From Streptomyces sp. JB150 (GTDB lineage: Bacteria > Actinomycetota > Actinomycetes > Streptomycetales > Streptomycetaceae): a DNA stretch of 64,000 nucleotides. The position numbers and the translations under genes are program-made. Numbering within the stretch: the stretch's first letter is position 1; each line of letters starts with the position of its first letter. The stretch is from the NCBI RefSeq assembly GCF_011193355.1, contig NZ_CP049780.1, forward strand, positions 5,987,698 through 6,051,697. Reading direction: 5' to 3'. This document shows positions 1 to 64,000 of this stretch, piece by piece. Under the pieces are notes generated by a model. It worked only from the letters and a program-made list of their open reading frames with translations. It did not search any database and was not told the DNA's origin.

Positions 1-818
1 CCCGTGACCTGCCGGGACTCGCCCAGCGCGTCGCCGACATCGCCACCCGGCTGGGTGTCCCGCGCGAACTCGGCCCCTACGACACCCTTCACTGGCCGAA
101 CCTCGGCCCCGCCGTCTACCGCATCCCCCCGCCCCGTCCGGGCGACCGGGCCGCGGCCATCACCGAGGCCGCCGTCGAGTCCACCTGGTTCCACCCGCAC
201 CGGTACGGCACCGTCACGGCCGTCGTGGAGGCGCCCATGTGGGGCGTGGCCGCCGTCGAGGACGCCTCCGTGCCCGCCGACCCGGAGGCGGTGCTGCGCA
301 CCGTCAGCCGCACGCTGCGGCACGACATGCGGCTGCTGCGGGAGCTGCTGGCCCGCCTGGCCCCGTACGCCGCGGACGCGCCGGACGCGGACCGCCTGCG
401 GCTGCCCGTCGACGACTACCTGCTCGTCGGGCCCGGTCTCGCCGACGCCTGGGACCCGGACAGCGCCCACCGGACCCGGCCCCTGCCGCCGCCGGACGCC
501 GGTCACCTGACCGCCCTGCGGATCGCCGGGCGCCGGCTCGCCCTGCGCACGGGCGGACTGCTGCACCAGCTCGTCACCCGGTCCGGCCGTGACCCGGCGG
601 GCGTGCTGCCCGAGCTGGACCGGCTCCTGGACGCCTGGTGCGCCGACTACCGTGACCGCTGCGGCGCCGCGTGGGTCCCGGTGGCCCGCCAGGCCGAGTA
701 CCAGTCCCGCGTGGTGCTCGCCGCGTTCGAACTGGCCGCGCGGCAGGCACCCGCGCGGTTCCGTTCGGGTGAGCCGGACTGGGGTTCCGAGCCCGTCGTG
801 CCGATGCACCGGGAATGA
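1..818 (+). CDS. M14-type zinc carboxypeptidase, C-terminal part (5' end outside window)
   Basis: About 271 codons are visible, open from the window edge to TGA at 816-818. The segment STWFHPHRYG followed by TAVVEAPMW matches the same region of the full-length M14 protein encoded at 1683-2930 (STWYHAHRYG, TAVVEVPMW). The Glu in that segment is the expected catalytic Glu of M14 peptidases. The C-terminal WVPVARQAEYQSR also matches WVPLRHQVEHQSR of the paralogue. The zinc-binding HxxE lies upstream of the window. The stop overlaps the start of the protease-inhibitor gene by 4 nt (ATGA), so the two are translationally coupled. The family call rests on the paralogue; the substrate is unknown. Confidence 0.75.
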   Translation, partial: RDLPGLAQRVADIATRLGVPRELGPYDTLHWPNLGPAVYRIPPPRPGDRAAAITEAAVESTWFHPHRYGTVTAVVEAPMWGVAAVEDASVPADPEAVLRTVSRTLRHDMRLLRELLARLAPYAADAPDADRLRLPVDDYLLVGPGLADAWDPDSAHRTRPLPPPDAGHLTALRIAGRRLALRTGGLLHQLVTRSGRDPAGVLPELDRLLDAWCADYRDRCGAAWVPVARQAEYQSRVVLAAFELAARQAPARFRSGEPDWGSEPVVPMHRE

Positions 819-1306
819 CGCACACCATCACAGCGAAGGCCGCCCGCCGCCGGCCGCGGGGTACGGCCGTGACGGCGGCCGCCCTGTTCACCGTCCTCGC
901 CGCCACGGCGGCCCCCGCGCGGGCGATGGCCGAGCCGGCCGCTCACATCGGTCCCAGCACCTGGCTCCAGCTCACCGTCACCAGGGACGACATCCCCACT
1001 CCGGGTCCCGGCTTCTCCCTGCGGCCCGGACCGCGACCCGTCGGCGACACGCGCGGCACCCTGCTGCTGTGCGACCCGCCGCAGGGTCACACACGGGCCG
1101 CCGAGGCCTGCGCCCAGCTCGACGCCGCGGCCGGCGACATCCGCCGCTTCCCGCTGAGGGACGCCGCCTGCCCGATGCTCTACGCACCGGTGACCGCGGA
1201 GGCGCGCGGCGAGTGGCAGGGGAACCCCGTCGACTACCGGGAAACCTTCCCGAACGCGTGCGCGATGGAGGCGGTGACGGGCGTACTGTTCGCCTTCGAC
1301 GCCTGA
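815..1306 (+). CDS. SSI-family (subtilisin inhibitor-like) secreted protease inhibitor
   Basis: The 163-residue product has an N-terminal export signal (basic start, hydrophobic core, cleavage near ARA/MAEP around residue 38-41). The mature part carries the Streptomyces subtilisin inhibitor signature: LLCDPPQGHTRAAEAC (first disulfide pair), CPMLYAPV (reactive-site loop, P1 Met by analogy with SSI) and ETFPNACAM followed by a VLFAF end. Four cysteines fit the two disulfides of the family. Inhibitors of this type block extracellular serine proteases. The start ATG overlaps the stop of the upstream M14 peptidase gene, which is unusual because SSI genes are usually alone. Confidence 0.9.
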   Translation: MTHTITAKAARRRPRGTAVTAAALFTVLAATAAPARAMAEPAAHIGPSTWLQLTVTRDDIPTPGPGFSLRPGPRPVGDTRGTLLLCDPPQGHTRAAEACAQLDAAAGDIRRFPLRDAACPMLYAPVTAEARGEWQGNPVDYRETFPNACAMEAVTGVLFAFDA

Positions 1307-1312
1307 CGCGGC

Positions 1313-1375
1313 GCGGCGCGCGTGTGCCGTCGGGTCCGACTCGCGCGGCGCGCGTGCGCCGTTCGGTCTGACTCG
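1313..1375. repeat. Two imperfect 31-bp direct repeats in a convergent intergenic gap
   Basis: Copies at 1313-1343 and 1345-1375 both begin GCGGCGCGCGTG and end GACTCG or CTGACTCG, differing at a few bases. They lie just after the inhibitor stop, in a 376-nt gap (1307-1682) between convergent genes. I see no gene in the rest of the gap. Confidence 0.6.
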
Positions 1376-1682
1376 GGCGCGGCGTCGGTGCCCGGTGTCC
1401 GCGGGCTCCGCGGGAGCTTGGTTCGGGCGGAGCGGTCGGGCCGGGGACCCGGTGAGACCGGTCGGCCACGCGTTCCGCTCGGGGGAGTCGCCAGTGCACT
1501 ACCCGGGCGGGGCGCCGGCCTGCCGGTGGGACCGGGCCGGGGCGGGCCTCGGGTCGGCCTCGGGGCACAGGGAGAGGAGAGCGGTCCTGGTGCGGCTTCA
1601 CCAGCGCCTGCGTGGGGGTGGGGGCGTCAGGCCTCGGGAACCGGCATGGGGGCGGCCCGGCGCGACTCTGCCTCCGCCCGCG

Positions 1683-2930
1683 TCACGCCGCGCGTTCGCG
1701 CGCGTGCAGGGCCGCCGCGACGACCGTGCGGGACTGGTGCTCGACCTGGTGCCGCAGGGGGACCCAGCGGGCGCGGAAGCGGTCCGCGAAGGCCTCGCTC
1801 CAGGTGGTCACGAGCCGTTCCAGCCGGGGCACCGCGCGGTCGTCGGCCTCGCGCAGGACCCGCAGCAGCATCGCCGCGGCGCGCAGCGGCAGCCGCCGGG
1901 CGAAGGCGTCCACGCTGCCGACGTACGCCATGGTGTGGTCGGCGGGCGGTGTGTGGATCAGGTCCGCGGCCAGGCCCGGCACCAGCTCCAGCACCCATCG
2001 GGCGGCCCGCAGCAGGGGCCCGTCGAGGCCGTCCAGGCGGGGCAGCGCCTCGGTGAGGACGGCCTCGACCTCCCGCGCGTCCCGCAGCAGCCGCTCCGCC
2101 AGCCGCCGCAGCGCCGCCGCCGGGGCGGGGTGCGGCGCCGGATCGTCCACGAGGTCGCTCGCCCACATCGGCACCTCGACCACCGCGGTCAGACCGCCGT
2201 ACCGGTGCGCGTGGTACCAGGTGCTGTGCCGGGCGTCGTCCGGCAGGCTCGGATACGCGATCGAACCGGGCGCCGGCATCACGTGCACCCCGGGGCCCGA
2301 CGCGGGCCAGCCGGCGGCGTCCGACGCGCCCGTCTCCACCGGGATGTGCAGCTCCGCCGCCGACTTGGCGAACGGTTCCGCGAGCCCCGGTATGTCCCGG
2401 GTCAACTGCACCCAGCTGCCGCCCAGGTCGGTCCCGTGCAGGGTCACCTGGAGGTAGGGGCGCAGCTCGTCGATCACCCCGGTCAGGGCGCGCGTCTCGG
2501 GCGGCAGCCGGTCCGGGGGCAGCACGGCCGGCGACCACTCCGGCTGCTCGGGTCCGGCGGGCCGGAAGAAGCCGCGGTGGTAGTCGAGCAGGCTGCGCGG
2601 CGCCGGCGTCACGTGCAGGCTCGCCCCGTCCGGGTCCGCGCACAGCAGGAAGTGCCAGGACGTCCCCGACCGCAGCGACGGTTCGGCCACCACCCGCTCG
2701 GCGAGCGCGAGGAGCGTGGAGCCGCCGGCCGGCTCGTTGGCGTGGGCGCCCGCGACGACGAGCACCGCGCGCCGCGCACGGCCGACGGACAGCACGTGCA
2801 GCGGGCGCCCCGCGCGGGAGGTGCCCACCTCGCGCAGGGTGCACAAACCGGGGTGCGACGAGGCCAACGCGCGCGCGGAGACGAACAGTTCCGCCACAGT
2901 GGGATAGCGCAGCTCCGGCAGGTGACTCAC
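1683..2930 (-). CDS. M14 family zinc carboxypeptidase-like protein
   Basis: The 415-residue product has the M14 zinc site: GAHANEP (HxxE ligands), a downstream LHGTDLGG (third His ligand) and TAVVEVPMW (catalytic Glu). No signal peptide is evident. It is a paralogue of the truncated gene at 1-818, and the two converge on the SSI-type inhibitor. The GTG at 2930 is preferred over an in-frame GTG at 2969. The upstream option lies in a promoter-like sequence, TTGACA (2983-2988), 17 bp, then GGTACT (2960-2965), on the minus strand. The physiological substrate cannot be read from sequence. Confidence 0.85.
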   Translation of the reverse strand: MSHLPELRYPTVAELFVSARALASSHPGLCTLREVGTSRAGRPLHVLSVGRARRAVLVVAGAHANEPAGGSTLLALAERVVAEPSLRSGTSWHFLLCADPDGASLHVTPAPRSLLDYHRGFFRPAGPEQPEWSPAVLPPDRLPPETRALTGVIDELRPYLQVTLHGTDLGGSWVQLTRDIPGLAEPFAKSAAELHIPVETGASDAAGWPASGPGVHVMPAPGSIAYPSLPDDARHSTWYHAHRYGGLTAVVEVPMWASDLVDDPAPHPAPAAALRRLAERLLRDAREVEAVLTEALPRLDGLDGPLLRAARWVLELVPGLAADLIHTPPADHTMAYVGSVDAFARRLPLRAAAMLLRVLREADDRAVPRLERLVTTWSEAFADRFRARWVPLRHQVEHQSRTVVAAALHARERAA

Positions 2931-2959
2931 CCCCGTTTGTCCGCCCGGCTCGCACCGGC

Positions 2960-2988
2960 AGTACCGCACGGTCCGGGGGCGGTGTCAA
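2960..2988 (-). promoter_or_regulatory. Putative promoter of the M14 peptidase gene
   Basis: On the minus strand a perfect -35 TTGACA (2983-2988) is followed by a 17-bp spacer and a weak -10 GGTACT (2960-2965). The predicted transcript start is about 20-25 nt before the GTG at 2930. Confidence 0.45.
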
Positions 2989-3063
2989 GGCGACGAGAGG
3001 GGAGGCTCCGGGGGGCGCTCGCGTGCACGTCCGGCCTGTGCGCGGGGGCGCGCGCCCCGGTGG

Positions 3064-4467
3064 TCACTGCTGGTGCAGCCCCCGTCCGGCGAGGGTCAGG
3101 AACGCCTCGCCGACCGCCTCCGACAGCGTCGGGTGGGCGTGCACGTGCCGGGCGACGTCGGCGGGCTCCGCGTCCCAGCCGACGATCAACTGGCTCTCGG
3201 CGATCATCTCGGACACGTGCGGGCCGACCAGGTGCACGCCCAGCACCCGCCCGCCGCCCGCCTCGGCGACGACCTTCACCGTCCCGCCCTGCCCGTGCAC
3301 CATCCCCTTGGCCACGGCCGTCAGCGGCATCGTGTTCACGGCCACCTCGTGCCCCCGCGCGCGTGCCTCCGCCTCGCTCAGGCCCACCGACGCGGTCTGC
3401 GGCGACGAGTACGTCACGCGGGGCACCGCCGCGTAGTCCACCGGCGCGGACGCCACCCCCGCCAGCGTCTCCGCCACCAGCAGGCCCTCGGCGAACGAGG
3501 CGTGGGCCAGCCCGAGGGAGGGCGGGGGCAGCAGGTCGCCCACGACGTGCACCCCGGGCACGGCCGTCTCCAGCCGGCCCCAGTCCGCCGGTACGACGAA
3601 TCCCCGCTCGTCCGTCGCCAGGCCGGCGGCGGCCAGGTCCAGGCCGTCGGTGACCGGGACCCGGCCGACGGCCACCAGCAGCCGCTCGGCCTCCACCGCG
3701 CGGACCTCTCCGCGGGCGGTGCGCACACGCGCGCGGACGCCGTCCGCCACCACCTCCGCGTCCAGCAGCCGTGCGCCGGCGCGCACGTCGATGCCGCGCT
3801 TCTTCAGACCGCGCGCCACATGCCGGGAGACGTCGGCGTCCTCCAGCGGCAGGATCCGGTCGGCGGCCTCCACGAGGGTGACCCGCGCGCCCATGGAGCG
3901 GTGGAACGAGGCGTACTCGACGCCGATCGCGCCGCCGCCCAGCACCAGTACGGAGTCCGGGAGCGCGGGCGCGAACAGGGCGTCGTCACTGGTCACCACG
4001 CGCCGCCCGTCCGGAGTGAGTCCCGGGAGCGTGCGCGGGCGTGAGCCGGTCGCGAGGACGATCCCACGGCGCGCGGAGAGGTCGTGCACGCCGTCCACCC
4101 GGACCGAGCGCGTCCCCGTCAGCCGCGCGCTGCCCCGCACCACCCGCACCCCCGCGTGCGCCAAGTGCGCCTCCACGCCCCTGTGGTTGCGGGCCACGAT
4201 GTCGTCCCGGGTGGCGACCAGCGCCGGCCAGTCCACCGCCTCCAGGGTCGCCTTCACCCCCCACCGCTCACGTGCCTCCGCGATCCCGTCCACCAGTTCC
4301 GCCGCGTGCAGCATCGCCTTGCTGGGGATACAGCCGCGGTGCAGACAGGTCCCGCCCACCTTGTCGCGCTCGACGAGCACGACCTCGAGCCCGAGGGCCG
4401 CGGCGCGCAGGGCGGTGCTGTAACCGCCGGTGCCGCCGCCGATGACGATGACGTCCGCTGTGTCCAT
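3064..4467 (-). CDS. lpdA: Dihydrolipoyl dehydrogenase (E3)
   Basis: The 467-residue flavoprotein oxidises dihydrolipoamide of 2-oxoacid dehydrogenase or glycine cleavage complexes, using NAD+. The FAD-binding GGGTGG motif is at residues 10-15, the redox-active pair is GGTCLHRGCIPSK (Cys41/Cys46), a second dinucleotide fold is VLGGGAIGVE, and the C-terminal HPTLSE carries the catalytic His-Glu. Length is normal. ATG 4467 is chosen because GGAGG lies about 9 nt upstream. It is divergent from the LysR gene. No E1/E2 genes are nearby, so its complex is not indicated. Confidence 0.92.
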   Translation of the reverse strand: MDTADVIVIGGGTGGYSTALRAAALGLEVVLVERDKVGGTCLHRGCIPSKAMLHAAELVDGIAEARERWGVKATLEAVDWPALVATRDDIVARNHRGVEAHLAHAGVRVVRGSARLTGTRSVRVDGVHDLSARRGIVLATGSRPRTLPGLTPDGRRVVTSDDALFAPALPDSVLVLGGGAIGVEYASFHRSMGARVTLVEAADRILPLEDADVSRHVARGLKKRGIDVRAGARLLDAEVVADGVRARVRTARGEVRAVEAERLLVAVGRVPVTDGLDLAAAGLATDERGFVVPADWGRLETAVPGVHVVGDLLPPPSLGLAHASFAEGLLVAETLAGVASAPVDYAAVPRVTYSSPQTASVGLSEAEARARGHEVAVNTMPLTAVAKGMVHGQGGTVKVVAEAGGGRVLGVHLVGPHVSEMIAESQLIVGWDAEPADVARHVHAHPTLSEAVGEAFLTLAGRGLHQQ

Positions 4468-4489
4468 GGGCCCAGCCTCCGCCCGGCCC

Positions 4490-4509
4490 TTGCCATGCGT
4501 CCAAGGCAA
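4490..4509. promoter_or_regulatory. Inverted repeat TTGCC-N10-GGCAA between lpd and lysR
   Basis: Perfect 5-bp arms (4490-4494 and 4505-4509) sit in the divergent region between dihydrolipoyl dehydrogenase and the LysR regulator. That is the place and size expected for a LysR-type operator. The assignment is positional inference. Confidence 0.45.
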
Positions 4510-4525
4510 TGTTCTTGTGGATCCG

Positions 4526-4651
4526 ATGAACGACGTTTATGGCAGCGGGCACGCGCACGGCCACGGCCACGAGCACGGGCGGCACTGCGACCCCGACCCC
4601 GACCCCGGCCCCGCCCCCGACCCCGCACACGGCCAGGAGGAGCCGGCATGA
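4526..4651 (+). CDS. His-rich 41-residue micro-ORF upstream of lysR
   Basis: ATG at 4526 opens a 41-codon frame that ends with TGA overlapping the LysR ATG (ATGA, 4648-4651). The peptide contains GHAHGHGHEHGRHC followed by a DPDPDPGPAPDP stretch, that is seven His and one Cys in a short run. It could be a coupled leader or a small metal-binding peptide. No strong ribosome site precedes it (GTGGAT about 5 nt upstream), and the Pro/Asp part comes from a C-rich repeat, so it may be fortuitous. Confidence 0.35.
   Translation: MNDVYGSGHAHGHGHEHGRHCDPDPDPGPAPDPAHGQEEPA
4591..4625 (-). other. G-quadruplex-prone tract (six C4-5 runs on the + strand)
   Basis: Consecutive runs CCCC separated by one or two bases just upstream of the LysR ribosome site give a G4-capable sequence on the minus strand. 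Confidence 0.5.
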
Positions 4652-5739
4652 GCCTGCGTCAGATGGAGTACTTCCTGACCGTGATCGAGGAGGGGTCCTT
4701 CACCCGCGCCGCCGAGGTGCTGCACGTGTCACAGCCCGCGCTCTCGCACCAGATCAAGGCCCTGGAACGGTCCGTCGGCGGCGCGCTCCTGGAACGCCTC
4801 CCGCGCGGAGTGCGGCTGACGCCGATGGGCCGCGCCTTCCGCCCGCACGCCGAACTCGCGGTCCGCAGCGCCGCCCAGGCCCGCCGCGCGGCCCGCGCGA
4901 CCGCCGGCGCGGAGGGCGGTGAGCTGCACATCGCGGCCGTCCACGCGCTCGCGGTCGGTGTCCTGCCGGAGGTGTTCGCGCACTGGGGCGCCACCCACCC
5001 GGACGTGTTGCTGCGCCTGCACGAGTACGCCGAGACCGCCTCCCTGAGGGACGCCGTCGAACGCGGCACGGCCGATCTCGCCATCGGCCCGTCGCCCGCC
5101 GACTGGCCCGGCAGCCTCGTGCCCCTGGGGGAGGAGGAGATCGTCCTCGTCGTGCCGTTCGACGACCGCTTCGCGGGCCGTACGTCGGTGTCGCTGCCCG
5201 AACTGGCGGACCGGCCCTGGGTCCGCTGCGCCATGGAACCCCTCGTCCAGGGCGAGCGGGTCCTCGACTGGGCCTGCCGCCGGGCCGGCTTCACGCCCCG
5301 TACCGCGGTGTGGACCGAGCACAGCTCCACGGCGGTGCGGATGGCCGCGGCCGGCGCCGGAGTGTGCGCCGTGCCCTCGCACGTCGTCCGCGGCGCCGTC
5401 GGCGAGGACTGCGTGGTGCTCTCGCACGAGCCGCCCTGGAAGCGGCCCCTGAGCCTGTTCTCGCGCGTGCCCCCGACCGGCGTCACGGAGACCTTCGCCG
5501 ACCTCCTGCGCGCCCGCCTCCCACCCGAGGCACCCGTCACCCCCGCCCCCGCCCCGGCCCTCGCTCCGACCTCGGCCCCGGCACTCTCTCCGGCCGCCCC
5601 GGCCCCGCCCCCGGCGCACCTCCCTCCGGCCGCCCCGGCCCCGGCCTCCCCGCCGTCGATCAATCCCCGTCGCCCACCCGCTCCAGCAGCGCCACCGGAA
5701 GGTGCTCGAACAGCTCCTCCACGCGCGCGTGCCCGGTGA
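4648..5739 (+). CDS. LysR-family transcriptional regulator with Pro/Ala-rich tail
   Basis: The N-terminal winged helix is typical (MSLRQMEYFLTVIEEGSF, then AAEVLHVSQPALSHQIKALE, residues 1-60) and is followed by a periplasmic-binding-like effector domain to about residue 290. AGGAGG lies 7 nt before ATG 4648. LysR proteins are usually about 300 residues. This one has 363 because of a 70-residue Pro/Ala tail built from repeated CCGGCCGCCCCGGCCCC-like units. The last 80 nt run antisense over the end of treY. It is divergent from lpd and probably autoregulated from that gap; the target is unknown. Confidence 0.88.
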   Translation: MSLRQMEYFLTVIEEGSFTRAAEVLHVSQPALSHQIKALERSVGGALLERLPRGVRLTPMGRAFRPHAELAVRSAAQARRAARATAGAEGGELHIAAVHALAVGVLPEVFAHWGATHPDVLLRLHEYAETASLRDAVERGTADLAIGPSPADWPGSLVPLGEEEIVLVVPFDDRFAGRTSVSLPELADRPWVRCAMEPLVQGERVLDWACRRAGFTPRTAVWTEHSSTAVRMAAAGAGVCAVPSHVVRGAVGEDCVVLSHEPPWKRPLSLFSRVPPTGVTETFADLLRARLPPEAPVTPAPAPALAPTSAPALSPAAPAPPPAHLPPAAPAPASPPSINPRRPPAPAAPPEGARTAPPRARAR

Positions 5740-8020
5740 ACTCCCGCCCGCCCGGGGTCAGCGCGTCGGCCCAGCGGCCCGGCGGCAGGGCGAGCCGGGT
5801 GTCGCGCCAGCCGCCCGCCTCGGCCAGGCGGAGTGACAGCCGGGTGACCGCGGTGACGGCCTGCCCGGAACGCGCGTACGCCAGCACGTGGTCCGCCGCG
5901 GGCCCCTCGGCGGCCAGCGGCGCGTACGACGCCGTCTCCCCGAAGACCTCCGGCCGCCGCGCCCGCAGCCGCAGCGCCGCGGCCGTCACCGCGCCCTTGA
6001 CGCCGGGGTCCTCGGGCGGGAACCGCACGAGCCGCCGGTTGTCCGGGTCGACCAGGCTGCGGCATTCGGCCTCCGTGCCCTGGTACACGTCCGGCACCCC
6101 CGGCATCGTCAGATGCACCAGCGCCACCCCCAGCACGTTCGCCCGGATGTGCGGCTCCAGCTCGCGGCGCAGCGCGGCCATCCGCTCGCCCGGCGCCCCG
6201 CACGGCCCCGCCGCCACGAACGCCGCCACGGCGTCCTCGTACGGCGGCTCCTGCTCGGTCCAGCTGGTGTGCATCCCGGCCTCGCGCACATGCTTCAGCA
6301 GCGCCTCCCGCACCCGCTCCGGGTCCGCCGGGCCCAGCCCGAAGACGGTCTGCCAGGCCGCCCAGGCCAGCTGCCCGTCCGGGGCGCCCGTGTCGGCCCG
6401 GCTCACCTCGCCCAGCGCCTCCGACCAGCGCTCCGGGCACTCGGTGAGCACCATGAGCGCCGCCCGCACGTCCGCGCTGCGCTTGGTGTCGTGCGTGGAG
6501 ACGACGGTCCCGGTGACCGGCCAGTCGCGCTGCACCCGCGCGCAGTACGCGTGGAACTCCCCGGGGGACACCGCCGGCCGCCCCGGATTCCCGCCCACCT
6601 CGGTGGCCGACAGCAGCGGCACATAGCGGTAGAACGCCGTGTCCTCCACCGACTTCGCGCGCAGCGCCGAGGCCGTCTGCGCGAACCGGGTGCGGAACTC
6701 CAGCCGGTCCGGCCCGTCGCCGTACTCCCCGAGCAGCAGCCCGCGCACGACGTCGACCACCCCGGCCTCCTCCGGCACGGCGAACGCCTCCCGGGCCCCG
6801 GCCGCGTGCTCCTCGGTGACGACCAGGGCGGCGTCCTCGGACTCGTAGGGCCGGTACACCTCCAGGCGGACCAGGAGCTCGCGCAGCGCCGTGCGCAGCG
6901 CCCAGGGCGCCCGGTCACGCAGCGCCGGATCCGGGGAGGCGGCGCACAACCGGGTCACCACGCGGGTCAGCCGGTCGAGTTCGGTGGCCAGCTCGTGCTC
7001 CAGGACCCGGTGGGCCGCCCGCCGCGCGGTGGCCTCCCAGTGCCCGCCCCGGTCGGTCTGCGGGGCCGCGAACCGCCGGTAGCGGGAGAGCAGTTCCGCG
7101 GCGCCCGCCGGGTCCGTGAACACGCCGTCCACGTGCCGCAGGGCGTCGTAGCCCGTGGTGCCCGCGACCGGCCAGGCGGCGGGCAGCCGCTCGCCGTCCG
7201 ACAGGATCTTCTCGACGACCGTCCAGCGGCCCCCGGTCGCCTCGTGCAGCCGCCGCAGGTAGCCGTCGGGGTCGGCGAGCCCGTCGGGGTGGTCCACGCG
7301 CAGCCCGTCCACGACCCCCTCGCCCAGCAGCCGCAGCAGGGTCGCGTGCGTGGCGTCGAACACCTCGGGGTCCTCCACGCGGACCCCGATCAGCTCCGAG
7401 ATGCTGAAGAACCGCCGGTAGTTCAGCTCCGTGCGGGCCAGCCGCCACCACACGGGCCGGTACCACTGGGCGTCCAGCAGCTGCGGCAGCGGCAGGTCCT
7501 CGGTGCCCTCCCGCAGCGGGAAGACCTGGTCGTAGTAGCGCAGCACGTCGCCGTCGGCGGTCAGGTGCGTCAGCTCCGTGCCGAGCGGACCGCCCAGCAC
7601 CGGCAGCAGCACCTGGCCGCCCTGCGCCTCCCAGTCGATGTCAAACCACCGCGCGTACGCCGACTTCGGCCCCTCCCGCAGCACCTCCCACAGGGCCCGG
7701 TTGTGCCGCGGGGCCATCGCCATGTGGTTGGGCACGATGTCCACGACCAGGCCGAGACCGTGCTCCCGCGCGGTGCGGGACAGCGCGCGCAGCCCGTCCT
7801 CGCCGCCCAGTTCGCCGCGCACGCGCGCGTGGTCCACCACGTCGTAGCCGTGCAGCGAGCCGGGGACGGCCTCCAGGACGGGGGACAGGTGCAGGTGCGA
7901 GACGCCGAGCGAGGCCAGGTACGGCACGGCGGCCGCCGCGGCGGCGAACGGGAACTCGGGCGTGAGCTGGAGCCGGTACGTGGCCGTGGGCACCGTGGGG
8001 TGAGCTCGCTGAGGGGTCAT
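5660..8020 (-). CDS. treY: Maltooligosyl trehalose synthase
   Basis: This GH13 enzyme of 786 residues converts the reducing-end maltose unit of maltodextrins to trehalose. The N-terminus PTATYRLQLTPEFPF, the LVVDIVPNHMA region, GLRVDHPDGLADP with the catalytic Asp, and VPDVYQGTE near the C-terminus are characteristic. Length is normal. It follows treX on the same strand after a 127-nt gap that contains a strong hairpin, so it may have its own promoter. No treZ (the releasing hydrolase) is in the window. The 3' end overlaps the LysR gene by 80 nt. Confidence 0.93.
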   Translation of the reverse strand: MTPQRAHPTVPTATYRLQLTPEFPFAAAAAAVPYLASLGVSHLHLSPVLEAVPGSLHGYDVVDHARVRGELGGEDGLRALSRTAREHGLGLVVDIVPNHMAMAPRHNRALWEVLREGPKSAYARWFDIDWEAQGGQVLLPVLGGPLGTELTHLTADGDVLRYYDQVFPLREGTEDLPLPQLLDAQWYRPVWWRLARTELNYRRFFSISELIGVRVEDPEVFDATHATLLRLLGEGVVDGLRVDHPDGLADPDGYLRRLHEATGGRWTVVEKILSDGERLPAAWPVAGTTGYDALRHVDGVFTDPAGAAELLSRYRRFAAPQTDRGGHWEATARRAAHRVLEHELATELDRLTRVVTRLCAASPDPALRDRAPWALRTALRELLVRLEVYRPYESEDAALVVTEEHAAGAREAFAVPEEAGVVDVVRGLLLGEYGDGPDRLEFRTRFAQTASALRAKSVEDTAFYRYVPLLSATEVGGNPGRPAVSPGEFHAYCARVQRDWPVTGTVVSTHDTKRSADVRAALMVLTECPERWSEALGEVSRADTGAPDGQLAWAAWQTVFGLGPADPERVREALLKHVREAGMHTSWTEQEPPYEDAVAAFVAAGPCGAPGERMAALRRELEPHIRANVLGVALVHLTMPGVPDVYQGTEAECRSLVDPDNRRLVRFPPEDPGVKGAVTAAALRLRARRPEVFGETASYAPLAAEGPAADHVLAYARSGQAVTAVTRLSLRLAEAGGWRDTRLALPPGRWADALTPGGREFTGHARVEELFEHLPVALLERVGDGD

Positions 8021-8094
8021 GCAGAGCTACGTACCCGCCCCGCCGCGTTTCGTGTCATCGTCCCCCGCCGGGCGGCGGGCACATGGGCCGGACG

Positions 8095-8141
8095 GGGTAC
8101 GGCGCGCGCGGGGCGGTGTACCCCGGACGCGCGCCGTACCC
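8095..8141 (-). terminator. Hairpin terminator after treX
   Basis: Perfect 14-bp arms (8095-8108 and 8128-8141; GGGTACGGCGCGCG and its complement) with a 19-nt loop start 7 nt after the treX stop. There is no U-tract, as is common in Streptomyces. Confidence 0.7.
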
Positions 8142-8147
8142 GGTCCC

Positions 8148-10265
8148 TCAGGCGGGCCGCTGCAGCACCGTCAGGCTCCGGTCGACGAGCCGCAGCCGCT
8201 CCCCGGCCGCCACCTTCGCGCCCGAGCCCGGCGGCACCCCGTCCGGGCGGGCGGTGTCGACGACGACCTGCCACTGGCGGCCGTGGTTGACCGGCACCAG
8301 GAAGTCCAGCGCCTTGGGGGAGGCGTTGAACATCAGCAGGAAGGAGTCGTCGCTGATGCGCTCCCCGCGCGGACCCGGCTCGGAGATGGCGTTGCCGTTG
8401 AGGAACACCGTCAGGGCCGAGGCCTGCGCCGACTCCCAGTCCCGCTGGGTCATCTCCCGGCCGTCGGGGGTGAACCAGGCGATGTCGGACAGGTCGTCGT
8501 GGGTGCCCTCCACGGGCCGGCCGTGGAAGAAGCGCCGGCGGCGGAAGACGGGGTGGTCCTTGCGCAGCCACACCATCGCCCGGGTGAACTCCAGGATCTC
8601 CCGGGGCAGGCCCTCGCCGTCCGGCCATTCCACCCAGGACAGCTCGCTGTCCTGGCAGTAGGCGTTGTTGTTGCCGCGCTGGGTGCGGGCGAACTCGTCG
8701 CCGTGGCTGATCATCGGCACGCCCTGGGACAGCATCAGCGTGGCGATGAAGTTGCGCATCTGCCGCGCGCGCAGCTCCAGCACGGCCGGGTCGTCGGTCT
8801 CGCCCTCCGCCCCGCAGTTCCAGGACCGGTTGTGGCTCTCGCCGTCGCGGTTGTCCTCGCCGTTGGCCTCGTTGTGCTTGTGGTTGTACGACACCAGGTC
8901 GTGCAGGGTGAAACCGTCGTGGCAGGTGACGAAGTTGATCGAGGCGAGCGGACGCCGGCCGTCGTCCTGGTAGAGATCGGACGAGCCGGTCAGCCGGGAG
9001 GCGAACTCCGCGAGGGTGCGCGGCTCGCCCCGCCACAGGTCACGCACGGTGTCGCGGTACTTGCCGTTCCACTCGGTCCACAGCGGCGGGAAGTTCCCCA
9101 CCTGGTAGCCGCCCTCGCCCACGTCCCACGGCTCGGCGATCAGCTTCACCTGGGACACGACCGGGTCCTGCTGCACCAGGTCGAAGAAGGACGACAGCCG
9201 GTCCACCTCGTGGAACTGGCGGGCGAGGGTGGCGGCGAGGTCGAAGCGGAAGCCGTCGACGTGCATCTCGGTCACCCAGTACCGCAGCGAGTCCATGATC
9301 AGCTGGAGCACGTGCGGGGAGCGCATCAGCAGGGAGTTGCCGGTGCCCGTGGTGTCCATGTAGTAGCGGGGATCGTCCGCGAGCCGGTAGTACTGCGGGT
9401 TGTCCAGCCCCCGGAAGGACAGGGTCGGGCCCAGGTGGTTGCCCTCGGCCGTGTGGTTGTAGACCACGTCGAGGATGACCTCGATGCCCGCCTCGTGCAG
9501 GGCGCGGACCGCCGACTTGAACTCCAGCACCTGCTGTCCGCGATCGCCCCAGGAGGCGTACGCGTTGTGCGGGGCGAAGAAGCCGATCGTGTTGTAGCCC
9601 CAGTAGTTGTTGAGGCCCATGTCGACCAGCCGGTGATCGTTCACGAACTGGTGCACGGGCATCAGCTCCAGTGCCGTCACGCCCAGTTCGGTAAGGTGTT
9701 CGATCAGCGCCGGGTGGGCCAGTGCGGCGTAGGTGCCGCGCAGCTCCTCCGGCAGCCCCGGATGGCGCATGGTGAGGCCCTTCACATGCGCCTCGTAGAT
9801 CACCGTCTTGTGGTATTCCGTGCGGGGCGGCCGGTCGTCGCCCCAGTCGAAGTACGGGTTCACCACGACCGAGGTCATGGTGTGCGGGGCGGAGTCCAGG
9901 TCGTTGCGCCGGTCGGGCGCGCCGAAGTGGTAGCCGTACACCTCCTCGCCCCAGTCGATCGTTCCGCTGATCGCACGCGCGTACGGGTCGAGCAGCAGCT
10001 TCGCCGAGTTGCAGCGCAGCCCGCGCTCCGGGGCGTAGGGGCCGTGCACGCGGTAGCCGTACCGCTGCCCCGGCATCACGCCCGGCAGGTACGCGTGCCG
10101 TACGAACCCGTCACTCTCCCGTAGTTCCACCGCCGTTTCCGAGCCGTCGTCGTGCAGCAGACACAGCTCTACTCGGTCCGCGGCCTCCGTGAAGACCGCG
10201 AAGTTCGTGCCGGCGCCGTCGTAGGTGGCGCCGAGTGGATACGCCTCTCCAGGCCAGACCTGCAT
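8148..10265 (-). CDS. glgX/treX: Glycogen debranching enzyme (isoamylase type)
   Basis: The 705-residue product hydrolyses alpha-1,6 branches of glycogen and supplies linear maltodextrin to TreY. The N-terminal CBM48 region (GATYDGAGTNFAVF) is followed by a GH13 barrel with the conserved regions DVVYNHT, GFRFDLAA (nucleophile Asp), IAEPWD (acid/base Glu) and NFVTCHDGF. ATG 10265 gives the usual MQVWPGEAYPLGATYDG start; the frame continues upstream but without homology. It is divergent from the amine oxidase genes across a 184-nt gap that holds a palindrome (10375-10392). Confidence 0.93.
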   Translation of the reverse strand: MQVWPGEAYPLGATYDGAGTNFAVFTEAADRVELCLLHDDGSETAVELRESDGFVRHAYLPGVMPGQRYGYRVHGPYAPERGLRCNSAKLLLDPYARAISGTIDWGEEVYGYHFGAPDRRNDLDSAPHTMTSVVVNPYFDWGDDRPPRTEYHKTVIYEAHVKGLTMRHPGLPEELRGTYAALAHPALIEHLTELGVTALELMPVHQFVNDHRLVDMGLNNYWGYNTIGFFAPHNAYASWGDRGQQVLEFKSAVRALHEAGIEVILDVVYNHTAEGNHLGPTLSFRGLDNPQYYRLADDPRYYMDTTGTGNSLLMRSPHVLQLIMDSLRYWVTEMHVDGFRFDLAATLARQFHEVDRLSSFFDLVQQDPVVSQVKLIAEPWDVGEGGYQVGNFPPLWTEWNGKYRDTVRDLWRGEPRTLAEFASRLTGSSDLYQDDGRRPLASINFVTCHDGFTLHDLVSYNHKHNEANGEDNRDGESHNRSWNCGAEGETDDPAVLELRARQMRNFIATLMLSQGVPMISHGDEFARTQRGNNNAYCQDSELSWVEWPDGEGLPREILEFTRAMVWLRKDHPVFRRRRFFHGRPVEGTHDDLSDIAWFTPDGREMTQRDWESAQASALTVFLNGNAISEPGPRGERISDDSFLLMFNASPKALDFLVPVNHGRQWQVVVDTARPDGVPPGSGAKVAAGERLRLVDRSLTVLQRPA

Positions 10266-10374
10266 GGATACGACTCTTCCAGGTGTGCCGCGCGACGAGG
10301 GGTGCCTTGGGTCCGAGTCTCCTTCGAAAGTGAGGGAACCTTCCCTGCCCTCTTTCCCTCTTACCGGGCGACCA

Positions 10375-10392
10375 GTGCATACGCGTCTGCAC
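10375..10392. promoter_or_regulatory. 18-bp near-perfect palindrome between treX and the amine oxidase genes
   Basis: GTGCATACGCGTCTGCAC has 16 of 18 positions symmetric around an ACGCGT centre. It lies in the divergent promoter region and is a plausible repressor site for one or both directions. No regulator gene adjoins it. Confidence 0.45.
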
Positions 10393-10449
10393 GAACAAGC
10401 GGGGCACCGACGGACGTACTCCCAGTACACGGGGGAGCAGGGGGACGAT

Positions 10450-11304
10450 GTGCGCGAGACAGTGCGCCGCCACCTGGGCAAGGTGGTGGCCGGAACGGGG
10501 ATCGCGGTCGCGGGGACCGCGCTGATGGTCGGGACTGCCCTGCCGGGCACGGCCGGGGCGGAGGACTCGGCCGGGGGGCCGGGGGCCGGCCGCACGACCG
10601 GACAGGCGGCCGCGGGGCAGGCGCCGGGCGGCCCGGAAGGACAGGGCGGCCCGGACGGACAGGCCGCGGTCGAGCCGGGCGTCGTCGAGGAGGCGCCGGC
10701 CGAGGGCGAGAAGGGCACGGGGCGGGACCCGCTCACCGACGACGAGGCGAAGCGGGTCGAACGGATCGCGCTCAGCCCGCAGCTCGTCCGCTCCGGCGAG
10801 GACGTCGACGGGGACCGCGGGCCGCAGCCCGTCGGAGTCGAGCTCGCCGATCCGGAGGCCGGCGAACTCGACGACCCGGGCGCGCCCCGGCGCGCCGAGG
10901 TGAGCTTCTACGACTACAAGGGCGACACCCTCGTCACCCGGACGGTCAACCTGGAGACCGGCAAGGTGGAACGGACGGACACCCAGCGGGGCGTCCAGCC
11001 GCCGCTGAGCCGGGCGGAGGAGACCGAGGCGGCCCGGCTGCTGCTCGCCGATCCGCTGGGCGCGGAACTGAAGGCGGACCACAGAGACGCCACCGGTGAG
11101 GAACTGACCTCGCCGGACCAGCTCGTGCTGCACAGCATGATCTACGACGCGGCACCCGGTGCCCAGCCCGCCGCTTGCGACCCGTGCGGTGAGCACCGCT
11201 GCGCGCGGCTGTACCCGAAGGTCAAGAACGGCCCGTGGATCGACGCGGGGCACCTGGTGATCGACCTGAGCACGCGCAAGGTCACCGCGCTCGACCGCGA
11301 CTGA
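10450..11304 (+). CDS. Secreted amine oxidase N-domain protein (tyramine oxidase subunit B type)
   Basis: The 284-residue product starts with VRRHLGKVVAGTGIAVAGTA, an export signal ending near GTAGAE. The rest resembles the N2/N3 domains of copper amine oxidases: a DPLTDDEAKRVERIALS segment, AEVSFYDYKGDTLVTR, and a Cys-containing RCARLYPKVKNGPW end. GTG 10450 is preceded by GGGGGAGCAGGGGGA. The next gene supplies the catalytic domain, so together they look like one amine oxidase split into two exported chains. The subunit B name follows usual Streptomyces annotation; function in amine oxidation is inferred. Confidence 0.75.
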   Translation: MRETVRRHLGKVVAGTGIAVAGTALMVGTALPGTAGAEDSAGGPGAGRTTGQAAAGQAPGGPEGQGGPDGQAAVEPGVVEEAPAEGEKGTGRDPLTDDEAKRVERIALSPQLVRSGEDVDGDRGPQPVGVELADPEAGELDDPGAPRRAEVSFYDYKGDTLVTRTVNLETGKVERTDTQRGVQPPLSRAEETEAARLLLADPLGAELKADHRDATGEELTSPDQLVLHSMIYDAAPGAQPAACDPCGEHRCARLYPKVKNGPWIDAGHLVIDLSTRKVTALDRD

Positions 11305-11393
11305 GCCCATCGAGGGTTCACTTCGCCACCTCACCTCCAGAGGACCTGCTCTCCCATGAGGGCTTGCTTCTCCTGTAAGGGAGTCGATCTCTG

Positions 11394-12694
11394 ATGTCTG
11401 CGAGAAGAATCAGCCGTGCCCGTACGCGGGCCGCCACAGGACTCGCCCTCGCCACGCTGGCCGCCGGAACCGCGGCCGGGCCGGCCGCGGCCGAGACCGC
11501 CGCCCAGCCCAAGGCCGCCCCCGCGGCGCCCGCCGCCGACTGCAGCGCGGCTTTCCGGATCGAACAGAAGCTCGCCTCCGGCACCACCTGGCGGATGTGC
11601 TGGCGTCCCGAGCCGCGCGAGGGGATCGTTCTGGAGGACATCTCCTATCAGCCGCCGGGCGAGGCCCGCCTGATCAAGGTCCTCAACAGCGCCAAGCTCG
11701 CCCAGATCCATGTGCCGTACGACGACGGCCACAGCGAGTTCGACGACCTGACGGACTACTTCTTCGGCAAGGGCTTGCTGGAGATGTCGCCCGGCGAATG
11801 CCCCGGCGGCACCATCAGGACCGTCAAGGTGCCCGGCTCCGCCGCCGTCAAGGGCCTGTGCACCACCACCCGCGCCCGCGGCCACGCCTACCGCTACCAG
11901 CCGGACACGGGCAGGTTTTACCAGAAGCAGGGCAGGGACCTGCTCGTCTACAGCGTCAACGAGGTCGACTGGTACGAGTACATCACCGAGTGGCGCTTCT
12001 CCGACGACGGCACCATCTCCATGAACGTCGGCGCGACCGGCAGTCTCTCGCCCCACGACTACGACGCCGGCGACGGCCGCGGGTGGCCGGTCGGCAAGGG
12101 CGCCGCGGCGAAGGCGACCAGTCACAGCCACAACGTCTTCTGGAAGCTCGACTTCGCGCTCGACGGTTCCTCCAAGACGAAGATCGAACAGTACGACTCG
12201 ACGGTCAGCCCGCCCGGCCAGGGCCGCCCGGGGCCGTCCAACAAGACCACCCGCACCAAGGTCACCAAGGAACGCGCCGGCGACATCAAGAACATGCGCT
12301 GGTGGCGCGTGGTCAGCACGGCCGGCAAGAACAAGGACGGGCACCGCGGTCGTACGAACTGGTGCCCGGCCCCACCGCCAAGTACCCGGGCCGTGCCTTC
12401 ACCAAGCACGACATCTACTTCACCGAGTACAAGAAGTGCGAGCAGTACGCCAGTGACAACCCGCACGACTGCGGTCCCGGCGGCGGCCGGTCGGTCGACA
12501 AGTGGGTCAATGGGCAGACCCTCACCCGGCCCGTGGTCTGGATGAACATCGGGTTCCACCACATCGCCCGCGACGAGGACCAGCAGCCCATGCCGGTCCA
12601 CTGGCAGGGCTTCTCCATCTCGCCGCGCGACGTCACCGCTATGAATCCGCTCACTCCGAAGGAGCTGGCGGGCGAGAACGGCCAGCCGGACTAG
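11394..12694 (+). pseudogene. Copper amine oxidase catalytic subunit, frameshifted
   Basis: After an export signal (residues 1-35) the protein follows the copper amine oxidase C-terminal domain: EYITEWRFSDDGTI around the cofactor Tyr, HSHNVFWKLDF (His-x-His copper ligands) and FHHIARDEDQQPMPVHWQGF (third His). The reading frame breaks near 12347. Upstream residues NKDGHR are in frame with 11394. Downstream RSYELVPGPT and the C-terminus are in the -1 frame and end at 12694, so one base (a C in CACCGC|GGTCG) appears to be missing. The usual cofactor motif N-Y-D/E reads W-Y-E here. It could be a sequencing error or a true pseudogene. Confidence 0.75.
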
Positions 12695-12786
12695 GCAGGT
12701 TGAGTAAAGGTCCGCCTCCATCGGGCTGCACCGCCGACCGCTCCCGGAGTACCCTTCCTTGATCGTTGACACGGGAGTGGCGGTAA

Positions 12787-14055
12787 GTGGAAGGCGGTGC
12801 GCGGGTGGGCTCGGGAGGGCTGGAGCTGCCCCCTGGTGACGAGGCTGGTCACGAGGGGAACTCCACAGACGTCCCGCCCGGCACGGTGTCCCTGGCCAGG
12901 CCGATGGAGACGGGCTCCATCGGCCCGGAACTGGACTGGGACGCCGACGCCTGGCGCGAGGTGCGCACCCGCGCCCAGCGGGCGGGCCGGGCGTACATCT
13001 GGCTGAACCTGGTGGAACAGCGGCTGCGCGCGGTGGTGGCCGCCGTGCTGCGACCCATCTACGAACCCGTCCACGGCGACGACTGGGTGGTCGCCGCCGC
13101 CGGACCGGCCGGCCAGGAGTGGGTGCAGCGCGCGGTCGCGGTCCGCGAGGTCAGCCGCCGCAAGGGCTATCTGCTCGACCCGGCCGACGACAACGTCCTC
13201 AGCTTCCTCACCCTGCCGCAGCTGCGCGAGCTGATGGTGCAGCACTGGCCGTGCTTCGAGCCGTACATCGACGAGCGCCGCGACGTCGAACTCGCGCTTG
13301 ACGAACTGGAGGTGACCCGCAACGTCGTCTCCCGCAACCGGGCGCTGTCCGAGGCCGTGCTGAGCCAGGCCGAGCGGGCCTCGGCGCGGCTGCTGGAGAT
13401 CCTGGGCGCGGGCGGCGACGTGCCGTCGGCGCGCCGGCTGCCCGTCGACGCGGTCGAGGACCTGGTCGGCGACCGGTACGCCGACGTGGTCGCCGTCCAC
13501 CCCGACCGGGTCCGGCTGCTGCGCCAGTTCCCGGCCGAGGACATCTTCGGCCGCGCCCGCCGCCTCGACGCCATCGGCATCGGCCTCAACCTGCTCGTGC
13601 AGAACTTCTCCGGGCGGCGCCTGGTCCGTCTCGCCGAGGCCGGCTGCCGCGTCCGGCTGCTGTTCCTCAACCCGGCCTCCAGCGCCGTCAAGCGGCGCGA
13701 GCGCGAACTGGGCATCAAACGCGGCGAACTGAGCCGGGCCGTGGAGATGAACATCCTGCACATGCGCCGGGTGCGGGCCCGGCTGCGCGACCCCGGCGCC
13801 TTCGAGATCCAGGTCTTCGACGAGACCCCGCGCTTCACCGCCTATCTCGTGGACGGCGACGGTTCCGACGGCATCGCGGTCGTGCAGTCCTATCTGCGCC
13901 GGACGCGCGGCATGGAGGCGCCCGTGCTGGTGCTGCGCGGCGGCAGCCGGGTGGTCAGGGCGGACGACCCGGAGGGGACGCTGGACGGCGGCCTCTTCCC
14001 CACCTACCGGGAGGAGTTCGAACTGGCCTGGGCCGATTCGCGGCCTGTGTCGTGA
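12787..14055 (+). CDS. SAV2148-type HEPN domain protein
   Basis: This 422-residue protein matches the Streptomyces SAV2148-type HEPN family as I recall it. Residues about 90-210 form a helical HEPN-like domain ending in TRNVVSRNRALSEAVL. The C-terminal half (LVQNFSGRRLVRLAEAGCR, VRLLFLNPASS, then FTAYLVDGDGS) looks like a PLD-fold sensor without an HKD motif. HEPN RNases normally have R-x4-H. Here R178 is followed by N-V-V-S and then Arg183 instead of His. GTG 12787 has GGGAG upstream. A DnaQ-type exonuclease gene follows 130 nt downstream. The cellular role is unknown. Confidence 0.75.
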   Translation: MEGGARVGSGGLELPPGDEAGHEGNSTDVPPGTVSLARPMETGSIGPELDWDADAWREVRTRAQRAGRAYIWLNLVEQRLRAVVAAVLRPIYEPVHGDDWVVAAAGPAGQEWVQRAVAVREVSRRKGYLLDPADDNVLSFLTLPQLRELMVQHWPCFEPYIDERRDVELALDELEVTRNVVSRNRALSEAVLSQAERASARLLEILGAGGDVPSARRLPVDAVEDLVGDRYADVVAVHPDRVRLLRQFPAEDIFGRARRLDAIGIGLNLLVQNFSGRRLVRLAEAGCRVRLLFLNPASSAVKRRERELGIKRGELSRAVEMNILHMRRVRARLRDPGAFEIQVFDETPRFTAYLVDGDGSDGIAVVQSYLRRTRGMEAPVLVLRGGSRVVRADDPEGTLDGGLFPTYREEFELAWADSRPVS

Positions 14056-14184
14056 AATGCGGCCTGTGGTGGGGAACGCGGCTCTTGGCGCACCGTTAAG
14101 CGGAAGGCGGTCCGCCGATTGTCAGTGGCGCATGCGAGGGTGGAGACCACTGGGGGAGAGCACCACCGAGGAGGGGGACCGCCC

Positions 14185-14910
14185 ATGGGCTGGCACCGGG
14201 AGCTGCTGACCGGCTTCGACCTGGAGACGACGGGGACGGACCCGCACACCGCACGCATCGTCACGGCCGCCGTGATCGAGGTCAGGGACGGGCAGCCCCT
14301 CGGCCGCAGGGAATGGCTCGCGGACCCGGGGGTCGAGATTCCCGCGGACGCGGTCGCCGTGCACGGCATCAGCAACGAACGCGCGGCGGCCGAGGGCCGG
14401 CCCGCCGACCGGGTCGCGGACGCCGTCGCGGACGTCCTCACGGGGTACTGGAAGACGGGCGTCCCGGTCGTCGTCTACAACGCCTCCTTCGACCTGACCC
14501 TGCTCTCCGCCGAACTGCGGCGCTACGGCCTGCCGTCGCTGCGCGACCGCCTCGGCGGCCAGGACCCCGCCCCGGTCATCGACCCGTACACCATCGACCG
14601 CCGCGCCGACCGCTACCGCCGCGGCAAGCGCACCCTCGAAGCCGTCTGCACCGAGTACGGCGTGCCGCTCGACTCCGCCCACGACGCCACCGCCGACGCC
14701 CTCGCCGCCGCCCGGCTGGCCCGCGCGATAGCCGGCCGCCACCCCAAGATCGCGGCCCTCGGCCCGGCGGAGCTGCACCGCCGCCAGATCGAGTGGTACG
14801 CCGAGTGGGCGGCGGACTTCCAGAACTTCCTGCGCCGCAAGGGCGACGCGGCGGCGGTGGTGGACGGCGCCTGGCCGGTGCGGGAGCCGACCACCGCGAC
14901 GACCGGCTGA
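14185..14910 (+). CDS. 3'-5' exonuclease, DnaQ/DEDDh type
   Basis: The 241-residue product has the exonuclease motifs: FDLETTGTD (Exo I, catalytic Asp and Glu), VVVYNASFDLTLL (Exo II Asp) and AHDATADALAAARLA (Exo III, His-x4-Asp of the DEDDh class). It resembles the epsilon proofreading subunit, but as a stand-alone exonuclease with a helical C-terminus. ATG 14185 is chosen because AGGAGGGGG lies about 9 nt upstream; a GTG at 14119 is in frame but less supported. Confidence 0.88.
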   Translation: MGWHRELLTGFDLETTGTDPHTARIVTAAVIEVRDGQPLGRREWLADPGVEIPADAVAVHGISNERAAAEGRPADRVADAVADVLTGYWKTGVPVVVYNASFDLTLLSAELRRYGLPSLRDRLGGQDPAPVIDPYTIDRRADRYRRGKRTLEAVCTEYGVPLDSAHDATADALAAARLARAIAGRHPKIAALGPAELHRRQIEWYAEWAADFQNFLRRKGDAAAVVDGAWPVREPTTATTG

Positions 14911-15006
14911 CCGGGCGGCCATCGCGGCTACCGGCTGACCTGCCGGGCTCTGCGGGGAACGGTCTGCCCGGCTGACCGGCCGACCACCGCGGGGAACCGC
15001 CTCGCC

Positions 15007-15870
15007 TCAGAACGGGTACCAGCGCACGGCCGGGTCCCCGTCCCGCAGCGACGCCACCCGCCGCTCGAACTCGGCCAGCGCCTTGGGGTTCCCCGGAGCG
15101 TGCTGGGCCACCCAGGCGCAGCTCGCCGTCTCCCGGGCCCCGCGCAGCACCGCACAGCCCTCCCACTCGCGCACATCCCAGCCGTAGGCCGCGGTGAAGG
15201 AGTCGTACGCCTCGGCCGGCAGGCCGTAGCGGTCGCGGGAGAGGGCCATCACCACCAGGTCGTGCTCGCGCAGATCGGCGGAGAAGGTCTCCAGGTCCAC
15301 CAGGACCGGCCCGTCGGGACCGATGTGCACGTTGCGGGGCAGCGCGTCGCCGTGGATGGGCCCCCGCGGCAGCCGCGGGGTGAGCGCGGCCGCGGCCGCC
15401 ACGAAACCGTCCCGCCGCTCGCGCAGGTACGCCGCGTCCGCGGGGTCGATCGCCTCGCCGGCCAGACGCAGCCAGCGTTCCACACCGCCCAGCAGATCGC
15501 GGGGCGGCAGCTCGAAGGGGGGAGAGGGCAGTGCGTGGACGATCCGCAGCAGCGCGGCCAGATCCCGCGGCTCCGCGGGACGTACGGGGTCGGGCAGCCG
15601 GTGCCACACCGTCACCGGGTGGCCTTCGACGAGCAGCGGCTCCGGCTCGGCCGCCCGCACCGCGGGGACACCGGCCTCTTCCAGCCACACCGCGACGGCC
15701 AGCTCACGGCGGGCCCGGCCCAGCAACTCGGCGTCGCGGCCCACCTTCACGACCAGGCCACCAAAGGCGAACACGGCGTTCTCGCCCAGGGCGAGCAGCC
15801 GGGCGTCCCCCGCCGGGCCGGGCAGCACTCCCGCCCTGGCCAGTACGTCCCGCGCCCGTGCCTCGTCCAT
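15007..15870 (-). CDS. Aminoglycoside phosphotransferase-family kinase
   Basis: The 287-residue protein has the APH/choline kinase fold: an N-lobe with VVKVGRDAEL (ATP Lys), Brenner's motif IHGDALPRNV (catalytic Asp) and VLVDLETF (metal-binding Asp). The family phosphorylates small alcohols or antibiotics. Nothing here identifies the substrate, and resistance should not be assumed. It is convergent with the exonuclease gene and divergent from the sugar transporter operon. Confidence 0.85.
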   Translation of the reverse strand: MDEARARDVLARAGVLPGPAGDARLLALGENAVFAFGGLVVKVGRDAELLGRARRELAVAVWLEEAGVPAVRAAEPEPLLVEGHPVTVWHRLPDPVRPAEPRDLAALLRIVHALPSPPFELPPRDLLGGVERWLRLAGEAIDPADAAYLRERRDGFVAAAAALTPRLPRGPIHGDALPRNVHIGPDGPVLVDLETFSADLREHDLVVMALSRDRYGLPAEAYDSFTAAYGWDVREWEGCAVLRGARETASCAWVAQHAPGNPKALAEFERRVASLRDGDPAVRWYPF

Positions 15871-16081
15871 CGTCCGCCTCCGTCTTCCTCTTCGTCTTCG
15901 TCGCTGTCGTCCGTCGTGGCCCTCGCACCGGGGTGGCCGGATTCCGCCGCCCCGCGGTCAGTCTCGCATCCGCACAGGTCGGACCGTGTGCGCGGTGCCT
16001 TGACGGCGCATCCCCCCTTCACGACCATGACGGAGGCCCGCCGGGCCCGGACCGTCACGAGCCGCGCAAAGGAGCCGATAC

Positions 16082-17023
16082 GTGACCGTGGTGACCGAGG
16101 CCGGGCGCGCGTCACCGAGCCCGCCGAGCCCGGGCCGCCGAAGGCGTGGCGCCGGCGCCGGCCCCGGTGCCTGGTTCCTGGTGCTGCCCGCGCTGATCCC
16201 CATCCTGCTGCTGAGCGTCGGACCGCTGCTCTACGGCGTCTCGCTGGCCTTCACCGACGCCCAGTCGGGCCGCACCGAGCCGACGCAGTGGATCGGCGGG
16301 CTCAACTTCACCGACCTCGCCCGCGACACCCTGTTCTGGGAGTCCTTCCGCATCGGCCTGGTCTGGGCGGTCGGGGTGACGATGCCGCAGTTCCTGCTGG
16401 CGCTCGGCCTCGCCCTGCTGCTGAACCAGGACCTGCGGCTGCGATGGCTCGCCCGCGCGCTGGCGATCGTGCCGTGGGCGATGCCGGAGGTGGTCGTCGG
16501 CATCATGTGGCGGCTGGTCTACAACCCGGACGCCGGCATCCTCAACGAGACCCTGCGGGACCTCGGCCTCGGCGACGGCCGCGACTGGCTCAGCGGCCTC
16601 GGCACCGCGCTCCCGGCGGTGATCCTCGTCGGTGTCTGGGCCGGGATGCCGCAGACCACGGTCGCCCTGCTCGCCGGACTGCAGAACACCCCGCGCGAAC
16701 TGCACGAGGCGGCGGCCCTCGACGGCGCGGGCGCCTGGCGCCGCTTCCGCACGGTGACCTGGCCCGCCCTGCGCCCCGTCGCGCTCGCCGTCACCGCCCT
16801 GAACTTCATCTGGAACTTCAACTCCTTCGCCCTCGTCTACGTCCTGACCAACGGCGGCCCCGGCGGCCGCACCCGCCTTCCCATGCTCTTCGCCTACGAG
16901 GAGGCCTTCCGATACGGCCAGTTCGGGTACGCGGCGGCGATGGGCTGCGTCATGGTGGCGGTGATCTCGGTGCTGCTCGCCGTGTTCCTGGCCGGCCGGC
17001 TCAAGGGAGGCGACGACGCGTGA
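16082..17023 (+). CDS. Sugar ABC transporter permease (MalF/UgpA type)
   Basis: The 313-residue inner-membrane protein has about six hydrophobic segments and the EAA loop ELHEAAALDGAGAWRRFRTV that contacts the ATPase. GTG 16082 has AAGGAG 7 nt upstream. It is the first gene of an operon with a second permease (GTGA overlap) and a binding protein. No ATPase gene is present. In Streptomyces such carbohydrate importers are usually energised by the shared ATPase MsiK encoded elsewhere. Confidence 0.92.
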   Translation: MTVVTEAGRASPSPPSPGRRRRGAGAGPGAWFLVLPALIPILLLSVGPLLYGVSLAFTDAQSGRTEPTQWIGGLNFTDLARDTLFWESFRIGLVWAVGVTMPQFLLALGLALLLNQDLRLRWLARALAIVPWAMPEVVVGIMWRLVYNPDAGILNETLRDLGLGDGRDWLSGLGTALPAVILVGVWAGMPQTTVALLAGLQNTPRELHEAAALDGAGAWRRFRTVTWPALRPVALAVTALNFIWNFNSFALVYVLTNGGPGGRTRLPMLFAYEEAFRYGQFGYAAAMGCVMVAVISVLLAVFLAGRLKGGDDA

Positions 17024-17853
17024 GGACCCGTACGGGAGCCCGGATCGGACAGTACGCGGCGCTGCTCGCGTATCTGCTCTTCCTCGCCTTCCCCTTCCTC
17101 TGGCTGCTCTCCACGGCCTTCAAGCCGCCGCGCGAGCTGGGCAGTCCGCACCCCGCCTGGATCCCCGACCACCCCACCCTGGCCAACTTCCGGCAGGCCT
17201 TCGACGAGCAGCCACTGCTCCAGGCGGCGCTCAACTCGCTGCTCGCCGCGGCCGGGGCCGCCCTCGTCGCCGTGCTGATCGCCACGCCGATGGCCTACGT
17301 CATGGCCCGCCACCGCAACCGGCTGGCGCGGGCCGCGACCGGCTGGGTCGTGGTCAGCCAGGCGTTCCCGTTCGTGCTGGTGATCATTCCGCTGTTCCTG
17401 GTTTTGAAGAACCTGCGGCTGATCGACTCCCTGGCGGGGCTGGTGCTGGTGTACGTGGTGTGGGCGCTGCCGTTCGCGCTGTGGATGCTCGTCGGATACG
17501 TCCGCGCGGTGCCCACCGAGCTGGAGGAGGCCGCCGCGGTCGACGGGGCCGGGCGGCTGCGGACCCTGGTGTCGGTGACCGCGCCGCTGCTCGCACCGGG
17601 CATCGTGGCGACGGCGCTGTTCGCCTTCATCACCGCGTGGAACGAGTTCTTCTTCGCGCTGGTCCTGCTCAAGTCCCCGGAGAGACAGACCCTGCCCGTG
17701 ATCCTCACCCACTTCATCGGCGCGGAGGGCGTCGCCGACCTCGGCCCCCTCGCCGCCGCCGCGTTCCTCGCCACCCTGCCCTCGCTGGTCGTCTTCGCGG
17801 TCATCCAGCGGCGGATCACGGGCGGCATGCTCGCCGGGGCGGTGAAGGGCTGA
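17020..17853 (+). CDS. Sugar ABC transporter permease (MalG/UgpE type)
   Basis: The 277-residue membrane protein has six hydrophobic segments and the EAA loop ELEEAAAVDGAGRLRTLVSV. Its GTG overlaps the previous stop (GTGA) and AAGGGAGG lies 9 nt upstream. It pairs with the preceding permease to form the channel for the binding protein encoded next; the stop and the next ATG overlap (TGATG). Confidence 0.92.
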   Translation: MRTRTGARIGQYAALLAYLLFLAFPFLWLLSTAFKPPRELGSPHPAWIPDHPTLANFRQAFDEQPLLQAALNSLLAAAGAALVAVLIATPMAYVMARHRNRLARAATGWVVVSQAFPFVLVIIPLFLVLKNLRLIDSLAGLVLVYVVWALPFALWMLVGYVRAVPTELEEAAAVDGAGRLRTLVSVTAPLLAPGIVATALFAFITAWNEFFFALVLLKSPERQTLPVILTHFIGAEGVADLGPLAAAAFLATLPSLVVFAVIQRRITGGMLAGAVKG

Positions 17854-19139
17854 TGCGGGCCCGGTTCACGGCCGCGCTCGTCACGGTCCTCGTGCTGCTC
17901 GCGGGCTGCTCCGGCGGCGGGGACGACCGGCGCGGCGACGGCCGGATCACCCTGCGGTTCCAGTCCCTGGCCTGGCAGCAGGAGTCCGTCGAGGCCAACA
18001 AGGAGCTGGTGGCCGAGTGGAACGCGGCCCACCCGGACGTGCGCGTGGAGTACGTCCAGGGCAGCTGGGACAGCGTCCACGACCAGCTCCTCACCTCCTT
18101 CGAGGGGGGCGAGGCCCCGGACATCATCCACGACGCCTCCGACGACCTCGCGGACTTCGCGTACGGCGGCTACCTCGCCGATCTGACGGACCTGCTGTCC
18201 GAGCGGCTCAAGGCCGGCATCCCGCGGCGCACCTGGTCCACGGTGACCTTCGGCGACGGCGTCTACGGCGTGCCGTTCCTCCAGGAGCCCAGGGTCCTCA
18301 TCGCCAACGCGACCTGGCTGCGGGAGGCGGGCGTGCGCATCCCGACGCCCGAGGACCCGTGGACGTGGGCGGAGTTCCGCGCGGTCACGCGGCAGTTGTC
18401 GGGGGACGGGAAGTACGGCGTGGCCTGGCCGCTGAAGGAGCCCGTCTCCGCCACGCTCAACCTCTCGCTGTCGGCGGGCGGCAGGCTGTTCCACCGGGGC
18501 GCGGACGGAAAGGTCACCGTCCGTTTCGAGCAGGCCGACGCGGTGCTGCCGCGCACGATCCACGACCAGGTCACCACCGACCGCAGCGCCTCGCCCACCA
18601 CCCTGGGCAGCGGCGGCTCCGACACCCTGCCCGGCTTCTTCGGCGGCAGGTACGCGATGGTCCCGCTCGGCTTCTCCTACCGTCAGCAGATCGTCCAGCA
18701 GGCCCCGGAGGGCTTCGACTGGCAGGTGCTCCCCGCCCCGGCCGGCGCGGACGGACTCGCCCAGGGCGTCAGCCCGCAGACGCTGTCCATCGCCGAGGAC
18801 AGTCCGCACAAGAAGGAGGCCGCCGCGTTCGTCGACTTCCTCCTCCGACCGGAGAACATGGTGCGGCTCGCCCTCGGCGACTGGATGCTGCCGACCGGCA
18901 CCGAGGCGCTGAAGGACCCGGCCCTGCACACCGCCCAGCACGGCTGGGCGACCGGCACCGCCCTCGCCGCCCACCTGCGCTCGGCACCCGCCCAGGCGGT
19001 CCGGGGCTATCCCGAGTGGAAGGACAAGGTGGCCACCCCGGCGTTCCAGGAGTACTACAGCGGCGCGATCGGCCTGGAGGAGCTGCGCGACCGTCTGGAG
19101 GACGACGGCAACCTGGTGCTGGCCCGCTACCAGCGCTGA
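17853..19139 (+). CDS. Sugar ABC transporter substrate-binding lipoprotein
   Basis: The 428-residue product has a lipobox LVLLAGC at about residue 20 and a family 1 solute-binding fold (LRFQSLAWQQESVE, PDIIHDASDDLADFAYGGYL, and a C-terminal KKEAAAFVDFLLRPENM segment). It is the third gene of the 16082-19139 operon. Most operons of this kind put the binding protein first; here it is last. The ligand is unknown, probably an oligosaccharide. Confidence 0.92.
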   Translation: MRARFTAALVTVLVLLAGCSGGGDDRRGDGRITLRFQSLAWQQESVEANKELVAEWNAAHPDVRVEYVQGSWDSVHDQLLTSFEGGEAPDIIHDASDDLADFAYGGYLADLTDLLSERLKAGIPRRTWSTVTFGDGVYGVPFLQEPRVLIANATWLREAGVRIPTPEDPWTWAEFRAVTRQLSGDGKYGVAWPLKEPVSATLNLSLSAGGRLFHRGADGKVTVRFEQADAVLPRTIHDQVTTDRSASPTTLGSGGSDTLPGFFGGRYAMVPLGFSYRQQIVQQAPEGFDWQVLPAPAGADGLAQGVSPQTLSIAEDSPHKKEAAAFVDFLLRPENMVRLALGDWMLPTGTEALKDPALHTAQHGWATGTALAAHLRSAPAQAVRGYPEWKDKVATPAFQEYYSGAIGLEELRDRLEDDGNLVLARYQR

Positions 19140-19153
19140 GCACCGTCATTCAA

Positions 19154-19183
19154 TTGGACGATACGTATCGTCTCGTCTAGGGT
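19154..19183 (+). promoter_or_regulatory. Promoter of the glycosyltransferase gene with a palindromic operator in the spacer
   Basis: TTGGAC (19154-19159), an 18-bp spacer and TAGGGT (19178-19183) form a good promoter. The spacer region contains a perfect 16-bp palindrome, GACGATACGTATCGTC (19157-19172), typical of TetR-type operators. The -10 ends 7 nt before ATG 19191, so the mRNA is probably leaderless. Confidence 0.7.
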
Positions 19184-19190
19184 GGTGGGC

Positions 19191-20399
19191 ATGACCTCAC
19201 GCGCCCACATCGCCATGTTCTCCATCGCCGCCCACGGCCATGTGAACCCCAGCCTGGAGGTGATCCGGGAACTCGTCGCGCGCGGCCACCGGGTCACCTA
19301 CGCCATCCCGCCCGTCTTCGCGGACAAGATCGCGCAGACCGGCGCCGAACCGAAGCTCTGGAACTCCACGCTGCCCGGCCCCGACGCCGACCCGTCGGAC
19401 TGGGGCAGCACCCTGCTGGACAACGTCGAACCCTTCCTCGACGACGCCATCCAGGCCCTGCCGCAGCTCGCCGCGGCCTACGAGGGAGACGAACCCGACC
19501 TCGTCCTGTACGACACCACCGCCTACCCGGCCCGGATCCTCGCCCACCGCTGGGGTGTCCCCGCGATCTCCCTGTCGACCCACCTCGTCGCCTGGGAGGG
19601 GTACGAGGAGGAGGTCGCCGCCCCCATGTGGGAGGAGCCGAAGAAGACCGAGCGCGGCAAGGCGTACTACGCCCGCTTCCAGGCCTGGCTGGAGGAGAAC
19701 GGGATCGGCCTGCACCCCGACGACTTCGTCACCCGCCCCGCCCGCTCGCTCGTGCTCATCCCCAAGGCGCTCCAGTGGAAGGCCGACCAGGTCGACGAGA
19801 ACGTGTACACGTTCGTCGGCGCCTGCCAGGGCGACCGCACCGCCGAGGGCGACTGGCAGCGGCCCGCCGGCGCCGAGAAGGTGGTCCTCGTCTCGCTGGG
19901 CTCCGCCTTCACCAAGCAGCCCGAGTTCTACCGCAACTGCGTGCGGGCCTTCGGCGGCCTCCCCGGCTGGCACCTGGTGCTCCAGATCGGCCGGCACGTC
20001 GACCCGGCCGAGCTGGGCGACGTACCGGCGAACGTGGAAGTCCACTCCTGGGTGCCGCAGCTCGCCGTGCTGAGGAAGGCCGACCTGTTCGTCACCCACG
20101 CCGGGGCGGGCGGCAGCCAGGAGGGCCTGGCCACCGCCACCCCGATGATCGCCGTACCGCAGGCCGTCGACCAGTTCGGCAACGCGGACATGCTGCACAG
20201 CCTCGGGGTCGCCCAGCGCCTGTCCACGGAGGAGGCCACCCCCGAAGTCCTGCGCACGACCGCCCTCGCCCTCGTCGACGACCCGGAGGTGGCCCGGCGG
20301 CTGAAGGACATCCAGGCGCAGATGGCCCAGGAGGGCGGCACCCGCCGCGCCGCCGACCTCGTCGAGGCCGAACTGCCCGCCGGCCGACGGCAGCCGTAG
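19191..20399 (+). CDS. Macrolide-type GT1 glycosyltransferase
   Basis: The 402-residue enzyme belongs to the UDP-glucose-dependent family that inactivates macrolides (MGT, OleD/OleI). It has the N-terminal [16 protein letters not shown] with the catalytic His, and the C-terminal donor-binding region [13 protein letters not shown] and [13 protein letters not shown] 19191 is preferred over GTG 19182 because it sits 7 nt after a TAGGGT -10 element. A palindrome overlapping the promoter suggests drug-inducible repression. No polyketide genes are nearby, so self-resistance or general detoxification are equally possible. Confidence 0.88.
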
Positions 20400-20408
20400 C
20401 CGTCGGCC
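20382..20408 (+). terminator. Hairpin across the glycosyltransferase stop codon
   Basis: Perfect 10-bp arms GGCCGACGGC (20382-20391) and GCCGTCGGCC (20399-20408) with a 7-nt loop. The stop codon TAG is inside the structure. It lies between convergent genes. Confidence 0.65.
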
Positions 20409-20420
20409 ACGCCCCAGCGG

Positions 20421-21383
20421 TCAGGCGTACGCCGTGGTGTCCAGGCGGGCCTTGTAGATGATCGCGCCCTCCCGTGCCCGCGCCACTCCGCTGACGTTGA
20501 AGTGGACGTACTTCGTGCCGAAGACGTTGCCGTTCTCGACCGCGCCCGTCCACATCTGCTCGCCGGAGGAGTGGCGTACGTACGACTTCACGTACCGCCG
20601 CTCGTGCAGCGTGGACCTGGTCATCGACGCCGTGTCGACGGCGTACACCCCGTAGGTGTCGGTGACCAGCAGGCGGCCGGGGCGCCGGAAGTCCGGCTGG
20701 AGGTCGTGGGCGCGGGTGAAGGCGTCCAGGCGGCGCCCGGTGTCCTCCACCAGCTTCGCCGAGTTCGCCGTCGTCACGATCCGGTAGGCGGTCAGCCGCT
20801 TGCCGCCGCTCACCCACAACCGCTCCAGCCGCGGGTCCCACAGCGGACCGTGCGCCTGGTGGAACGGGACCGGGCTGCCCGCCCGCACCAGCGAACTCGC
20901 GTGGCTGTTCGCCGGCCGGAACACATGCAGGCTGCCGCCGGTCGCGGCGCCGCCCCCGCTGCCGTGGCTGCGGCCCGCGACGACGACCACGCCCGTGCCG
21001 CGGGCGCGTTCGATGCTGTGCGGGTAGTTCCGCACGTCCGACACCGACCACAGCAGCTTCTTGTCGCGGCGCCGGTAGATGCTCGCCGTGCCCGTGGTGG
21101 CGGTGCCGGTCACCGCGAGCAGGATCTCGCCGTCACCGTCGGTGGCGCGGAAGCGGTGCTCCATCGGGTGGCCCGAACCGGCCGGGTTCAGCTGCCCCTT
21201 GATGGTGTGGTCGGTGAACGGCTTGTTCCGGTCGAACAGGAAGATCCGCCCGGAGTTCACGTCCCCGATCAGCACGTCGAACGCGGCCGGGGCGGCGCTC
21301 GCCTCACGCGCCGTCAGCAGTCCGGCCGCCGGCGCGGCCACGGCCCCCGCGAGCGCTCCCCGCAACAGGCTGCGTCTGTCCAT
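20421..21383 (-). CDS. DUF6528-type secreted protein, Tat signal
   Basis: The 320-residue product begins MDRRSLLRGALAGAVAAP, a Tat signal, with cleavage near ASA/APAAF. The mature part has propeller-like repeats (FDVLIGDVNSGRIFLFDR, GSLHVFRPANSH, RLLVTDTYGVYAVD). It matches the Streptomyces DUF6528 family by general pattern. Function is unknown; export and fold suggest an extracellular binding role. Confidence 0.75.
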   Translation of the reverse strand: MDRRSLLRGALAGAVAAPAAGLLTAREASAAPAAFDVLIGDVNSGRIFLFDRNKPFTDHTIKGQLNPAGSGHPMEHRFRATDGDGEILLAVTGTATTGTASIYRRRDKKLLWSVSDVRNYPHSIERARGTGVVVVAGRSHGSGGGAATGGSLHVFRPANSHASSLVRAGSPVPFHQAHGPLWDPRLERLWVSGGKRLTAYRIVTTANSAKLVEDTGRRLDAFTRAHDLQPDFRRPGRLLVTDTYGVYAVDTASMTRSTLHERRYVKSYVRHSSGEQMWTGAVENGNVFGTKYVHFNVSGVARAREGAIIYKARLDTTAYA

Positions 21384-21438
21384 GAGTCGTCCTCCCCCTG
21401 TCCGGCATCGGGTCCCCGTCCGGTCAGCCAGACGGCGG

Positions 21439-21477
21439 CGAGGGCCCGCCGGTTCCCCCGGAACCGACGGGCCCTCG
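21439..21477 (-). terminator. Terminator after the MMPL gene
   Basis: An 18-bp stem with one mismatch (21439-21456 with 21460-21477; arms CGAGGGCCCG and CGGGCCCTCG at the base) and a 3-nt loop lies 46 nt after the MMPL stop. Confidence 0.75.
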
Positions 21478-21522
21478 GCCCAGGCGGACGGAAGCAGCCC
21501 CTTTGCGAGCCCGTGCCCTCCG

Positions 21523-23793
21523 TCAGACCCGCAGCGGCTCGGGTTCGCCGTCCTCGTCCCGCGCCGGCCGGCCCACGACCGCCTCCGGCGCCTCGTCGTG
21601 GGTGAGGTCGGGCAGCCGGTCGAGCCACCGCGGCAGGTACCAGTTGCGCTCGCCCAGCAGCGCCATCACCGCGGGCAGCAGCACACCCCGGATGATCGTC
21701 GCGTCGATCAGCACCGCCGCCGCCAGACCCACGCCCATCTGCTTCATGGACTGCATGGACAGCGTGCCGAAGATGGCGAAGACGGCGACCATGATGACCG
21801 CGGCGCTGGTGACCACCCCGGCCGTGGTGACCACGCCGTGGGCGATCGCGTCCTTGGTGGAGCGGCCGCGCAGCCGCGCCTCGCGGATCCGCGACACCAC
21901 GAACACGTGGTAGTCCATCGACAGACCGAACAGGATCACGAACAGGAACAGCGGCAGCCAGCTGACGATCGCGCCGACGCCCTCCGCGCCCACCAGCGAG
22001 GCGCCCCAGCCGTGCTGGAAGACGGCGACCAGGATGCCGTAGGCGGCCCCCACCGACAGCAGGTTCAGCACGATCGAGGTGACCGCGACGGTCAGCGACC
22101 GGAACGACAGCAGCATCAGCACGAAGGCGAAGACCACCACGAAGACGAAGACCGGCACGACCGAGCCGACGAGCTGGTCGTTGAAGTCCTCCGACCCCGC
22201 GACCTGCCCGGTGATCGGCGCCTCGACGCCCTCCACCTTGCCGAGCGTGGCCGGGCGCACCTCGTCGCGCAGCTTGTCCAGGCTGGCCCCCGCCTTGTCC
22301 AGGTCGGAGCCGCCGACCAGCGGGACGTAGACGAAGGCGACGTTCTGCTCGTCGTGCAGCTTGATCTCGACCGGGCCGCGCGAGGCGCCCGAACTCACCG
22401 CGCGCTCCCGGAACGCGGCGAGCGCGTCGCGCACCTCGGGCGCGTTGATGTCGTCCGCCTTGACGACCACCTCGGCCGGGTCGGAACCGCCCGGGAAGGC
22501 CTCGTTGACCCGGTTGTACGTCTGCACGATCGGCAGCGAGTCGCCGAACTCCTGGTCCAGGGTGAGGTTCTGCGTCTTCATGCCGAGCGCGGGAGCCGCG
22601 ATCGCCAGCAGCGCGCCGCACGCCACCACCACGGACACCACGGGCCGCGCGAGCACGCCCTTCAGCACGGCGGTCCAGAACCGGCTCCCGCCGGCGCCCC
22701 CGGAGCCGCCCCCGTCACGGCGCCGGCGGGACAGGAACGGGATACGGCCCTTGTCCACCCGCTCGCCCAGCAGCGACAGCAGCGCCGGCAGCACGGTCAC
22801 CGACCCGATCATGGCGACGGCCACCACCATCAGCGAGGCCAGGCCCATCGCCTCGAACTCGGCGATGCCGGTGAACAGCATGCCCGCCATCGCCACACAG
22901 ACCGTCACACCGGAGACGACGATCGCGCGGCCACTGGTCGCGGCGGCGATCCGCAGCGCCGTCTGCGCGTCCCGCCCGGCGGCCCGCTCCTCACGCTCAC
23001 GGCGCAGGTAGAACAGGCAGTAGTCGACCCCGACGGCCATGCCCACCAGCAGCATCACCGAGTTGGCGGTGTCGCTCATCGGCATCACATGGCTGATCAG
23101 GCCCATCAGACCCATCGTCGCCATGATCGCGGTGATCGCCAGCAGTACCGGCAGCAGCGCCGCCACCAGCGCGCCGAACGCGATCAGCAGGATGCCGAGG
23201 GCGACCGGGACGGCGGAGTACTCGGCCTTCTTGAAGTCGTCGCCGAACGCGTCGTCGAACGTCTTCATCATGCTCGCGCCGCCGATCTGCTCGATCCGCA
23301 GCGCCCCGTGGTCCCGCTGGACCTCCTCGACGGCCTTCAGCACGGGCTCGACGCGCTCGCCCGCGGTGTCCGCGTCGCCGCGCATGTCGAACTGCACCAG
23401 CGCGCTGCGGCCGTCCGCCGAGATCGTCTTCGTGTCGTACGGCGAGCTGATGTCGGTGACCCGGCCGGTCCCGTCGACCGCCCGCACCACGGCGTCGACG
23501 GCGGTCCGGAACTCCGCGTCGGTCGCCTTCAGCCGGCCGTCCTTCGACTGGAGCAGGACCGTCTCACCGGCCGGCTCCTCGATCCCGGCGTCCTCGACGA
23601 TCTTCGCCGCGGTGCGCGTCTCGCCCTTGATCTGGTCGCTGTCCTTGACGTCGACCCGGCCCGCCGCCGAGCCGAGCCCCATCGCGAGGACGACGAACAG
23701 CACCCAGATGCCGATCGCCGCCCAGCGGTGCCGGGCGCTCCAGCCGCCGGCCCGGGCGGCGAACCCCCGTACCCGTGTCTGTCTGTCGGACAT
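21523..23793 (-). CDS. MMPL/RND-family membrane transporter
   Basis: The 756-residue protein has the MMPL layout of two repeats, each with one transmembrane helix, a soluble domain and five more helices. GVDYCLFYLRREREE and LSMDYHVFVVSRIREA are the paired D-Y motifs of TM4 and TM10 used for proton relay. Such proteins export lipids or hydrophobic metabolites in actinobacteria. ATG 23793 has GGGGGA 6 nt upstream. Two direct repeats about 190 nt upstream may bind a regulator. Confidence 0.9.
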   Translation of the reverse strand: MSDRQTRVRGFAARAGGWSARHRWAAIGIWVLFVVLAMGLGSAAGRVDVKDSDQIKGETRTAAKIVEDAGIEEPAGETVLLQSKDGRLKATDAEFRTAVDAVVRAVDGTGRVTDISSPYDTKTISADGRSALVQFDMRGDADTAGERVEPVLKAVEEVQRDHGALRIEQIGGASMMKTFDDAFGDDFKKAEYSAVPVALGILLIAFGALVAALLPVLLAITAIMATMGLMGLISHVMPMSDTANSVMLLVGMAVGVDYCLFYLRREREERAAGRDAQTALRIAAATSGRAIVVSGVTVCVAMAGMLFTGIAEFEAMGLASLMVVAVAMIGSVTVLPALLSLLGERVDKGRIPFLSRRRRDGGGSGGAGGSRFWTAVLKGVLARPVVSVVVACGALLAIAAPALGMKTQNLTLDQEFGDSLPIVQTYNRVNEAFPGGSDPAEVVVKADDINAPEVRDALAAFRERAVSSGASRGPVEIKLHDEQNVAFVYVPLVGGSDLDKAGASLDKLRDEVRPATLGKVEGVEAPITGQVAGSEDFNDQLVGSVVPVFVFVVVFAFVLMLLSFRSLTVAVTSIVLNLLSVGAAYGILVAVFQHGWGASLVGAEGVGAIVSWLPLFLFVILFGLSMDYHVFVVSRIREARLRGRSTKDAIAHGVVTTAGVVTSAAVIMVAVFAIFGTLSMQSMKQMGVGLAAAVLIDATIIRGVLLPAVMALLGERNWYLPRWLDRLPDLTHDEAPEAVVGRPARDEDGEPEPLRV

Positions 23794-23984
23794 CAAGGTC
23801 CCCCTGCCGGTCTTCATGCCGGACTGCCCCTCCTGCGCGGCGGCGGCCCCCTGCCGCCACCTGTCGCTTCTGACGGTAGGGGCCGGGCAACGCCATCTCG
23901 TCGTGCTGCCCGGTGAAGCGGAGCACCCCCGGCTACTCCCCTCGGCCCCCCGCCGCTCCCCACTGAGGAGGACGCGGGCCCCTT

Positions 23985-24020
23985 ACATCTATCGGGACAT
24001 CCCCCACATCCACCGGGACA
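23985..24020 (-). repeat. Two 15-bp direct repeats upstream of the MMPL gene
   Basis: ACATCTATCGGGACA (23985-23999) and ACATCCACCGGGACA (24006-24020) are spaced 21 bp apart, two helical turns. They are candidate half-sites of a dimeric regulator. The rest of 23794-24157 holds a small CTTGT-CGA-ACAAG inverted repeat at about 24071 and no gene. Confidence 0.5.
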
Positions 24021-24157
24021 CCCGCAGGCCGGACGGGCGGGCGGCGCACCGCTGTTGCGGAGTGCGCGACCTTGTCGAACAAGTCACAGACGCGTGCGGC
24101 TGTTGATGCACGACCCCTGCCTCGGCCAGAGTCTCCCGCAACCCCCCGCCCCGGGCC

Positions 24158-24204
24158 GGCGGTCGTCGTGCCCGCCCCCACGGGGCACGACGACCGCCTA
24201 GGGT
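24158..24204 (+). promoter_or_regulatory. 41-bp palindrome directly before a -10 element
   Basis: Perfect 16-bp arms (24158-24173 and 24183-24198, GGCGGTCGTCGTGCCC and its complement) with a 9-nt loop end exactly where TAGGGT (24199-24204) begins. GTG 24212 follows 7 nt later. The palindrome occupies the -35 region, so it may be an operator or a roadblock hairpin. Confidence 0.65.
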
Positions 24205-24211
24205 GGGGCCC

Positions 24212-24760
24212 GTGACGACGTATGCGGCGCTGCTGCGCGGGATCAACGTGGGCGGCAGCAAGAAGATCCCGATGGCCGACCTGCGCACCCTCATGGAAGG
24301 CCTCGGCCACGACGGCGTGCGCACCTACCTCCAGAGCGGCCAGGCCGCGTTCACCTCCGCCCGCGGCGACGAGGAGTCCCTGGCCGCCGAACTCACCCGG
24401 GCGATCGAGCAGCGGTACGGCTTCCCGGTGGACGTCATCGTGCGCGACCACGCCTATCTGCAGGCGGTCGCCGACGCCTGCCCGTTCCCCGCCGCCGGCC
24501 TGGAGCCCAGGCAGCTCCACGTCACCTACTTCTCCGCCCCGGTCGATGAGGACCGGTTCGCCGCCGTCGACCGCGAGGCCCACCTCCCGGAGGAGTTCCG
24601 CCTCGGCGACCGCGCCCTCTACCTCTACGCCCCGGACGGCCTCGGTCGCTCCAGACTCGCCGAGGCCCTCTCCCGCCCCCGCCTGACCAAGGGCGTCATC
24701 GCCACCACCCGCAACTGGAACACCGTGCTCAAGCTGGTCGAACTGACCGCTCCTCGGTGA
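24212..24760 (+). CDS. DUF1697 domain protein
   Basis: The 182-residue product starts TTYAALLRGINVGGSKKIPM and continues with VRTYLQSGQAAF and TRNWNTVLKLVEL, the conserved blocks of DUF1697. It is cytoplasmic and of unknown function. GTG 24212 is chosen over GTG 24203 because it is 7 nt after the TAGGGT -10 element, giving a leaderless mRNA. Confidence 0.88.
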   Translation: MTTYAALLRGINVGGSKKIPMADLRTLMEGLGHDGVRTYLQSGQAAFTSARGDEESLAAELTRAIEQRYGFPVDVIVRDHAYLQAVADACPFPAAGLEPRQLHVTYFSAPVDEDRFAAVDREAHLPEEFRLGDRALYLYAPDGLGRSRLAEALSRPRLTKGVIATTRNWNTVLKLVELTAPR

Positions 24761-24836
24761 GGGAACCCCACGGCGCGCCCGTTCGTCCTCACAGACGAGG
24801 CCGGACCTCCGGACGACGCGACGGAATCGAGGGGCC

Positions 24837-25052
24837 ATGAGCACGAACGACCCGAAGCTGCAGACGACTTTGGCCGACGGACGGCGGCTCACCCTGTCGC
24901 TCCCGCCGACGGACGCGCCCTGGGCCGCCGACGGCGTCGCGGGCCTGCGCCCCGTCCCGCCCACCCACACCGGCCGCGGCGACGAACCCCAGCCGCTGCC
25001 GTCCCGTCCCGCGCTGCCGCTGGACGTCGCCCTGCTCGGCCTGGGAGCCTGA
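24837..25052 (+). CDS. Small hypothetical protein
   Basis: The 71-residue frame starts at ATG after GAGGGGCC and is Pro-rich, with TLADGRRLTLSLPPTD in the middle and no Cys. Third positions are mostly G/C. I do not recognise a family. It could be a conserved small Streptomyces protein; nothing indicates its role. Confidence 0.5.
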   Translation: MSTNDPKLQTTLADGRRLTLSLPPTDAPWAADGVAGLRPVPPTHTGRGDEPQPLPSRPALPLDVALLGLGA

Positions 25053-25118
25053 GCGGGCCCTGAGCCAGCCCGTTGCCGGCCCCCTTCCCGAGCCCTGAAC
25101 CGGCCGTTCCCGGGCGCC

Positions 25119-25853
25119 CTACGCGCCGACCGCCGCCGGCATCGGCGCACGCGCCCCGTCGTAGCGCTCCACCAGCAGCCGGGCCACCTCCGGTGCCGGG
25201 CCCAGGACGTCGGCGAGGACGTCCGCCTCGGCGGCGCCGCGGGCGATGCGGTCCGGGAGGAAGCCGGGGGCCAGGACGTACGGGGCGACGGCGACGCGGG
25301 CGCAGCCCAGCGCACGCAGTTCGCGCACCGCGTCCTCGGTGCGCGGAAGGGATGCGGAGGCGAACGCAGGCCGCACGGCGCACCAACCGGTGTGCCGCCA
25401 CTCCCGCGCGATTTCTGCGATCACTGCGATCGCCTCCGGGTCGGTGGACCCCGCCGAGGCCAGCACGACCCCGGTCGAGGACTTGTCGGCGGGGCTCAGC
25501 CCCACCTCGTACAGCCGCCGTTCCAGAGCGGCGAGCAGCAGCGGCGACGGGCCGAGCACGTCCGCCTGGCGGATCCGCAGCCGGCGCGGCGCCTCCCGCA
25601 GCACCGCGGGGATGTCCGCCTTGGCGTGGAACGCGCGGGTCAGCAGCAGCGGCAGCGCGACCACGTCCCGCACGCCCTCCGCCGCCAGGGACTCCAGCAC
25701 CGCCGGCACGGACGGGATGGTGAAGTCCAGGAAGCCGGTCTCCACCCGCAGGCCCGGACGCTCGGCGCGCACCCGCTCCACGAGGGCGTGCACGGTCGCG
25801 GCGTGCCGCGGGTCGCGGCTGCCGTGGGCGATGACGACAAGCACCGGCCGCAT
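25119..25853 (-). CDS. Sirohydrochlorin chelatase (CbiX/SirB type)
   Basis: The 244-residue protein has two CbiX-like halves: LVVIAHGSRDPRHAATV with the metal-binding His, DVVALPLLLTRAFHAKADIP with the second His, and a degenerate second half (VAPYVLAPGFLPDRI). It inserts iron into sirohydrochlorin to make siroheme, the cofactor of the sulfite reductase at 32534-34231. It is the last gene of the ssu segment, 5 nt after the permease stop. Confidence 0.87.
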   Translation of the reverse strand: MRPVLVVIAHGSRDPRHAATVHALVERVRAERPGLRVETGFLDFTIPSVPAVLESLAAEGVRDVVALPLLLTRAFHAKADIPAVLREAPRRLRIRQADVLGPSPLLLAALERRLYEVGLSPADKSSTGVVLASAGSTDPEAIAVIAEIAREWRHTGWCAVRPAFASASLPRTEDAVRELRALGCARVAVAPYVLAPGFLPDRIARGAAEADVLADVLGPAPEVARLLVERYDGARAPMPAAVGA

Positions 25854-25858
25854 GGGAA

Positions 25859-26761
25859 TCAGCCCTTCACCAGCAGACCGCGGCCGCGCAGCACCCGCCG
25901 CTCCAGCGGACTGAAGATCAGCAGGTCGATCGCGATACCGACGATCAGGATGAGCAGGATGGCGAGGAACACCATCGACATGGAGCTGGTGTTGCGGCCG
26001 TTCTCCAGCAGCTGGCCGAGCCCCACGCCGAGGTCGGGGGAGGAGGCGATGATCTCGGCGGCCATCAGGGACCGCCAGGAGAACGCCCAGCCCTGCTTCA
26101 GGCCCGCGAGGTAGCCGGGCAGCGCGGCGGGCATGACGATGTGCCAGGTGCCCTTCAGCCCCGTCGCGCCCAGCGTGCGGCCCGCGCGCAGATACAGCGG
26201 CGGCACCTGGTCCACGCCCGACACCAGTCCGTTGGCGATGGACGGGACCGCGCCGAGCAGAATGACGGTGTACATCATCGAGTTGTTCAGGCCCAGCCAG
26301 ATCACGGCCGGCGGCACCCACGCCACCGACGGCAGCGACTGCAGGCCCGACAGGATGGGGCCGATCGCCGCCCGCACGAACTTCACCCGCGCCACCAGCA
26401 GCCCCAGTGGGGTGCCGATGGCGAGCGCGAGCAGGAAGCCGAGCAGGCCGCGCGAGACGGACGTCCAGATGTAGTCCAGCAGGGTGCCCTGCAGCCAGGC
26501 GGTGCGGACCTCGGCCCACACGTCGGCGGGGGCGGGCAGCTTCGTCGGGTCGTCGACGATCCCGAAGGCGACCAGCGCCTGCCACACCACCAGCACCAGC
26601 GCGATCGCGGTGACCGGCGGCAGCACCTTGCGCAGCAGCGTCTCGCGCAGCGGGGTGCGGTTCGACTCGACCGTCTCCAGGGCGTCCAGACCGGCCTCCA
26701 GGCCGGCCAGATCGCTCCCGTCCCTGACGGGCGCGCCGGCGGACGTGTCAGTGCTGGCCAT
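25859..26761 (-). CDS. ssuC: Sulfonate/taurine-type ABC transporter permease
   Basis: The 300-residue membrane protein has the SsuC/TauC pattern: SVSRGLLGFLLALAIGTPLG, GLQSLPSVAWVPPAVIWLGL and an EAA-like loop with GATGLKGTWHIVMPAALPGY. ATG 26761 overlaps the ATPase gene by 14 nt. It is co-transcribed with ssuB and ssuA-like genes. Substrate class (organosulfonate or sulfate ester) is inferred from family and from the cys cluster. Confidence 0.88.
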   Translation of the reverse strand: MASTDTSAGAPVRDGSDLAGLEAGLDALETVESNRTPLRETLLRKVLPPVTAIALVLVVWQALVAFGIVDDPTKLPAPADVWAEVRTAWLQGTLLDYIWTSVSRGLLGFLLALAIGTPLGLLVARVKFVRAAIGPILSGLQSLPSVAWVPPAVIWLGLNNSMMYTVILLGAVPSIANGLVSGVDQVPPLYLRAGRTLGATGLKGTWHIVMPAALPGYLAGLKQGWAFSWRSLMAAEIIASSPDLGVGLGQLLENGRNTSSMSMVFLAILLILIVGIAIDLLIFSPLERRVLRGRGLLVKG

Positions 26762-27545
26762 GGCGGCGGATCTCCCCACGCAGTTCCTCGGTGATCTCCC
26801 GGGACAGCTCGGCGACCTCGCTGTCCTCGATACGGCGCGGCTGCGGGATGCCCACCGTCCACTGGCGCGCGATGCGGCCCGGCCGGGAGGACAGCAGCAC
26901 CACGCGCTGTGCGAGCCGTACCGCCTCGCGCACGTTGTGCGTCACGAACAGCACCGACAGGCCGGTCTCGCGCCAGATGCGGGTCAGCTCGTCGTGCAGC
27001 ACGTCGCGGGTGATGGCGTCCAGCGCCGCGAACGGCTCGTCCATCAGCAGCAGCCTGCTGTCCTGGGCGAGGGCACGCGCCATCGCCACCCGCTGGCGCA
27101 TACCGCCGGACAGCTCGTGCACCCGCTTGCCGTACGCGCCCTTCAGGCGGACCAGTTCGAGCAGTTCCTCGGCCCGTTCGCGGCGCTCGGCCTTGGCGGC
27201 GACGCCGCGCAGCTTCAGCGCCAGCTCGATGTTCTTGCCCGCCGTCAGCCACGGGAACAGCGCGTGCTCCTGGAACATCAGCGCCGGCCGGCCGTCGGTC
27301 GCGATCGACCCGGCGGACGGCTTGTCCAGTCCGGCCACCAGGTTGAGCAGGGTGGACTTGCCGCATCCCGAGGCGCCCAGGAGGGTGACGAACTCGCCCG
27401 GCGCGACATCGAGGCTGATGTCGTCCAGCACGAGCTGCTGCCCGGCGGGGCCCGGGAACGACTTCGAGACGTGCGCGATGCGGGCGGCGTGCGCGGCGGC
27501 CGAGGTCTCGGTACCGTCGGCGGCCTTGGCGAGTGTCGTGGCCAT
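26748..27545 (-). CDS. ssuB: Sulfonate-type ABC transporter ATPase
   Basis: The 265-residue ATPase has Walker A GASGCGKST, Q-loop MFQEHALFPW, signature LSGGMRQR, Walker B LLLMDEPFAALD and the switch His in FVTHNVREA. ATG 27545 has GGAGG 8 nt upstream; an in-frame GTG at 27554 lies in that ribosome site. It drives the SsuC channel. Confidence 0.9.
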   Translation of the reverse strand: MATTLAKAADGTETSAAAHAARIAHVSKSFPGPAGQQLVLDDISLDVAPGEFVTLLGASGCGKSTLLNLVAGLDKPSAGSIATDGRPALMFQEHALFPWLTAGKNIELALKLRGVAAKAERRERAEELLELVRLKGAYGKRVHELSGGMRQRVAMARALAQDSRLLLMDEPFAALDAITRDVLHDELTRIWRETGLSVLFVTHNVREAVRLAQRVVLLSSRPGRIARQWTVGIPQPRRIEDSEVAELSREITEELRGEIRRHGQH

Positions 27546-27577
27546 GGTCGTCACCTCCTGGATCTCTCGGAAATCGG

Positions 27578-28681
27578 TTACCGGACGCCGAGGCCGGCGT
27601 CGTCGACGGTGGCCTCACCCCTGGCCGTCAGGACCTTGTTGAGCAGGGTGAGGTCGTAGATCCCGGTCAGGTCCGGCTGCTCCAGCAGACCGGCCTTGAC
27701 CGCGTGTCCGGCCTGGGCTTCGAGGGTGGCGGCCAGCGGGTCGTCCAGGAAGGCGATCGACTTCCAGGCCGGGTCGATGACGTCCGCGGGCAGCGGCTTG
27801 CCGGTGTCGGCCGCCAGTTGCTCGTTCGCGGCCGCCTTGGCCTGCTCCGGGTGGGCGTTGATCCACTCGTTCGCCGCGACCGACGCCCGCAGCACCGCCT
27901 CGACGACGTCCGGGTGCTCCTTGAGGAAGTCCTGCCGCACGATGATGTTCGTGATGACGAACTTCTCGTCCGGCCACAGGCCGGACTCGTCCAGCAGCAC
28001 CTTCGCGCCCTCGGAGACCAGCTTCGAGGCGGTCGGCTCGGGCACCCACGCGCCGTCGATGGAACCGGACTTGTAGGCGTCGGGGGTCACCTTGTTGTCG
28101 GTGCGCACGACGGAGACGTCGCCCTTGCCGCTCTGCGCGTCGACCGTCCAGCCCTGCTCGGCGGCCCAGTTGAGGAACGCCACGTCCTGCGTGTTGCCGA
28201 GCTGCGGGGTGGCGATCTTCTTGCCCTTGACGTCCTTCAGGGACGAGATCTTCTCCGGGTTCACCACCAGCTTCACTCCGCCGGACGCCGAACCGCCGAT
28301 GATCCGCAGGTTCTTCCCGTGCGCCTTCACATAGCCGTTGATGGCGGGGGAGGGGCCGATCCAGCCGATGTCGATCGACTTCGAGTTCAGCGCCTCGATC
28401 TCCGAGGGGCCCGCGTTGAAGGTGGCGTACTGCGCGACCGTGGCGCCCAGCTGCTTCTGGAAGAAGCCCTGCTGCCGCCCGACCAGCGCGGTCGCGTGCG
28501 TGAGGTTGCCGAAGTAGCCGATCCGGACGGAGTCCAGACCGTCGATCTTCTTCGCCCCGGCGGCGATCCGCACGGTGTCGTCGTCCTTGGCCTGGGAGCC
28601 GTAGCCGCACGCGGCGAGCGCGAGCAGCGGGAGGGCGGCGATCACCGCGAGGGCGCGGCGCGGGACGGGGGTGGCAGGCAC
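27578..28681 (-). CDS. ssuA: ABC transporter substrate-binding lipoprotein, sulfonate/taurine type
   Basis: The 367-residue product has a lipobox LALAACG near residue 25 and the SsuA/TauA fold (VRIGYFGNLTHATALVGRQQ, DIGWIGPSPAINGY, KKIATPQLGNTQDVAF, DGAWVPEPTASKLV). GTG 28681 has GAGAGGAA upstream. It is the first gene of the importer segment, separated from cysN by 146 nt with a hairpin, so import and reduction can be expressed at different levels. Confidence 0.88.
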   Translation of the reverse strand: MPATPVPRRALAVIAALPLLALAACGYGSQAKDDDTVRIAAGAKKIDGLDSVRIGYFGNLTHATALVGRQQGFFQKQLGATVAQYATFNAGPSEIEALNSKSIDIGWIGPSPAINGYVKAHGKNLRIIGGSASGGVKLVVNPEKISSLKDVKGKKIATPQLGNTQDVAFLNWAAEQGWTVDAQSGKGDVSVVRTDNKVTPDAYKSGSIDGAWVPEPTASKLVSEGAKVLLDESGLWPDEKFVITNIIVRQDFLKEHPDVVEAVLRASVAANEWINAHPEQAKAAANEQLAADTGKPLPADVIDPAWKSIAFLDDPLAATLEAQAGHAVKAGLLEQPDLTGIYDLTLLNKVLTARGEATVDDAGLGVR

Positions 28682-28759
28682 GGGGTGTTCCTCTCGGGGA
28701 CCCGGCGGTCACGGAGCCGGTTCAGTCCGTGGCCGGGAGGTCGGCGGGTTCTCGGCGGC

Positions 28760-28804
28760 GGTGTACGGGGTCCGTGGGTGTCATCGCGGACAGCGCCGTA
28801 CACC
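28760..28804 (-). terminator. Hairpin between cysN and ssuA
   Basis: Arms GGTGTACGG (28760-28768) and CCGTACACC (28796-28804) with a 27-nt loop lie between two genes of the same direction. It may be an attenuator or processing site rather than a full terminator. Confidence 0.45.
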
Positions 28805-28827
28805 ACGGCTGAAGCGGGAGTTCACGC

Positions 28828-30162
28828 TCAGAAGTCCCACCCGTCGTCCTCGGCCGCGTCCTTGACGGGCTCGGGGGAGGCGAACGACTCGCCGACCATG
28901 CCGGCGGTGAGGGTCGTGCCGTCGTTCGGGTCGATCAGGATGAACGAGCCCGTGCGCCGCGAGTCGGCGTAGGAGTCGACCGGCAGCGGCTCGGCGGTAC
29001 GGATCTTCACCCGGCCGATGTCGTTGGCGACGAGCCGGCCCGGGAGCGGGTGCAGGGACAGGTCGTCCAGCGTCAGCCGGGACGGGATGTCCTTCACGAT
29101 GGCCTTGACCGTGCGGGTGCCGTGCTTGAGCAGCACCCGGTGGCCGACGGTCAGCGGGGCGTCGGCGACGTGGCAGACGGTCGCCTCGACGTCCTGGGTG
29201 GTCGGCGGGGCGTCCTTGCTCGGCACGATCAGGTCGCCGCGCGAGATGTCGATGTCGTCGGCGAGCAGCAGCGTCACCGACTGCGGCGTCCAGGCCACGT
29301 CGACCGGCTTGCCCAGCAGGTCGATGCCGGTGATCGTGGTGGCCCGGCCGGACGGCAGCACGGTGACCTGCTCGCCGACGCGGAAGGTGCCCGCCGCGAT
29401 CTGCCCGGCGTACCCGCGGTAGTCGGGGTGCTCGGCGGTCTGCGGGCGGATCACGTACTGCACGGGCAGCCGCGCGTGGCAGTGCGCCAGGTCGTGGCTG
29501 ACCGGGACCGTCTCCAGGTGCTCCAGGACGGTCGGGCCGCCGTACCAGTCCATGTTCGCCGACGGCTCCACGACGTTGTCGCCGGCGAGCGCGGAGATCG
29601 GGATCGCGGTGACCTCGGGGACGCCCAGCTCGGTGGCGTACGCGGTGAACTCCTCGGCGATGGCCGCGAACACCTTCTCCCGGTAGCCGACGAGGTCCAT
29701 CTTGTTGACGGCCAGCACCACGTGCGGCACCCGCAGCAGCGCGGCGATCGCGGCGTGCCGGCGGGTCTGCTCGACGACGCCGTTGCGGGCGTCGACGAGG
29801 ATCACGGTCAGCTCGGCCGTCGAGGCGCCGGTGACCATGTTCCGCGTGTACTGCACGTGGCCGGGCGTGTCGGCGAGGATGAACCGGCGCCGGGGCGTGG
29901 CGAAGTAACGGTACGCCACGTCGATGGTGATGCCCTGCTCGCGCTCGGCGCGCAGGCCGTCGGTCAGCAGCGCGAGGTCCGGTGCGTCCTGGCCGCGGCT
30001 GCGGGAGGCGTGCTCGACGGCCTCCAGCTGGTCGGCGAGGACCGACTTGGAGTCGTGCAGCAGCCGTCCGACCAGGGTGGACTTGCCGTCGTCGACGGAG
30101 CCCGCGGTGGCGAACCGCAGCAGGGTGGTGGCCGAGAGCTCCTCGGTCGTGGTCGTGCTCAT
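28828..30162 (-). CDS. cysN: Sulfate adenylyltransferase subunit 1 (GTPase)
   Basis: The 444-residue regulatory GTPase of ATP sulfurylase has G1 TAGSVDDGKSTLVGRLLHDS, G3 ADTPGH and G4 NKMD, followed by EF-Tu-like beta barrels. It couples GTP hydrolysis to APS formation by CysD. No fused CysC domain is present. ATG 30162 lies 2 nt after the cysD stop. Confidence 0.95.
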   Translation of the reverse strand: MSTTTTEELSATTLLRFATAGSVDDGKSTLVGRLLHDSKSVLADQLEAVEHASRSRGQDAPDLALLTDGLRAEREQGITIDVAYRYFATPRRRFILADTPGHVQYTRNMVTGASTAELTVILVDARNGVVEQTRRHAAIAALLRVPHVVLAVNKMDLVGYREKVFAAIAEEFTAYATELGVPEVTAIPISALAGDNVVEPSANMDWYGGPTVLEHLETVPVSHDLAHCHARLPVQYVIRPQTAEHPDYRGYAGQIAAGTFRVGEQVTVLPSGRATTITGIDLLGKPVDVAWTPQSVTLLLADDIDISRGDLIVPSKDAPPTTQDVEATVCHVADAPLTVGHRVLLKHGTRTVKAIVKDIPSRLTLDDLSLHPLPGRLVANDIGRVKIRTAEPLPVDSYADSRRTGSFILIDPNDGTTLTAGMVGESFASPEPVKDAAEDDGWDF

Positions 30163-30164
30163 GC

Positions 30165-31100
30165 TTAGAAGTACCCCTCGCGCTTGCGGTCTTCCATCGC
30201 GGCCTCGGACAGCTTGTCGTCGGCGCGGGTCGCGCCCCGCTCGGTCAGCCGGGAGGCGGCGATCTCGGCGATCACGGCGTCCAGCGTGGTCGCGTCGGAG
30301 TCGACGGCTCCCGTGCAGGACATGTCACCGACGGTCCGGTAGCGCACCCGCCGCTTCTCGACCACCTCGTTCTCGCGGGGCCCGCCCCACTCGCCGGCGG
30401 TCAGCCACATGCCGCCCCGCAGGAACACCTCGCGCTCGTGGGCGAAGTAGATCTGCGGCAGCTCGATGCCCTCGCGGGCGATGTACTGCCAGACGTCCAG
30501 CTCGGTCCAGTTCGACAGCGGGAAGACCCGGACGTGCTCACCGGGCGCGTGGCGGCCGTTGTACAGGTTCCACAGCTCCGGGCGCTGTCGGCGCGGGTCC
30601 CACTGGGAGAACTCGTCGCGCAGCGAGAACACCCGTTCCTTGGCGCGGGCCTTCTCCTCGTCGCGGCGCCCGCCGCCGAACACGGCGTCGAACCTCTCGC
30701 TCTGGATCTTCTCCGTCAGCGGCAGCGTCTGCAGCGGGTTGCGGGTGCCGTCCGGGCGCTCCTTGAGCACCCCGCGGTCGATGTAGTCCTGCACCGAGGC
30801 GACGTGCAGCCGCAGGTGGTGCCGGGCGACCGCGCGGTCCCGGTACTCGATGACCTCGGGGAAGTTGTGCCCGGTGTCCACGTGCAGCAGCGAGAACGGC
30901 ACCGGCGCGGGCGCGAACGCCTTCAGCGCCAGGTGCAGCATGACGATCGAGTCCTTGCCGCCGGAGAACAGGATCACCGGCCGCTCGAACTCGCCCGCCA
31001 CCTCGCGGAAGATGTGGACGGCCTCCGACTCCAGCGAGTCCAGGTGGGACAGGGCGTACGGGGTGTCGGTGCCCTCGTCGATGGTGGCGACGGTCGTCAT
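30165..31100 (-). CDS. cysD: Sulfate adenylyltransferase subunit 2
   Basis: The 311-residue catalytic subunit of ATP sulfurylase makes APS from ATP and sulfate. It has the PP-loop ILFSGGKDSIVML, FGGGRRDEEKARAKERVFSLRD region (split here only for length) and MSCTGAVDSDA near the C-terminus. Its ATG overlaps the cysC stop by 4 nt. Confidence 0.95.
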   Translation of the reverse strand: MTTVATIDEGTDTPYALSHLDSLESEAVHIFREVAGEFERPVILFSGGKDSIVMLHLALKAFAPAPVPFSLLHVDTGHNFPEVIEYRDRAVARHHLRLHVASVQDYIDRGVLKERPDGTRNPLQTLPLTEKIQSERFDAVFGGGRRDEEKARAKERVFSLRDEFSQWDPRRQRPELWNLYNGRHAPGEHVRVFPLSNWTELDVWQYIAREGIELPQIYFAHEREVFLRGGMWLTAGEWGGPRENEVVEKRRVRYRTVGDMSCTGAVDSDATTLDAVIAEIAASRLTERGATRADDKLSEAAMEDRKREGYF

Positions 31101-31660
31101 GCCAGTCCCCTCTCGGTGAGCAGCGCGTACACGGACGCGGCGGACTCCTGCACGGTCTGGTTCTGGGACTCGATCCGCAGGTCGGGCGACTCGGGCTCCT
31201 CGTACGGGTCGTCGACGCCGGTGAGCCCCTTCAGCTCGCCCGCCGCCTGCTTGGCGTACAGGCCCTTCACATCGCGTACGGAGCACACCTCGACCGGGGT
31301 CGCCACGTGCACCTCGACGTACGGCGTCGCGTGGGCCTCGTGCCGCTTGCGCACCGCGTCGCGGCTGTCGGCGTACGGCGCGATGACCGGGACGAGGACG
31401 AGCACGCCGTTGCGGGCGAGCAGTTCGGCGACGAAGCCGATGCGCTGCACGTTGGTGTGCCGGTCCTCGCGGCTGAAGCCGAGGCCCGCCGAGAGGAACT
31501 CGCGGATCTCGTCGCCGTCGAGCACCTCGACGCGGTGGCCCTGCTCACGGAGCCGTCCCGCCAGTTCGTAGGCGATGGTGGTCTTGCCGGCGCTCGGCAG
31601 ACCCGTGAGCCAGACGGTGGCTCCGGTCGTCACGTCAGTCTCCTGGATCGTCGTGGTCAT
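31097..31660 (-). CDS. cysC: Adenylylsulfate kinase
   Basis: The 187-residue kinase phosphorylates APS to PAPS. P-loop GLPSAGKTT, LDGDEIREFLSAGLGFSRED and VPVIAPYADSRDAVRK are the family blocks. It is encoded between cysH and cysD with 4-nt overlaps on both sides. Its presence beside a CysH with iron-sulfur cysteines raises the question of which pathway uses PAPS. Confidence 0.95.
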   Translation of the reverse strand: MTTTIQETDVTTGATVWLTGLPSAGKTTIAYELAGRLREQGHRVEVLDGDEIREFLSAGLGFSREDRHTNVQRIGFVAELLARNGVLVLVPVIAPYADSRDAVRKRHEAHATPYVEVHVATPVEVCSVRDVKGLYAKQAAGELKGLTGVDDPYEEPESPDLRIESQNQTVQESAASVYALLTERGLA

Positions 31661-32361
31661 CCGTGCAGCCCGCATTCGGTCTTGGCGCGGCCCGCCCAGC
31701 GGCCGGCGCGCGCGTCCTCGCCCTCGAGGACCCGGCGGGTGCAGGGGGCACAGCCGATGGAGGCGTAGCCGTCCATCAGCAGCGGGTTGGTGAGGACGCC
31801 GTGCTCGGCGACGTAGGCGTCCACGTCGTCCTGGGTCCAGCGGGCGATGGGGGAGATCTTGACCTTCTGCCGCTTCTCGTCCCAGCCGACGACCGGGGTG
31901 TTCGCCCGGGTCGGGGACTCGTCGCGGCGCAGGCCCGTCGCCCAGGCCGCGTAGCCCTTCAGGCCCTCCTCCAGCGGCCGGACCTTGCGGAGCTTGCAGC
32001 ACAGGTCGGGGTCGCGCTCGTACAGCCTGGGGCCGTACTCGGCGTCCTGCTCGGCGACCGTCTGGCGCGGGGTGAGGGTGATGACGTTGACGTCCATCAC
32101 GGCGTCCACCGCGTCCCGGGTGCCGATGGTCTCCTCGAAGTGGTAGCCGGTGTCGAGGAACACGACGTCGACGCCGGGCATCACCCGGGAGGCGAGGTGG
32201 GCGACCACCGCGTCCTCCATCGAGGAGGTCACGCAGAACCGCTTGCCGAAGGTGTCGGCCGCCCACTGGAGGATCTCCGGCGCGGAGGCGTCCTCCAGGT
32301 CGCGGCCCGCCTGCTCGGCGAGCGCCTTCAGTTCCTCGGCGGTGTCCTGGGCCGTGGTCAT
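31657..32361 (-). CDS. cysH: Assimilatory (phospho)adenylylsulfate reductase with Fe-S cysteine pairs
   Basis: The 234-residue enzyme reduces activated sulfate to sulfite. It has the FCVTSSMEDAVVAHLAS substrate loop, FLDTGYHFEET, and a C-terminal KTECGLH with the catalytic Cys. The paired cysteines CCKLRKV and GCAPCTRRV are the ligands of a [4Fe-4S] cluster, which marks APS reductases and is absent from E. coli-type PAPS reductases. So APS is the likely substrate. Its ATG overlaps the preceding 59-codon gene. Confidence 0.93.
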   Translation of the reverse strand: MTTAQDTAEELKALAEQAGRDLEDASAPEILQWAADTFGKRFCVTSSMEDAVVAHLASRVMPGVDVVFLDTGYHFEETIGTRDAVDAVMDVNVITLTPRQTVAEQDAEYGPRLYERDPDLCCKLRKVRPLEEGLKGYAAWATGLRRDESPTRANTPVVGWDEKRQKVKISPIARWTQDDVDAYVAEHGVLTNPLLMDGYASIGCAPCTRRVLEGEDARAGRWAGRAKTECGLHG

Positions 32362-32537
32362 ATCTCGTCCCCTCCCGTGATGTCCTGCCGCACCCCGCGG
32401 GCCAGCAGCCCGAGGAAGGTCAGCCGGAACGCGCGATTGCAGGCAGCGCACTCCCAGGCGCCGTGACCCTCCTCGCTGGGCCGCAGGTCCTCGTCGCCGC
32501 AGTACGGGCAGTGGAAGGGCACCGCGCGCTCGCTCAC
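32358..32537 (-). CDS. 59-residue zinc-ribbon protein of the sulfur operon
   Basis: GTG 32537 to TGA 32358 encodes a 59-residue protein with FHCPYCGDED and AWECAACNRAFRL, that is two CxxC knuckles about 20 residues apart in the rubredoxin/zinc-ribbon style. Both ends overlap neighbours: GTGA with the sulfite reductase stop and ATGA with cysH. That tight packing strongly supports it as a real gene. It could bind zinc or iron and act as a small electron carrier or assembly factor for sulfite or APS reduction; this is inference. Confidence 0.85.
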   Translation of the reverse strand: MSERAVPFHCPYCGDEDLRPSEEGHGAWECAACNRAFRLTFLGLLARGVRQDITGGDEI

Positions 32538-34231
32538 GACAGCGCCTCCTCGGAGGCGCGGGCCGCCCAGCTGGCGAACCGCTCGCCGTCCTCGCGCTCC
32601 GCCTGGAAGCGCTTCAGGACCCGCTCGACGTAGTCGGGCAGTTCCTCGGAGGTGACCTTCAGGCCGCGCACCTTGCGGCCGAAGCCGGCCTCCAGGCCGA
32701 GCGCGCCGCCGAGGTGCACCTGGTAGCCCTCGACCTGCTCCCCCCGGTCGTTGAGGACCAGCTGCCCCTTGAGACCGATGTCCGCCACCTGGATGCGGGC
32801 GCAGGCGTTCGGGCAGCCGTTGAGGTTGATGGTGAGGGGTTCGTCGAAGTCCGGGATACGGCGCTCCAGCTCGTCGATGAGGGAGGCGCCGCGCTCCTTG
32901 GTCTCGACGATGGCCAGCTTGCAGTACTCGATGCCGGTGCAGGCCATGGTGCCGCGCCGGAACGGGGAGGGCCGGGCGGTGAGGTCCAGCGCCTCCAGGG
33001 CGTCGACCAGCGAGTCGACCTGGTCCTGCTCGACATCGAGGATGATCATCTTCTGCTCGACGGTGGTGCGGACCCGGCCCGAGCCGTGCGCCTCGGCCAG
33101 GTCGGCGATCTTCGTCAGTGTGGTGCCGTCGACGCGGCCGACGCGCGGGGCGAACCCGACGTAGTAGCGGCCGTCCTGCTGCCGGTGCACACCGACGTGG
33201 TCACGCCAGCGCTCCACCGGCTGCGCGGGGGCCGGGCCGTCGACCAGCTTCCGCTTCAGGTACTCGTCCTCCAGCACCTGGCGGAACTTCTCCGCGCCCC
33301 AGTCGGCGACCAGGAACTTCAGGCGGGCGCGGTTGCGCAGCCGCCGGTAGCCGTAGTCGCGGAAGATCGAGATGACGCCCTCGAAGACGTCCGGGACCTC
33401 GTCCAGCGGCACCCAGGCGCCGAGCCGCACGCCGATCTTCGGGTTGGTGGACAGACCGCCGCCGACCCACAGGTCGAAGCCGGGGCCGTGCTCGGGGTGG
33501 ACGACACCCACGAACGCCACGTCGTTGATCTCGTGCGCCACGTCCAGCAGCGGCGAGCCGGAGATCGCGGACTTGAACTTGCGCGGCAGGTTCGAGAACG
33601 CCTTGTTGCCGATGACCCGCCGGTGGATCTCCTCGATGGCCGGGGAGCCGTCGATGATCTCGTCCTCGGCGATGCCCGCGACGGGCGAGCCGATGATCAC
33701 GCGGGGCGTGTCACCGCAGGCCTCGGTGGTGGACAGGCCGACGGCCTCCAGGCGGTTCCAGATCTCGGGCACGTCCTCGATCCGGATCCAGTGGTACTGG
33801 ATGTTCTGCCGGTCGGTGATGTCGGCGGTGCCGCGCGCGAACTCCTGCGAGATCTCGCCGATGACGCGCAGCTGCCGCGTGGTGAGGCGGCCGCCGTCGA
33901 TGCGGACGCGCAGCATGAAGTACTCGTCGTCCAGCTCCTCGGGCTCCAGGATCGCGGTCTTGCCCCCGTCGATCCCGGGCTTGCGCTGGGTGTACAGACC
34001 CCACCAGCGCATCCGGCCGCGCAGGTCGTTGGGGTCGATGGAGTGGAAGCCGCGCTTGGAGTAGATCGTCTCAATGCGTGTCCGCACATTGAGACCGTCG
34101 TCGTCCTTCTTGAACTGCTCGTTGCCGTTGAGCGGGGTGAAGTGACCCGCGGCCCACTGACCCTCACCGCGGTGACGGCTCACCTTGCGGCGGGGAGTCG
34201 CGGCGGCAGGGTTCTGCGGGTTGGCGGCCAT
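32534..34231 (-). CDS. sir: Ferredoxin-type sulfite reductase
   Basis: The 565-residue hemoprotein reduces sulfite to sulfide with siroheme and a [4Fe-4S] cluster. Two ferrite-like repeats are visible (RQNIQYHWIRIEDVPEIW, VGFAPRVGRVDGTTL) and the cluster ligands lie in ACTGIEYCKLA and NLNGCPNAC. ATG 34231 has AAGGA 10 nt upstream. It starts the cys gene run and is preceded by a leader peptide gene. Context (cysH, cysDN, siroheme chelatase) favours sulfite over nitrite as substrate. Confidence 0.94.
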   Translation of the reverse strand: MAANPQNPAAATPRRKVSRHRGEGQWAAGHFTPLNGNEQFKKDDDGLNVRTRIETIYSKRGFHSIDPNDLRGRMRWWGLYTQRKPGIDGGKTAILEPEELDDEYFMLRVRIDGGRLTTRQLRVIGEISQEFARGTADITDRQNIQYHWIRIEDVPEIWNRLEAVGLSTTEACGDTPRVIIGSPVAGIAEDEIIDGSPAIEEIHRRVIGNKAFSNLPRKFKSAISGSPLLDVAHEINDVAFVGVVHPEHGPGFDLWVGGGLSTNPKIGVRLGAWVPLDEVPDVFEGVISIFRDYGYRRLRNRARLKFLVADWGAEKFRQVLEDEYLKRKLVDGPAPAQPVERWRDHVGVHRQQDGRYYVGFAPRVGRVDGTTLTKIADLAEAHGSGRVRTTVEQKMIILDVEQDQVDSLVDALEALDLTARPSPFRRGTMACTGIEYCKLAIVETKERGASLIDELERRIPDFDEPLTINLNGCPNACARIQVADIGLKGQLVLNDRGEQVEGYQVHLGGALGLEAGFGRKVRGLKVTSEELPDYVERVLKRFQAEREDGERFASWAARASEEALS

Positions 34232-34357
34232 GGTGGATACGTCCTTCGGGACAGGCGGAAGCGGTGCTGACCTGCGCGTACAGGCGCGTTGAGGCATACG
34301 TGCGCATCGTCGCGCGAGGGCAGACGGAAGGGAGGGAACCGGGAAGCTGGCTTGCTG

Positions 34358-34441
34358 TCAGCGCGCCGGACAGATGGCGCTGGACATGCGGCCGAGGTCG
34401 ACGTGCCGTCGACTCACCAAGGCGATTCCAGTTCCAGACAT
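34358..34441 (-). CDS. 27-residue leader peptide upstream of sulfite reductase
   Basis: ATG 34441 to TGA 34358 encodes MSGTGIALVSRRHVDLGR plus MSSAICPAR. The RRHVDL-x2-M-S-S-x2-C core matches the putative leader peptides that recur upstream of sulfur and cysteine genes in actinobacteria. It lies 127 nt before sir. The single Cys near the C-terminus would make translation sensitive to cysteinyl-tRNA supply, so attenuation by cysteine is a reasonable hypothesis. Confidence 0.8.
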   Translation of the reverse strand: MSGTGIALVSRRHVDLGRMSSAICPAR

Positions 34442-34463
34442 GACGGAAGCGTGTCATGGCGAT

Positions 34464-34478
34464 CTGGACACAGTCCAG
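34464..34478. promoter_or_regulatory. Palindrome CTGGAC-N3-GTCCAG upstream of the leader peptide
   Basis: Perfect 6-bp arms separated by ACA, 23-37 nt before the leader ATG. The position suits an operator at the sir promoter. The 34442-34633 gap holds no other gene that I can support. Confidence 0.45.
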
Positions 34479-34633
34479 CTTCGTCCAGGATGCGGACACC
34501 CCTGTCTCGCACAGCAAGACAAGGGTGTCGTCGGTCACATCGACCGCGAAGGGCCTTGTCGTCCCAGGTCAGGCGCGGTATGCGGCCTGCCGGTCGAGGG
34601 TGTGCGCGCGGCTCGGCGGGGCGTACTCCCCGC

Positions 34634-35206
34634 TCAGGCAGGGTACGCCCCCGGCCAGGGACCGGGCGTGGCGACCTCCGCCTCCTCCTCGACCTTGGTG
34701 TCGAACAGCGTGAAGCCACGGCGCAGGTAGTTCTCCAGCGCGAACTCGCCGTCCTTGCTGCACGTGTGCAGCCACACCCGCTTCGTCGGCGGCCGCTGCG
34801 GCCAGCGGTCGGCGAGATCCCAGGCGCGCGCGGTGCCGTACGACAGCAGATACCCGCCGATCCGGCGGCCCCGGAAGGCCGGAAGCAGCCCGAAGTAGAG
34901 GATCTCCACCACGCCCTCGTCCTGCGGGTCCAGCTGCACGTACCCGGCCGGCGTGCCCCGGTCGTACGCCACCCAGGTCTCCGCGCCCGGCCGCTGAAGC
35001 TCCTCCTGCCACTGGGCGTACGTCCAGCTCAGCCGGTCCGTCCAGCGGATGTCCCCGCCCACCGCGGTGTAGAGGAAGCGGCTGAACTCGGGCGAGGGCA
35101 CCTCGGCGCGCACGACGCGGATGTCGCCCTCGGGCTCGGCGGCGGGCAGCAGGTCGCTCGGCGCGGTCTGCTCCAGGGACCAGGTGGTCACGGGGATGTT
35201 CGGCAT
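34634..35206 (-). CDS. GNAT-family N-acetyltransferase
   Basis: The 190-residue product has the acetyl-CoA site ILYFGLLPAFRGRRIGGYLL (R/Q-x-x-G-x-G/A pattern) and the C-terminal VWLHTCSKDGEFALENYLRRGF. It acetylates an unknown small molecule or protein. Its start is 17 nt downstream of the stop of the secreted-protein gene at 35224-36390, so the two are probably co-transcribed. Confidence 0.85.
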   Translation of the reverse strand: MPNIPVTTWSLEQTAPSDLLPAAEPEGDIRVVRAEVPSPEFSRFLYTAVGGDIRWTDRLSWTYAQWQEELQRPGAETWVAYDRGTPAGYVQLDPQDEGVVEILYFGLLPAFRGRRIGGYLLSYGTARAWDLADRWPQRPPTKRVWLHTCSKDGEFALENYLRRGFTLFDTKVEEEAEVATPGPWPGAYPA

Positions 35207-35223
35207 GTCCCCCAGAGAACCAT

Positions 35224-36390
35224 CTACTCCAGCGAGCTGTCGATCGTGTTCAGCCCCAGCGAGAACAGCGTCCGCCCCGACTGCGACCAGACCTCCCCGG
35301 TCTCCTCCCAGTAGGACAGGGCCCCGGCCGGTCCGCTCCAGCACTGGTAGGTGCCGTCCGGGCCGCACTGCGCCGACTCCGCGCGGTCCCCGTCCAGCCG
35401 GACCAGCGTCCCGTGCCCCTCGAAGGCGCCGTCGCCGCGGGCCAGGTACCAGCGGGAGCGGTGCGCGAGCACGCCGTGCGCCCCGGCCGCCGCCTCCGTC
35501 TCGTACGCCTCGACCGGCGACGGCTCCGGCAGCCCGGCGCCGGGGCCGGTGGTGTCGGTCTCCAGGGCGTAGCGCCACAGCCGGGCGGGCCGGTCGGCGT
35601 CGGCCGGGACCGCCTCGCTCACCGCGAGGCTGTCGGGCGCGGTGCTGCGGTCCAGGGAGAGCGCGCCGATGCGGGCCGCGCCGGTCAGCCGGTACGCGGC
35701 GACGGCGGTCAGCGTGAAGCCGTCGGCCTCCCGGCGCAGGCGGTCCATGTCGTAGACGTAGAGCGTCCGGCCGCGGTCCCCGGTGGCCAGCAGCTTGTCC
35801 TGGTACCAGACCAGCCCGGACAGCGGTGAGACGAGCGGCCGCACCGAGCGCCCGCCGTCCGCGGGCACCAGGGGACTCACCCAGGCGTAGGTCATGCGCT
35901 CGGCGTCGATCACGGCGATCCGGGCCCGTCCCCGCGCGTCGCTCCAGCCCGAGAGCAGGACCCGGTGCTCACCCCAGTGGCCGTCGTCGTCGGCGTCCCC
36001 GGAACCGGTGAGCGCCCCGGCCCGCGCCTCGCGGGTGTCGGCCTCGGCCCAGCACCAGGCGCGGCCGGCCGTCGGCGTCACCGGCAGCGCGGCGCGCTCG
36101 GCGGCGGCGCAGTCGGCGGCGGGGCGCAGCGCGCGGTCGGCGTCCGCGACGACGTCCGCGATGCGGACGGCCGGTCCGGGAGCCGCCGGATAGGTCTCCT
36201 CGTGCAGACGCAGCTCGTTCACCTCGGCCGCCGAGGTGAGCGGCTGCAGCGGGCCCGGACGGGCGCCGTCGGTCGCCTGGGAGGCGCTGATCATGGTCGC
36301 GGCGGCGGTCAGGGCGAGCGCGGTGCCGGCCAGGGCCGCACGCAGCGCCCTGCCCTGTTTGCGTCTGCGGTGTCGGCCGCGGTGCTTCAT
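35224..36390 (-). CDS. Secreted or membrane-anchored protein of unknown function
   Basis: The 388-residue product starts with a basic HRGRHRRRKQ stretch and one hydrophobic segment (about residues 17-37). The rest resembles a propeller-like repeat protein (RIAVIDAERMTYAWVSPLV, RTLYVYDMDRLRR, LWRYALETD) with a paired Cys near the C-terminus (ESAQCGPDGTYQCW). GGAGGA precedes ATG 36390. I recognise no named family. Confidence 0.7.
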   Translation of the reverse strand: MKHRGRHRRRKQGRALRAALAGTALALTAAATMISASQATDGARPGPLQPLTSAAEVNELRLHEETYPAAPGPAVRIADVVADADRALRPAADCAAAERAALPVTPTAGRAWCWAEADTREARAGALTGSGDADDDGHWGEHRVLLSGWSDARGRARIAVIDAERMTYAWVSPLVPADGGRSVRPLVSPLSGLVWYQDKLLATGDRGRTLYVYDMDRLRREADGFTLTAVAAYRLTGAARIGALSLDRSTAPDSLAVSEAVPADADRPARLWRYALETDTTGPGAGLPEPSPVEAYETEAAAGAHGVLAHRSRWYLARGDGAFEGHGTLVRLDGDRAESAQCGPDGTYQCWSGPAGALSYWEETGEVWSQSGRTLFSLGLNTIDSSLE

Positions 36391-36649
36391 CAGTCCTCCA
36401 GAGGGGCCAACTGCGCCGCTCGTTCCGCACGTTGAGCATGGCACAGGTGGGGTGGCCGGTAGGGGGATGCTACGGCAGGGTTGCGGGGCCGCGGACGAAG
36501 ACCCCGTAATTGCCCCCGAGCGGGGCAACGTCCGCGGGGGCCCGCCCCGCGAACGATCTTCGACGGGCCGGGCGCGGTCCGTCCGGCCGGCTCAGGGGCG
36601 AGTGGCCGAAGCCGGTCGGCGAGTACGCCGTCGCGACGGGTACGGCGCT

Positions 36650-37945
36650 TCAGGGCACCGCGGCCGCCTGCCGGGCTCGGATCACCGCCGGGGCCGTCGA
36701 GTGGGGCAGCAGGTCGCGCGGATCGGCGGGCGGCACCACGGTCACGTCGACGTCCTCAGCGAAACGATACGGCCGGTGCTCCAGCAGTCCCCCGAGGTAG
36801 CGCCGCACCCGCGACAGCTCGGCGCGCACCGTCACCGTGCGCGCGGCGTCGCCGAACATGTCCTCGGCCAGCCCCGCCGCGCTGCGCCCCGAGCGGCGCA
36901 CGGCCAGCAGATACAGCAACTCCGCGTGCCGGGGGCTCAGTTCGTGCGTCCACGCGCCCAGGCTGCCGGAGACGGTCACCGTCCAGCGGCGCGACTGCGC
37001 CAGGTTCAGCACGACGCGGGTGGTGCCGCCGCGGGGCGGCGGCCCGTCCTCGCCGAGCCGCACCAGCCACCCCCCGGCCAGCGGCTCGACCGTGCACGCC
37101 CCGAGGCCCGGCAGCCAACGGCGGCCCGCCGTCAGCGTCTTGGGCAGCGTGATCCGGTTGGTGTACGGCATTCCCGTCACCGCCGCGGTCCAGCCGTCCC
37201 GGTCCACCACCAGCGCCCGCCCGGCGAGCCGGGACAGCGCCGGCGCGGCCACCGCGCGCAGCCGTTCCAGGGTCGTCAGATGCAGCTCGCGCAGCCGGGC
37301 CTCGGCGAGCTTGGCCACCGAGTCCACCCAGGCGAGGGTGGCCGGGTGCATGGTCTCCAGCGGGCCGCTGACGTCCACCACGCCGATCAGCCGCCCGTCG
37401 CGCGGGTCGGTGATCGGCGCGCCGGCGCACGTCCAGGTGGCGTGCGACCGTACGAAGTGCTCGGCGGCGAAGACCTGCACGGGCCGCCGGACGACCGCGG
37501 GGGTGCCCACCCCGTTGGTGCCGACCGTGGTCTCCCGCCAGTCGGCGCCCAGCAGGAACCCCAGCGCGTCCGCCTTGCGCAGCACCGCCGCGCTGCCCTC
37601 CCGCCACAGCACCCGGCCGTCCGCGTCGGCGACCACCATGATGTGGTGGGCGGCGTCGGCCACCGTCACCAGTCCCTCACGCAACACCGGCATCACATGC
37701 CGCAGTGGTGACTCCTCGCGCCGGCGCCGGACCTCCTCCGCGGTGAGCAGACGCGACCGGAAATCGTGCTCGGGATCCACGCCGCTGCGCAGCATGCGCC
37801 CCCAGGACTCCTCGATGACCGGTCGGGGAGTGAAGGGCGCGCGTTGTCCGGAAAGGGTGGCGTCGCGCACCTCGCTGAGCACCCGCGCCGCGCGGGCGGC
37901 GTCGGTGGCGGCGAGTCGCGTCATGTGCAACGGCGAGTTCGCCAC
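36650..37945 (-). CDS. GAF-domain transcriptional regulator (AcoR-like N-terminus)
   Basis: The 431-residue protein begins with RPVIEESWGRMLRSGVDPE, a segment shared with AcoR-type activators, followed by a GAF domain (HHIMVVADADGRVLWREGS, TTVGTNGVGT, GAPITDPRDGRLIGVVDVSG). Instead of a sigma54 AAA+ module it ends in a winged-helix-like region (HELSPRHAELLYLLAVRRSG, TVTVRAELSRVRRYLGGLL). GTG 37945 follows GGAGGA. Relatives usually control aldehyde or alcohol oxidation genes; none adjoin here. Confidence 0.82.
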   Translation of the reverse strand: MANSPLHMTRLAATDAARAARVLSEVRDATLSGQRAPFTPRPVIEESWGRMLRSGVDPEHDFRSRLLTAEEVRRRREESPLRHVMPVLREGLVTVADAAHHIMVVADADGRVLWREGSAAVLRKADALGFLLGADWRETTVGTNGVGTPAVVRRPVQVFAAEHFVRSHATWTCAGAPITDPRDGRLIGVVDVSGPLETMHPATLAWVDSVAKLAEARLRELHLTTLERLRAVAAPALSRLAGRALVVDRDGWTAAVTGMPYTNRITLPKTLTAGRRWLPGLGACTVEPLAGGWLVRLGEDGPPPRGGTTRVVLNLAQSRRWTVTVSGSLGAWTHELSPRHAELLYLLAVRRSGRSAAGLAEDMFGDAARTVTVRAELSRVRRYLGGLLEHRPYRFAEDVDVTVVPPADPRDLLPHSTAPAVIRARQAAAVP

Positions 37946-38088
37946 AGTTGTCCTCCGGGGAATTGCCTCTCGGGCAACCGGTGTCAAGCCCTCCGGCCGA
38001 CGGTTTCCGGTCGCATGGTGATGGAGGTCCCATACTGCCGTTCGCCGGGGGACGGAGGGGCACAGTCCGGTCACCGAGCCCTTATAAG

Positions 38089-38104
38089 TTGCAACCCCTT
38101 GCAA
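38089..38104. promoter_or_regulatory. Two TTGCAA sites with 10-bp period
   Basis: TTGCAA at 38089-38094 and 38099-38104, each followed by CCC, lie 145-160 nt upstream of the GAF regulator start. One helical turn apart, they could bind a regulator cooperatively. The 37946-38184 gap has no gene. Confidence 0.35.
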
Positions 38105-38184
38105 CCCTGGTGAACCCGTATACGTTGATTGAAACTTGAGCGACGTCGCCCGTGCGGCGCTCGTGGCCTCAACGGGCCAGCAGG

Positions 38185-38220
38185 CAGGGGTGGTGCCGTG
38201 TCGGCGCAGCACCACCCCTG
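38185..38220 (-). terminator. Terminator of the AidB-like gene
   Basis: Perfect 12-bp arms CAGGGGTGGTGC (38185-38196) and its complement (38209-38220) with a 12-nt loop start 19 nt after the stop codon. Confidence 0.75.
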
Positions 38221-38238
38221 TCGACGTGTCCGGCCTGC

Positions 38239-39885
38239 TCAGGGGACGACGGGGCGCGCCCGCTCCACCACCGACGCCAGATCCAGGGTGTGCGGCAGCG
38301 TCCCGAAGGACGCGCCCCAGTCCCCGCCCAGCCGCGAAGCGCAGAACGCGTCCGCGACCTCCGGCGGCGCGAACCGCACCAGCAGCGACCCCTGCAGCAC
38401 CAGCGCGAGCCGCTCCACCACGCGCCGGGCGCGCGCCTCCACGCCCTCCAGATCGGCGAGTTCCGTCAGCAGGTTCTTGATCGCCCCGTCCAGCCGGTGA
38501 TCGGCGCCGCGCGCCAGGCCGATCTCCGTCAGCGTGGCGTTCAGCGCGTCCGGCTCCCGCCGCAGCGCCCGCAGCACGTCCAGCGCCTGGATGTTGCCCG
38601 CGCCCTCCCAGATCGAGTTCAGCGGCGACTCGCGCACCAGCCGGGGCAGCCCGGACTCCTCGACGTACCCGTTGCCGCCCAGGCACTCGGCGGCCTCCAC
38701 CGCCACCGCCGGGCAGCGCTTGGTCACCCAGTACTTCGCGGCGGGCACCGCGAGCCGCAGGAAGGCACGTTCCTGCTCGCCGCCGTCGTCCCAGGCCGCC
38801 GCCAGCCGCAGCGCCAGCGTCGTCGCCGCCTCCGACTCCAGCGCGAGATCGGCCAGCACGTTGCGCATCAGCGGCTTGTCGACGAGCTTCCCGCCGAACG
38901 CCTCGCGGTGCGCGCAGTGGTGGACCGCCTGTGCGACGGCCTGCCGCATCAGCCCCGCCGAGCCGAGCACACAGTCCAGGCGGGTCGCCGCGACCATCTC
39001 GATGATGGTCCGCACCCCGCGGCCCTCCTCGCCGACCCGGCGCGCCCACGTCCCGTCGAACTCGACCTCCGCGGAGGCGTTCGACCGGTTGCCCAGCTTG
39101 TCCTTCAGCCGCTGGACGCGGAACACGTTGCGGCTGCCGTCGTCCAGCACGCGCGGCACCAGGAAGCACGTCAGCCCGTCCGGGGCCTGCGCGAGCACCA
39201 GGAACCCGTCGGACATGGGCGCCGAGCAGAACCACTTGTGCCCGGTCAGCTCGTACGTCCCGGCCTCGGCCAGCGGCGTCGCCGCCGTCGTGTTCGCGCG
39301 GACGTCGCTGCCGCCCTGCTTCTCGGTCATCCCCATGCCGAACAGCGCGCCCGCCTTGCGCGCCGCGGGCCGCAGATCACGGTCGTACACCGTGGACGTC
39401 AGCCGCGGCTCCCACTCGGCGGCCAGCTCCGGGTCGGCGCGCAGCGCGGGCACCGCCGCGTGGGTCATCGACAGCGGACAGCAGTTGCCCGCCTCGACCT
39501 GTGTCCACACCAGGAAGGCCGCCGCCCGCCGCACATGCCCGCCGGGCCGGTTCCAGGCCGCGGTCAGCCCGGCCGAGACACCCTTGCCGAGCAGCCGGTG
39601 CCACGCCGGGTGGAACTCCACCTCGTCGATCCGGTTGCCGTAGCGGTCGTGGGTGCGCAGCCGGGGCGGATGCTCGTTCGCCAGCACCCCCCACTCCTGC
39701 ACCTGTGCCGACCCGGAGGTCCGGCCGAGCCCCGACAGCTCCGCGCGCGCTTCGTCGAGCAGCCGCGGATCGAGCCGGCCGAGATGCCGCTCGACGGCCG
39801 CCACGAGCGCCCGGTCGGCCGCGTAGACGTCGTAGCCGGCCAGCGGCGGGGGCTGATTGGTCACGGTGTGGGTGCTGCGCGCCAT
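38239..39885 (-). CDS. aidB: AidB-like acyl-CoA dehydrogenase-fold flavoprotein
   Basis: The 548-residue product matches E. coli AidB from end to end as I recall it: THTVTNQPPPLAGYDVY near the start, FHPAWHRLL, GMGMTEKQGGSDVR, RLKDKLGNRSNAS and NSIWEGAGNIQALDVLRAL. AidB belongs to the alkylation (Ada) response in E. coli and binds DNA; the dehydrogenase substrate is uncertain. ATG 39885 lies 7 nt after a TAGGTT -10 element (39893-39898), so the mRNA is probably leaderless. Confidence 0.9.
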   Translation of the reverse strand: MARSTHTVTNQPPPLAGYDVYAADRALVAAVERHLGRLDPRLLDEARAELSGLGRTSGSAQVQEWGVLANEHPPRLRTHDRYGNRIDEVEFHPAWHRLLGKGVSAGLTAAWNRPGGHVRRAAAFLVWTQVEAGNCCPLSMTHAAVPALRADPELAAEWEPRLTSTVYDRDLRPAARKAGALFGMGMTEKQGGSDVRANTTAATPLAEAGTYELTGHKWFCSAPMSDGFLVLAQAPDGLTCFLVPRVLDDGSRNVFRVQRLKDKLGNRSNASAEVEFDGTWARRVGEEGRGVRTIIEMVAATRLDCVLGSAGLMRQAVAQAVHHCAHREAFGGKLVDKPLMRNVLADLALESEAATTLALRLAAAWDDGGEQERAFLRLAVPAAKYWVTKRCPAVAVEAAECLGGNGYVEESGLPRLVRESPLNSIWEGAGNIQALDVLRALRREPDALNATLTEIGLARGADHRLDGAIKNLLTELADLEGVEARARRVVERLALVLQGSLLVRFAPPEVADAFCASRLGGDWGASFGTLPHTLDLASVVERARPVVP

Positions 39886-40088
39886 GACTGGGAACCTACC
39901 CCGCGGTACGCCCCTGGTCACCCGTGGACCGGCGGCGGCCGCCCGGCGCCCCTCCCGGCCGCGACCGGCCGCCCCGGGGGTGCGGGCCGCCCACCCGAAG
40001 GTGCGGGGGCGGCCGCCGGGGGCGCGCCCGCCGGGCCGTCCGCAGGACCATGGTGAGCGTGACCTCGCACGGCGGATACCGTTGGGTC

Positions 40089-41228
40089 GTGCAGCCAGCA
40101 AGTGACATCCCCCAGCGGCCCCCCGGCCGTCTCCACCGTGCGCGTGCCCTCTACCGGAACGTCTCCAAGCGCAGGACCGCCTGGCTGTTGCTCAAGGACA
40201 CCGTCAACTCCTGCATCGAGTACCGCATCCTCGGGCTCGCCGCCGAGGCCGCGTTCTTCACGCTGCTGTCCGTGCCGCCGCTGCTGCTCAGCATGATCGG
40301 CCTGCTCGGCTACGTCGACGACTGGACCGGCACCGACACCATCAGCAGCCTGGAGACCAACCTCCTGGAGGCCTCCCGGACCGTCCTGTCCGACAAGGGC
40401 GTCACCGAGATCGCCCAGCCGATCCTGGACGACGTGATGAACGGCGGCCGGCCCGACGTCATCTCGATAGGGTTCCTGTTCGCCCTGTGGTCGGGCTCGC
40501 GCGCGGTGAACGTCTTCATCGACACCATCACCGTCATGTACGGCCTCGACGGGGTGCGCGGCATCGTCAAGACCCGGCTGATGGCGTTCCTGCTGTTCAT
40601 CGTGGCCCTGCTGATCGGCTCGGTCGCGCTGCCGCTGATGGTGGCCGGACCGGACGCGGTCGTGCGCATCCTGCCCTGGTCGACGACGGTCGTCCAGGTC
40701 CTGTACTGGCCCGTGGTGATCGTCCTGTCCATCGTCTTCCTGACGACGCTCTACCACGTGTCCGTGCCCGTCCGCTCCCCGTGGATCGAGGACGTGCCCG
40801 GTGCCCTGGTCGCCCTCGGCATGTGGGTCCTCGGCAGCTTCCTGCTGCGCATCTACCTCACCAGCACCATCGAGGGCGCGACGATCTACGGCTCGCTGGC
40901 CGCCGCCGTCGCCGTCCTGCTGTGGATCGGCGTGTCCGCCTTCGCGGTCCTCGTCGGCGCCGCCATGAACGCCGCCATCGACCGCGTCTGGCCGGCCGCC
41001 GCTACCGCCGCGGCCCGCGAGGCCAACGAGCGGATGCGCGAGGCGCAGGTCGCCGAGTACGTCGCCCGCGCCGCCGCGGCCGCCCGCGAGGCCGACCCCG
41101 ACGACCCCGACATGCCCTCCGAGTTCCCGGAACGCTGGTCCCGCTTCCTGCCGCCGGAGGACGTCACGGCCCGCCTGCGCGCCCACGCCAAGAGCGCGCC
41201 GAAGGGCGATCACCCGCCGCAGGACTGA
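40089..41228 (+). CDS. YihY/BrkB-family membrane protein
   Basis: The 379-residue protein has six hydrophobic segments and the family blocks EYRILGLAAEAAFFTLLSVP, WSGSRAVNVFIDTITVMYG and YGSLAAAVAVLLWIGVSAF. The C-terminal 90 residues are charged and coiled. GTG 40089 is chosen because TACCGT (40077-40082) lies 6 nt before it, a leaderless arrangement; an in-frame ATG at 40050 is the alternative. The function of this family is not established. Confidence 0.87.
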   Translation: MQPASDIPQRPPGRLHRARALYRNVSKRRTAWLLLKDTVNSCIEYRILGLAAEAAFFTLLSVPPLLLSMIGLLGYVDDWTGTDTISSLETNLLEASRTVLSDKGVTEIAQPILDDVMNGGRPDVISIGFLFALWSGSRAVNVFIDTITVMYGLDGVRGIVKTRLMAFLLFIVALLIGSVALPLMVAGPDAVVRILPWSTTVVQVLYWPVVIVLSIVFLTTLYHVSVPVRSPWIEDVPGALVALGMWVLGSFLLRIYLTSTIEGATIYGSLAAAVAVLLWIGVSAFAVLVGAAMNAAIDRVWPAAATAAAREANERMREAQVAEYVARAAAAAREADPDDPDMPSEFPERWSRFLPPEDVTARLRAHAKSAPKGDHPPQD

Positions 41229-41250
41229 GGCGGCGGACGGGGGCGGCCGG

Positions 41251-42207
41251 TCAGTCCGCCGCCCAGGCGCCCGCCGCCGCGGCCCGCGCCGCGTACGCCG
41301 CGAAGTCGCGCGGCTCGCGGCCCAGCACCTCGCGCACCCCGCCCGAGAGGTGCGCGTTCCTGCCGTCCAGCAGGGACGCGAAGAGGTCGACGAGATACGC
41401 GACCTCCTCGGGCGGGTGTCCGAACGCGGCCAGTCGCTCGCCGTACGCCCGCGCCGCCACCGGCCGGTACGCCAGCTCCCGCCCGGTCGCCCGCGCGACC
41501 TCCGCCACCGCCTCCCCGAACGTCAGCAGCCGCGGCCCGGACACCTCCAGCACCCGCCCCGCGTACCGGTCGCCGTCCGTCAGCGCGGCCACCACCACGT
41601 CCGCGACGTCCTGCAGGTCCACGAAGGGCTCCGCCACCTCGCCCCCGGGAAACACCAGCTCCCCGCCCTGCCGCAGCTCGTCCGCCAGCGGCCCCTCGCT
41701 GAAGTTCTGCGCGAACCACGCGGCCCGTACGACCGTCCACCGCGCACCCGGCACGCGCAGCGCCTCCTCGGTGGCCCTGGCCTGGTCCTCGCCGCGCGCC
41801 GACAGCAGCACCAACCGCCGCACCCCGAGCGCGACCGCCTCCCGCGCCAGCCGCCCGACCGCCCCGGCGGCCGCCGGGGCGCCCACGTCCGCCGGGTGCG
41901 CCAGGTACGCGGCGTCCGCGCCCCGCAGCACGTCCGCCCAGCCGGCGGGACGGTCCCAGTCGAAGCCGTGGGCGCGCGAGGCGGGCCGTACGGTCAGCCC
42001 GGCCGCCCGCGCCGCCTCGGCGACCCGGCGCCCGCTGCGGCCGGTCGCACCCGTCACCACGAGGGTCATCCCCTCGGACCGCTTCCCGACCGTGATCAAC
42101 GCGTCGTTCGGGTGCGCCGGGTTCGCCGTGTCTGTCGTCTCCGTGGTCTTCGTCGCGTCCGTCGAATCCATCGTGTTCGTCGTCCGGGTCGCGCTGTTCG
42201 CTGTCAT
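41251..42207 (-). CDS. NmrA-like NAD(P)-binding reductase
   Basis: The 318-residue form has the Rossmann motif VVTGATGRSGRRVAEAA, RLVLLSARGEDQARATEEAL and a C-terminal substrate domain, typical of NmrA/QOR2-like atypical short-chain reductases. ATG 42207 adds a Thr/Asp-rich 46-residue lead with good codon bias. ATG 42069 (MTLVVTGATG) is the alternative and gives a typical start for the family. Divergent AraC-type regulator genes follow, and may control it. Confidence 0.82.
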   Translation of the reverse strand: MTANSATRTTNTMDSTDATKTTETTDTANPAHPNDALITVGKRSEGMTLVVTGATGRSGRRVAEAARAAGLTVRPASRAHGFDWDRPAGWADVLRGADAAYLAHPADVGAPAAAGAVGRLAREAVALGVRRLVLLSARGEDQARATEEALRVPGARWTVVRAAWFAQNFSEGPLADELRQGGELVFPGGEVAEPFVDLQDVADVVVAALTDGDRYAGRVLEVSGPRLLTFGEAVAEVARATGRELAYRPVAARAYGERLAAFGHPPEEVAYLVDLFASLLDGRNAHLSGGVREVLGREPRDFAAYAARAAAAGAWAAD

Positions 42208-42287
42208 GCCGCCAGTCAACCGCCGCCGTCCGTCCGGTCCCATCGCCGAACGGCTCATCCCCATAAGCGCGCGTCTACGCTGACCGC

Positions 42288-43265
42288 ATGGACGCCCTCG
42301 CAGCCCTGCTCGCGGGTCCCCGCGCCCGCGGCGCCTTCATGATCCGGGCCTGCTTCGACCCGCCGTGGGCGGTACGGGTGGCGGACCGGGCGCCGCTGAC
42401 GGTGATGGTGCTGGCCCGCGGCGACGCCTGGATCACCCCGGAGACGGGCGAACCGGTGCGGCTGACCGCCGGTGACCTGGCCATCGCCCGCGGCCCCGAC
42501 CCGTACACCTGCGCCGACGACCCCGGCACCGCCCCGCAGGCGCTGATCCTGCCGGGCGGCCGGTGCCGCTACCCCGACGGCCGCCCGCTGAACGGCTCCA
42601 TGGACCTGGGCGTGCGCACCTGGGGCGACCGGGCCGACGGCAGCGCCGTGCTGCTGATCGGCACCTACCAGTGGCCCGGCGAGATCGGCGCCGGCCTGCT
42701 GGACACGCTGCCCCCGCTGATCACCCTCACCGCCGGTGTCTGGGACTGCCCGCTCACCCCGCTGCTCGCCGAGGAGATCACCCGCGACGCGCCGGGCCAG
42801 GAGGTCGTCCTCGACCGGCTGCTCGACCTGCTGGTGATCGCCGCGCTGCGGGCCTGGTTCGCCCGCCCGGAGGCGGAGCCGCCCGGCTGGTACCGGGCGC
42901 TGGGGGACCCGGTGGTCGGCCGGGCGCTGCGGCTGCTGCAGGACGACCCGGCGCACCCGTGGACGGTGGCCGCGCTCGCCGCCAAGTGCGGGGTGTCCCG
43001 CGCCGGGCTGGCCCGCCGCTTCACCGAGCTGGTCGGCGAACCCCCGATGAGCCACCTCACCGGCCGGCGGCTGGCCCTCGCCGCGGACCGGCTGCGGGAG
43101 ACCGACGACACCCTGGAGGCCATCGCCCGCCACGTCGGCTACGGCAGCGCCTTCGCCCTGTCCAGCGCGTTCAAACGGGTGTACGGGGTGAGCCCGCAGG
43201 AGCACCGGGCGCGGACCCGGGCGGGGCAGGAGCGCGCACCAGGGCGCGCACAGGGGCGCGCGTAA
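42288..43265 (+). CDS. AraC-family regulator with cupin sensor
   Basis: The 325-residue protein has an N-terminal cupin (LTVMVLARGDAWITPETGEP) and a C-terminal double HTH (VAALAAKCGVSRAGLARRF, LEAIARHVGYGSAFALSSAF, FKRVYGVSPQEHR). A TACGCT -10 (42276-42281) lies 6 nt before ATG 42288, so translation is probably leaderless. It is divergent from the NmrA-like reductase, a common regulator-target pairing. Confidence 0.9.
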   Translation: MDALAALLAGPRARGAFMIRACFDPPWAVRVADRAPLTVMVLARGDAWITPETGEPVRLTAGDLAIARGPDPYTCADDPGTAPQALILPGGRCRYPDGRPLNGSMDLGVRTWGDRADGSAVLLIGTYQWPGEIGAGLLDTLPPLITLTAGVWDCPLTPLLAEEITRDAPGQEVVLDRLLDLLVIAALRAWFARPEAEPPGWYRALGDPVVGRALRLLQDDPAHPWTVAALAAKCGVSRAGLARRFTELVGEPPMSHLTGRRLALAADRLRETDDTLEAIARHVGYGSAFALSSAFKRVYGVSPQEHRARTRAGQERAPGRAQGRA

Positions 43266-43274
43266 GCTGGCCGC

Positions 43275-43958
43275 GTGTACACGGAACGGGTGTCGTCGCT
43301 GGTCGAGGCGACGGTGTGGACGAACGCCCCGGCCGGGACCGGGCTCGGGCGGGTGCTGCCGGACGGCTGCATGGACCTGCTGTGGAGCGAGGGCCGGCTG
43401 TCGGTCGCCGGACCCGACACCCGCGCGTACGTCCCCGACGGCCCGCCCGTGCCCTGGGCCGGCGTCCGCTTCCCGCCCGGTGTCGCCCCCGCCCTGCTCG
43501 GCGTCCCCGCGCACGAGCTGCGCGACCGCAGGGTCGACCTGGCCGAGCTGCGCCCGGCCACACAGGTACGGCGGCTGCGCGCCCTGGTCGAGGCGGCGTC
43601 CGACCCGATGAGCGGCCTGGAGGCGGCGGCCGCGCGGCTCGCCGCCACCGCGGAACGGCCCGACCCGCTGCTGCGCCGCCTGGTCGCGGCCCTGGCCGCG
43701 GGCCGCCCGGTCGCCGCCACCGCCGACGAGCTGGGCCTCGGCGCCCGCACCCTGCACCGCCGCTCGCTCGCCGCGTTCGGCTACGGCCCCAAGACGCTGG
43801 CCCGCGTGCTGCGCCTCCAGCGGGCCCTGGCGCTGGCCCGGGCCGGTCTGCCGTACGCGCAGACGGCGGCCCGGGCGGGCTTCGCGGACCAGGCCCACCT
43901 GGCGCGGGACGTCAAGGAGCTGACGGGTCTCCCGCTCGGACGGCTACTGGGCCGGTAG
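43275..43958 (+). CDS. AraC-type HTH regulator, short form
   Basis: The 227-residue product has the N-terminal block [17 protein letters not shown], found in short AraC-like proteins (DUF6597 type), and a C-terminal HTH ([40 protein letters not shown]). A TAAGCT -10 (43263-43268) overlaps the stop of the previous gene and lies 6 nt before GTG 43275. The 3' end overlaps the convergent VOC gene by 15 nt. Confidence 0.87.
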
Positions 43959-44345
43959 CGGCGCGAACAGGTCGACGCCGTTGCCGTCCGGGTCGTGCAC
44001 GACGGCGTACCGCTGCCCCCACACGGCGTCCCACGGCTTCAGCTCGCCGTGGTGACCGGCGTCGACCAGCTCCTCGTACACCGCGTCGACCTCGGCGGGA
44101 CTGTCGCAGCGCAGCGCCAGCGACGCCCGGGAGGCGGTCCCGGACGGCGGCTGCCAGCCGGGGTGGAAGGACTTCACGGTCTCCTCGACGTCCAGCATCA
44201 GCCGCAGCCCGCCGGGCAGTTCGGCCTCCGCGTGCGGCAGCTTCTCGGCTCCCTCGGGGAACGCGAAGCCCAGGCGGCGGTAGAAGGCGACGGAGGCGGC
44301 CATGTCGGAGACGACCAGACCGATGGCATCGAAACGTGGACTCAT
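43944..44345 (-). CDS. VOC/glyoxalase-fold protein
   Basis: The 133-residue protein has [20 protein letters not shown] at the start and [18 protein letters not shown] at the end, the paired beta-alpha-beta3 pattern of the VOC superfamily. Substrate is unknown. TACGGT (44352-44357) lies 6 nt before the ATG on the minus strand, a leaderless arrangement. Confidence 0.87.
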
Positions 44346-44460
44346 GCGGCCACCGTAGGCGGGGCGGTGGCGCCGCGTATTGAAGGAATCGGACACCCGC
44401 CACCCGCCATCCGCCACCCGCCAGCCGCAAACCGGCAACCTCGCGCGACACGGTCGAACG

Positions 44461-44505
44461 CCAAGAGCCCCCGTCCCTCCGAACGGAGGAACAGGGGCTC
44501 TTCTC
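44461..44505 (-). terminator. Long hairpin terminator after the tRNA
   Basis: On the minus strand AAGAGCCCC pairs with GGGGCUCUU at the base and CCUCC with GGAGG under a GUUC loop, about 18 bp with two G-U pairs. It starts a few nt after the tRNA 3' end. Confidence 0.8.
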
Positions 44506-44507
44506 GG

Positions 44508-44577
44508 AGCGCCGGGCAGGCCTTGCACCTGCATCTCCCCGCAGGAAGCGGGGCGTCTTTCCTTGGACCACCAACGC
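44508..44577 (-). tRNA. Divergent tRNA-Gly (anticodon UCC)
   Basis: The minus strand folds into a cloverleaf: acceptor GCGUUGG/CCGGCGC (two G-U pairs), U8, 3-bp D stem GUC/GAC with loop CAAGGAAA (G18G19 present), anticodon stem CCCCG/CGGGG with loop CUUCCUG, so anticodon UCC at 44546-44544, a 4-nt variable loop and T stem GCAGG/CCUGC. Glycine identity features are present: U73, G1-C72, C2-G71, G3-C70, C35 and C36. Unusual points are the T loop UGCAAGG (G instead of U55), the 3-bp D stem and no encoded CCA. It has its own promoter and terminator. Confidence 0.7.
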
Positions 44578-44618
44578 CTGACCGGTGACCGGTGTTCTCC
44601 GGCGGCCGGGCAAGATCG

Positions 44619-44648
44619 ACTATACCCCAGGGGCGCGGTGCTGTCCAA
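44619..44648 (-). promoter_or_regulatory. Near-consensus promoter of the tRNA gene
   Basis: TTGGAC (44643-44648), an 18-bp spacer and TATAGT (44619-44624) on the minus strand. The predicted start near 44612 gives a 35-nt leader containing ACCGGTGACCGGT before the tRNA. Confidence 0.75.
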
Positions 44649-44964
44649 GCGCGGACAGACGCCGGGGAGACGGGGGTCGTGGGCGCGGACGGGAGAGCCG
44701 GGTCATCCGGTCGTCCTCTGGTGGTCATCCGGATCGGTCACCGGGATCGGACATCGGACCTGGCGCGCGGAACGCCGTACGGCGCACTCGGGTGAGGCCG
44801 TGCTCTCGTTCGCGCCCGGCGGCGGTGCGCGCCTCTTGGTTTGCCCGGCGTCCGGTTCTAGTCTCCAGGTCGGCTCGGACGCCGGTCCGACGCGCTCGAC
44901 ACCCGGATCGCGGGTCGCCTGAGCGATACAGCGATACAGCGCCACCAACGCCTGGCAGGGGGGG

Positions 44965-45380
44965 GTGACCTTGGGACCGCGACTGCTCGACCGGTGGCGG
45001 CTCGGAGCCGAACTGGGACGCGACGCCAGGGCCACGGTGTACGCCGCCGTGGACGAGCGCAACGGGGAGCCACGGGCGGTCAAACTGATCCACGCCCCAC
45101 CGGCGGCGGATCCTGGGCGTGCTGGACGGGCTCGCGTACGCCACGGCGTGCCCTTGGAAGACGCCACGGGGATCGTGCACCGAGACCTGGAACCGAGCAA
45201 CATCATGCTGACTCGGACTTTGGGACGGCCGAGGCCGAGCTGGCTCGCCTGCGCGTGCACGAGCGGAAGATGGGCATGGACCGCGGGCGGGACGCCCCTC
45301 CACCCAGCGAGGTCGCCGCCCGTGCGCTGGCCGAGATCCGCAGGAGCATGCCGGCGGCACCACCCGAGGGGGAGGACTGA
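44965..45380 (+). pseudogene. Remnant of a Ser/Thr protein kinase gene, fused to a small gene end
   Basis: GTG 44965 starts a normal kinase N-terminus (LLDRWRLGAELGRDARATVY, then AVDERNGEPRAVKLIH). The piece VLDGLAYA appears in another frame, and GIVHRDLEPSNIML returns in the first frame with the catalytic-loop Lys changed to Glu and about 80 residues missing. From about 45205 the frame that continues encodes DSDFGTAEAELARLRVHERK and a charged C-terminus stopping at 45380, probably a separate small protein whose start was lost. The glycine loop is also degenerate. It is not expected to be an active kinase. Confidence 0.8.
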
Positions 45381-45963
45381 ATGGCGGTACGGCCTTCATG
45401 GCGCAAGCCCATCCCCCTCGGCCTGGCCGTCTCGCTGGAGGGGCAGCTCACGGTCGCGGCGCCGCTGCTCGGCGCGGCCAACATCGCGCTGCTGATGAGT
45501 GGTGGCGGCCGACGCGGACAAGTTCCGCTGGCCGGATCCTGCGCTGTTCGCCCTGACCCTGGGCGCGCTGTTCCTGATCAGCGCTGTCCACGGAGGCGTA
45601 CTCGCGCGCGGGCACCTGTACTCACGCGGAGATGTCGAACAGTGGTGGGGGCCGCTGTCGGAGATGACGGAATCACGACGGGAGCGGCTGATCAGCGACC
45701 AGCGCGCCGACTTCGACCTGTGGCGCAGCCGCAGCACGCGCGCCAACCTCCTGTACAACCTGGGCGTCCTGTGCCTGGCCGTCGGGAGCGGACTGGCCCT
45801 GGTCCCGCCCCACGGCACGGCCACACCGGTGTGGCGCTGGCTCGCCGCCGGAACCGTGGCCGCGTTCTGCGGGCTGGCGGTCCTGTCCTGGACGGCCCGT
45901 CTGGTACGTGGCGTGGTGGACGCGTGGGCGGTCCTGCGCATACGCCACAGTGATGAGAGCTGA
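45381..45963 (+). pseudogene. Frameshifted membrane protein gene
   Basis: ATG 45381 directly follows the previous stop and opens a frame with GLAVSLEGQLTVAAPLLGAA and NIALLMS. Near 45497 the coding frame changes to one that reads VAADADKFRWPDPALFALTL and continues with three more hydrophobic segments to 45963. One extra G in ATGAGTGGTGGCGG would explain the break. The joined protein would be about 194 residues with four membrane spans. A GTG at 45499 could restart translation, so a partial product is possible. Family not recognised. Confidence 0.65.
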
Positions 45964-45987
45964 ACCAGGCGGCGGTGAGGAGCAGCG

Positions 45988-46209
45988 ATGAGCGGTTACT
46001 ACGACTTCGGCAGCAAGGGCGCGCCCGCTCGGCAGTGCCCCGCGTGTGACGCCGCTTATCCCCTGACCGGCGTTCGTCGGCCTCGCCCGCCCGACCACTA
46101 TCCCGAGTGCCCGCTCGGGGACGTCCCGCTGAAACTCGTGGCGGGCCTGTCGCTGGAGGCGGCGCTGGCCGAGGCCGGGCGCTGGCGCGCGGAACACGGC
46201 GAGCGGTGA
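45988..46209 (+). CDS. Small protein with CxxC motif
   Basis: The 73-residue product has GAPARQCPACDAAYPL and a third Cys in DHYPECPLGD, a partial zinc-ribbon pattern, and a helical C-terminus. GAGGAG lies 6 nt before the ATG. It follows the broken membrane protein gene in the same direction and may belong to the same former operon. Function unknown. Confidence 0.7.
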   Translation: MSGYYDFGSKGAPARQCPACDAAYPLTGVRRPRPPDHYPECPLGDVPLKLVAGLSLEAALAEAGRWRAEHGER

Positions 46210-46276
46210 CCGATGGGTCAGGCCCGCGGCAGGCAGTGGCATCGGACCCCTGGGTCGGAGGCGGCGGCCCGCGCCG

Positions 46277-46909
46277 TCAGTCGAAGGTGACGGGTCCGCG
46301 CGGGGTGTCGATGGTGAAGTGGAGACCGACGTCGCCCTCGGTGATGGTCAGTCCGGTGTCCAGTGCGGCGAGGAGCGGGCGGATCTCGTCGGGGGCGGGG
46401 GCCGTCGCCGACAGGTGCAGCAGGGGAGTGACGGGCAGTCCGCCGGCGGTGGGGTGGCGGGAGGTGCCCCAGTCGATGAGGAACGGCACCAGGCCCGAGG
46501 GGTGCGCGGTGACGCCGTCCGTCAGCCGCCAGGCGAGGAGGGTGCCGTCGGGGGTGCGGCGGCTCATCGCGTGGGCGGGGCCAGGGTCGTAGCCGCGGGC
46601 GCGGGCGGTGGTGACGGCCGCGTCCAGGTCGGTGGTGCGCAGCGCCCAGGTGACCGTGCGCGGGCCGGTGAGCGCGTCCACCGCGAACGGGCGGGGGCCG
46701 GACGGAGCGGACTGCTCCGGGTCGGGGCCGATGATCTCCAGATAGGCGCCGCCGCCCAGGCCGACCAGATGGTTGCGGGTGCCGAGGCCGGCGTGGGTAC
46801 CTCCGGCGGCCGGTGCGACCCCGGTCCGCCGGGTGAAGTCGGCCACCGTCGCCGCGAGATCGGGGGTGGCGAGCACGAGGTGGTCCAGATGTGCCGGGAT
46901 CGTGTCCAT
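46277..46909 (-). CDS. VOC-superfamily protein (glyoxalase-like 3 type)
   Basis: The 210-residue protein starts IPAHLDHLVLATPDLAATVA and has GLGTRNHLVGLGGGAYLEII and LTITEGDVGLHFTIDTPRG, as in the glyoxalase-like-3 group. Function is unknown. TACTCT lies 8 nt before ATG 46909, so it may also be leaderless. It is divergent from the lipoprotein gene. Confidence 0.83.
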   Translation of the reverse strand: MDTIPAHLDHLVLATPDLAATVADFTRRTGVAPAAGGTHAGLGTRNHLVGLGGGAYLEIIGPDPEQSAPSGPRPFAVDALTGPRTVTWALRTTDLDAAVTTARARGYDPGPAHAMSRRTPDGTLLAWRLTDGVTAHPSGLVPFLIDWGTSRHPTAGGLPVTPLLHLSATAPAPDEIRPLLAALDTGLTITEGDVGLHFTIDTPRGPVTFD

Positions 46910-46971
46910 CGCCGCCGAGAGTACGCCGGCCCCCACCCGGTCGTGGGACACCTGTGCGGAAAGATGAGGGC

Positions 46972-47586
46972 ATGACCCGTCTGCCGCGTGCCCTGCCGTA
47001 CGCCTCCTTACTGCTGCCCGCACTGCTCCTGACCGGCTGCGGCGACGAGCGCCGCGCCGCCGACCCGGACGACGTCGCCTCCCGCGCCCGCGCGATGGGG
47101 ATCGCGCCCGAGCACGTCTACGCCATCGAGGCCGACGGCTTCACCGTAACCCGGCAGTCCGTCGGCGTGTACGGCGGCGACGGTTACTCGGCGGTCTACG
47201 TCTCCCGAGCCACCGGCGGCCAGATCCATCTGCGCGTCGACCGGGGCGAGATGACCGCGGCCACCTGCCCGCAGCTGCCGGCCGGTGACGTCTCCGGCGG
47301 GCGGACCACATGCCGGAAGGACGGCGAGGCCTGGTACCGCAGCTCCGGTGACCAGCGTGAGTACGCCGTCCCGAAGGGCGGTCACGTCGTCCGGGTCGGC
47401 GCCGGCCCCGAGGTCGGCCGCGACGTGCTGCGCGAGGCCGCCCTCGGTGCCCATCACCCCACCGCGGACGAACTCGACGCCCTGCTGCCGGAGGGTCAGG
47501 GCGGCGCCGAGCCGCCGGTGGAGCGCGGCGACCTGCCTCCGGAGGGCGACGGGGCGCCGGACAACGACGTGGACGCGGGCGGCTGA
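46972..47586 (+). CDS. Lipoprotein with a TTA leucine codon
   Basis: The 204-residue product has a lipobox ALLLTGC at residues 17-23 and a single mature domain with two Cys (TAATCPQLPAGD, GRTTCRKDGE). Codon 13 (47008-47010) is TTA. In Streptomyces this needs the bldA tRNA, so its translation may be confined to late growth. The ATG at 46972 places the signal peptide correctly; GGAAAG lies 7 nt upstream. Family not recognised. Confidence 0.78.
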   Translation: MTRLPRALPYASLLLPALLLTGCGDERRAADPDDVASRARAMGIAPEHVYAIEADGFTVTRQSVGVYGGDGYSAVYVSRATGGQIHLRVDRGEMTAATCPQLPAGDVSGGRTTCRKDGEAWYRSSGDQREYAVPKGGHVVRVGAGPEVGRDVLREAALGAHHPTADELDALLPEGQGGAEPPVERGDLPPEGDGAPDNDVDAGG

Positions 47587-47607
47587 GCCGGGCGGGGACA
47601 TCTGTCC

Positions 47608-47634
47608 GGGGGCGGGGGCGGGGGCGGGGGTAGG
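47608..47634 (+). other. G-quadruplex-prone tract
   Basis: Four G5 runs separated by single C bases, then TAGGG, lie in the 220-nt gap 47587-47806. The remainder of the gap is GC-rich with CACGCCG-type repeats and no gene. Confidence 0.6.
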
Positions 47635-47806
47635 GCGGTAGTGCGGGAGCGCGGCCGAGGGCGCCAAGCCGCCGAGCCCTCCGGCACGCCGCACACGCCG
47701 CACGCGCCGGGCGCGTTGAGCGCAGCCAGCGCGCCGTGTGCGCCGGGGATCTCGCGGACGTCCACTCCCTCCGAGGCCGTGCCCCCCTCCGCTTAAGGTC
47801 GTGCGC

Positions 47807-48457
47807 ATGGCCCCCAGACTGCTCGTCTTCACCCGCACCACCGACTACCGCCACGACTCCATCCCCGCCGCCGTCGCGGCCGTCCGCGCGCTCGGTGCCT
47901 ACGACGTCGACCACACCGAGGACCCGGTGGCCCTGGAGGCGCCGTTGGCCGGATACGCCGCCGTCGTCTTCCTCTCCACCAGCGGCGAGGTGCTGACGCC
48001 GGCCGGGCGGGAGCGGCTGGCGGAGTATGTGGAGGCGGGCGGCGGGTTCGCGGGCGTCCACGCCGCCGCCTGCACGGAGTACGAGTGGCCCTACTACGAG
48101 CGGCTGCTGGGCGCCCGTTTCGACCGGCACCCCGCCTTCCAGCCCGGCAGGGCCCTCGTGGAGGACCGCGCCCATCCGGCCACCCGGCACCTGCCCGCCG
48201 TATGGGAGTTCACCGACGAGTGGTACGACTTCCGCACCAACCCCCGCGGCACGGTCCGCGTCCTGGTCAGCGCCGACGAGTCCTCCTACGAGGGCGGCGG
48301 CATGGGCGCCGACCACCCCCTCGCCTGGTGCCACAACCGGGGCGCCGGCCGTGTCTTCTACACCGCCCTCGGCCACGCCGCCGAGGCGTACGCCGACCCC
48401 GCCTTCCGGGAGCATCTGCGCGGCGGCCTCGCTTGGGCGGCCCGGCTGACGGAGTGA
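47807..48457 (+). CDS. ThuA domain protein
   Basis: The 216-residue protein has LLVFTRTTDYRHDSIPAAVA, VVFLSTSGEVLTPAGRERL, GGGFAGVHAAACTEYEWPYY and HNRGAGRVFYTALGHAAE, the conserved blocks of the class I glutamine amidotransferase-like ThuA family linked to trehalose and other sugar use. A TAAGGT -10 (47794-47799) lies 7 nt before ATG 47807, so it is probably leaderless. It is convergent with the LacI repressor gene. Confidence 0.9.
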   Translation: MAPRLLVFTRTTDYRHDSIPAAVAAVRALGAYDVDHTEDPVALEAPLAGYAAVVFLSTSGEVLTPAGRERLAEYVEAGGGFAGVHAAACTEYEWPYYERLLGARFDRHPAFQPGRALVEDRAHPATRHLPAVWEFTDEWYDFRTNPRGTVRVLVSADESSYEGGGMGADHPLAWCHNRGAGRVFYTALGHAAEAYADPAFREHLRGGLAWAARLTE

Positions 48458-48489
48458 TCCGGCGGCGGGACGAGGCCCGCCGGTGGGCC

Positions 48490-49533
48490 TCAGTCCCGTG
48501 GCGCCGCCGTGCTCTCGCGCGCGATCAGACGGGTCGACAGCTCCGTGCGGGTGCTCTCGGGGCGGTCGCCGTCCATCAGGCGGACCAGGAGGCGCAGGGC
48601 GGTGGCGGCCATCTCGGAGACGGGCTGGCGGACGGTGGTGAGGGCGGGGGAGGCCCAGCGGGCCTCGGGGAGGTCGTCGAAGCCGACGACGCTCAGGTCG
48701 CCGGGCACCCGCAACCCCCGTTCGGCCAGGGCCTCGTAGACACCGAGGGCCATGCGGTCCGAGCAGGCGAAGACGGCGGTCGGCGGCTGCGGCAGGTCGA
48801 GCAGTTCCCGCGTCTGCCGCCGGGCGGCGGCCTCGTCGGACCCGGTGTGCCGGATGTACTCGGGCCGGTGCGGCAGCCCCGCCGCGGCGAGCGCCGACCG
48901 GTAGCCCGCGAGCCGCGCCCCGCCGCACAGCGTGCGCCGGGGGCCGGCGAGCACGGCGATCCGCTCATGGCCGAGGGACAGCAGGTGCTCGGTCGCCATC
49001 ACCCCGCCCTGCCAGTTCGCCGCGCCCACCGACACCACGCCGGGCGGCGGTTCGAGCAGCGGGTCGATCATCACGAACGGGATGCGGTGCTGCTCCAGCC
49101 AGGCGTACTGCGCCTCGGTCAGCTCGGGCAGGTCGAACAGCACCCCGGCCGAGCCGCGCGCGGACAGCTTGTCCAGCCAGCCGCGTTCGGGGCGCCCGGC
49201 CCGGATGCGGGGCAGCGCCGCCGAGACGACGACGTCCAGCCCGGCGTCGTGCGCCGCCTCCTCCACGCCGTGCAGCACCGCCCCCGACCAGGAGCTGGCC
49301 AGGGAGCGCACGACGAGGTCCACCATGCTCGGGGTCCGCGCCGCGTCGAACCGCGGCCGGCGCACGTAGCCGAGCCGGACCAGCGCCTCGGTGACCCGGC
49401 GGCGGGTCTCGGGCGCCACGTCCTCGCGGCCGTTGACCACCTTGGACGCGGTCGGCACGGACACCCCCGCCTCCCGGGCCACCACCGCCAGCGTCGGACC
49501 GGCCGTCGTGCTCGAACGTGCCGTTCGGCCCAT
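48490..49533 (-). CDS. LacI-family transcriptional repressor
   Basis: The 347-residue protein has the HTH and hinge TLAVVAREAGVSVPTASKVV at residues 13-35 and a sugar-binding domain (VLFDLPELTEAQYAWLEQH, AVFACSDRMALGVYEALAE, LSVVGFDDLPEARWASPALT). GGAGGG precedes ATG 49533. A 16-bp near-palindrome with core AAGCGCTT lies 83-98 nt upstream, and related sites lie before two other genes, so autoregulation plus a small regulon is likely. The inducer is unknown. Confidence 0.9.
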   Translation of the reverse strand: MGRTARSSTTAGPTLAVVAREAGVSVPTASKVVNGREDVAPETRRRVTEALVRLGYVRRPRFDAARTPSMVDLVVRSLASSWSGAVLHGVEEAAHDAGLDVVVSAALPRIRAGRPERGWLDKLSARGSAGVLFDLPELTEAQYAWLEQHRIPFVMIDPLLEPPPGVVSVGAANWQGGVMATEHLLSLGHERIAVLAGPRRTLCGGARLAGYRSALAAAGLPHRPEYIRHTGSDEAAARRQTRELLDLPQPPTAVFACSDRMALGVYEALAERGLRVPGDLSVVGFDDLPEARWASPALTTVRQPVSEMAATALRLLVRLMDGDRPESTRTELSTRLIARESTAAPRD

Positions 49534-49615
49534 CGGAACCCACCCCTCCGGCCCGCCCGAGGGCCCTCGAACGTCACGACCCGCAGGCGGCTGCGGGGTC
49601 GTGACCACGACCGTA

Positions 49616-49631
49616 TAGAAAGCGCTTCCTA
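49616..49631. promoter_or_regulatory. LacI-type operator 1
   Basis: TAGAAAGCGCTTCCTA, symmetric at 14 of 16 positions, upstream of the LacI gene. Confidence 0.65.
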
Positions 49632-49753
49632 CCTTAGGTGGGTGCGGGGGAGTCGTGAAGAGAGGGGAATCGGCGGAGTGCGCCCGCGTGAACTCTGGCA
49701 ACGACGTGGGGCGAGGGTGCCGGGTGAGGGGCTACGGGCGTGAGGTGCGGCCG

Positions 49754-50767
49754 TCAGGCGACCCTGGTCAGGTCCGCGTGCCGTACCTCGTGGGCCGGTG
49801 GCAGGCCCCGCGCCAGCCGCTCCAGCTCCTCCACGACGATCCCGCCGAGGCGCGCCAGCTCATTGCCGAGCGAGCCCGCGATGTGCGGGGTGAGGAACAC
49901 GTTGGGGAGCGTGTGGAGAGGCGAGCCGGGCGGCAGCGGCTCGGGGTCGGTCACGTCGAGGACCGCGCTCAGCCGCCCCGACGCCAGCTCCCCGACGAGC
50001 GCTTCCTGGTCGACCAGGGCGCCCCGCGAGGTGTTGATCAGCACGCCGCCGTCCCGGACCAGGGCGAGCGCGGCCCGGTCCAGCATGTGGCGGGTGCCGG
50101 GGATGTCCGGCGCGTGCAGGGTGACGGTGTCGCTGCCGCGCAGCAGCTCCTCCAGCGAGACCAGGCGCGCACCCAGCGCGGCGGCCTCGGCGGCGTCCAC
50201 GTACGGGTCGTACAGCAGCACCTCGAAGTCGAACGGCCGCAGCAGCTCCAGCAGCCGGCGGCCCACCCGCGAGGCGCCGACGACACCGACGCGGCGGCCC
50301 AGGTTGCCGAGGGCGGCGGTATCGGCGGGCGACGGGAAGGTGTGCCCGGCGCGGTAGCGCTCGCGGTGCCCGAAGGCGTCCTTCCCGGTCAGCAGGATCA
50401 TCGCGAGCGTGTACTCGGCCACCGGCAGCGCGTTGGCCGTGACCGCGCTGGAGACGGTCACCCCGCGCCGCCACAGGGCGTCGCCCACCAGCGAGCGCAC
50501 CGAGCCCGCAGCGTGCAGCACCGCCCGCAGCCCGGGGGCGGCGGCCAGGGCGCGCTCGTCGAGGCGCGGGCAGCCCCAGCCGGTGATCAGGACGTCCGCG
50601 CCGGCCAGCGCCCCGGCCGCCGCCGGATCGGCGAAGCCCCGTACGACCAGCGCGGGGTCGAGTACGGCCGTCCGCCGCAGCCGGGCCATCAGCGGATCCG
50701 GGAACAGCCGCGGGAGATGCACCGGGTCCATCGCGAACACGGCCCTGGGCAATCGGACGCTGGGCAT
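49754..50767 (-). CDS. D-2-hydroxyacid dehydrogenase family protein
   Basis: The 337-residue enzyme has the NAD-binding segment VGVVGASRVGRRLLELLRP, catalytic Arg in INTSRGALVD, Glu in DVTDPEPLPP and His in FLTPHIAGS. It oxidises or reduces 2-hydroxy/2-oxo acids with NAD(H). CAGGAG precedes ATG 50767. An operator like that of the LacI gene lies 43-54 nt upstream, so it is probably controlled by the LacI protein and handles a sugar-derived acid. Confidence 0.9.
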   Translation of the reverse strand: MPSVRLPRAVFAMDPVHLPRLFPDPLMARLRRTAVLDPALVVRGFADPAAAGALAGADVLITGWGCPRLDERALAAAPGLRAVLHAAGSVRSLVGDALWRRGVTVSSAVTANALPVAEYTLAMILLTGKDAFGHRERYRAGHTFPSPADTAALGNLGRRVGVVGASRVGRRLLELLRPFDFEVLLYDPYVDAAEAAALGARLVSLEELLRGSDTVTLHAPDIPGTRHMLDRAALALVRDGGVLINTSRGALVDQEALVGELASGRLSAVLDVTDPEPLPPGSPLHTLPNVFLTPHIAGSLGNELARLGGIVVEELERLARGLPPAHEVRHADLTRVA

Positions 50768-50809
50768 GGGGCTCCTGACGTGTGCCGGACGAGGAGAGAC
50801 GCGGTCGGT

Positions 50810-50821
50810 GAAAGCGCCTTC
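50810..50821. promoter_or_regulatory. LacI-type operator 2
   Basis: GAAAGCGCCTTC, one base off a perfect palindrome, followed by TAC as in site 1, upstream of the hydroxyacid dehydrogenase gene. Confidence 0.6.
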
Positions 50822-50994
50822 TACCGTAGGTGCGGGGGCGGGTGCGGGCAATCAGGCGAGCGCGCCGGAATCGGCCCTCGTCCGGGCCACTCCGCCGCCC
50901 GTGCGGCCCCCGCGTCGTCCTTCCGCGGAATAGATCCCCTCGATGCGATGCTCTGACGTCAACGGAGCGTCAGCGCGCGAGGAGCTGGTGGCGG

Positions 50995-52734
50995 ATGGCG
51001 GCGGCAGACGGGACGGGAGGCCGGACGGCAGACGGGACAGGACGCCGGGCGGCCGGCGGAGCCGGGGACCGGGCAGCGGACCGGGCCGGCCCTGTGGTGC
51101 GCACGCCGTACGGGGCCGTACGCGGCCGGTACGAGCACGGTGTCGCCGTGTTCCGGGGCATCCCGTACGCGGCACCCCCCTTCGGGCCCCGCCGCTTCCG
51201 GCCGCCGGTCCCGCCCGAGCCCTGGCCGGGGATCCGGGACGCCCTCGCCTTCGGTCCCACCCCGCCCAAACCGCCGTACTCCGAGGCCTTCGCGCAGTAC
51301 CTGTCCGACCCGGTCGTGCCCGGCGACGACTGTCTCAACCTCAACGTGTGGACGCCCGAGCCGGGCCCCGCAGCCCGCCTCCCGGTGCTCGTCTGGCTCC
51401 ACGGCGGCGCGCTGACCAGGGGCTCCTCCGGCGTGCCGGTGTACGACGGACGCACCTTCGCGCGGGACGGCGTCGTCTGCGTGTCGGTCAACTACCGGCT
51501 CGGCGTCGAGGGCTACGGACTGTTCCCGGACGCCCCCGCCAACGCCGGTCTGCGCGACCAGCTCGCCGCCCTGCGCTGGGTGCGCGAGACCATCGAGGCC
51601 TTCGGCGGCGACCCGGACCGGATCACCCTGGCCGGGCAGTCCGCCGGCGCCATCAGCACCGGCGCCCTGCTCGCCGCGCCGCAGGCCCAGGGCCTGTTCC
51701 GGCGGGCCGTCCTGCAGAGCGGGGCGCCCGAGGCCGCCGACCGGGACAAGGTACGGCGCATGGTGCGCCGGATGGCCGCCCGGCTGCGGATCCCCGCCAC
51801 CGCCGAGGCCTTCGCCGCCGTCGACCGCGAGCTGCTGCTGCGCACCCAGGCCGAGGTGGGCCGGCTCGGCGGCCCCGTCCTCGGCGGACCCGCCTTCGGG
51901 ATCGTCGTCGACGGCGACCTCGTCCCGCGCGACCCGCTCGAAGCGCTGGTCGAGGGGGAGGCCGCGGCCGGCGCCGAACTGCTCATGGGCTGGACCCGTG
52001 ACGAGTACCGGCTCTGGCTGGTCCCCGGCGGCCTGCTGGAGCGCGTCGACCGGCTCGGCGCGGTCGCCCTCGCCGGTGCCATGGCCCGCTGCCACGCCGG
52101 CCACGAGGTGCCGCGCGGCTACCGTGCCCTGCGGCCCGGCGCCGGCACCGCCGAGATCGTCGGCCAGATGATCACCGACCACCTGCTGCGCCGCCCGTTG
52201 CACCGCCTGGCGGACGCCCGCCCCGGCACGTCGTACGTCTACGAGTTCGCCTGGCCCTCCCGGCTGCCCGGCCTCGGCGCCTGCCACGCGCTGGAGCTCG
52301 GCTTCGTGTTCGACAGCGGTGACGTGCCCGAGTCGGCGAAGCTGGCCGGCCAGGGCGCCCCGCGGGAACTGGCCGAGCGGATGCACCGGACCTGGGTGCG
52401 GTTCGTCACCGACGGGGACCCGGGCTGGGAGCCGTGGGACGCCGCCCACCCGGTGCGCGTCTTCGGCGAGACGACCGAGCCGGGGGCGGACGGTTCCCCC
52501 GCGCTGCGCGCGCCCTACACGGCGTTCGGTCCGCGGGACGCCGAGCTGGCGCTGTGGGCCGCGGCCGACGCCCTCGCCCGGGAGTCCACACCCGCGTCGG
52601 GTCCGACTCTGGCTCCCGCGTCACCCACGCGCGGGGGGGAACTGCGCTCGGCGGTACGGCGGTTCCACCGCTCCGCGGGCGCGCGCCGGACTGATCACCC
52701 GGCACCCGGCTCCGGGCCTACTCGGCGGCGGTGA
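50995..52734 (+). CDS. Type-B carboxylesterase/lipase family protein
   Basis: The 579-residue alpha/beta hydrolase has the type-B blocks VAVFRGIPYAAPPFGPRRFR, DDCLNLNVWTP, VLVWLHGGALTRGS, and the nucleophile elbow TLAGQSAGAIS. A likely acid residue lies in GWTRDEYRLW and the His in GACHALELGFVF. The N-terminal 30 residues are Gly/Ala/Asp-rich and not conserved; ATG 50995 has GAGGAG 10 nt upstream. No export signal is seen. It hydrolyses carboxylic esters; natural substrate unknown. Confidence 0.87.
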   Translation: MAAADGTGGRTADGTGRRAAGGAGDRAADRAGPVVRTPYGAVRGRYEHGVAVFRGIPYAAPPFGPRRFRPPVPPEPWPGIRDALAFGPTPPKPPYSEAFAQYLSDPVVPGDDCLNLNVWTPEPGPAARLPVLVWLHGGALTRGSSGVPVYDGRTFARDGVVCVSVNYRLGVEGYGLFPDAPANAGLRDQLAALRWVRETIEAFGGDPDRITLAGQSAGAISTGALLAAPQAQGLFRRAVLQSGAPEAADRDKVRRMVRRMAARLRIPATAEAFAAVDRELLLRTQAEVGRLGGPVLGGPAFGIVVDGDLVPRDPLEALVEGEAAAGAELLMGWTRDEYRLWLVPGGLLERVDRLGAVALAGAMARCHAGHEVPRGYRALRPGAGTAEIVGQMITDHLLRRPLHRLADARPGTSYVYEFAWPSRLPGLGACHALELGFVFDSGDVPESAKLAGQGAPRELAERMHRTWVRFVTDGDPGWEPWDAAHPVRVFGETTEPGADGSPALRAPYTAFGPRDAELALWAAADALARESTPASGPTLAPASPTRGGELRSAVRRFHRSAGARRTDHPAPGSGPTRRR

Positions 52735-52869
52735 GCAGTTCCGTCAGCTCACGGGGTCACGGGCTCGCGGGCTCGGTGCCGAGTCGGGTCTCGCACCGGC
52801 CTGTCCGGCCGGCCGCCGGACGCCGCCTCGGCGACCCCCTGGCTCCCGCTCCGCGACGGCCACGAACCG

Positions 52870-53049
52870 CGTCCCGCCCCTGACCGGGCTGCCGTGCGCC
52901 GGGGGCGTCCCGCCCCTGACCGGGCTGCCGTGCGCCGTGGGCGTCCCGCCCCTGACCGGGCTGCCGTGCGCCGGGGGCGTCCCGCCCCTGACCGGGCTGC
53001 CGTGCGCCGGGGGCGCCCCGCCCCAGACCGGGCTGCCGTGCCCCCTGGA
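52870..53049. repeat. 36-bp tandem repeat (five copies)
   Basis: Units start at 52870, 52906, 52942, 52978 and 53014. The first four are nearly identical (CGTCCCGCCCCTGACCGGGC is the first part), differing at one base in copy 2; the fifth is diverged. They lie between the esterase stop and the homocysteine methyltransferase stop (52735-53221), where I see no convincing gene. All six frames stay open because 36 is a multiple of three. Confidence 0.9.
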
Positions 53050-53221
53050 CGGTCCCGCCCCCGACCCCGCTGTGCCCCATACACCCCCGCCCCCGACCGG
53101 TCGGGCCGTCGTGCCGGTACGCCCGGTGCCTGCCCCGCCTGCCCTGCCCCGCCGTACGCCCCGTCCCCGCCGCCCGCGGGTCCGCTGCCGCCCGCGGTGG
53201 CGGTCCCCCCGAACGCCGGGG

Positions 53222-54139
53222 TCACGGCGTCAGGGTCGTCGCGATCGACGCGATCGCCTCCGGGCCCACCCGGCAGCAGCCGCCGATCAGGCGGGCCCCG
53301 GCGGCGCGCCAGCCGAGGACCTGGTCCGGGGTGAAGGTGGTGCGGCCCCGCCAGGCGCGGGCCTCGGCGTCCCAGGCCTCGCCGCTGTTGGGGTAGACGA
53401 TCACCGGCTTGCCCGTCACCCGCGCCGCGGTCTCCACGGCGGCGTCGACGTCGTGCGGGGCGCAGCAGTTGACGCCCACCGCGATGATCTCGTCCACGTC
53501 GGCGGCCGGCGCGAAGGCGTCCTCCAGCGGCTGCCCGGCCCGGGTGCGGGTGCCGTCCACGGTGTACGACAGCCAGGCCGGCACCCCCAGCCCGCGCACC
53601 GCCCGCAGCAGGGCCGCCGCCTCGTCGGCGTCGGGGACCGTCTCCAGCGCCAGCACATCGGGCCCGGCCGCGGCCAGTGTCTCCAGCCGCGGCCGGTGGA
53701 AACGTTCCAGCGCGTCGACGCTCAGCCCGTAGCGGCCCCGGTACTCGGAGCCGTCCGCGAGCATCGCCCCGTAGGGGCCGGCCGACGCGGCCACCCACAG
53801 CGGCCGGGTCACACCCCGGTCGCGGGCCCGCGCCGCGGCCCGGCGGGCCAGCTCCACGCTCAGCGCGAGCAGCCGGGCCGCCTCCTCGCGGTCGATGCCG
53901 CGCTTCGCGAACCCCTCGAAGGTGGCCTGGTAGCTGGCGGTGATGGCGACGTCCGCGCCCGCCTCGAAGTAGGCCAGGTGCGCCTCGGTGACCGCCTCGG
54001 GCCGCTCGGCGAGCAGCCGTGCGGACCACAGCTCGTCGCTCAGGTCGTGCCCGGCGGACTCGAGCTGGTTGGACATGCCGCCGTCGAGGACGACGGTGGT
54101 GGAGGCGAGGGCCTCGGCGAGGGGGAAGGCGCTGGTCAT
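53222..54139 (-). CDS. mmuM: Homocysteine S-methyltransferase
   Basis: The 305-residue enzyme transfers a methyl group from S-methylmethionine to homocysteine. The zinc-binding Cys lie in VGVNCCAPHD and LIGGCCRVGP; DGGMSNQLE, ITASYQATFEGF and SGEAWD are other family blocks. Length is normal. No SAM riboswitch or cobalamin element is visible upstream. It has no obvious tie to its carbohydrate neighbours. Confidence 0.92.
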   Translation of the reverse strand: MTSAFPLAEALASTTVVLDGGMSNQLESAGHDLSDELWSARLLAERPEAVTEAHLAYFEAGADVAITASYQATFEGFAKRGIDREEAARLLALSVELARRAAARARDRGVTRPLWVAASAGPYGAMLADGSEYRGRYGLSVDALERFHRPRLETLAAAGPDVLALETVPDADEAAALLRAVRGLGVPAWLSYTVDGTRTRAGQPLEDAFAPAADVDEIIAVGVNCCAPHDVDAAVETAARVTGKPVIVYPNSGEAWDAEARAWRGRTTFTPDQVLGWRAAGARLIGGCCRVGPEAIASIATTLTP

Positions 54140-54317
54140 GCCGTCGACGGTAGTCGAGCCGGGGCCGGCCGCCCCCGCCCGAGTGTGTCCACCTCGTGAA
54201 CGGATCGACCCGGACGCGGGAGTGCCGCCTCCGTCGGACCCGTTGACCTCCCAGCGGTACGCCCTTACCTTTTCGGCGTTCGGAATGACAGATGGTGTTC
54301 GGCATATCGCACGACGC

Positions 54318-54383
54318 TCAAGTTCGTCCCCCCCCGACCGCCAAACTCATCCCCACGACCGTCAAGCTCGTCCCCCACGACGC
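54318..54383 (+). repeat. Three imperfect repeats before the GH43 gene
   Basis: The leader region has three copies of a segment like TCAAGCTCGTCCCCCACGAC (about 22 bp each), 25-90 nt before ATG 54409. They may be regulator sites or an untranslated stacking of C-rich motifs. Confidence 0.5.
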
Positions 54384-54408
54384 GTCCCCCCCACGAGAGG
54401 CAGTCCGT

Positions 54409-55494
54409 ATGAGCCGCGAGCACGTCCTGCCCCACGACCCCAGCCGGCGAATGCTGTTCAAGGGAGCCGCGGCCGCCGGCGCCCTGGCCGCGGTGCCCGG
54501 CGTCGCCCAGGCGGCCGCGCCCGCCGCGTCCCCCGAGGCGGCCCCGTACGTGAACCCCCTGGTCCGCAACCGCGCCGACCCGCACATCAACCGGCACACC
54601 GACGGCTTCTACTACTTCACGGCCACCGCCCCCGAGTACGACCGGATCGTCCTGCGCCGCTCCCGCACCCTCAACGGCCTGTCCGCGGCGGCCGAGTCGG
54701 TCATCTGGCGGGCGCATCCCACCGGTGACATGGGCGCGCACATCTGGGCGCCGGAACTGCACCGCGTGGACGGCAAGTGGTACGTCTACTTCGCCGCCGC
54801 GCCCGCCGAGGACGTGTGGCGCATCCGCATCTGGGTCCTGGAGAACGCCCACCCCGACCCCTTCAAGGGCACCTGGGTGGAGCGGGGGCAGATCAGGACG
54901 GCCTGGGAGACCTTCTCGCTGGACGCCACCACCTTCACCCACCGCGGCACCCGCTACCTCGCCTGGGCCCAGCACGAGCCCGGCATGGACAACAACACCG
55001 CCGTCTGGCTGTCGAGGATGGCGAACCCGTGGACCCTGACCGGCCCGCAGATACGCCTCACGACACCCGAGTACGACTGGGAGTGCGTCGGCTTCAAGGT
55101 GAACGAGGGCCCGTACGTCCTGCAGCGCAACGGGCGCGTCTTCCTGACCTACTCCGCGAGCGCCACCGACCACCACTACTGCGTCGGCCTGCTGACCGCC
55201 GACGCCCGCAGCGACCTGATGAACCCGGCGAGCTGGTCGAAGTCCCCGACGCCCGTCTTCACCAGCAACGACACCACCCGGCAGTACGGCCCCGGCCACA
55301 ACTGCTTCACCGTCGCCGAGGACGGCCGCACCGACGTCCTCGTCTACCACGCCCGCCAGTACAAGGAGATCACCGGCGATCCGCTGAACGACCCCAACCG
55401 CCACACGCGCGTGCAGAGGCTCGGCTGGAAGCCGGACGGCACCCCCGACTTCGGCGTCCCGGTCGCCGACACACCGGCACGGGCGGAGGACTGA
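54409..55494 (+). CDS. Secreted GH43 glycoside hydrolase, Tat signal
   Basis: The 361-residue product has a Tat signal (SRRMLFKGAAAAGALAAVPG) cut near AQAA. The mature five-bladed propeller shows NRADPHINRHTDGFYYFTAT (general base Asp), GAHIWAPELH, FSLDATTF and ECVGFKVNEGPYVL (general acid Glu). GH43 enzymes of this kind are alpha-L-arabinofuranosidases or beta-xylosidases. GAGAGG precedes ATG 54409. It forms an operon with the next GH43 gene (1-nt gap), pointing to arabinogalactan or arabinan side-chain removal. Confidence 0.88.
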   Translation: MSREHVLPHDPSRRMLFKGAAAAGALAAVPGVAQAAAPAASPEAAPYVNPLVRNRADPHINRHTDGFYYFTATAPEYDRIVLRRSRTLNGLSAAAESVIWRAHPTGDMGAHIWAPELHRVDGKWYVYFAAAPAEDVWRIRIWVLENAHPDPFKGTWVERGQIRTAWETFSLDATTFTHRGTRYLAWAQHEPGMDNNTAVWLSRMANPWTLTGPQIRLTTPEYDWECVGFKVNEGPYVLQRNGRVFLTYSASATDHHYCVGLLTADARSDLMNPASWSKSPTPVFTSNDTTRQYGPGHNCFTVAEDGRTDVLVYHARQYKEITGDPLNDPNRHTRVQRLGWKPDGTPDFGVPVADTPARAED

Positions 55495-55495
55495 G

Positions 55496-56908
55496 ATGAG
55501 ACGTGCGTACGCGCTCCTCCTCACCCTCTGTCTCACCCTGCTCGGCACCCTCGCCACGGCGGGTCCCGCCCAGGCGGCACCGCAGACCGTCGCCAACGGC
55601 ACCCAGTTCACCGACACCTCGGGCAACCCGGTGCACGCCCACGGCGGCGGGATCATCAAGGCGGGCTCGTACTACTACTGGTTCGGTGAGCACCGCAACG
55701 CCGACAACACCTTCCGCTACGTCGACGCCTACCGCTCCACCGACCTGAGGAACTGGGAGTTCAGGAACCACGTCCTGACCCAGGCCACCCACCCCGAACT
55801 GGCCGTCGCCAACATCGAGCGGCCGAAGGTGATGTACAACGCGGCCACCGGCACGTTCGTGATGTGGATGCACAAGGAGAACGGCAGCGACTACGGCGAG
55901 GCCCGTGCCGCCGTCGCCGTCTCCGACACCGTCGACGGGAACTACACCTGGCGGGGCAGCTTCCGCCCGCTCGGGCAGCACATGTCCCGCGACATCACGG
56001 TCTTCACCGACACCGACGGCACCGGCTACATGGTCTCCGCCGCCCGCGAGAACTACGACCTGCACATCTACCGGCTCACCGCCGACTACACCGGCGTCGC
56101 GAGCCTGGTCGCCAACCCGTGGCCGGGCGGCCACCGCGAGGCGCCCGCCCTGTTCAAGCGCAACGGCGTCTACTTCATGCTGACCTCCGGCGCGACCGGC
56201 TGGAACCCCAACCAGCAGCGGTACGCCACCGCGACCAGCCTCGCCGGCCCCTGGTCGGCCATGGCCGACGTGGGCGACGCGACCGGCTACGGCTCCCAGA
56301 CCGCGTACGTCCTGCCGGTGCAGGGTGCCTCGGCCACCTCCTACCTCTACCTCGGCGACCGCTGGGGCAACTCCTTCGGCGGCACGGTCAACGACTCGCG
56401 CTACGTCTGGCTGCCGCTGGCCTTCCCGACCGCGACCACCCTGTCGATGTCCTGGACCCCGGAGGTCACCGTCGACACGGCCGCCGGGACGGTCACCGGC
56501 ACCAGCGCCGCGTACCCCACGCTCATCGCCCGGCACTCCGGCCGGTGCGCGGACGTCACCGGCCAGTCGCAGTGGGCGGGCGCCCAGCTCAAGCAGTACG
56601 ACTGCAACGGCGGCGGCAACCAGAGGTTCTGGTTCAAGCCCCTCGGCGGCGGCCACCACCAGCTGGTGGCCCGGCACAGCTCCCTGTGCCTGCGGGAGAA
56701 CGCGAGCACGGTGACGCAGGAGAGGTGCGACACCTCGTCGGCCGCCCAGCAGTGGTCGCTCACCACCACCGGCTCCTACGTCACCGTCACCTCCCGCGCC
56801 ACGGGCGAGTGCCTGGACGTGAACGGCGCGTCCACCGCCGACTCCGCCGCGATCATCACGTACACCTGCAACGGCGGCGCCAACCAGCAGTGGAGCCGCG
56901 GCACCTGA
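55496..56908 (+). CDS. Secreted GH43 (galactanase-like) with ricin-type lectin domain
   Basis: The 470-residue product has a Sec signal ending near AQAA, a GH43 domain to about residue 340 and a C-terminal ricin B/CBM13 domain with QxW repeats (NQRFWF, AQQWSL, NQQWSR). The catalytic domain resembles subfamily 24 exo-beta-1,3-galactanases: HGGGIIKAGSYYYWFGEHR, NIERPKVMYN, GGHREAPALFKRNGVYFMLT with the likely acid Glu, and YGSQTAYVLP. There is no clear Asp base at the start. With the preceding GH43 it suggests type II arabinogalactan degradation. Confidence 0.85.
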   Translation: MRRAYALLLTLCLTLLGTLATAGPAQAAPQTVANGTQFTDTSGNPVHAHGGGIIKAGSYYYWFGEHRNADNTFRYVDAYRSTDLRNWEFRNHVLTQATHPELAVANIERPKVMYNAATGTFVMWMHKENGSDYGEARAAVAVSDTVDGNYTWRGSFRPLGQHMSRDITVFTDTDGTGYMVSAARENYDLHIYRLTADYTGVASLVANPWPGGHREAPALFKRNGVYFMLTSGATGWNPNQQRYATATSLAGPWSAMADVGDATGYGSQTAYVLPVQGASATSYLYLGDRWGNSFGGTVNDSRYVWLPLAFPTATTLSMSWTPEVTVDTAAGTVTGTSAAYPTLIARHSGRCADVTGQSQWAGAQLKQYDCNGGGNQRFWFKPLGGGHHQLVARHSSLCLRENASTVTQERCDTSSAAQQWSLTTTGSYVTVTSRATGECLDVNGASTADSAAIITYTCNGGANQQWSRGT

Positions 56909-56961
56909 CGGGGCCGTCCGCTCCGGGTGAGCCGGGTCGGGCGGGATCCCGGAAAGGGCTA

Positions 56962-56973
56962 GAAAGCGCTTGC
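56962..56973. promoter_or_regulatory. LacI-type operator 3
   Basis: GAAAGCGCTTGC, preceded by TA as in site 1, 53-64 nt before the SGNH gene start. Confidence 0.55.
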
Positions 56974-57025
56974 TGGACGCGGTACGGTCCCCGCCGGACC
57001 ACGTCGTCGTGATCGAGGAGCGGGA

Positions 57026-58081
57026 ATGAGACGTTTCGGTACGGCCGCGCTGGTGGCGGTCACCCTGGGGACCGCGCTGTCCGCCCTGCCCGCGCATGCC
57101 GACAGCGGACCCGGCGGCGGGCCGCGCCCGCTCGGCATCGAGCACTGCGCCGCCGGCACCTGCCACTTCGACGTCCCGCCCGGCACCTACGACGTGACGG
57201 TCGTCCTCGGCGGCGAGACCGCGTCCAGCACCCGCGTCACCGGCGAGACCCGGCGCGCCCTGCTCCCCGAGACCGCCGTCCCCGCCGGTGAACGCGTCGC
57301 CCGCAGCTTCACGGTCGACGTCCGCACCCCCGAGGGCGAGCCGACCGGCCCGGCCGGCAGTGCGGGCCTGGACCTCGTCATCGGCGGCCCGGCCCCCGCG
57401 CTCGCCGCCATCCGCGTCACCCCGGCCGCCCGCGCCCGCCAGATCTTCCTGATCGGCGACTCCACGGTCTGCGACCAGCCCGGCGACCCCTACGCCGGCT
57501 GGGGCCAGCAGCTCCCGCAGTACCTCCGCAAGGGCCTGTCCGTCGCCAACCACGCCGACTCCGGCGAGAGCACGGTCACCTACCGGCAGGACCCCCGGCT
57601 GTGGGCCGCCGTCCAGCCGCGCGTCCGCCCCGGCGACCTGGTCCTCGTCCAGCTCGCCCACAACGACAAGACGACCGACGGCCCCACCTACCGCGCCAAC
57701 CTCGAAGCCCTGGTGGACGGCGTCCGCGCCGCGGGCGGCCGGCCCGTCCTCGTCACCCCTGTCGTCCGCCGCTGGTTCAGCCCCGACGGCACCCTGAACA
57801 ACCCCACCGCCCTCCTGGTCAACGGCCTCGGCGTCGACCACCCGGCGGTCGTCCGCACCCTCGCCGCCGAGCGCGACGTCCCGCTGATCGACCTCACGGC
57901 GAAGACGAAGGCCGTGGTGGAGGCCCTGGGGACCGAGGCGTCCAAGTCCCTGTACCTCTACGACGAGAAGCGCGACAACACGCACACCTCCGTGCACGGC
58001 GCCACGGTCTTCGCGGGACTGGTCCGCGACGAACTCGTCGCCCGGCACCTGGTGCCGCGGGGCCTGGTCCGCACCGGATGA
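57026..58081 (+). CDS. Secreted SGNH hydrolase, rhamnogalacturonan acetylesterase-like
   Basis: The 351-residue product has a Sec signal (residues 1-25), an N-terminal beta domain of about 110 residues (FDVPPGTYDVTVVLGGETAS) and an SGNH domain: IFLIGDSTVCDQ (nucleophile Ser), GWGQQLPQ, QLAHNDKT and DNTHTSVHGA (Asp-x2-His). It removes acetyl groups from pectic or other polysaccharides. A LacI-type site upstream links it to the repressor at 48490-49533. Confidence 0.87.
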   Translation: MRRFGTAALVAVTLGTALSALPAHADSGPGGGPRPLGIEHCAAGTCHFDVPPGTYDVTVVLGGETASSTRVTGETRRALLPETAVPAGERVARSFTVDVRTPEGEPTGPAGSAGLDLVIGGPAPALAAIRVTPAARARQIFLIGDSTVCDQPGDPYAGWGQQLPQYLRKGLSVANHADSGESTVTYRQDPRLWAAVQPRVRPGDLVLVQLAHNDKTTDGPTYRANLEALVDGVRAAGGRPVLVTPVVRRWFSPDGTLNNPTALLVNGLGVDHPAVVRTLAAERDVPLIDLTAKTKAVVEALGTEASKSLYLYDEKRDNTHTSVHGATVFAGLVRDELVARHLVPRGLVRTG

Positions 58082-58105
58082 GCCCAGTAAACCTCGGGGC
58101 CGCTC

Positions 58106-58577
58106 CTACACCCCCGTCGTGATCTCGATCGGCTCCGGGCTCTGGAGGGCCCGCAGGGAGAACCGCCACAACGGGCCCTCGTACGTGCTCGATGCCGCCG
58201 CTGCGCCGCGTGGAGGCCGCGGCCACCGCGCGCGGTGTGACGGGTGGATCGGCCGTGACATCGACCTCCCGCAGGCTCCCCGTCTGGTCGCTGTTGCCGG
58301 TGTACGCCTTGCCCCTCCCGTCCAGGGCCACTGCCGAGGTGGACGTCCCCAGGCCCTCGGCCAGGTTCCTCGGGCTCTCGTCGGTCCGCGGGCCGACCTC
58401 GTACAGCAGCCCGTTCACGGTCGTGACGTACGCCTTCTCCCGCGACGGGTCCACCGCGACGTCCGGGGAACTCCCCATCCCGCCGACGACCAGGACCGCG
58501 CCCGCGGTGCGGCCGCGCGAAGCGGCAGTCGCCGGGACGAACCACGGGGAGGGGTGCGCGGAAGCAGGAAGGCGCAT
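58106..58577 (-). pseudogene. Remnant of a YncE-like beta-propeller protein gene
   Basis: On the minus strand PDVAVDPSREKAYVTTVNGL and STSAVALDGRGKAYTGNSDQ are propeller repeats. The frame then shifts near 58205, and the C-terminus STYEGPLWRFSLRALQSPEP continues in another frame to a stop at 58106-58108. The N-terminal blades are missing. It is the only gene content in the 58082-58676 gap. Confidence 0.65.
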
Positions 58578-58676
58578 CGGTGACCACTCGGGTGGTCATC
58601 CGATTGCCGGGATAACCTCGTGCCCGGGGACGTCGGATGCCGGGGGACGCCGCGGGTGTCCGCTGTGAGGAGGCTG

Positions 58677-59531
58677 ATGGTGCTCAGTCGGGGCGCGGGG
58701 TTGCTGGTGGGGGCCTTGGCCGTGGCCTGCTTGGTGCTCTTCGGCCGGAGCGCGCCGAGTGATCAGCCCGCCCGGTCCCTGCCCGCGGAGGCGGTCCGGG
58801 ACGTGGTGGCGAACCGGGTCATGACGTGGAACATCTGCAACCCCTGCGAGGAGAGCGACCTCGACCGGGCGGCGGAGATAGCGACGTACGCGCCGCAGGT
58901 CGTCGGCTTGCAGGAAGCGTGTGTGCGGGACGTCGAGCGGATCAGGGACCACCTGGAGACGCACTACGGGCTCGTCTACCACGTGGAGTACGGGGCGGTC
59001 CTGCGGAACTGGGGCCGGTGCGGAGGAGTGCCGTGGCGGCCCGGGGAGTACGGCCAGGCCGTGCTGTCGGCGGCCCCCATGACCGACGTGGTCGACGAGG
59101 AGTACCCCGACGGCGGGTCGGAGGACCGGGGGTACATGGCGGTCACGACCACGGTGGGCGGCCAGTCCGTCCGGGTCTTCAACACCCACCTCGCCGAACG
59201 GCGCCAGGAGGCGGTGCGGGCGGAGCAGGCCGGCGTGCTCGCCGCGGAGGTCGCCCGGCACGACCGCGCGATCGTCCTCGGGGACTTCAACGCCGTACCG
59301 GGCGCCCCCGAACTGGACGACCTGTGGGCACTGGCCGAGGACGCGGACCCGCAGTGCCACCCCACGGACCTCGGCGACTGCGAGGTCACCACCGACTGGC
59401 ACAGCAAGTTCGACTACGTCTTCCTGCGCGGCATCGTCCCGCTCGAACACCGGGTGCGGCCCAGCCGGTTCTCGGACCACCACATGCTGTACACCGACCT
59501 GCGCACCGGCCGGGAGCACCGCGCCGCGTGA
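58677..59531 (+). CDS. Secreted endonuclease/exonuclease/phosphatase-fold protein
   Basis: The 284-residue product has a hydrophobic signal or anchor (residues 5-25) and the DNase I-like fold: VMTWNICNPC, QVVGLQEACV (catalytic Glu), VFNTHLAERR, IVLGDFNAVPG and RFSDHHML. Extra Cys pairs (ICNPCEE, ADPQCHPTDLGDC) fit disulfides outside the cell. Substrate may be nucleic acid or a phosphodiester lipid. Several in-frame starts exist (GTG 58656, GTG 58665); ATG 58677 follows AGGAGG closely. Confidence 0.82.
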   Translation: MVLSRGAGLLVGALAVACLVLFGRSAPSDQPARSLPAEAVRDVVANRVMTWNICNPCEESDLDRAAEIATYAPQVVGLQEACVRDVERIRDHLETHYGLVYHVEYGAVLRNWGRCGGVPWRPGEYGQAVLSAAPMTDVVDEEYPDGGSEDRGYMAVTTTVGGQSVRVFNTHLAERRQEAVRAEQAGVLAAEVARHDRAIVLGDFNAVPGAPELDDLWALAEDADPQCHPTDLGDCEVTTDWHSKFDYVFLRGIVPLEHRVRPSRFSDHHMLYTDLRTGREHRAA

Positions 59532-59566
59532 CCGCGCCGCTCGTCACGGCCGAGGAACGAGGACCC

Positions 59567-61258
59567 ATGCAGCTGCCGCCCGAGGACCGCACCCGCAGCC
59601 CGTACACCGGCTGCACCCGCGCCCACTGGGAGGCGGCGGCCGACCGCCTGCTCGCCGCGGTCGAGCCGTACGCCACCGGGGACCGGGCCCTCTACCACCT
59701 GCCGGGCGACCGGGTCAGCTGGTCGGGCCGGCTCTCCGACGGCCTGGAGGGATACGCCCGTACGTTCCTGCTGGCCGCCTTCCGCCGGGACGAGACCGCG
59801 TTGCAGCGCTACGCCGACGGGCTCGCGGCCGGCACGGCGGGCGTCTGGCCGAGGATCGAGAGCCGCACGCAGCCGCTGGTGGAGGCGGCGTCGATCGCGC
59901 TCGCGCTGCGGCTGACCCGGCCGCTGCTGTGGGACCGGCTGGACGAGCCGGTGCGGCAGCGCGCGGCGGACTGGCTCACGGACGCGCTCGACGCGCAGGC
60001 GTGGCCGTGCAACTGGGAGTTGTTCCCGGTGACCGTCGGCGGGTTCCTCCAGGAGATCGGCCACGAGACGGCGGCGTCCCGGGCGGCGATCGACCGCGGC
60101 CTGGACCGGATCGAGACGTGGTACCTCGGCGACGGCTGGTACACGGACGGCGACGGCCGGAAGTTCGACTACTACAACGGCTGGGCGATGCACCTGTATC
60201 CGGTGCTGCACGCGTGGCTGGCCGGCGACCGCGCTTCGCTCACCCGGTACGGCGGGCGGTTGTCGCGGCACCTCACCGACTACGCCCGCCTCTTCGGAGC
60301 CGACGGCGCCCCCGTCCACCAGGGCCGCTCCCTCACCTACCGCTTCGCCACCACGGCGCCCCTCTGGCTCGGCGCCCTGACCGGCCACACGCCGCTCCCG
60401 CCCGGAGAGACCCGCCGGCTCGCCTCCGGCGCGCTGCGGTACTTCCTCGACCGGGGCGCGGTCGACGAGCGCGGACTGCTCACCCTCGGCTGGCACGGCC
60501 CCGACCCGTCCGTCCTCCAGGGCTACTCCGGCCCCGCCTCCCCCTACTGGGCGAGCAAGGGCTTCCTCGGCCTGCTCCTCCCGCCCGGCCACCCCGTCTG
60601 GACGGCCCGCGAGGAGCCGGGACCGGCCGAACGCGAGGACGCCGTCACCCCCCTCGGGCCGCCCAACTGGCTGCTCCAGTCGACCCGTTCGGACGGCGTC
60701 GTCCGCCTCCACAACCACGGCAGCGAGGACGTCCGCTACGACCCGCACTACACCCGCCTCGGCTACTCCACCGTGACCCGCCCCGACCCGTCGTACGACA
60801 ACAGCGTGATCGTCGGCGGCGACGCGAGCCGCACCGGCATCGTGCCGCTGGGCGTGGGCGACGGCTGGGCCGCCTCGCGGCACACGGCGGGCGGCGAAGC
60901 CCGCGTCACCAGCGTCGTCCTCGCGCACGGCGCCACCGAGGTGCGGGCGCACCTGGTGACGGGCGCCGCCCCGGGCACGCCGGTCCGGATCACCGGCTGG
61001 CCGGCGGGGGACGGCCCGCGCGCCGAACTGCTCCCCGCGCTCGGCCTCTCCGACACCCTCACGGGCGTCACCGCCGACGGCCCCACCCTCTTCGTCGCCC
61101 TCGCCCGCCTCACCGCCGAACCCCACCCCGCTCCGCTGCCCACGACCGTCACCGTCCGCACGGCCGGCGACCCGCACACACTGGAGATCCACTGGACCGA
61201 CGGCACCGCAGCACGGGTCCGCCTGACCCCCGAGGAAGCCGACGTCACCCCGCTCTGA
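59567..61258 (+). CDS. DUF2264 domain protein
   Basis: The 563-residue product has the DUF2264 pattern: DGLEGYARTFLLAAF, WYTDGDGRKFDYYNGWAMHL, HQGRSLTYRFATTAPLWLG and ASPYWASKGFLGLLLP. This family is alpha/alpha barrel-like and sits near polysaccharide utilisation genes, suggesting a glycoside hydrolase or lyase role, which is not established. No signal peptide. ATG 59567 follows GAGGA; a GTG at 59528 overlapping the previous stop is an alternative. Confidence 0.87.
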   Translation: MQLPPEDRTRSPYTGCTRAHWEAAADRLLAAVEPYATGDRALYHLPGDRVSWSGRLSDGLEGYARTFLLAAFRRDETALQRYADGLAAGTAGVWPRIESRTQPLVEAASIALALRLTRPLLWDRLDEPVRQRAADWLTDALDAQAWPCNWELFPVTVGGFLQEIGHETAASRAAIDRGLDRIETWYLGDGWYTDGDGRKFDYYNGWAMHLYPVLHAWLAGDRASLTRYGGRLSRHLTDYARLFGADGAPVHQGRSLTYRFATTAPLWLGALTGHTPLPPGETRRLASGALRYFLDRGAVDERGLLTLGWHGPDPSVLQGYSGPASPYWASKGFLGLLLPPGHPVWTAREEPGPAEREDAVTPLGPPNWLLQSTRSDGVVRLHNHGSEDVRYDPHYTRLGYSTVTRPDPSYDNSVIVGGDASRTGIVPLGVGDGWAASRHTAGGEARVTSVVLAHGATEVRAHLVTGAAPGTPVRITGWPAGDGPRAELLPALGLSDTLTGVTADGPTLFVALARLTAEPHPAPLPTTVTVRTAGDPHTLEIHWTDGTAARVRLTPEEADVTPL

Positions 61259-61345
61259 GCCCGCGACCACACGGCCCCGTCCCGTGGACCCGGCCGCGCG
61301 CACGGTTCGGTGGGGACCGAACGGAGCGGGGCCTAGCGTGCTCCC

Positions 61346-62170
61346 ATGAACGCCTTCGCCGAGCTTCACCGCGCCGGAGAACCGCTTCTCCTGCCCACCG
61401 CCTGGGATCACGCCTCGGCGCGCCTGTTCGCCGCGCAGGGGTTTCCCGCCATCGGTACCACGAGCCTCGGCGTCGCGGCGGGTGCCGGGCTGCCGGACGG
61501 GGCGGCCGCGACGCGCGACGAGACGATGCGCCTGGCCCTCGCTCTCGGCGCGGAGCCGTTCCTGCTGTCCGTGGACGCGGAGGGCGGGTTCGGCGACGAC
61601 CCCGACGAGGTGGCGCAGGCGGCTCGGGAGCTGGCCGTCGTGGGCGTCGCCGGGATCAATCTGGAGGACGGCCTCGGGCCGGCGCGGCGGCACGCGGAGA
61701 AGATCGCGGCGGTGAAGGCGGCGGCGCCCGGGCTGTTCGTCAACGCCCGCACGGACACGTACTGGCTGGGCGACGGGGAGGGCACCCGGCGCCGCCTGGA
61801 GATGTACCGGCAGGCCGGCGCCGACGGTCTGTTCGTGCCCGGCCTCACCGACCCGGCCGAGATCGCCGCCCTGGTACGGGACTTCGACGGCACGCCCCTC
61901 AACGTGTCCTACGCGCCCGGCGGGCCGGGCGTGACCCGCCTCACCGACCTCGGGGTGCGCCGGATCAGTCTGGGTTCGCTGCTGTACCGGCGGGCGCTCG
62001 GCGCGGCCGTGGACGCGCTCGCGGACATCCGCGCGGGACGGCGGCCCGGCGGGTTCGTGCCGTCGTACGAGGAGGTGCGGGCGCTGAGCGATCAGCGTGG
62101 GGCCGAGGACTCGAAGATCTCCGTGAGCCGGTCGGCGAACGCGACCGGGTGCTCCAGCGCTCCGAGGTGA
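61346..62170 (+). CDS. Isocitrate lyase/PEP mutase family enzyme
   Basis: The 274-residue barrel protein has LLLPTAWDHASARLFAAQGF, LLSVDAEGGFGDDPDEV, GINLEDG and FVNARTDTYWLG, the metal-binding and substrate blocks of the methylisocitrate lyase/PEP phosphonomutase group. It lacks the classic KKCGH loop, so a carboxyphosphonate-mutase or oxaloacetase-like lyase is as likely. A TAGCGT -10 (61334-61339) lies 6 nt before ATG 61346. The last 79 nt overlap the convergent hydrolase gene. Confidence 0.87.
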   Translation: MNAFAELHRAGEPLLLPTAWDHASARLFAAQGFPAIGTTSLGVAAGAGLPDGAAATRDETMRLALALGAEPFLLSVDAEGGFGDDPDEVAQAARELAVVGVAGINLEDGLGPARRHAEKIAAVKAAAPGLFVNARTDTYWLGDGEGTRRRLEMYRQAGADGLFVPGLTDPAEIAALVRDFDGTPLNVSYAPGGPGVTRLTDLGVRRISLGSLLYRRALGAAVDALADIRAGRRPGGFVPSYEEVRALSDQRGAEDSKISVSRSANATGCSSAPR

Positions 62171-62883
62171 CCGCCGGGCAGCTCGGCGAACCCGCCGCCG
62201 GCGCGCCTGGCGAGGGACGCGGCGGTGCGGTGCAGCAGTCCGCCGCGTGAGGTCTCGCCCGCCGCCAGGGTGAGCCGGGGCCCGGAGGACGAGGCCGCCG
62301 TCAGGCCGGGGACGTAGGAGGTGAACGGGACCAGGACGTGTGCGAGGAACAGGGCCTGCGGGCTCGACCGTTCCTCGGCGGGGGAGAGGGGGCGGCCGTC
62401 CGGCACGGCGTCCGGTGCCCGCTCCTCCAGGACGGCCGTGAGCCGGGCCGCGGCCGCCGCCGGGCCCGCGGCGCGGTAGGTGTCGTACACCTCCCGGAAC
62501 GCCGCCCGCCGCCGCGCCCCGTCGGGCAGGACGGCCACGCACGGCGGCTCGTGGGCGACGACGTGCCGCAGCCGCCGCGGATGCCGGGCGAGCAGGTCGA
62601 GTGCGGCGACGGCACCGGAGCTGGTGCCGAGGACGTACGCCGCCTCGCCGTCGGGGAGCACCGCGTCCAGGACCTCCCGGGCGCCGTCGCTCCACGCCTC
62701 CACCCGCTGGTCCTGGACGGGCCGGCCGAGCCGTCCGTGGGCGAGGCCGAGCGGGTCGTACGTCACCACCGTGAAGCGTTCGGCGAGCCGCCCGGTCAGC
62801 GGGCCCAGGCCCATCGGGTGCCCGGCGCCGCCGGGCAGGACGAGCAGGACGGGCCCCTCGCCGCGGACGTCGTGGTCACTCAC
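62092..62883 (-). CDS. Alpha/beta hydrolase
   Basis: The 263-residue product has the oxyanion region VLPGGAGHPMGLGPL, the nucleophile elbow VLGTSSGAVAAL and the C-terminal LPGGHLGAL with the catalytic His. GTG 62883 overlaps the stop of the TetR gene by 8 nt, so the pair is co-expressed and probably controlled by that repressor. Substrate unknown. Confidence 0.85.
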   Translation of the reverse strand: MSDHDVRGEGPVLLVLPGGAGHPMGLGPLTGRLAERFTVVTYDPLGLAHGRLGRPVQDQRVEAWSDGAREVLDAVLPDGEAAYVLGTSSGAVAALDLLARHPRRLRHVVAHEPPCVAVLPDGARRRAAFREVYDTYRAAGPAAAAARLTAVLEERAPDAVPDGRPLSPAEERSSPQALFLAHVLVPFTSYVPGLTAASSSGPRLTLAAGETSRGGLLHRTAASLARRAGGGFAELPGGHLGALEHPVAFADRLTEIFESSAPR

Positions 62884-63466
62884 GGGGCTCGTCGCCCTCC
62901 TCGCGGGGCCAGTGGGTCAGGGCCGTGTGCAGGGCGTCGACCGCCCGGTCCCAGGACGCGTTCACCTCGCGGGGGGCGCCGAAGCCTCCGGCGGCCTCCA
63001 GGACGCAGTAGCCGTGGAAGGTGGCGCGCAGCAGGCGGACGGCGTCGGTCAGGTCGGGTTCCTCGAGGCCGTAGGCGCGCAGCATGCCGTAGGTGATCTC
63101 GGCGGTGCGGCGCAGCGCGGGGGAGTCGGCGACGAGGGACTGGTCGATGCGGATCTGCGTGGCCGCGTACCGGCCGGGGTGCTCCCGCGCGTACGCCCGG
63201 TAGGCGTCGGCGAACGCGGTCAGCGCGTCCTTGCCGGCCCGGCCGGCGACGGCCGCCGCGATGCGGTCGATCAGCTCGCCGCCGGCCCGCAGGGCCATCC
63301 GGGCGCGCAGGTCCCGGAGGTTCCTGACGTGGGAGTACAGGCTGGCGTCCTTCACCCCGAAGCGGCGCGCCAGCGCGGACAGGGTCACGTTCTCGAACCC
63401 GGTCTCGTCGGCGAGTTCGACCGCGGCCGCGACGAGGCGGTCCGCGGTGAGACCGGCGCGGGGCAT
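62876..63466 (-). CDS. TetR-family transcriptional repressor
   Basis: The 196-residue protein has a TetR HTH (AAVELADETGFENVTLSALA, FGVKDASLYSHVRNLRDL) and a TetR_C-type ligand domain. GGGAGG precedes ATG 63466. A 19-bp palindrome 11-29 nt upstream of the ATG is the probable autoregulatory operator. It co-regulates the overlapping alpha/beta hydrolase gene. Confidence 0.9.
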   Translation of the reverse strand: MPRAGLTADRLVAAAVELADETGFENVTLSALARRFGVKDASLYSHVRNLRDLRARMALRAGGELIDRIAAAVAGRAGKDALTAFADAYRAYAREHPGRYAATQIRIDQSLVADSPALRRTAEITYGMLRAYGLEEPDLTDAVRLLRATFHGYCVLEAAGGFGAPREVNASWDRAVDALHTALTHWPREEGDEPRE

Positions 63467-63476
63467 ACGACCTCCC

Positions 63477-63495
63477 TGCCTAGGGCTTCTAGGCA
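63477..63495. promoter_or_regulatory. TetR operator candidate
   Basis: TGCCTAG-N5-CTAGGCA with perfect 7-bp arms, plus a further half-site GCCTAGG at about 63500, immediately upstream of the TetR start codon. Confidence 0.7.
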
Positions 63496-63702
63496 ACAGC
63501 CTAGGGAAGGAAGGCGGCCCGCCGCCACAAGGCGAGCCGGAGGACGCTGCGAGCCGTGGGGCGAGCGGCCGTGTCCGGGACTCCTCACGCTCATCCCCGA
63601 GTCGTTCAACATTCATCTTCCGCCGTGATCCTCCTCACGCGGCGCACCAGCGCACCGCGGAAGGCGGCCGCGAGAAGGCAGCGGCATCGAGGAGGCACAC
63701 CC

Positions 63703-64000
63703 ATGGGCCACGCCCACCACCACGGTCACAGCCACGGCCACGGGCATCACCACCATCACCACGACCACCCGCACGACAACGCCGCGGCCCTGCCCGCCGC
63801 CTTCGACACCTCCGTGCCCGACGAGGCCCTGACCCCCGAGCAGCGGTCCCGCCGCTCACTGCTGCGCCGCGCCGGACTGCTCGGCGCGGGCCTGGCCGCC
63901 GCGAGCGTGCTCACCCCGCAGGCGGCGCCCGCGTCCGCCGCGTCCGGCGGCCGCCGGCGCGACGGCTTCCTCTGGCTCGCGGGCGACCACCACATCCACA
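63703..64000 (+). CDS. CehA/McbA-type metallohydrolase, N-terminal part (3' end outside window)
   Basis: Ninety-nine codons are visible. Residues 1-25 contain about 15 His (for example GHAHHHGHSHGHGHHHH). Then comes a Tat signal (SRRSLLRRAGLLGAGLAAAS) cut near ASA. The mature start has FLWLAGDHHIH, the first metal-binding motif of PHP-fold CehA/McbA hydrolases. GAGGAGG precedes ATG 63703. The His-rich part lies before the Tat signal and would stay in or be removed from the pre-protein. Substrate unknown, possibly a phosphoester or carbamate. Confidence 0.8.
   Translation, partial: MGHAHHHGHSHGHGHHHHHHDHPHDNAAALPAAFDTSVPDEALTPEQRSRRSLLRRAGLLGAGLAAASVLTPQAAPASAASGGRRRDGFLWLAGDHHIH

Follow-up and report, generated by a model that had tools for sequence, protein, structure and literature searches.

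A divergent glycine tRNA of Streptomyces that belongs to a dispersed family and may not serve decoding

Few bacterial tRNAs that act outside translation have been described to our knowledge. The tRNA-Gly that serve the cell wall in staphylococci have an altered T loop, bind EF-Tu weakly, and are substrates of Fem enzymes, and bldA of Streptomyces is a decoding tRNA-Leu(UAA); the glycine tRNA family described here resembles bldA in being a special Streptomyces tRNA and differs from it in including members that appear unfit for normal decoding. In the cited sections on the staphylococcal wall tRNA-Gly, three hallmarks are given, A49-U65 in place of G49-U65, A51-U63 in place of G51-C63, and loss of the GG at positions 18–19 (PMC4052509). 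Bacillus cereus tRNA-Other, in the portion of its description cited here, is a pseudo-tRNA with a Trp anticodon that is poorly charged in vitro and lies inside longer RNAs (PMC3399842); the Streptomyces family would be similar to it in being tRNA-shaped and outside translation, whereas it keeps glycine identity and forms a tight promoter-tRNA-hairpin unit. DhpK and Orf11 (BD-12) are Gly-tRNA users among the FemX-like GNAT-fold transferases and provide a precedent for the diversion of Gly-tRNA into small molecules by Streptomyces, while the sections cited mention no dedicated tRNA for them (PMC12945691). DasR binds at a tRNA-Gly of S. coelicolor, which the cited text leaves unspecified, upstream of SCO3679 (PMC4398421).

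The window, which is the whole stretch of 64,000 nt that was analysed, carries on its minus strand at nt 44461–44648 a compact unit in which a sigma-70-like site is followed by a leader, a tRNA, and a hairpin. Its features are as follows.

44642..44647, minus strand: -35-like hexamer TGGACA (promoter scan)
44619..44624, minus strand: -10 hexamer TATAGT (promoter scan; -10 box recurrent among family copies)
44578..44618, minus strand: leader of about 40 nt, starting with CGATCTTG, that runs from the -10 box to the 5' end of the tRNA (family leader profile)
44506..44577, minus strand: divergent tRNA-Gly(UCC) (ARAGORN, Rfam RF00005, own covariance model R1, fold)
44463..44502, minus strand: terminator-like hairpin of 18 bp, 3 nt past the annotated tRNA end (fold)

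ARAGORN called a tRNA-Gly(tcc) at 44506–44577 on the minus strand, and the Rfam tRNA model RF00005 covered 44508–44577 at 39.8 bits (gathering score 29), the lowest of the 69 above-cut-off tRNA matches in a whole-genome search; the tRNA was absent from a window-wide scan at gathering scores run with fast filters. It measures 70 nt to U73, plus one C that is kept family-wide, and CCA is not encoded. For the promoter expected by the original prediction, a sigma-70-like site was found, TGGACA-17-TATAGT (44647–44619), the sole site within the 801 bases scanned, against a mean of 0.0 sites (sd 0.1) in shuffled sequences. As for the expected terminator, the hairpin at 44502–44463 is strong (-36.2 kcal/mol, z -6.7, equalled by 0 of 200 shuffles), but it has no T-run and was missed by the consensus terminator scan, whose single site lay inside the tRNA on the opposite strand. 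In an insertion-site comparison, the VOC gene at this locus was conserved in relatives and, among the matches listed, G017 alone continued from the VOC gene into the tRNA; a clean empty site was not obtained because the upstream DNA differs in the other relatives. Elsewhere in the window, nt 38143–38224 (plus strand) matched the Streptomyces sRNA Scr6106 (RF02827, 63.9 bits), and a 98-nt tRNA-Ile(gat) called by ARAGORN at 51593–51690 (minus strand), absent from the Rfam searches of window and genome, is probably false. An ORF at 44965–45495 (plus strand) begins like a serine/threonine protein kinase before the likeness fades by eye, and is perhaps a truncated kinase gene.

The cloverleaf, as drawn by eye, has the acceptor GCGUUGG/CCGGCGC with U4-G69 and U5-G68, a D stem of 3 bp (GUC/GAC), the D loop AAGGAAA with its GG (G18, G19) kept, a 7-nt anticodon loop CUUCCUG with U33, UCC, and U37 beside the anticodon, and the T loop UGCAAGG (U54 G55 C56 A57 A58), so that the two acceptor G-U pairs, the short D stem, and G55 were all as originally predicted. 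This cloverleaf is the minimum-energy fold, with an unremarkable energy (z -1.5, 19 of 200 shuffles equal), in which C32, which can pair with G38, forms that pair. The published glycine identity elements G1-C72, C2-G71, C35, C36, and U73 (listed in the cited part of PMC9976931) are all present, in agreement, together with the ARAGORN and Rfam results, with the predicted cloverleaf and glycine identity. Since its 7-nt loop has U33 and UCC, the window copy by itself could decode GGA. The T stem, also read by eye, contains A51-U63, where the canonical tRNA of the genome has G51-C63. A51-U63 is shared with the S. aureus non-proteinogenic tRNA-Gly, unlike which the window tRNA has G49-C65 instead of A49-U65 and keeps the D-loop GG (cited sections of PMC4052509). 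As only A51-U63 of the three hallmarks is present, it is not classed as staphylococcal-type; by analogy, it may act like the staphylococcal wall tRNAs.

A search of the genome (7.3 Mb, one contig) for a second, canonical tRNA-Gly(UCC) found one at G000:C1:2511757 with the T loop TTCGATT, and genes for Gly(CCC) and Gly(GCC) were also present. The window tRNA is therefore not the sole tRNA-Gly(UCC) of its genome. S. aureus likewise has glycine tRNAs in addition to an ordinary set, according to the sections cited (PMC4052509, PMC9976931). The Streptomyces family differs in its many scattered copies and in the 6-nt anticodon loops of some species.

A near-identical tRNA body recurs across many Streptomyces genomes, and the window tRNA is thus more than a chance resemblance. 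With a 188-bp query and a cut-off of E ≤ 0.001, matches were obtained in 113 of 199 Streptomyces genomes. Covariance model R1, built from 39 distinct family copies, scored the window copy at 104.1 bits and the next best tRNA at 45.8 in a calibration on the window plus 40 of the 63 tRNA loci of this genome. At E ≤ 1e-6, R1 matched 230 of 393 Streptomyces genomes with 1 to 9 matches each, the nine being in G244, where one may be of another type and at least 8 are strong; seven of the 230 had a weak best match (E above 1e-12), which gives 223/393 genomes with a strong match and 170/393 without. A broader model, R2, matched 111 of 199 genomes, all at E ≤ 2.5e-18, with the remaining genomes unmatched at 1e-9, and found 198 copies, 1–6 per genome, with at least 2 in 48 genomes. 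Presence and absence of the family are sharply divided between genomes. In a class-wide sample, R1 matched 16 of 26 genomes of the genus and 0 of 220 others, and among the 111 genomes and 17 genera of the Streptomycetaceae, R2 found 22 genomes from 3 genera, six of these genomes lying outside Streptomyces. Seventy plasmid records carried the tRNA (68 from Streptomyces, 2 from Streptantibioticus), one of them, from S. clavuligerus, at up to eight places, and in some genomes copies lay near the chromosome ends, as seen from their positions, not counted. Laboratory strains with copies include S. lavendulae CCM 3239 and S. clavuligerus ATCC 27064. No record in a phage collection matched the family and no viral contig matched one exact pattern of it. 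In the open-licence literature, no paper was recognisable as describing this dispersed family.

At four loci (L152, L100, L116, and L095), two or three copies in the same orientation lay about 1 to 7 kb apart, and in the first three of these the predicted genes between neighbouring copies were unrelated. In genus g102, related tRNAs sharing the anticodon core CUUCC were observed (L388, L389, L390, and L394), three of them with the T loop TTCGAGT and the D loop AAGC; they are a possible intermediate in the origin of the family.

Among the 58 distinct 72-nt forms of the tRNA many positions are invariant, most of the underlying loci having been retrieved with a pattern in which part of the anticodon loop and of the T arm is set in advance. 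The elbow is near-invariant, with the D loop AAGGAAA, the T loop UGCAAGG, and the stem pair A51-U63. Position 37, which the pattern leaves free while fixing its neighbours, is a pyrimidine in 57 of the 58 forms. In a structure-fitted alignment, 99.5% of the stem cells were paired and 52 cells showed double changes, against a shuffled mean of 14.8, a number that none of 500 shuffles attained; of the five covariation measures, two were unremarkable (63/500 shuffles as high for the pairs showing a double change, 270/500 for further pair types). The tRNA fold is under selection. Across 168 distinct copies, a -10 box and a GATC-led leader recurred, and the window leader was partly kept. For the leader profile, the copies that have a single GATC in range were used (128), so that its GATC is there by construction; in these copies the -10 box read T72 A70 T46 A51 G48 T76 (%), and no -35 conservation was observed across family copies. 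The 65 nt 3' of the tRNA folded better than one shuffle each in 167 of the 168 copies, and the hairpin sequences differed between copies.

The surroundings vary from place to place, the commonest neighbour, tsaD, adjoining 13 of 156 loci. The 150 nearest proteins, taken from 163 non-redundant ones among 212, shared no common Pfam family, the top one being MFS_1 in 6, and toxin, transposase, integrase, and FemAB families were all absent from the 25 commonest of the 146 families; in the case of FemAB this is a difference from the FemX-like Gly-tRNA users DhpK and Orf11. Among the 25 of 38 PADLOC families covered, no defence model occurred in more than 2 of the 150 proteins, and one PHROG, phrog_2034, was present in 5. 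With neither a phage match nor an integrase or transposase among the 25 commonest neighbour families, a tRNA of a mobile element or phage was rejected as an identification.

The strongest evidence comes from comparison with relatives picked for their low scores. From the R1 search of 393 genomes, 26 with a low best score were selected, with 52 matches, 30 loci of which were retrieved. In 24 of the 26, the copies read (29 loops among the 52 matches) had anticodon loops of 6 nt, namely CNNCCG (CAUCCG, CUGCCG, CAGCCG, and CAACCG), in which U33 is missing, in 15 genomes and CUCCAA in 9; the other two genomes had damaged or truncated copies (L321, L331). No match in the genomes with 6-nt loops went beyond 82 bits, 7-nt copies being above 93. 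One CAACCG and one CAUCCG copy folded with a 6-bp stem and a 4-nt loop, and a CUCCAA copy with 5 bp and a 6-nt loop. Judged from their sequences, the CNNCCG and CUCCAA loops are unfit for normal decoding. In the commonest subfamily, by contrast, a 7-nt loop was present in 30/30 BLAST-found loci. The glycine determinants G1-C72, C2-G71, the CC of the loop, and U73 were kept in all parsed copies of four overlapping locus sets (30/30, 29/29, 28/28, and 128/128), and the T loop was UGCAAGG in 214 of 215 counts of parsed copies, the exception being UGCAAGC. Outside the parsed sets were L321, L331, the 73-nt copy L302 with the T loop UGCGAGC, and the four g102 copies (L388–L390 and L394), which failed the script filter.

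Since relatives have 6-nt anticodon loops while the glycine identity set and T loop are kept, a glycyl-tRNA outside translation is favoured; the pattern is that expected of a tRNA needing glycylation and recognition of its elbow and not codon reading. On balance, the window tRNA is probably one copy of a dispersed glycyl-tRNA family that does not serve decoding. Such an RNA would be transcribed alone, processed at its ends, supplied with CCA, and glycylated by the usual glycyl-tRNA synthetase, and would be used poorly by EF-Tu and the ribosome. Its near-invariant elbow would be recognised by a protein that either accepts the glycine or senses it. A tRNA-dependent glycyl transferase, whether FemX/GNAT-like or of another kind, is the likeliest candidate, and the glycine supply would be set by tRNA copy number. 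The presence of G18 and G19, that is, the absence of the staphylococcal-type GG loss, was counted against this reading, as were the 7-nt loop of the window copy, the lack of a common neighbour family and of any link to FemAB counts, the two unremarkable covariation measures, the four divergent g102 copies, and the damaged or truncated copies in two of the 26 low-scoring genomes.

Among the alternatives, a regulatory or decoy RNA ranks first, yet is unlikely. It would mimic a tRNA, charged or uncharged, and tie up GlyRS, a tRNA-acetylating toxin, a tRNA nuclease, or a modification enzyme without donating glycine. Multiple stand-alone copies, some of them plasmid-borne and, in certain genomes, close to the ends of the chromosome, and the near-invariant elbow would suit such a role, as would the reading of the glycine acceptor identity U73 and G71 by the TacT toxin (in the cited part of PMC9976931); however, the neighbour proteins held no toxin among their 25 commonest Pfam families and no defence model in more than two (25 of 38 families covered), charging accounts more easily than most decoy roles for the CC kept at positions 35 and 36, and a T-box target would require the anticodon, which varies.

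Rather less probable is a surplus tRNA-Gly(UCC) of translation, which would read GGA with drifted loops tolerated by the ribosome, its copies providing a conditional GGA dosage comparable to that of bldA and UUA. The U33 and UCC of the 7-nt window loop and the 7-nt loops that are the rule in the commonest subfamily are what it would predict, while it accords poorly with the canonical tRNA-Gly(UCC) already in the genome, with the 24 species whose loops are 6 nt long and in which a high-scoring 7-nt copy is missing, with the pyrimidine at position 37 in 57 of 58 forms, and with G55.

That the window tRNA supplies FemX with glycine for the peptidoglycan bridge appears doubtful; the odds overlap with those of the glycyl-tRNA family outside translation, of which this role is a special case. 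A51-U63, as in the staphylococcal wall tRNAs (cited sections of PMC4052509), and FemAB-family genes in 198/198 Streptomyces genomes are in its favour, set against the 170 of 393 genomes without a strong match to the tRNA. In a comparison between 108 genomes that have the family and 83 that lack it, from which seven of the 198 genomes (<95% complete) were omitted and in which the weak match of G167 was scored as absent, FemAB domain counts were unrelated to it (mean 3.62 with, 3.61 without, p 0.68); at least 2 FemAB genes were found in 62/108 and 54/83, respectively. With counts equal in both groups, FemAB co-occurrence was rejected as a sign of a partner, and no partner gene emerged from the neighbour families or the FemAB counts. 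Thus, of the non-translational donor originally proposed, the place outside translation gained strong comparative support from the second, canonical gene and from 6-nt loops with identity kept, whereas the wall-bridge role lost ground, as FemAB occurs in 198/198 genomes and strong matches to the tRNA in 223/393.

A second odd tRNA-Gly(UCC) of the same genome, exposed by the model calibration at G000:C1:3590347-3590419 (L057:148-220) and missed by ARAGORN, is a better candidate for that role. A Gly(GCC) gene follows 82 nt after its end, and it has the D loop AGUAGYA, without GG, the T loop UGCRAUY (TGCAATT in this genome), and A51-U63, thereby sharing the two staphylococcal hallmarks of A51-U63 and GG loss (as given in the cited part of PMC4052509). 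Its T stem pairs by eye only with a bulged U, and this bulged T arm was not formed in the free fold of one copy. BLAST with this tRNA and its leader matched 198/198 Streptomyces genomes, 197 at E ≤ 1.3e-15; the match in G157, at 1.1e-4 only, may be an ordinary tRNA-Gly. With its own model, 26/26 genomes of the genus in the class sample scored at least 101 bits, and all other genomes among the rows listed at most 74.8, the level of ordinary tRNA-Gly. In the Streptomycetaceae it was found in 83 of 111 genomes and 15 of 17 genera, no genome of g109 or g106 being matched at the threshold used. Because it is nearly universal, like FemAB, and the window family is strong in 223/393 genomes, the second odd tRNA would fit the FemX-donor role better, should FemX be served by a special tRNA at all.

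A pseudo-tRNA in decay, or the remnant of an integrated element, for which the lowest above-cut-off Rfam tRNA score in the genome, the scattered locations, and the few damaged copies (L321, L331) might speak, is hardly credible given the compensatory changes in the stems, the recurring -10 box and hairpin, a body near-invariant across the genus, no match in the phage collection or of one pattern in viral contigs, and the absence of transposase and integrase from the 25 commonest of the 146 families around the copies.

The glycyl-tRNA family outside translation may be part of a wider picture, which we put forward tentatively: in Streptomyces, a family that would have left translation wholly, with 6-nt loops in some species, may feed or signal to an elbow-reading protein, and together with the nearly universal bulged tRNA-Gly(UCC) there would be two non-translational lineages in one genus. 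If true, a main antibiotic-producing genus would possess a large, clear-cut family with natural variants that split charging from decoding, through which the diversion of aminoacyl-tRNA from the ribosome would become directly testable, and which could point to an unrecognised pathway of glycine transfer.
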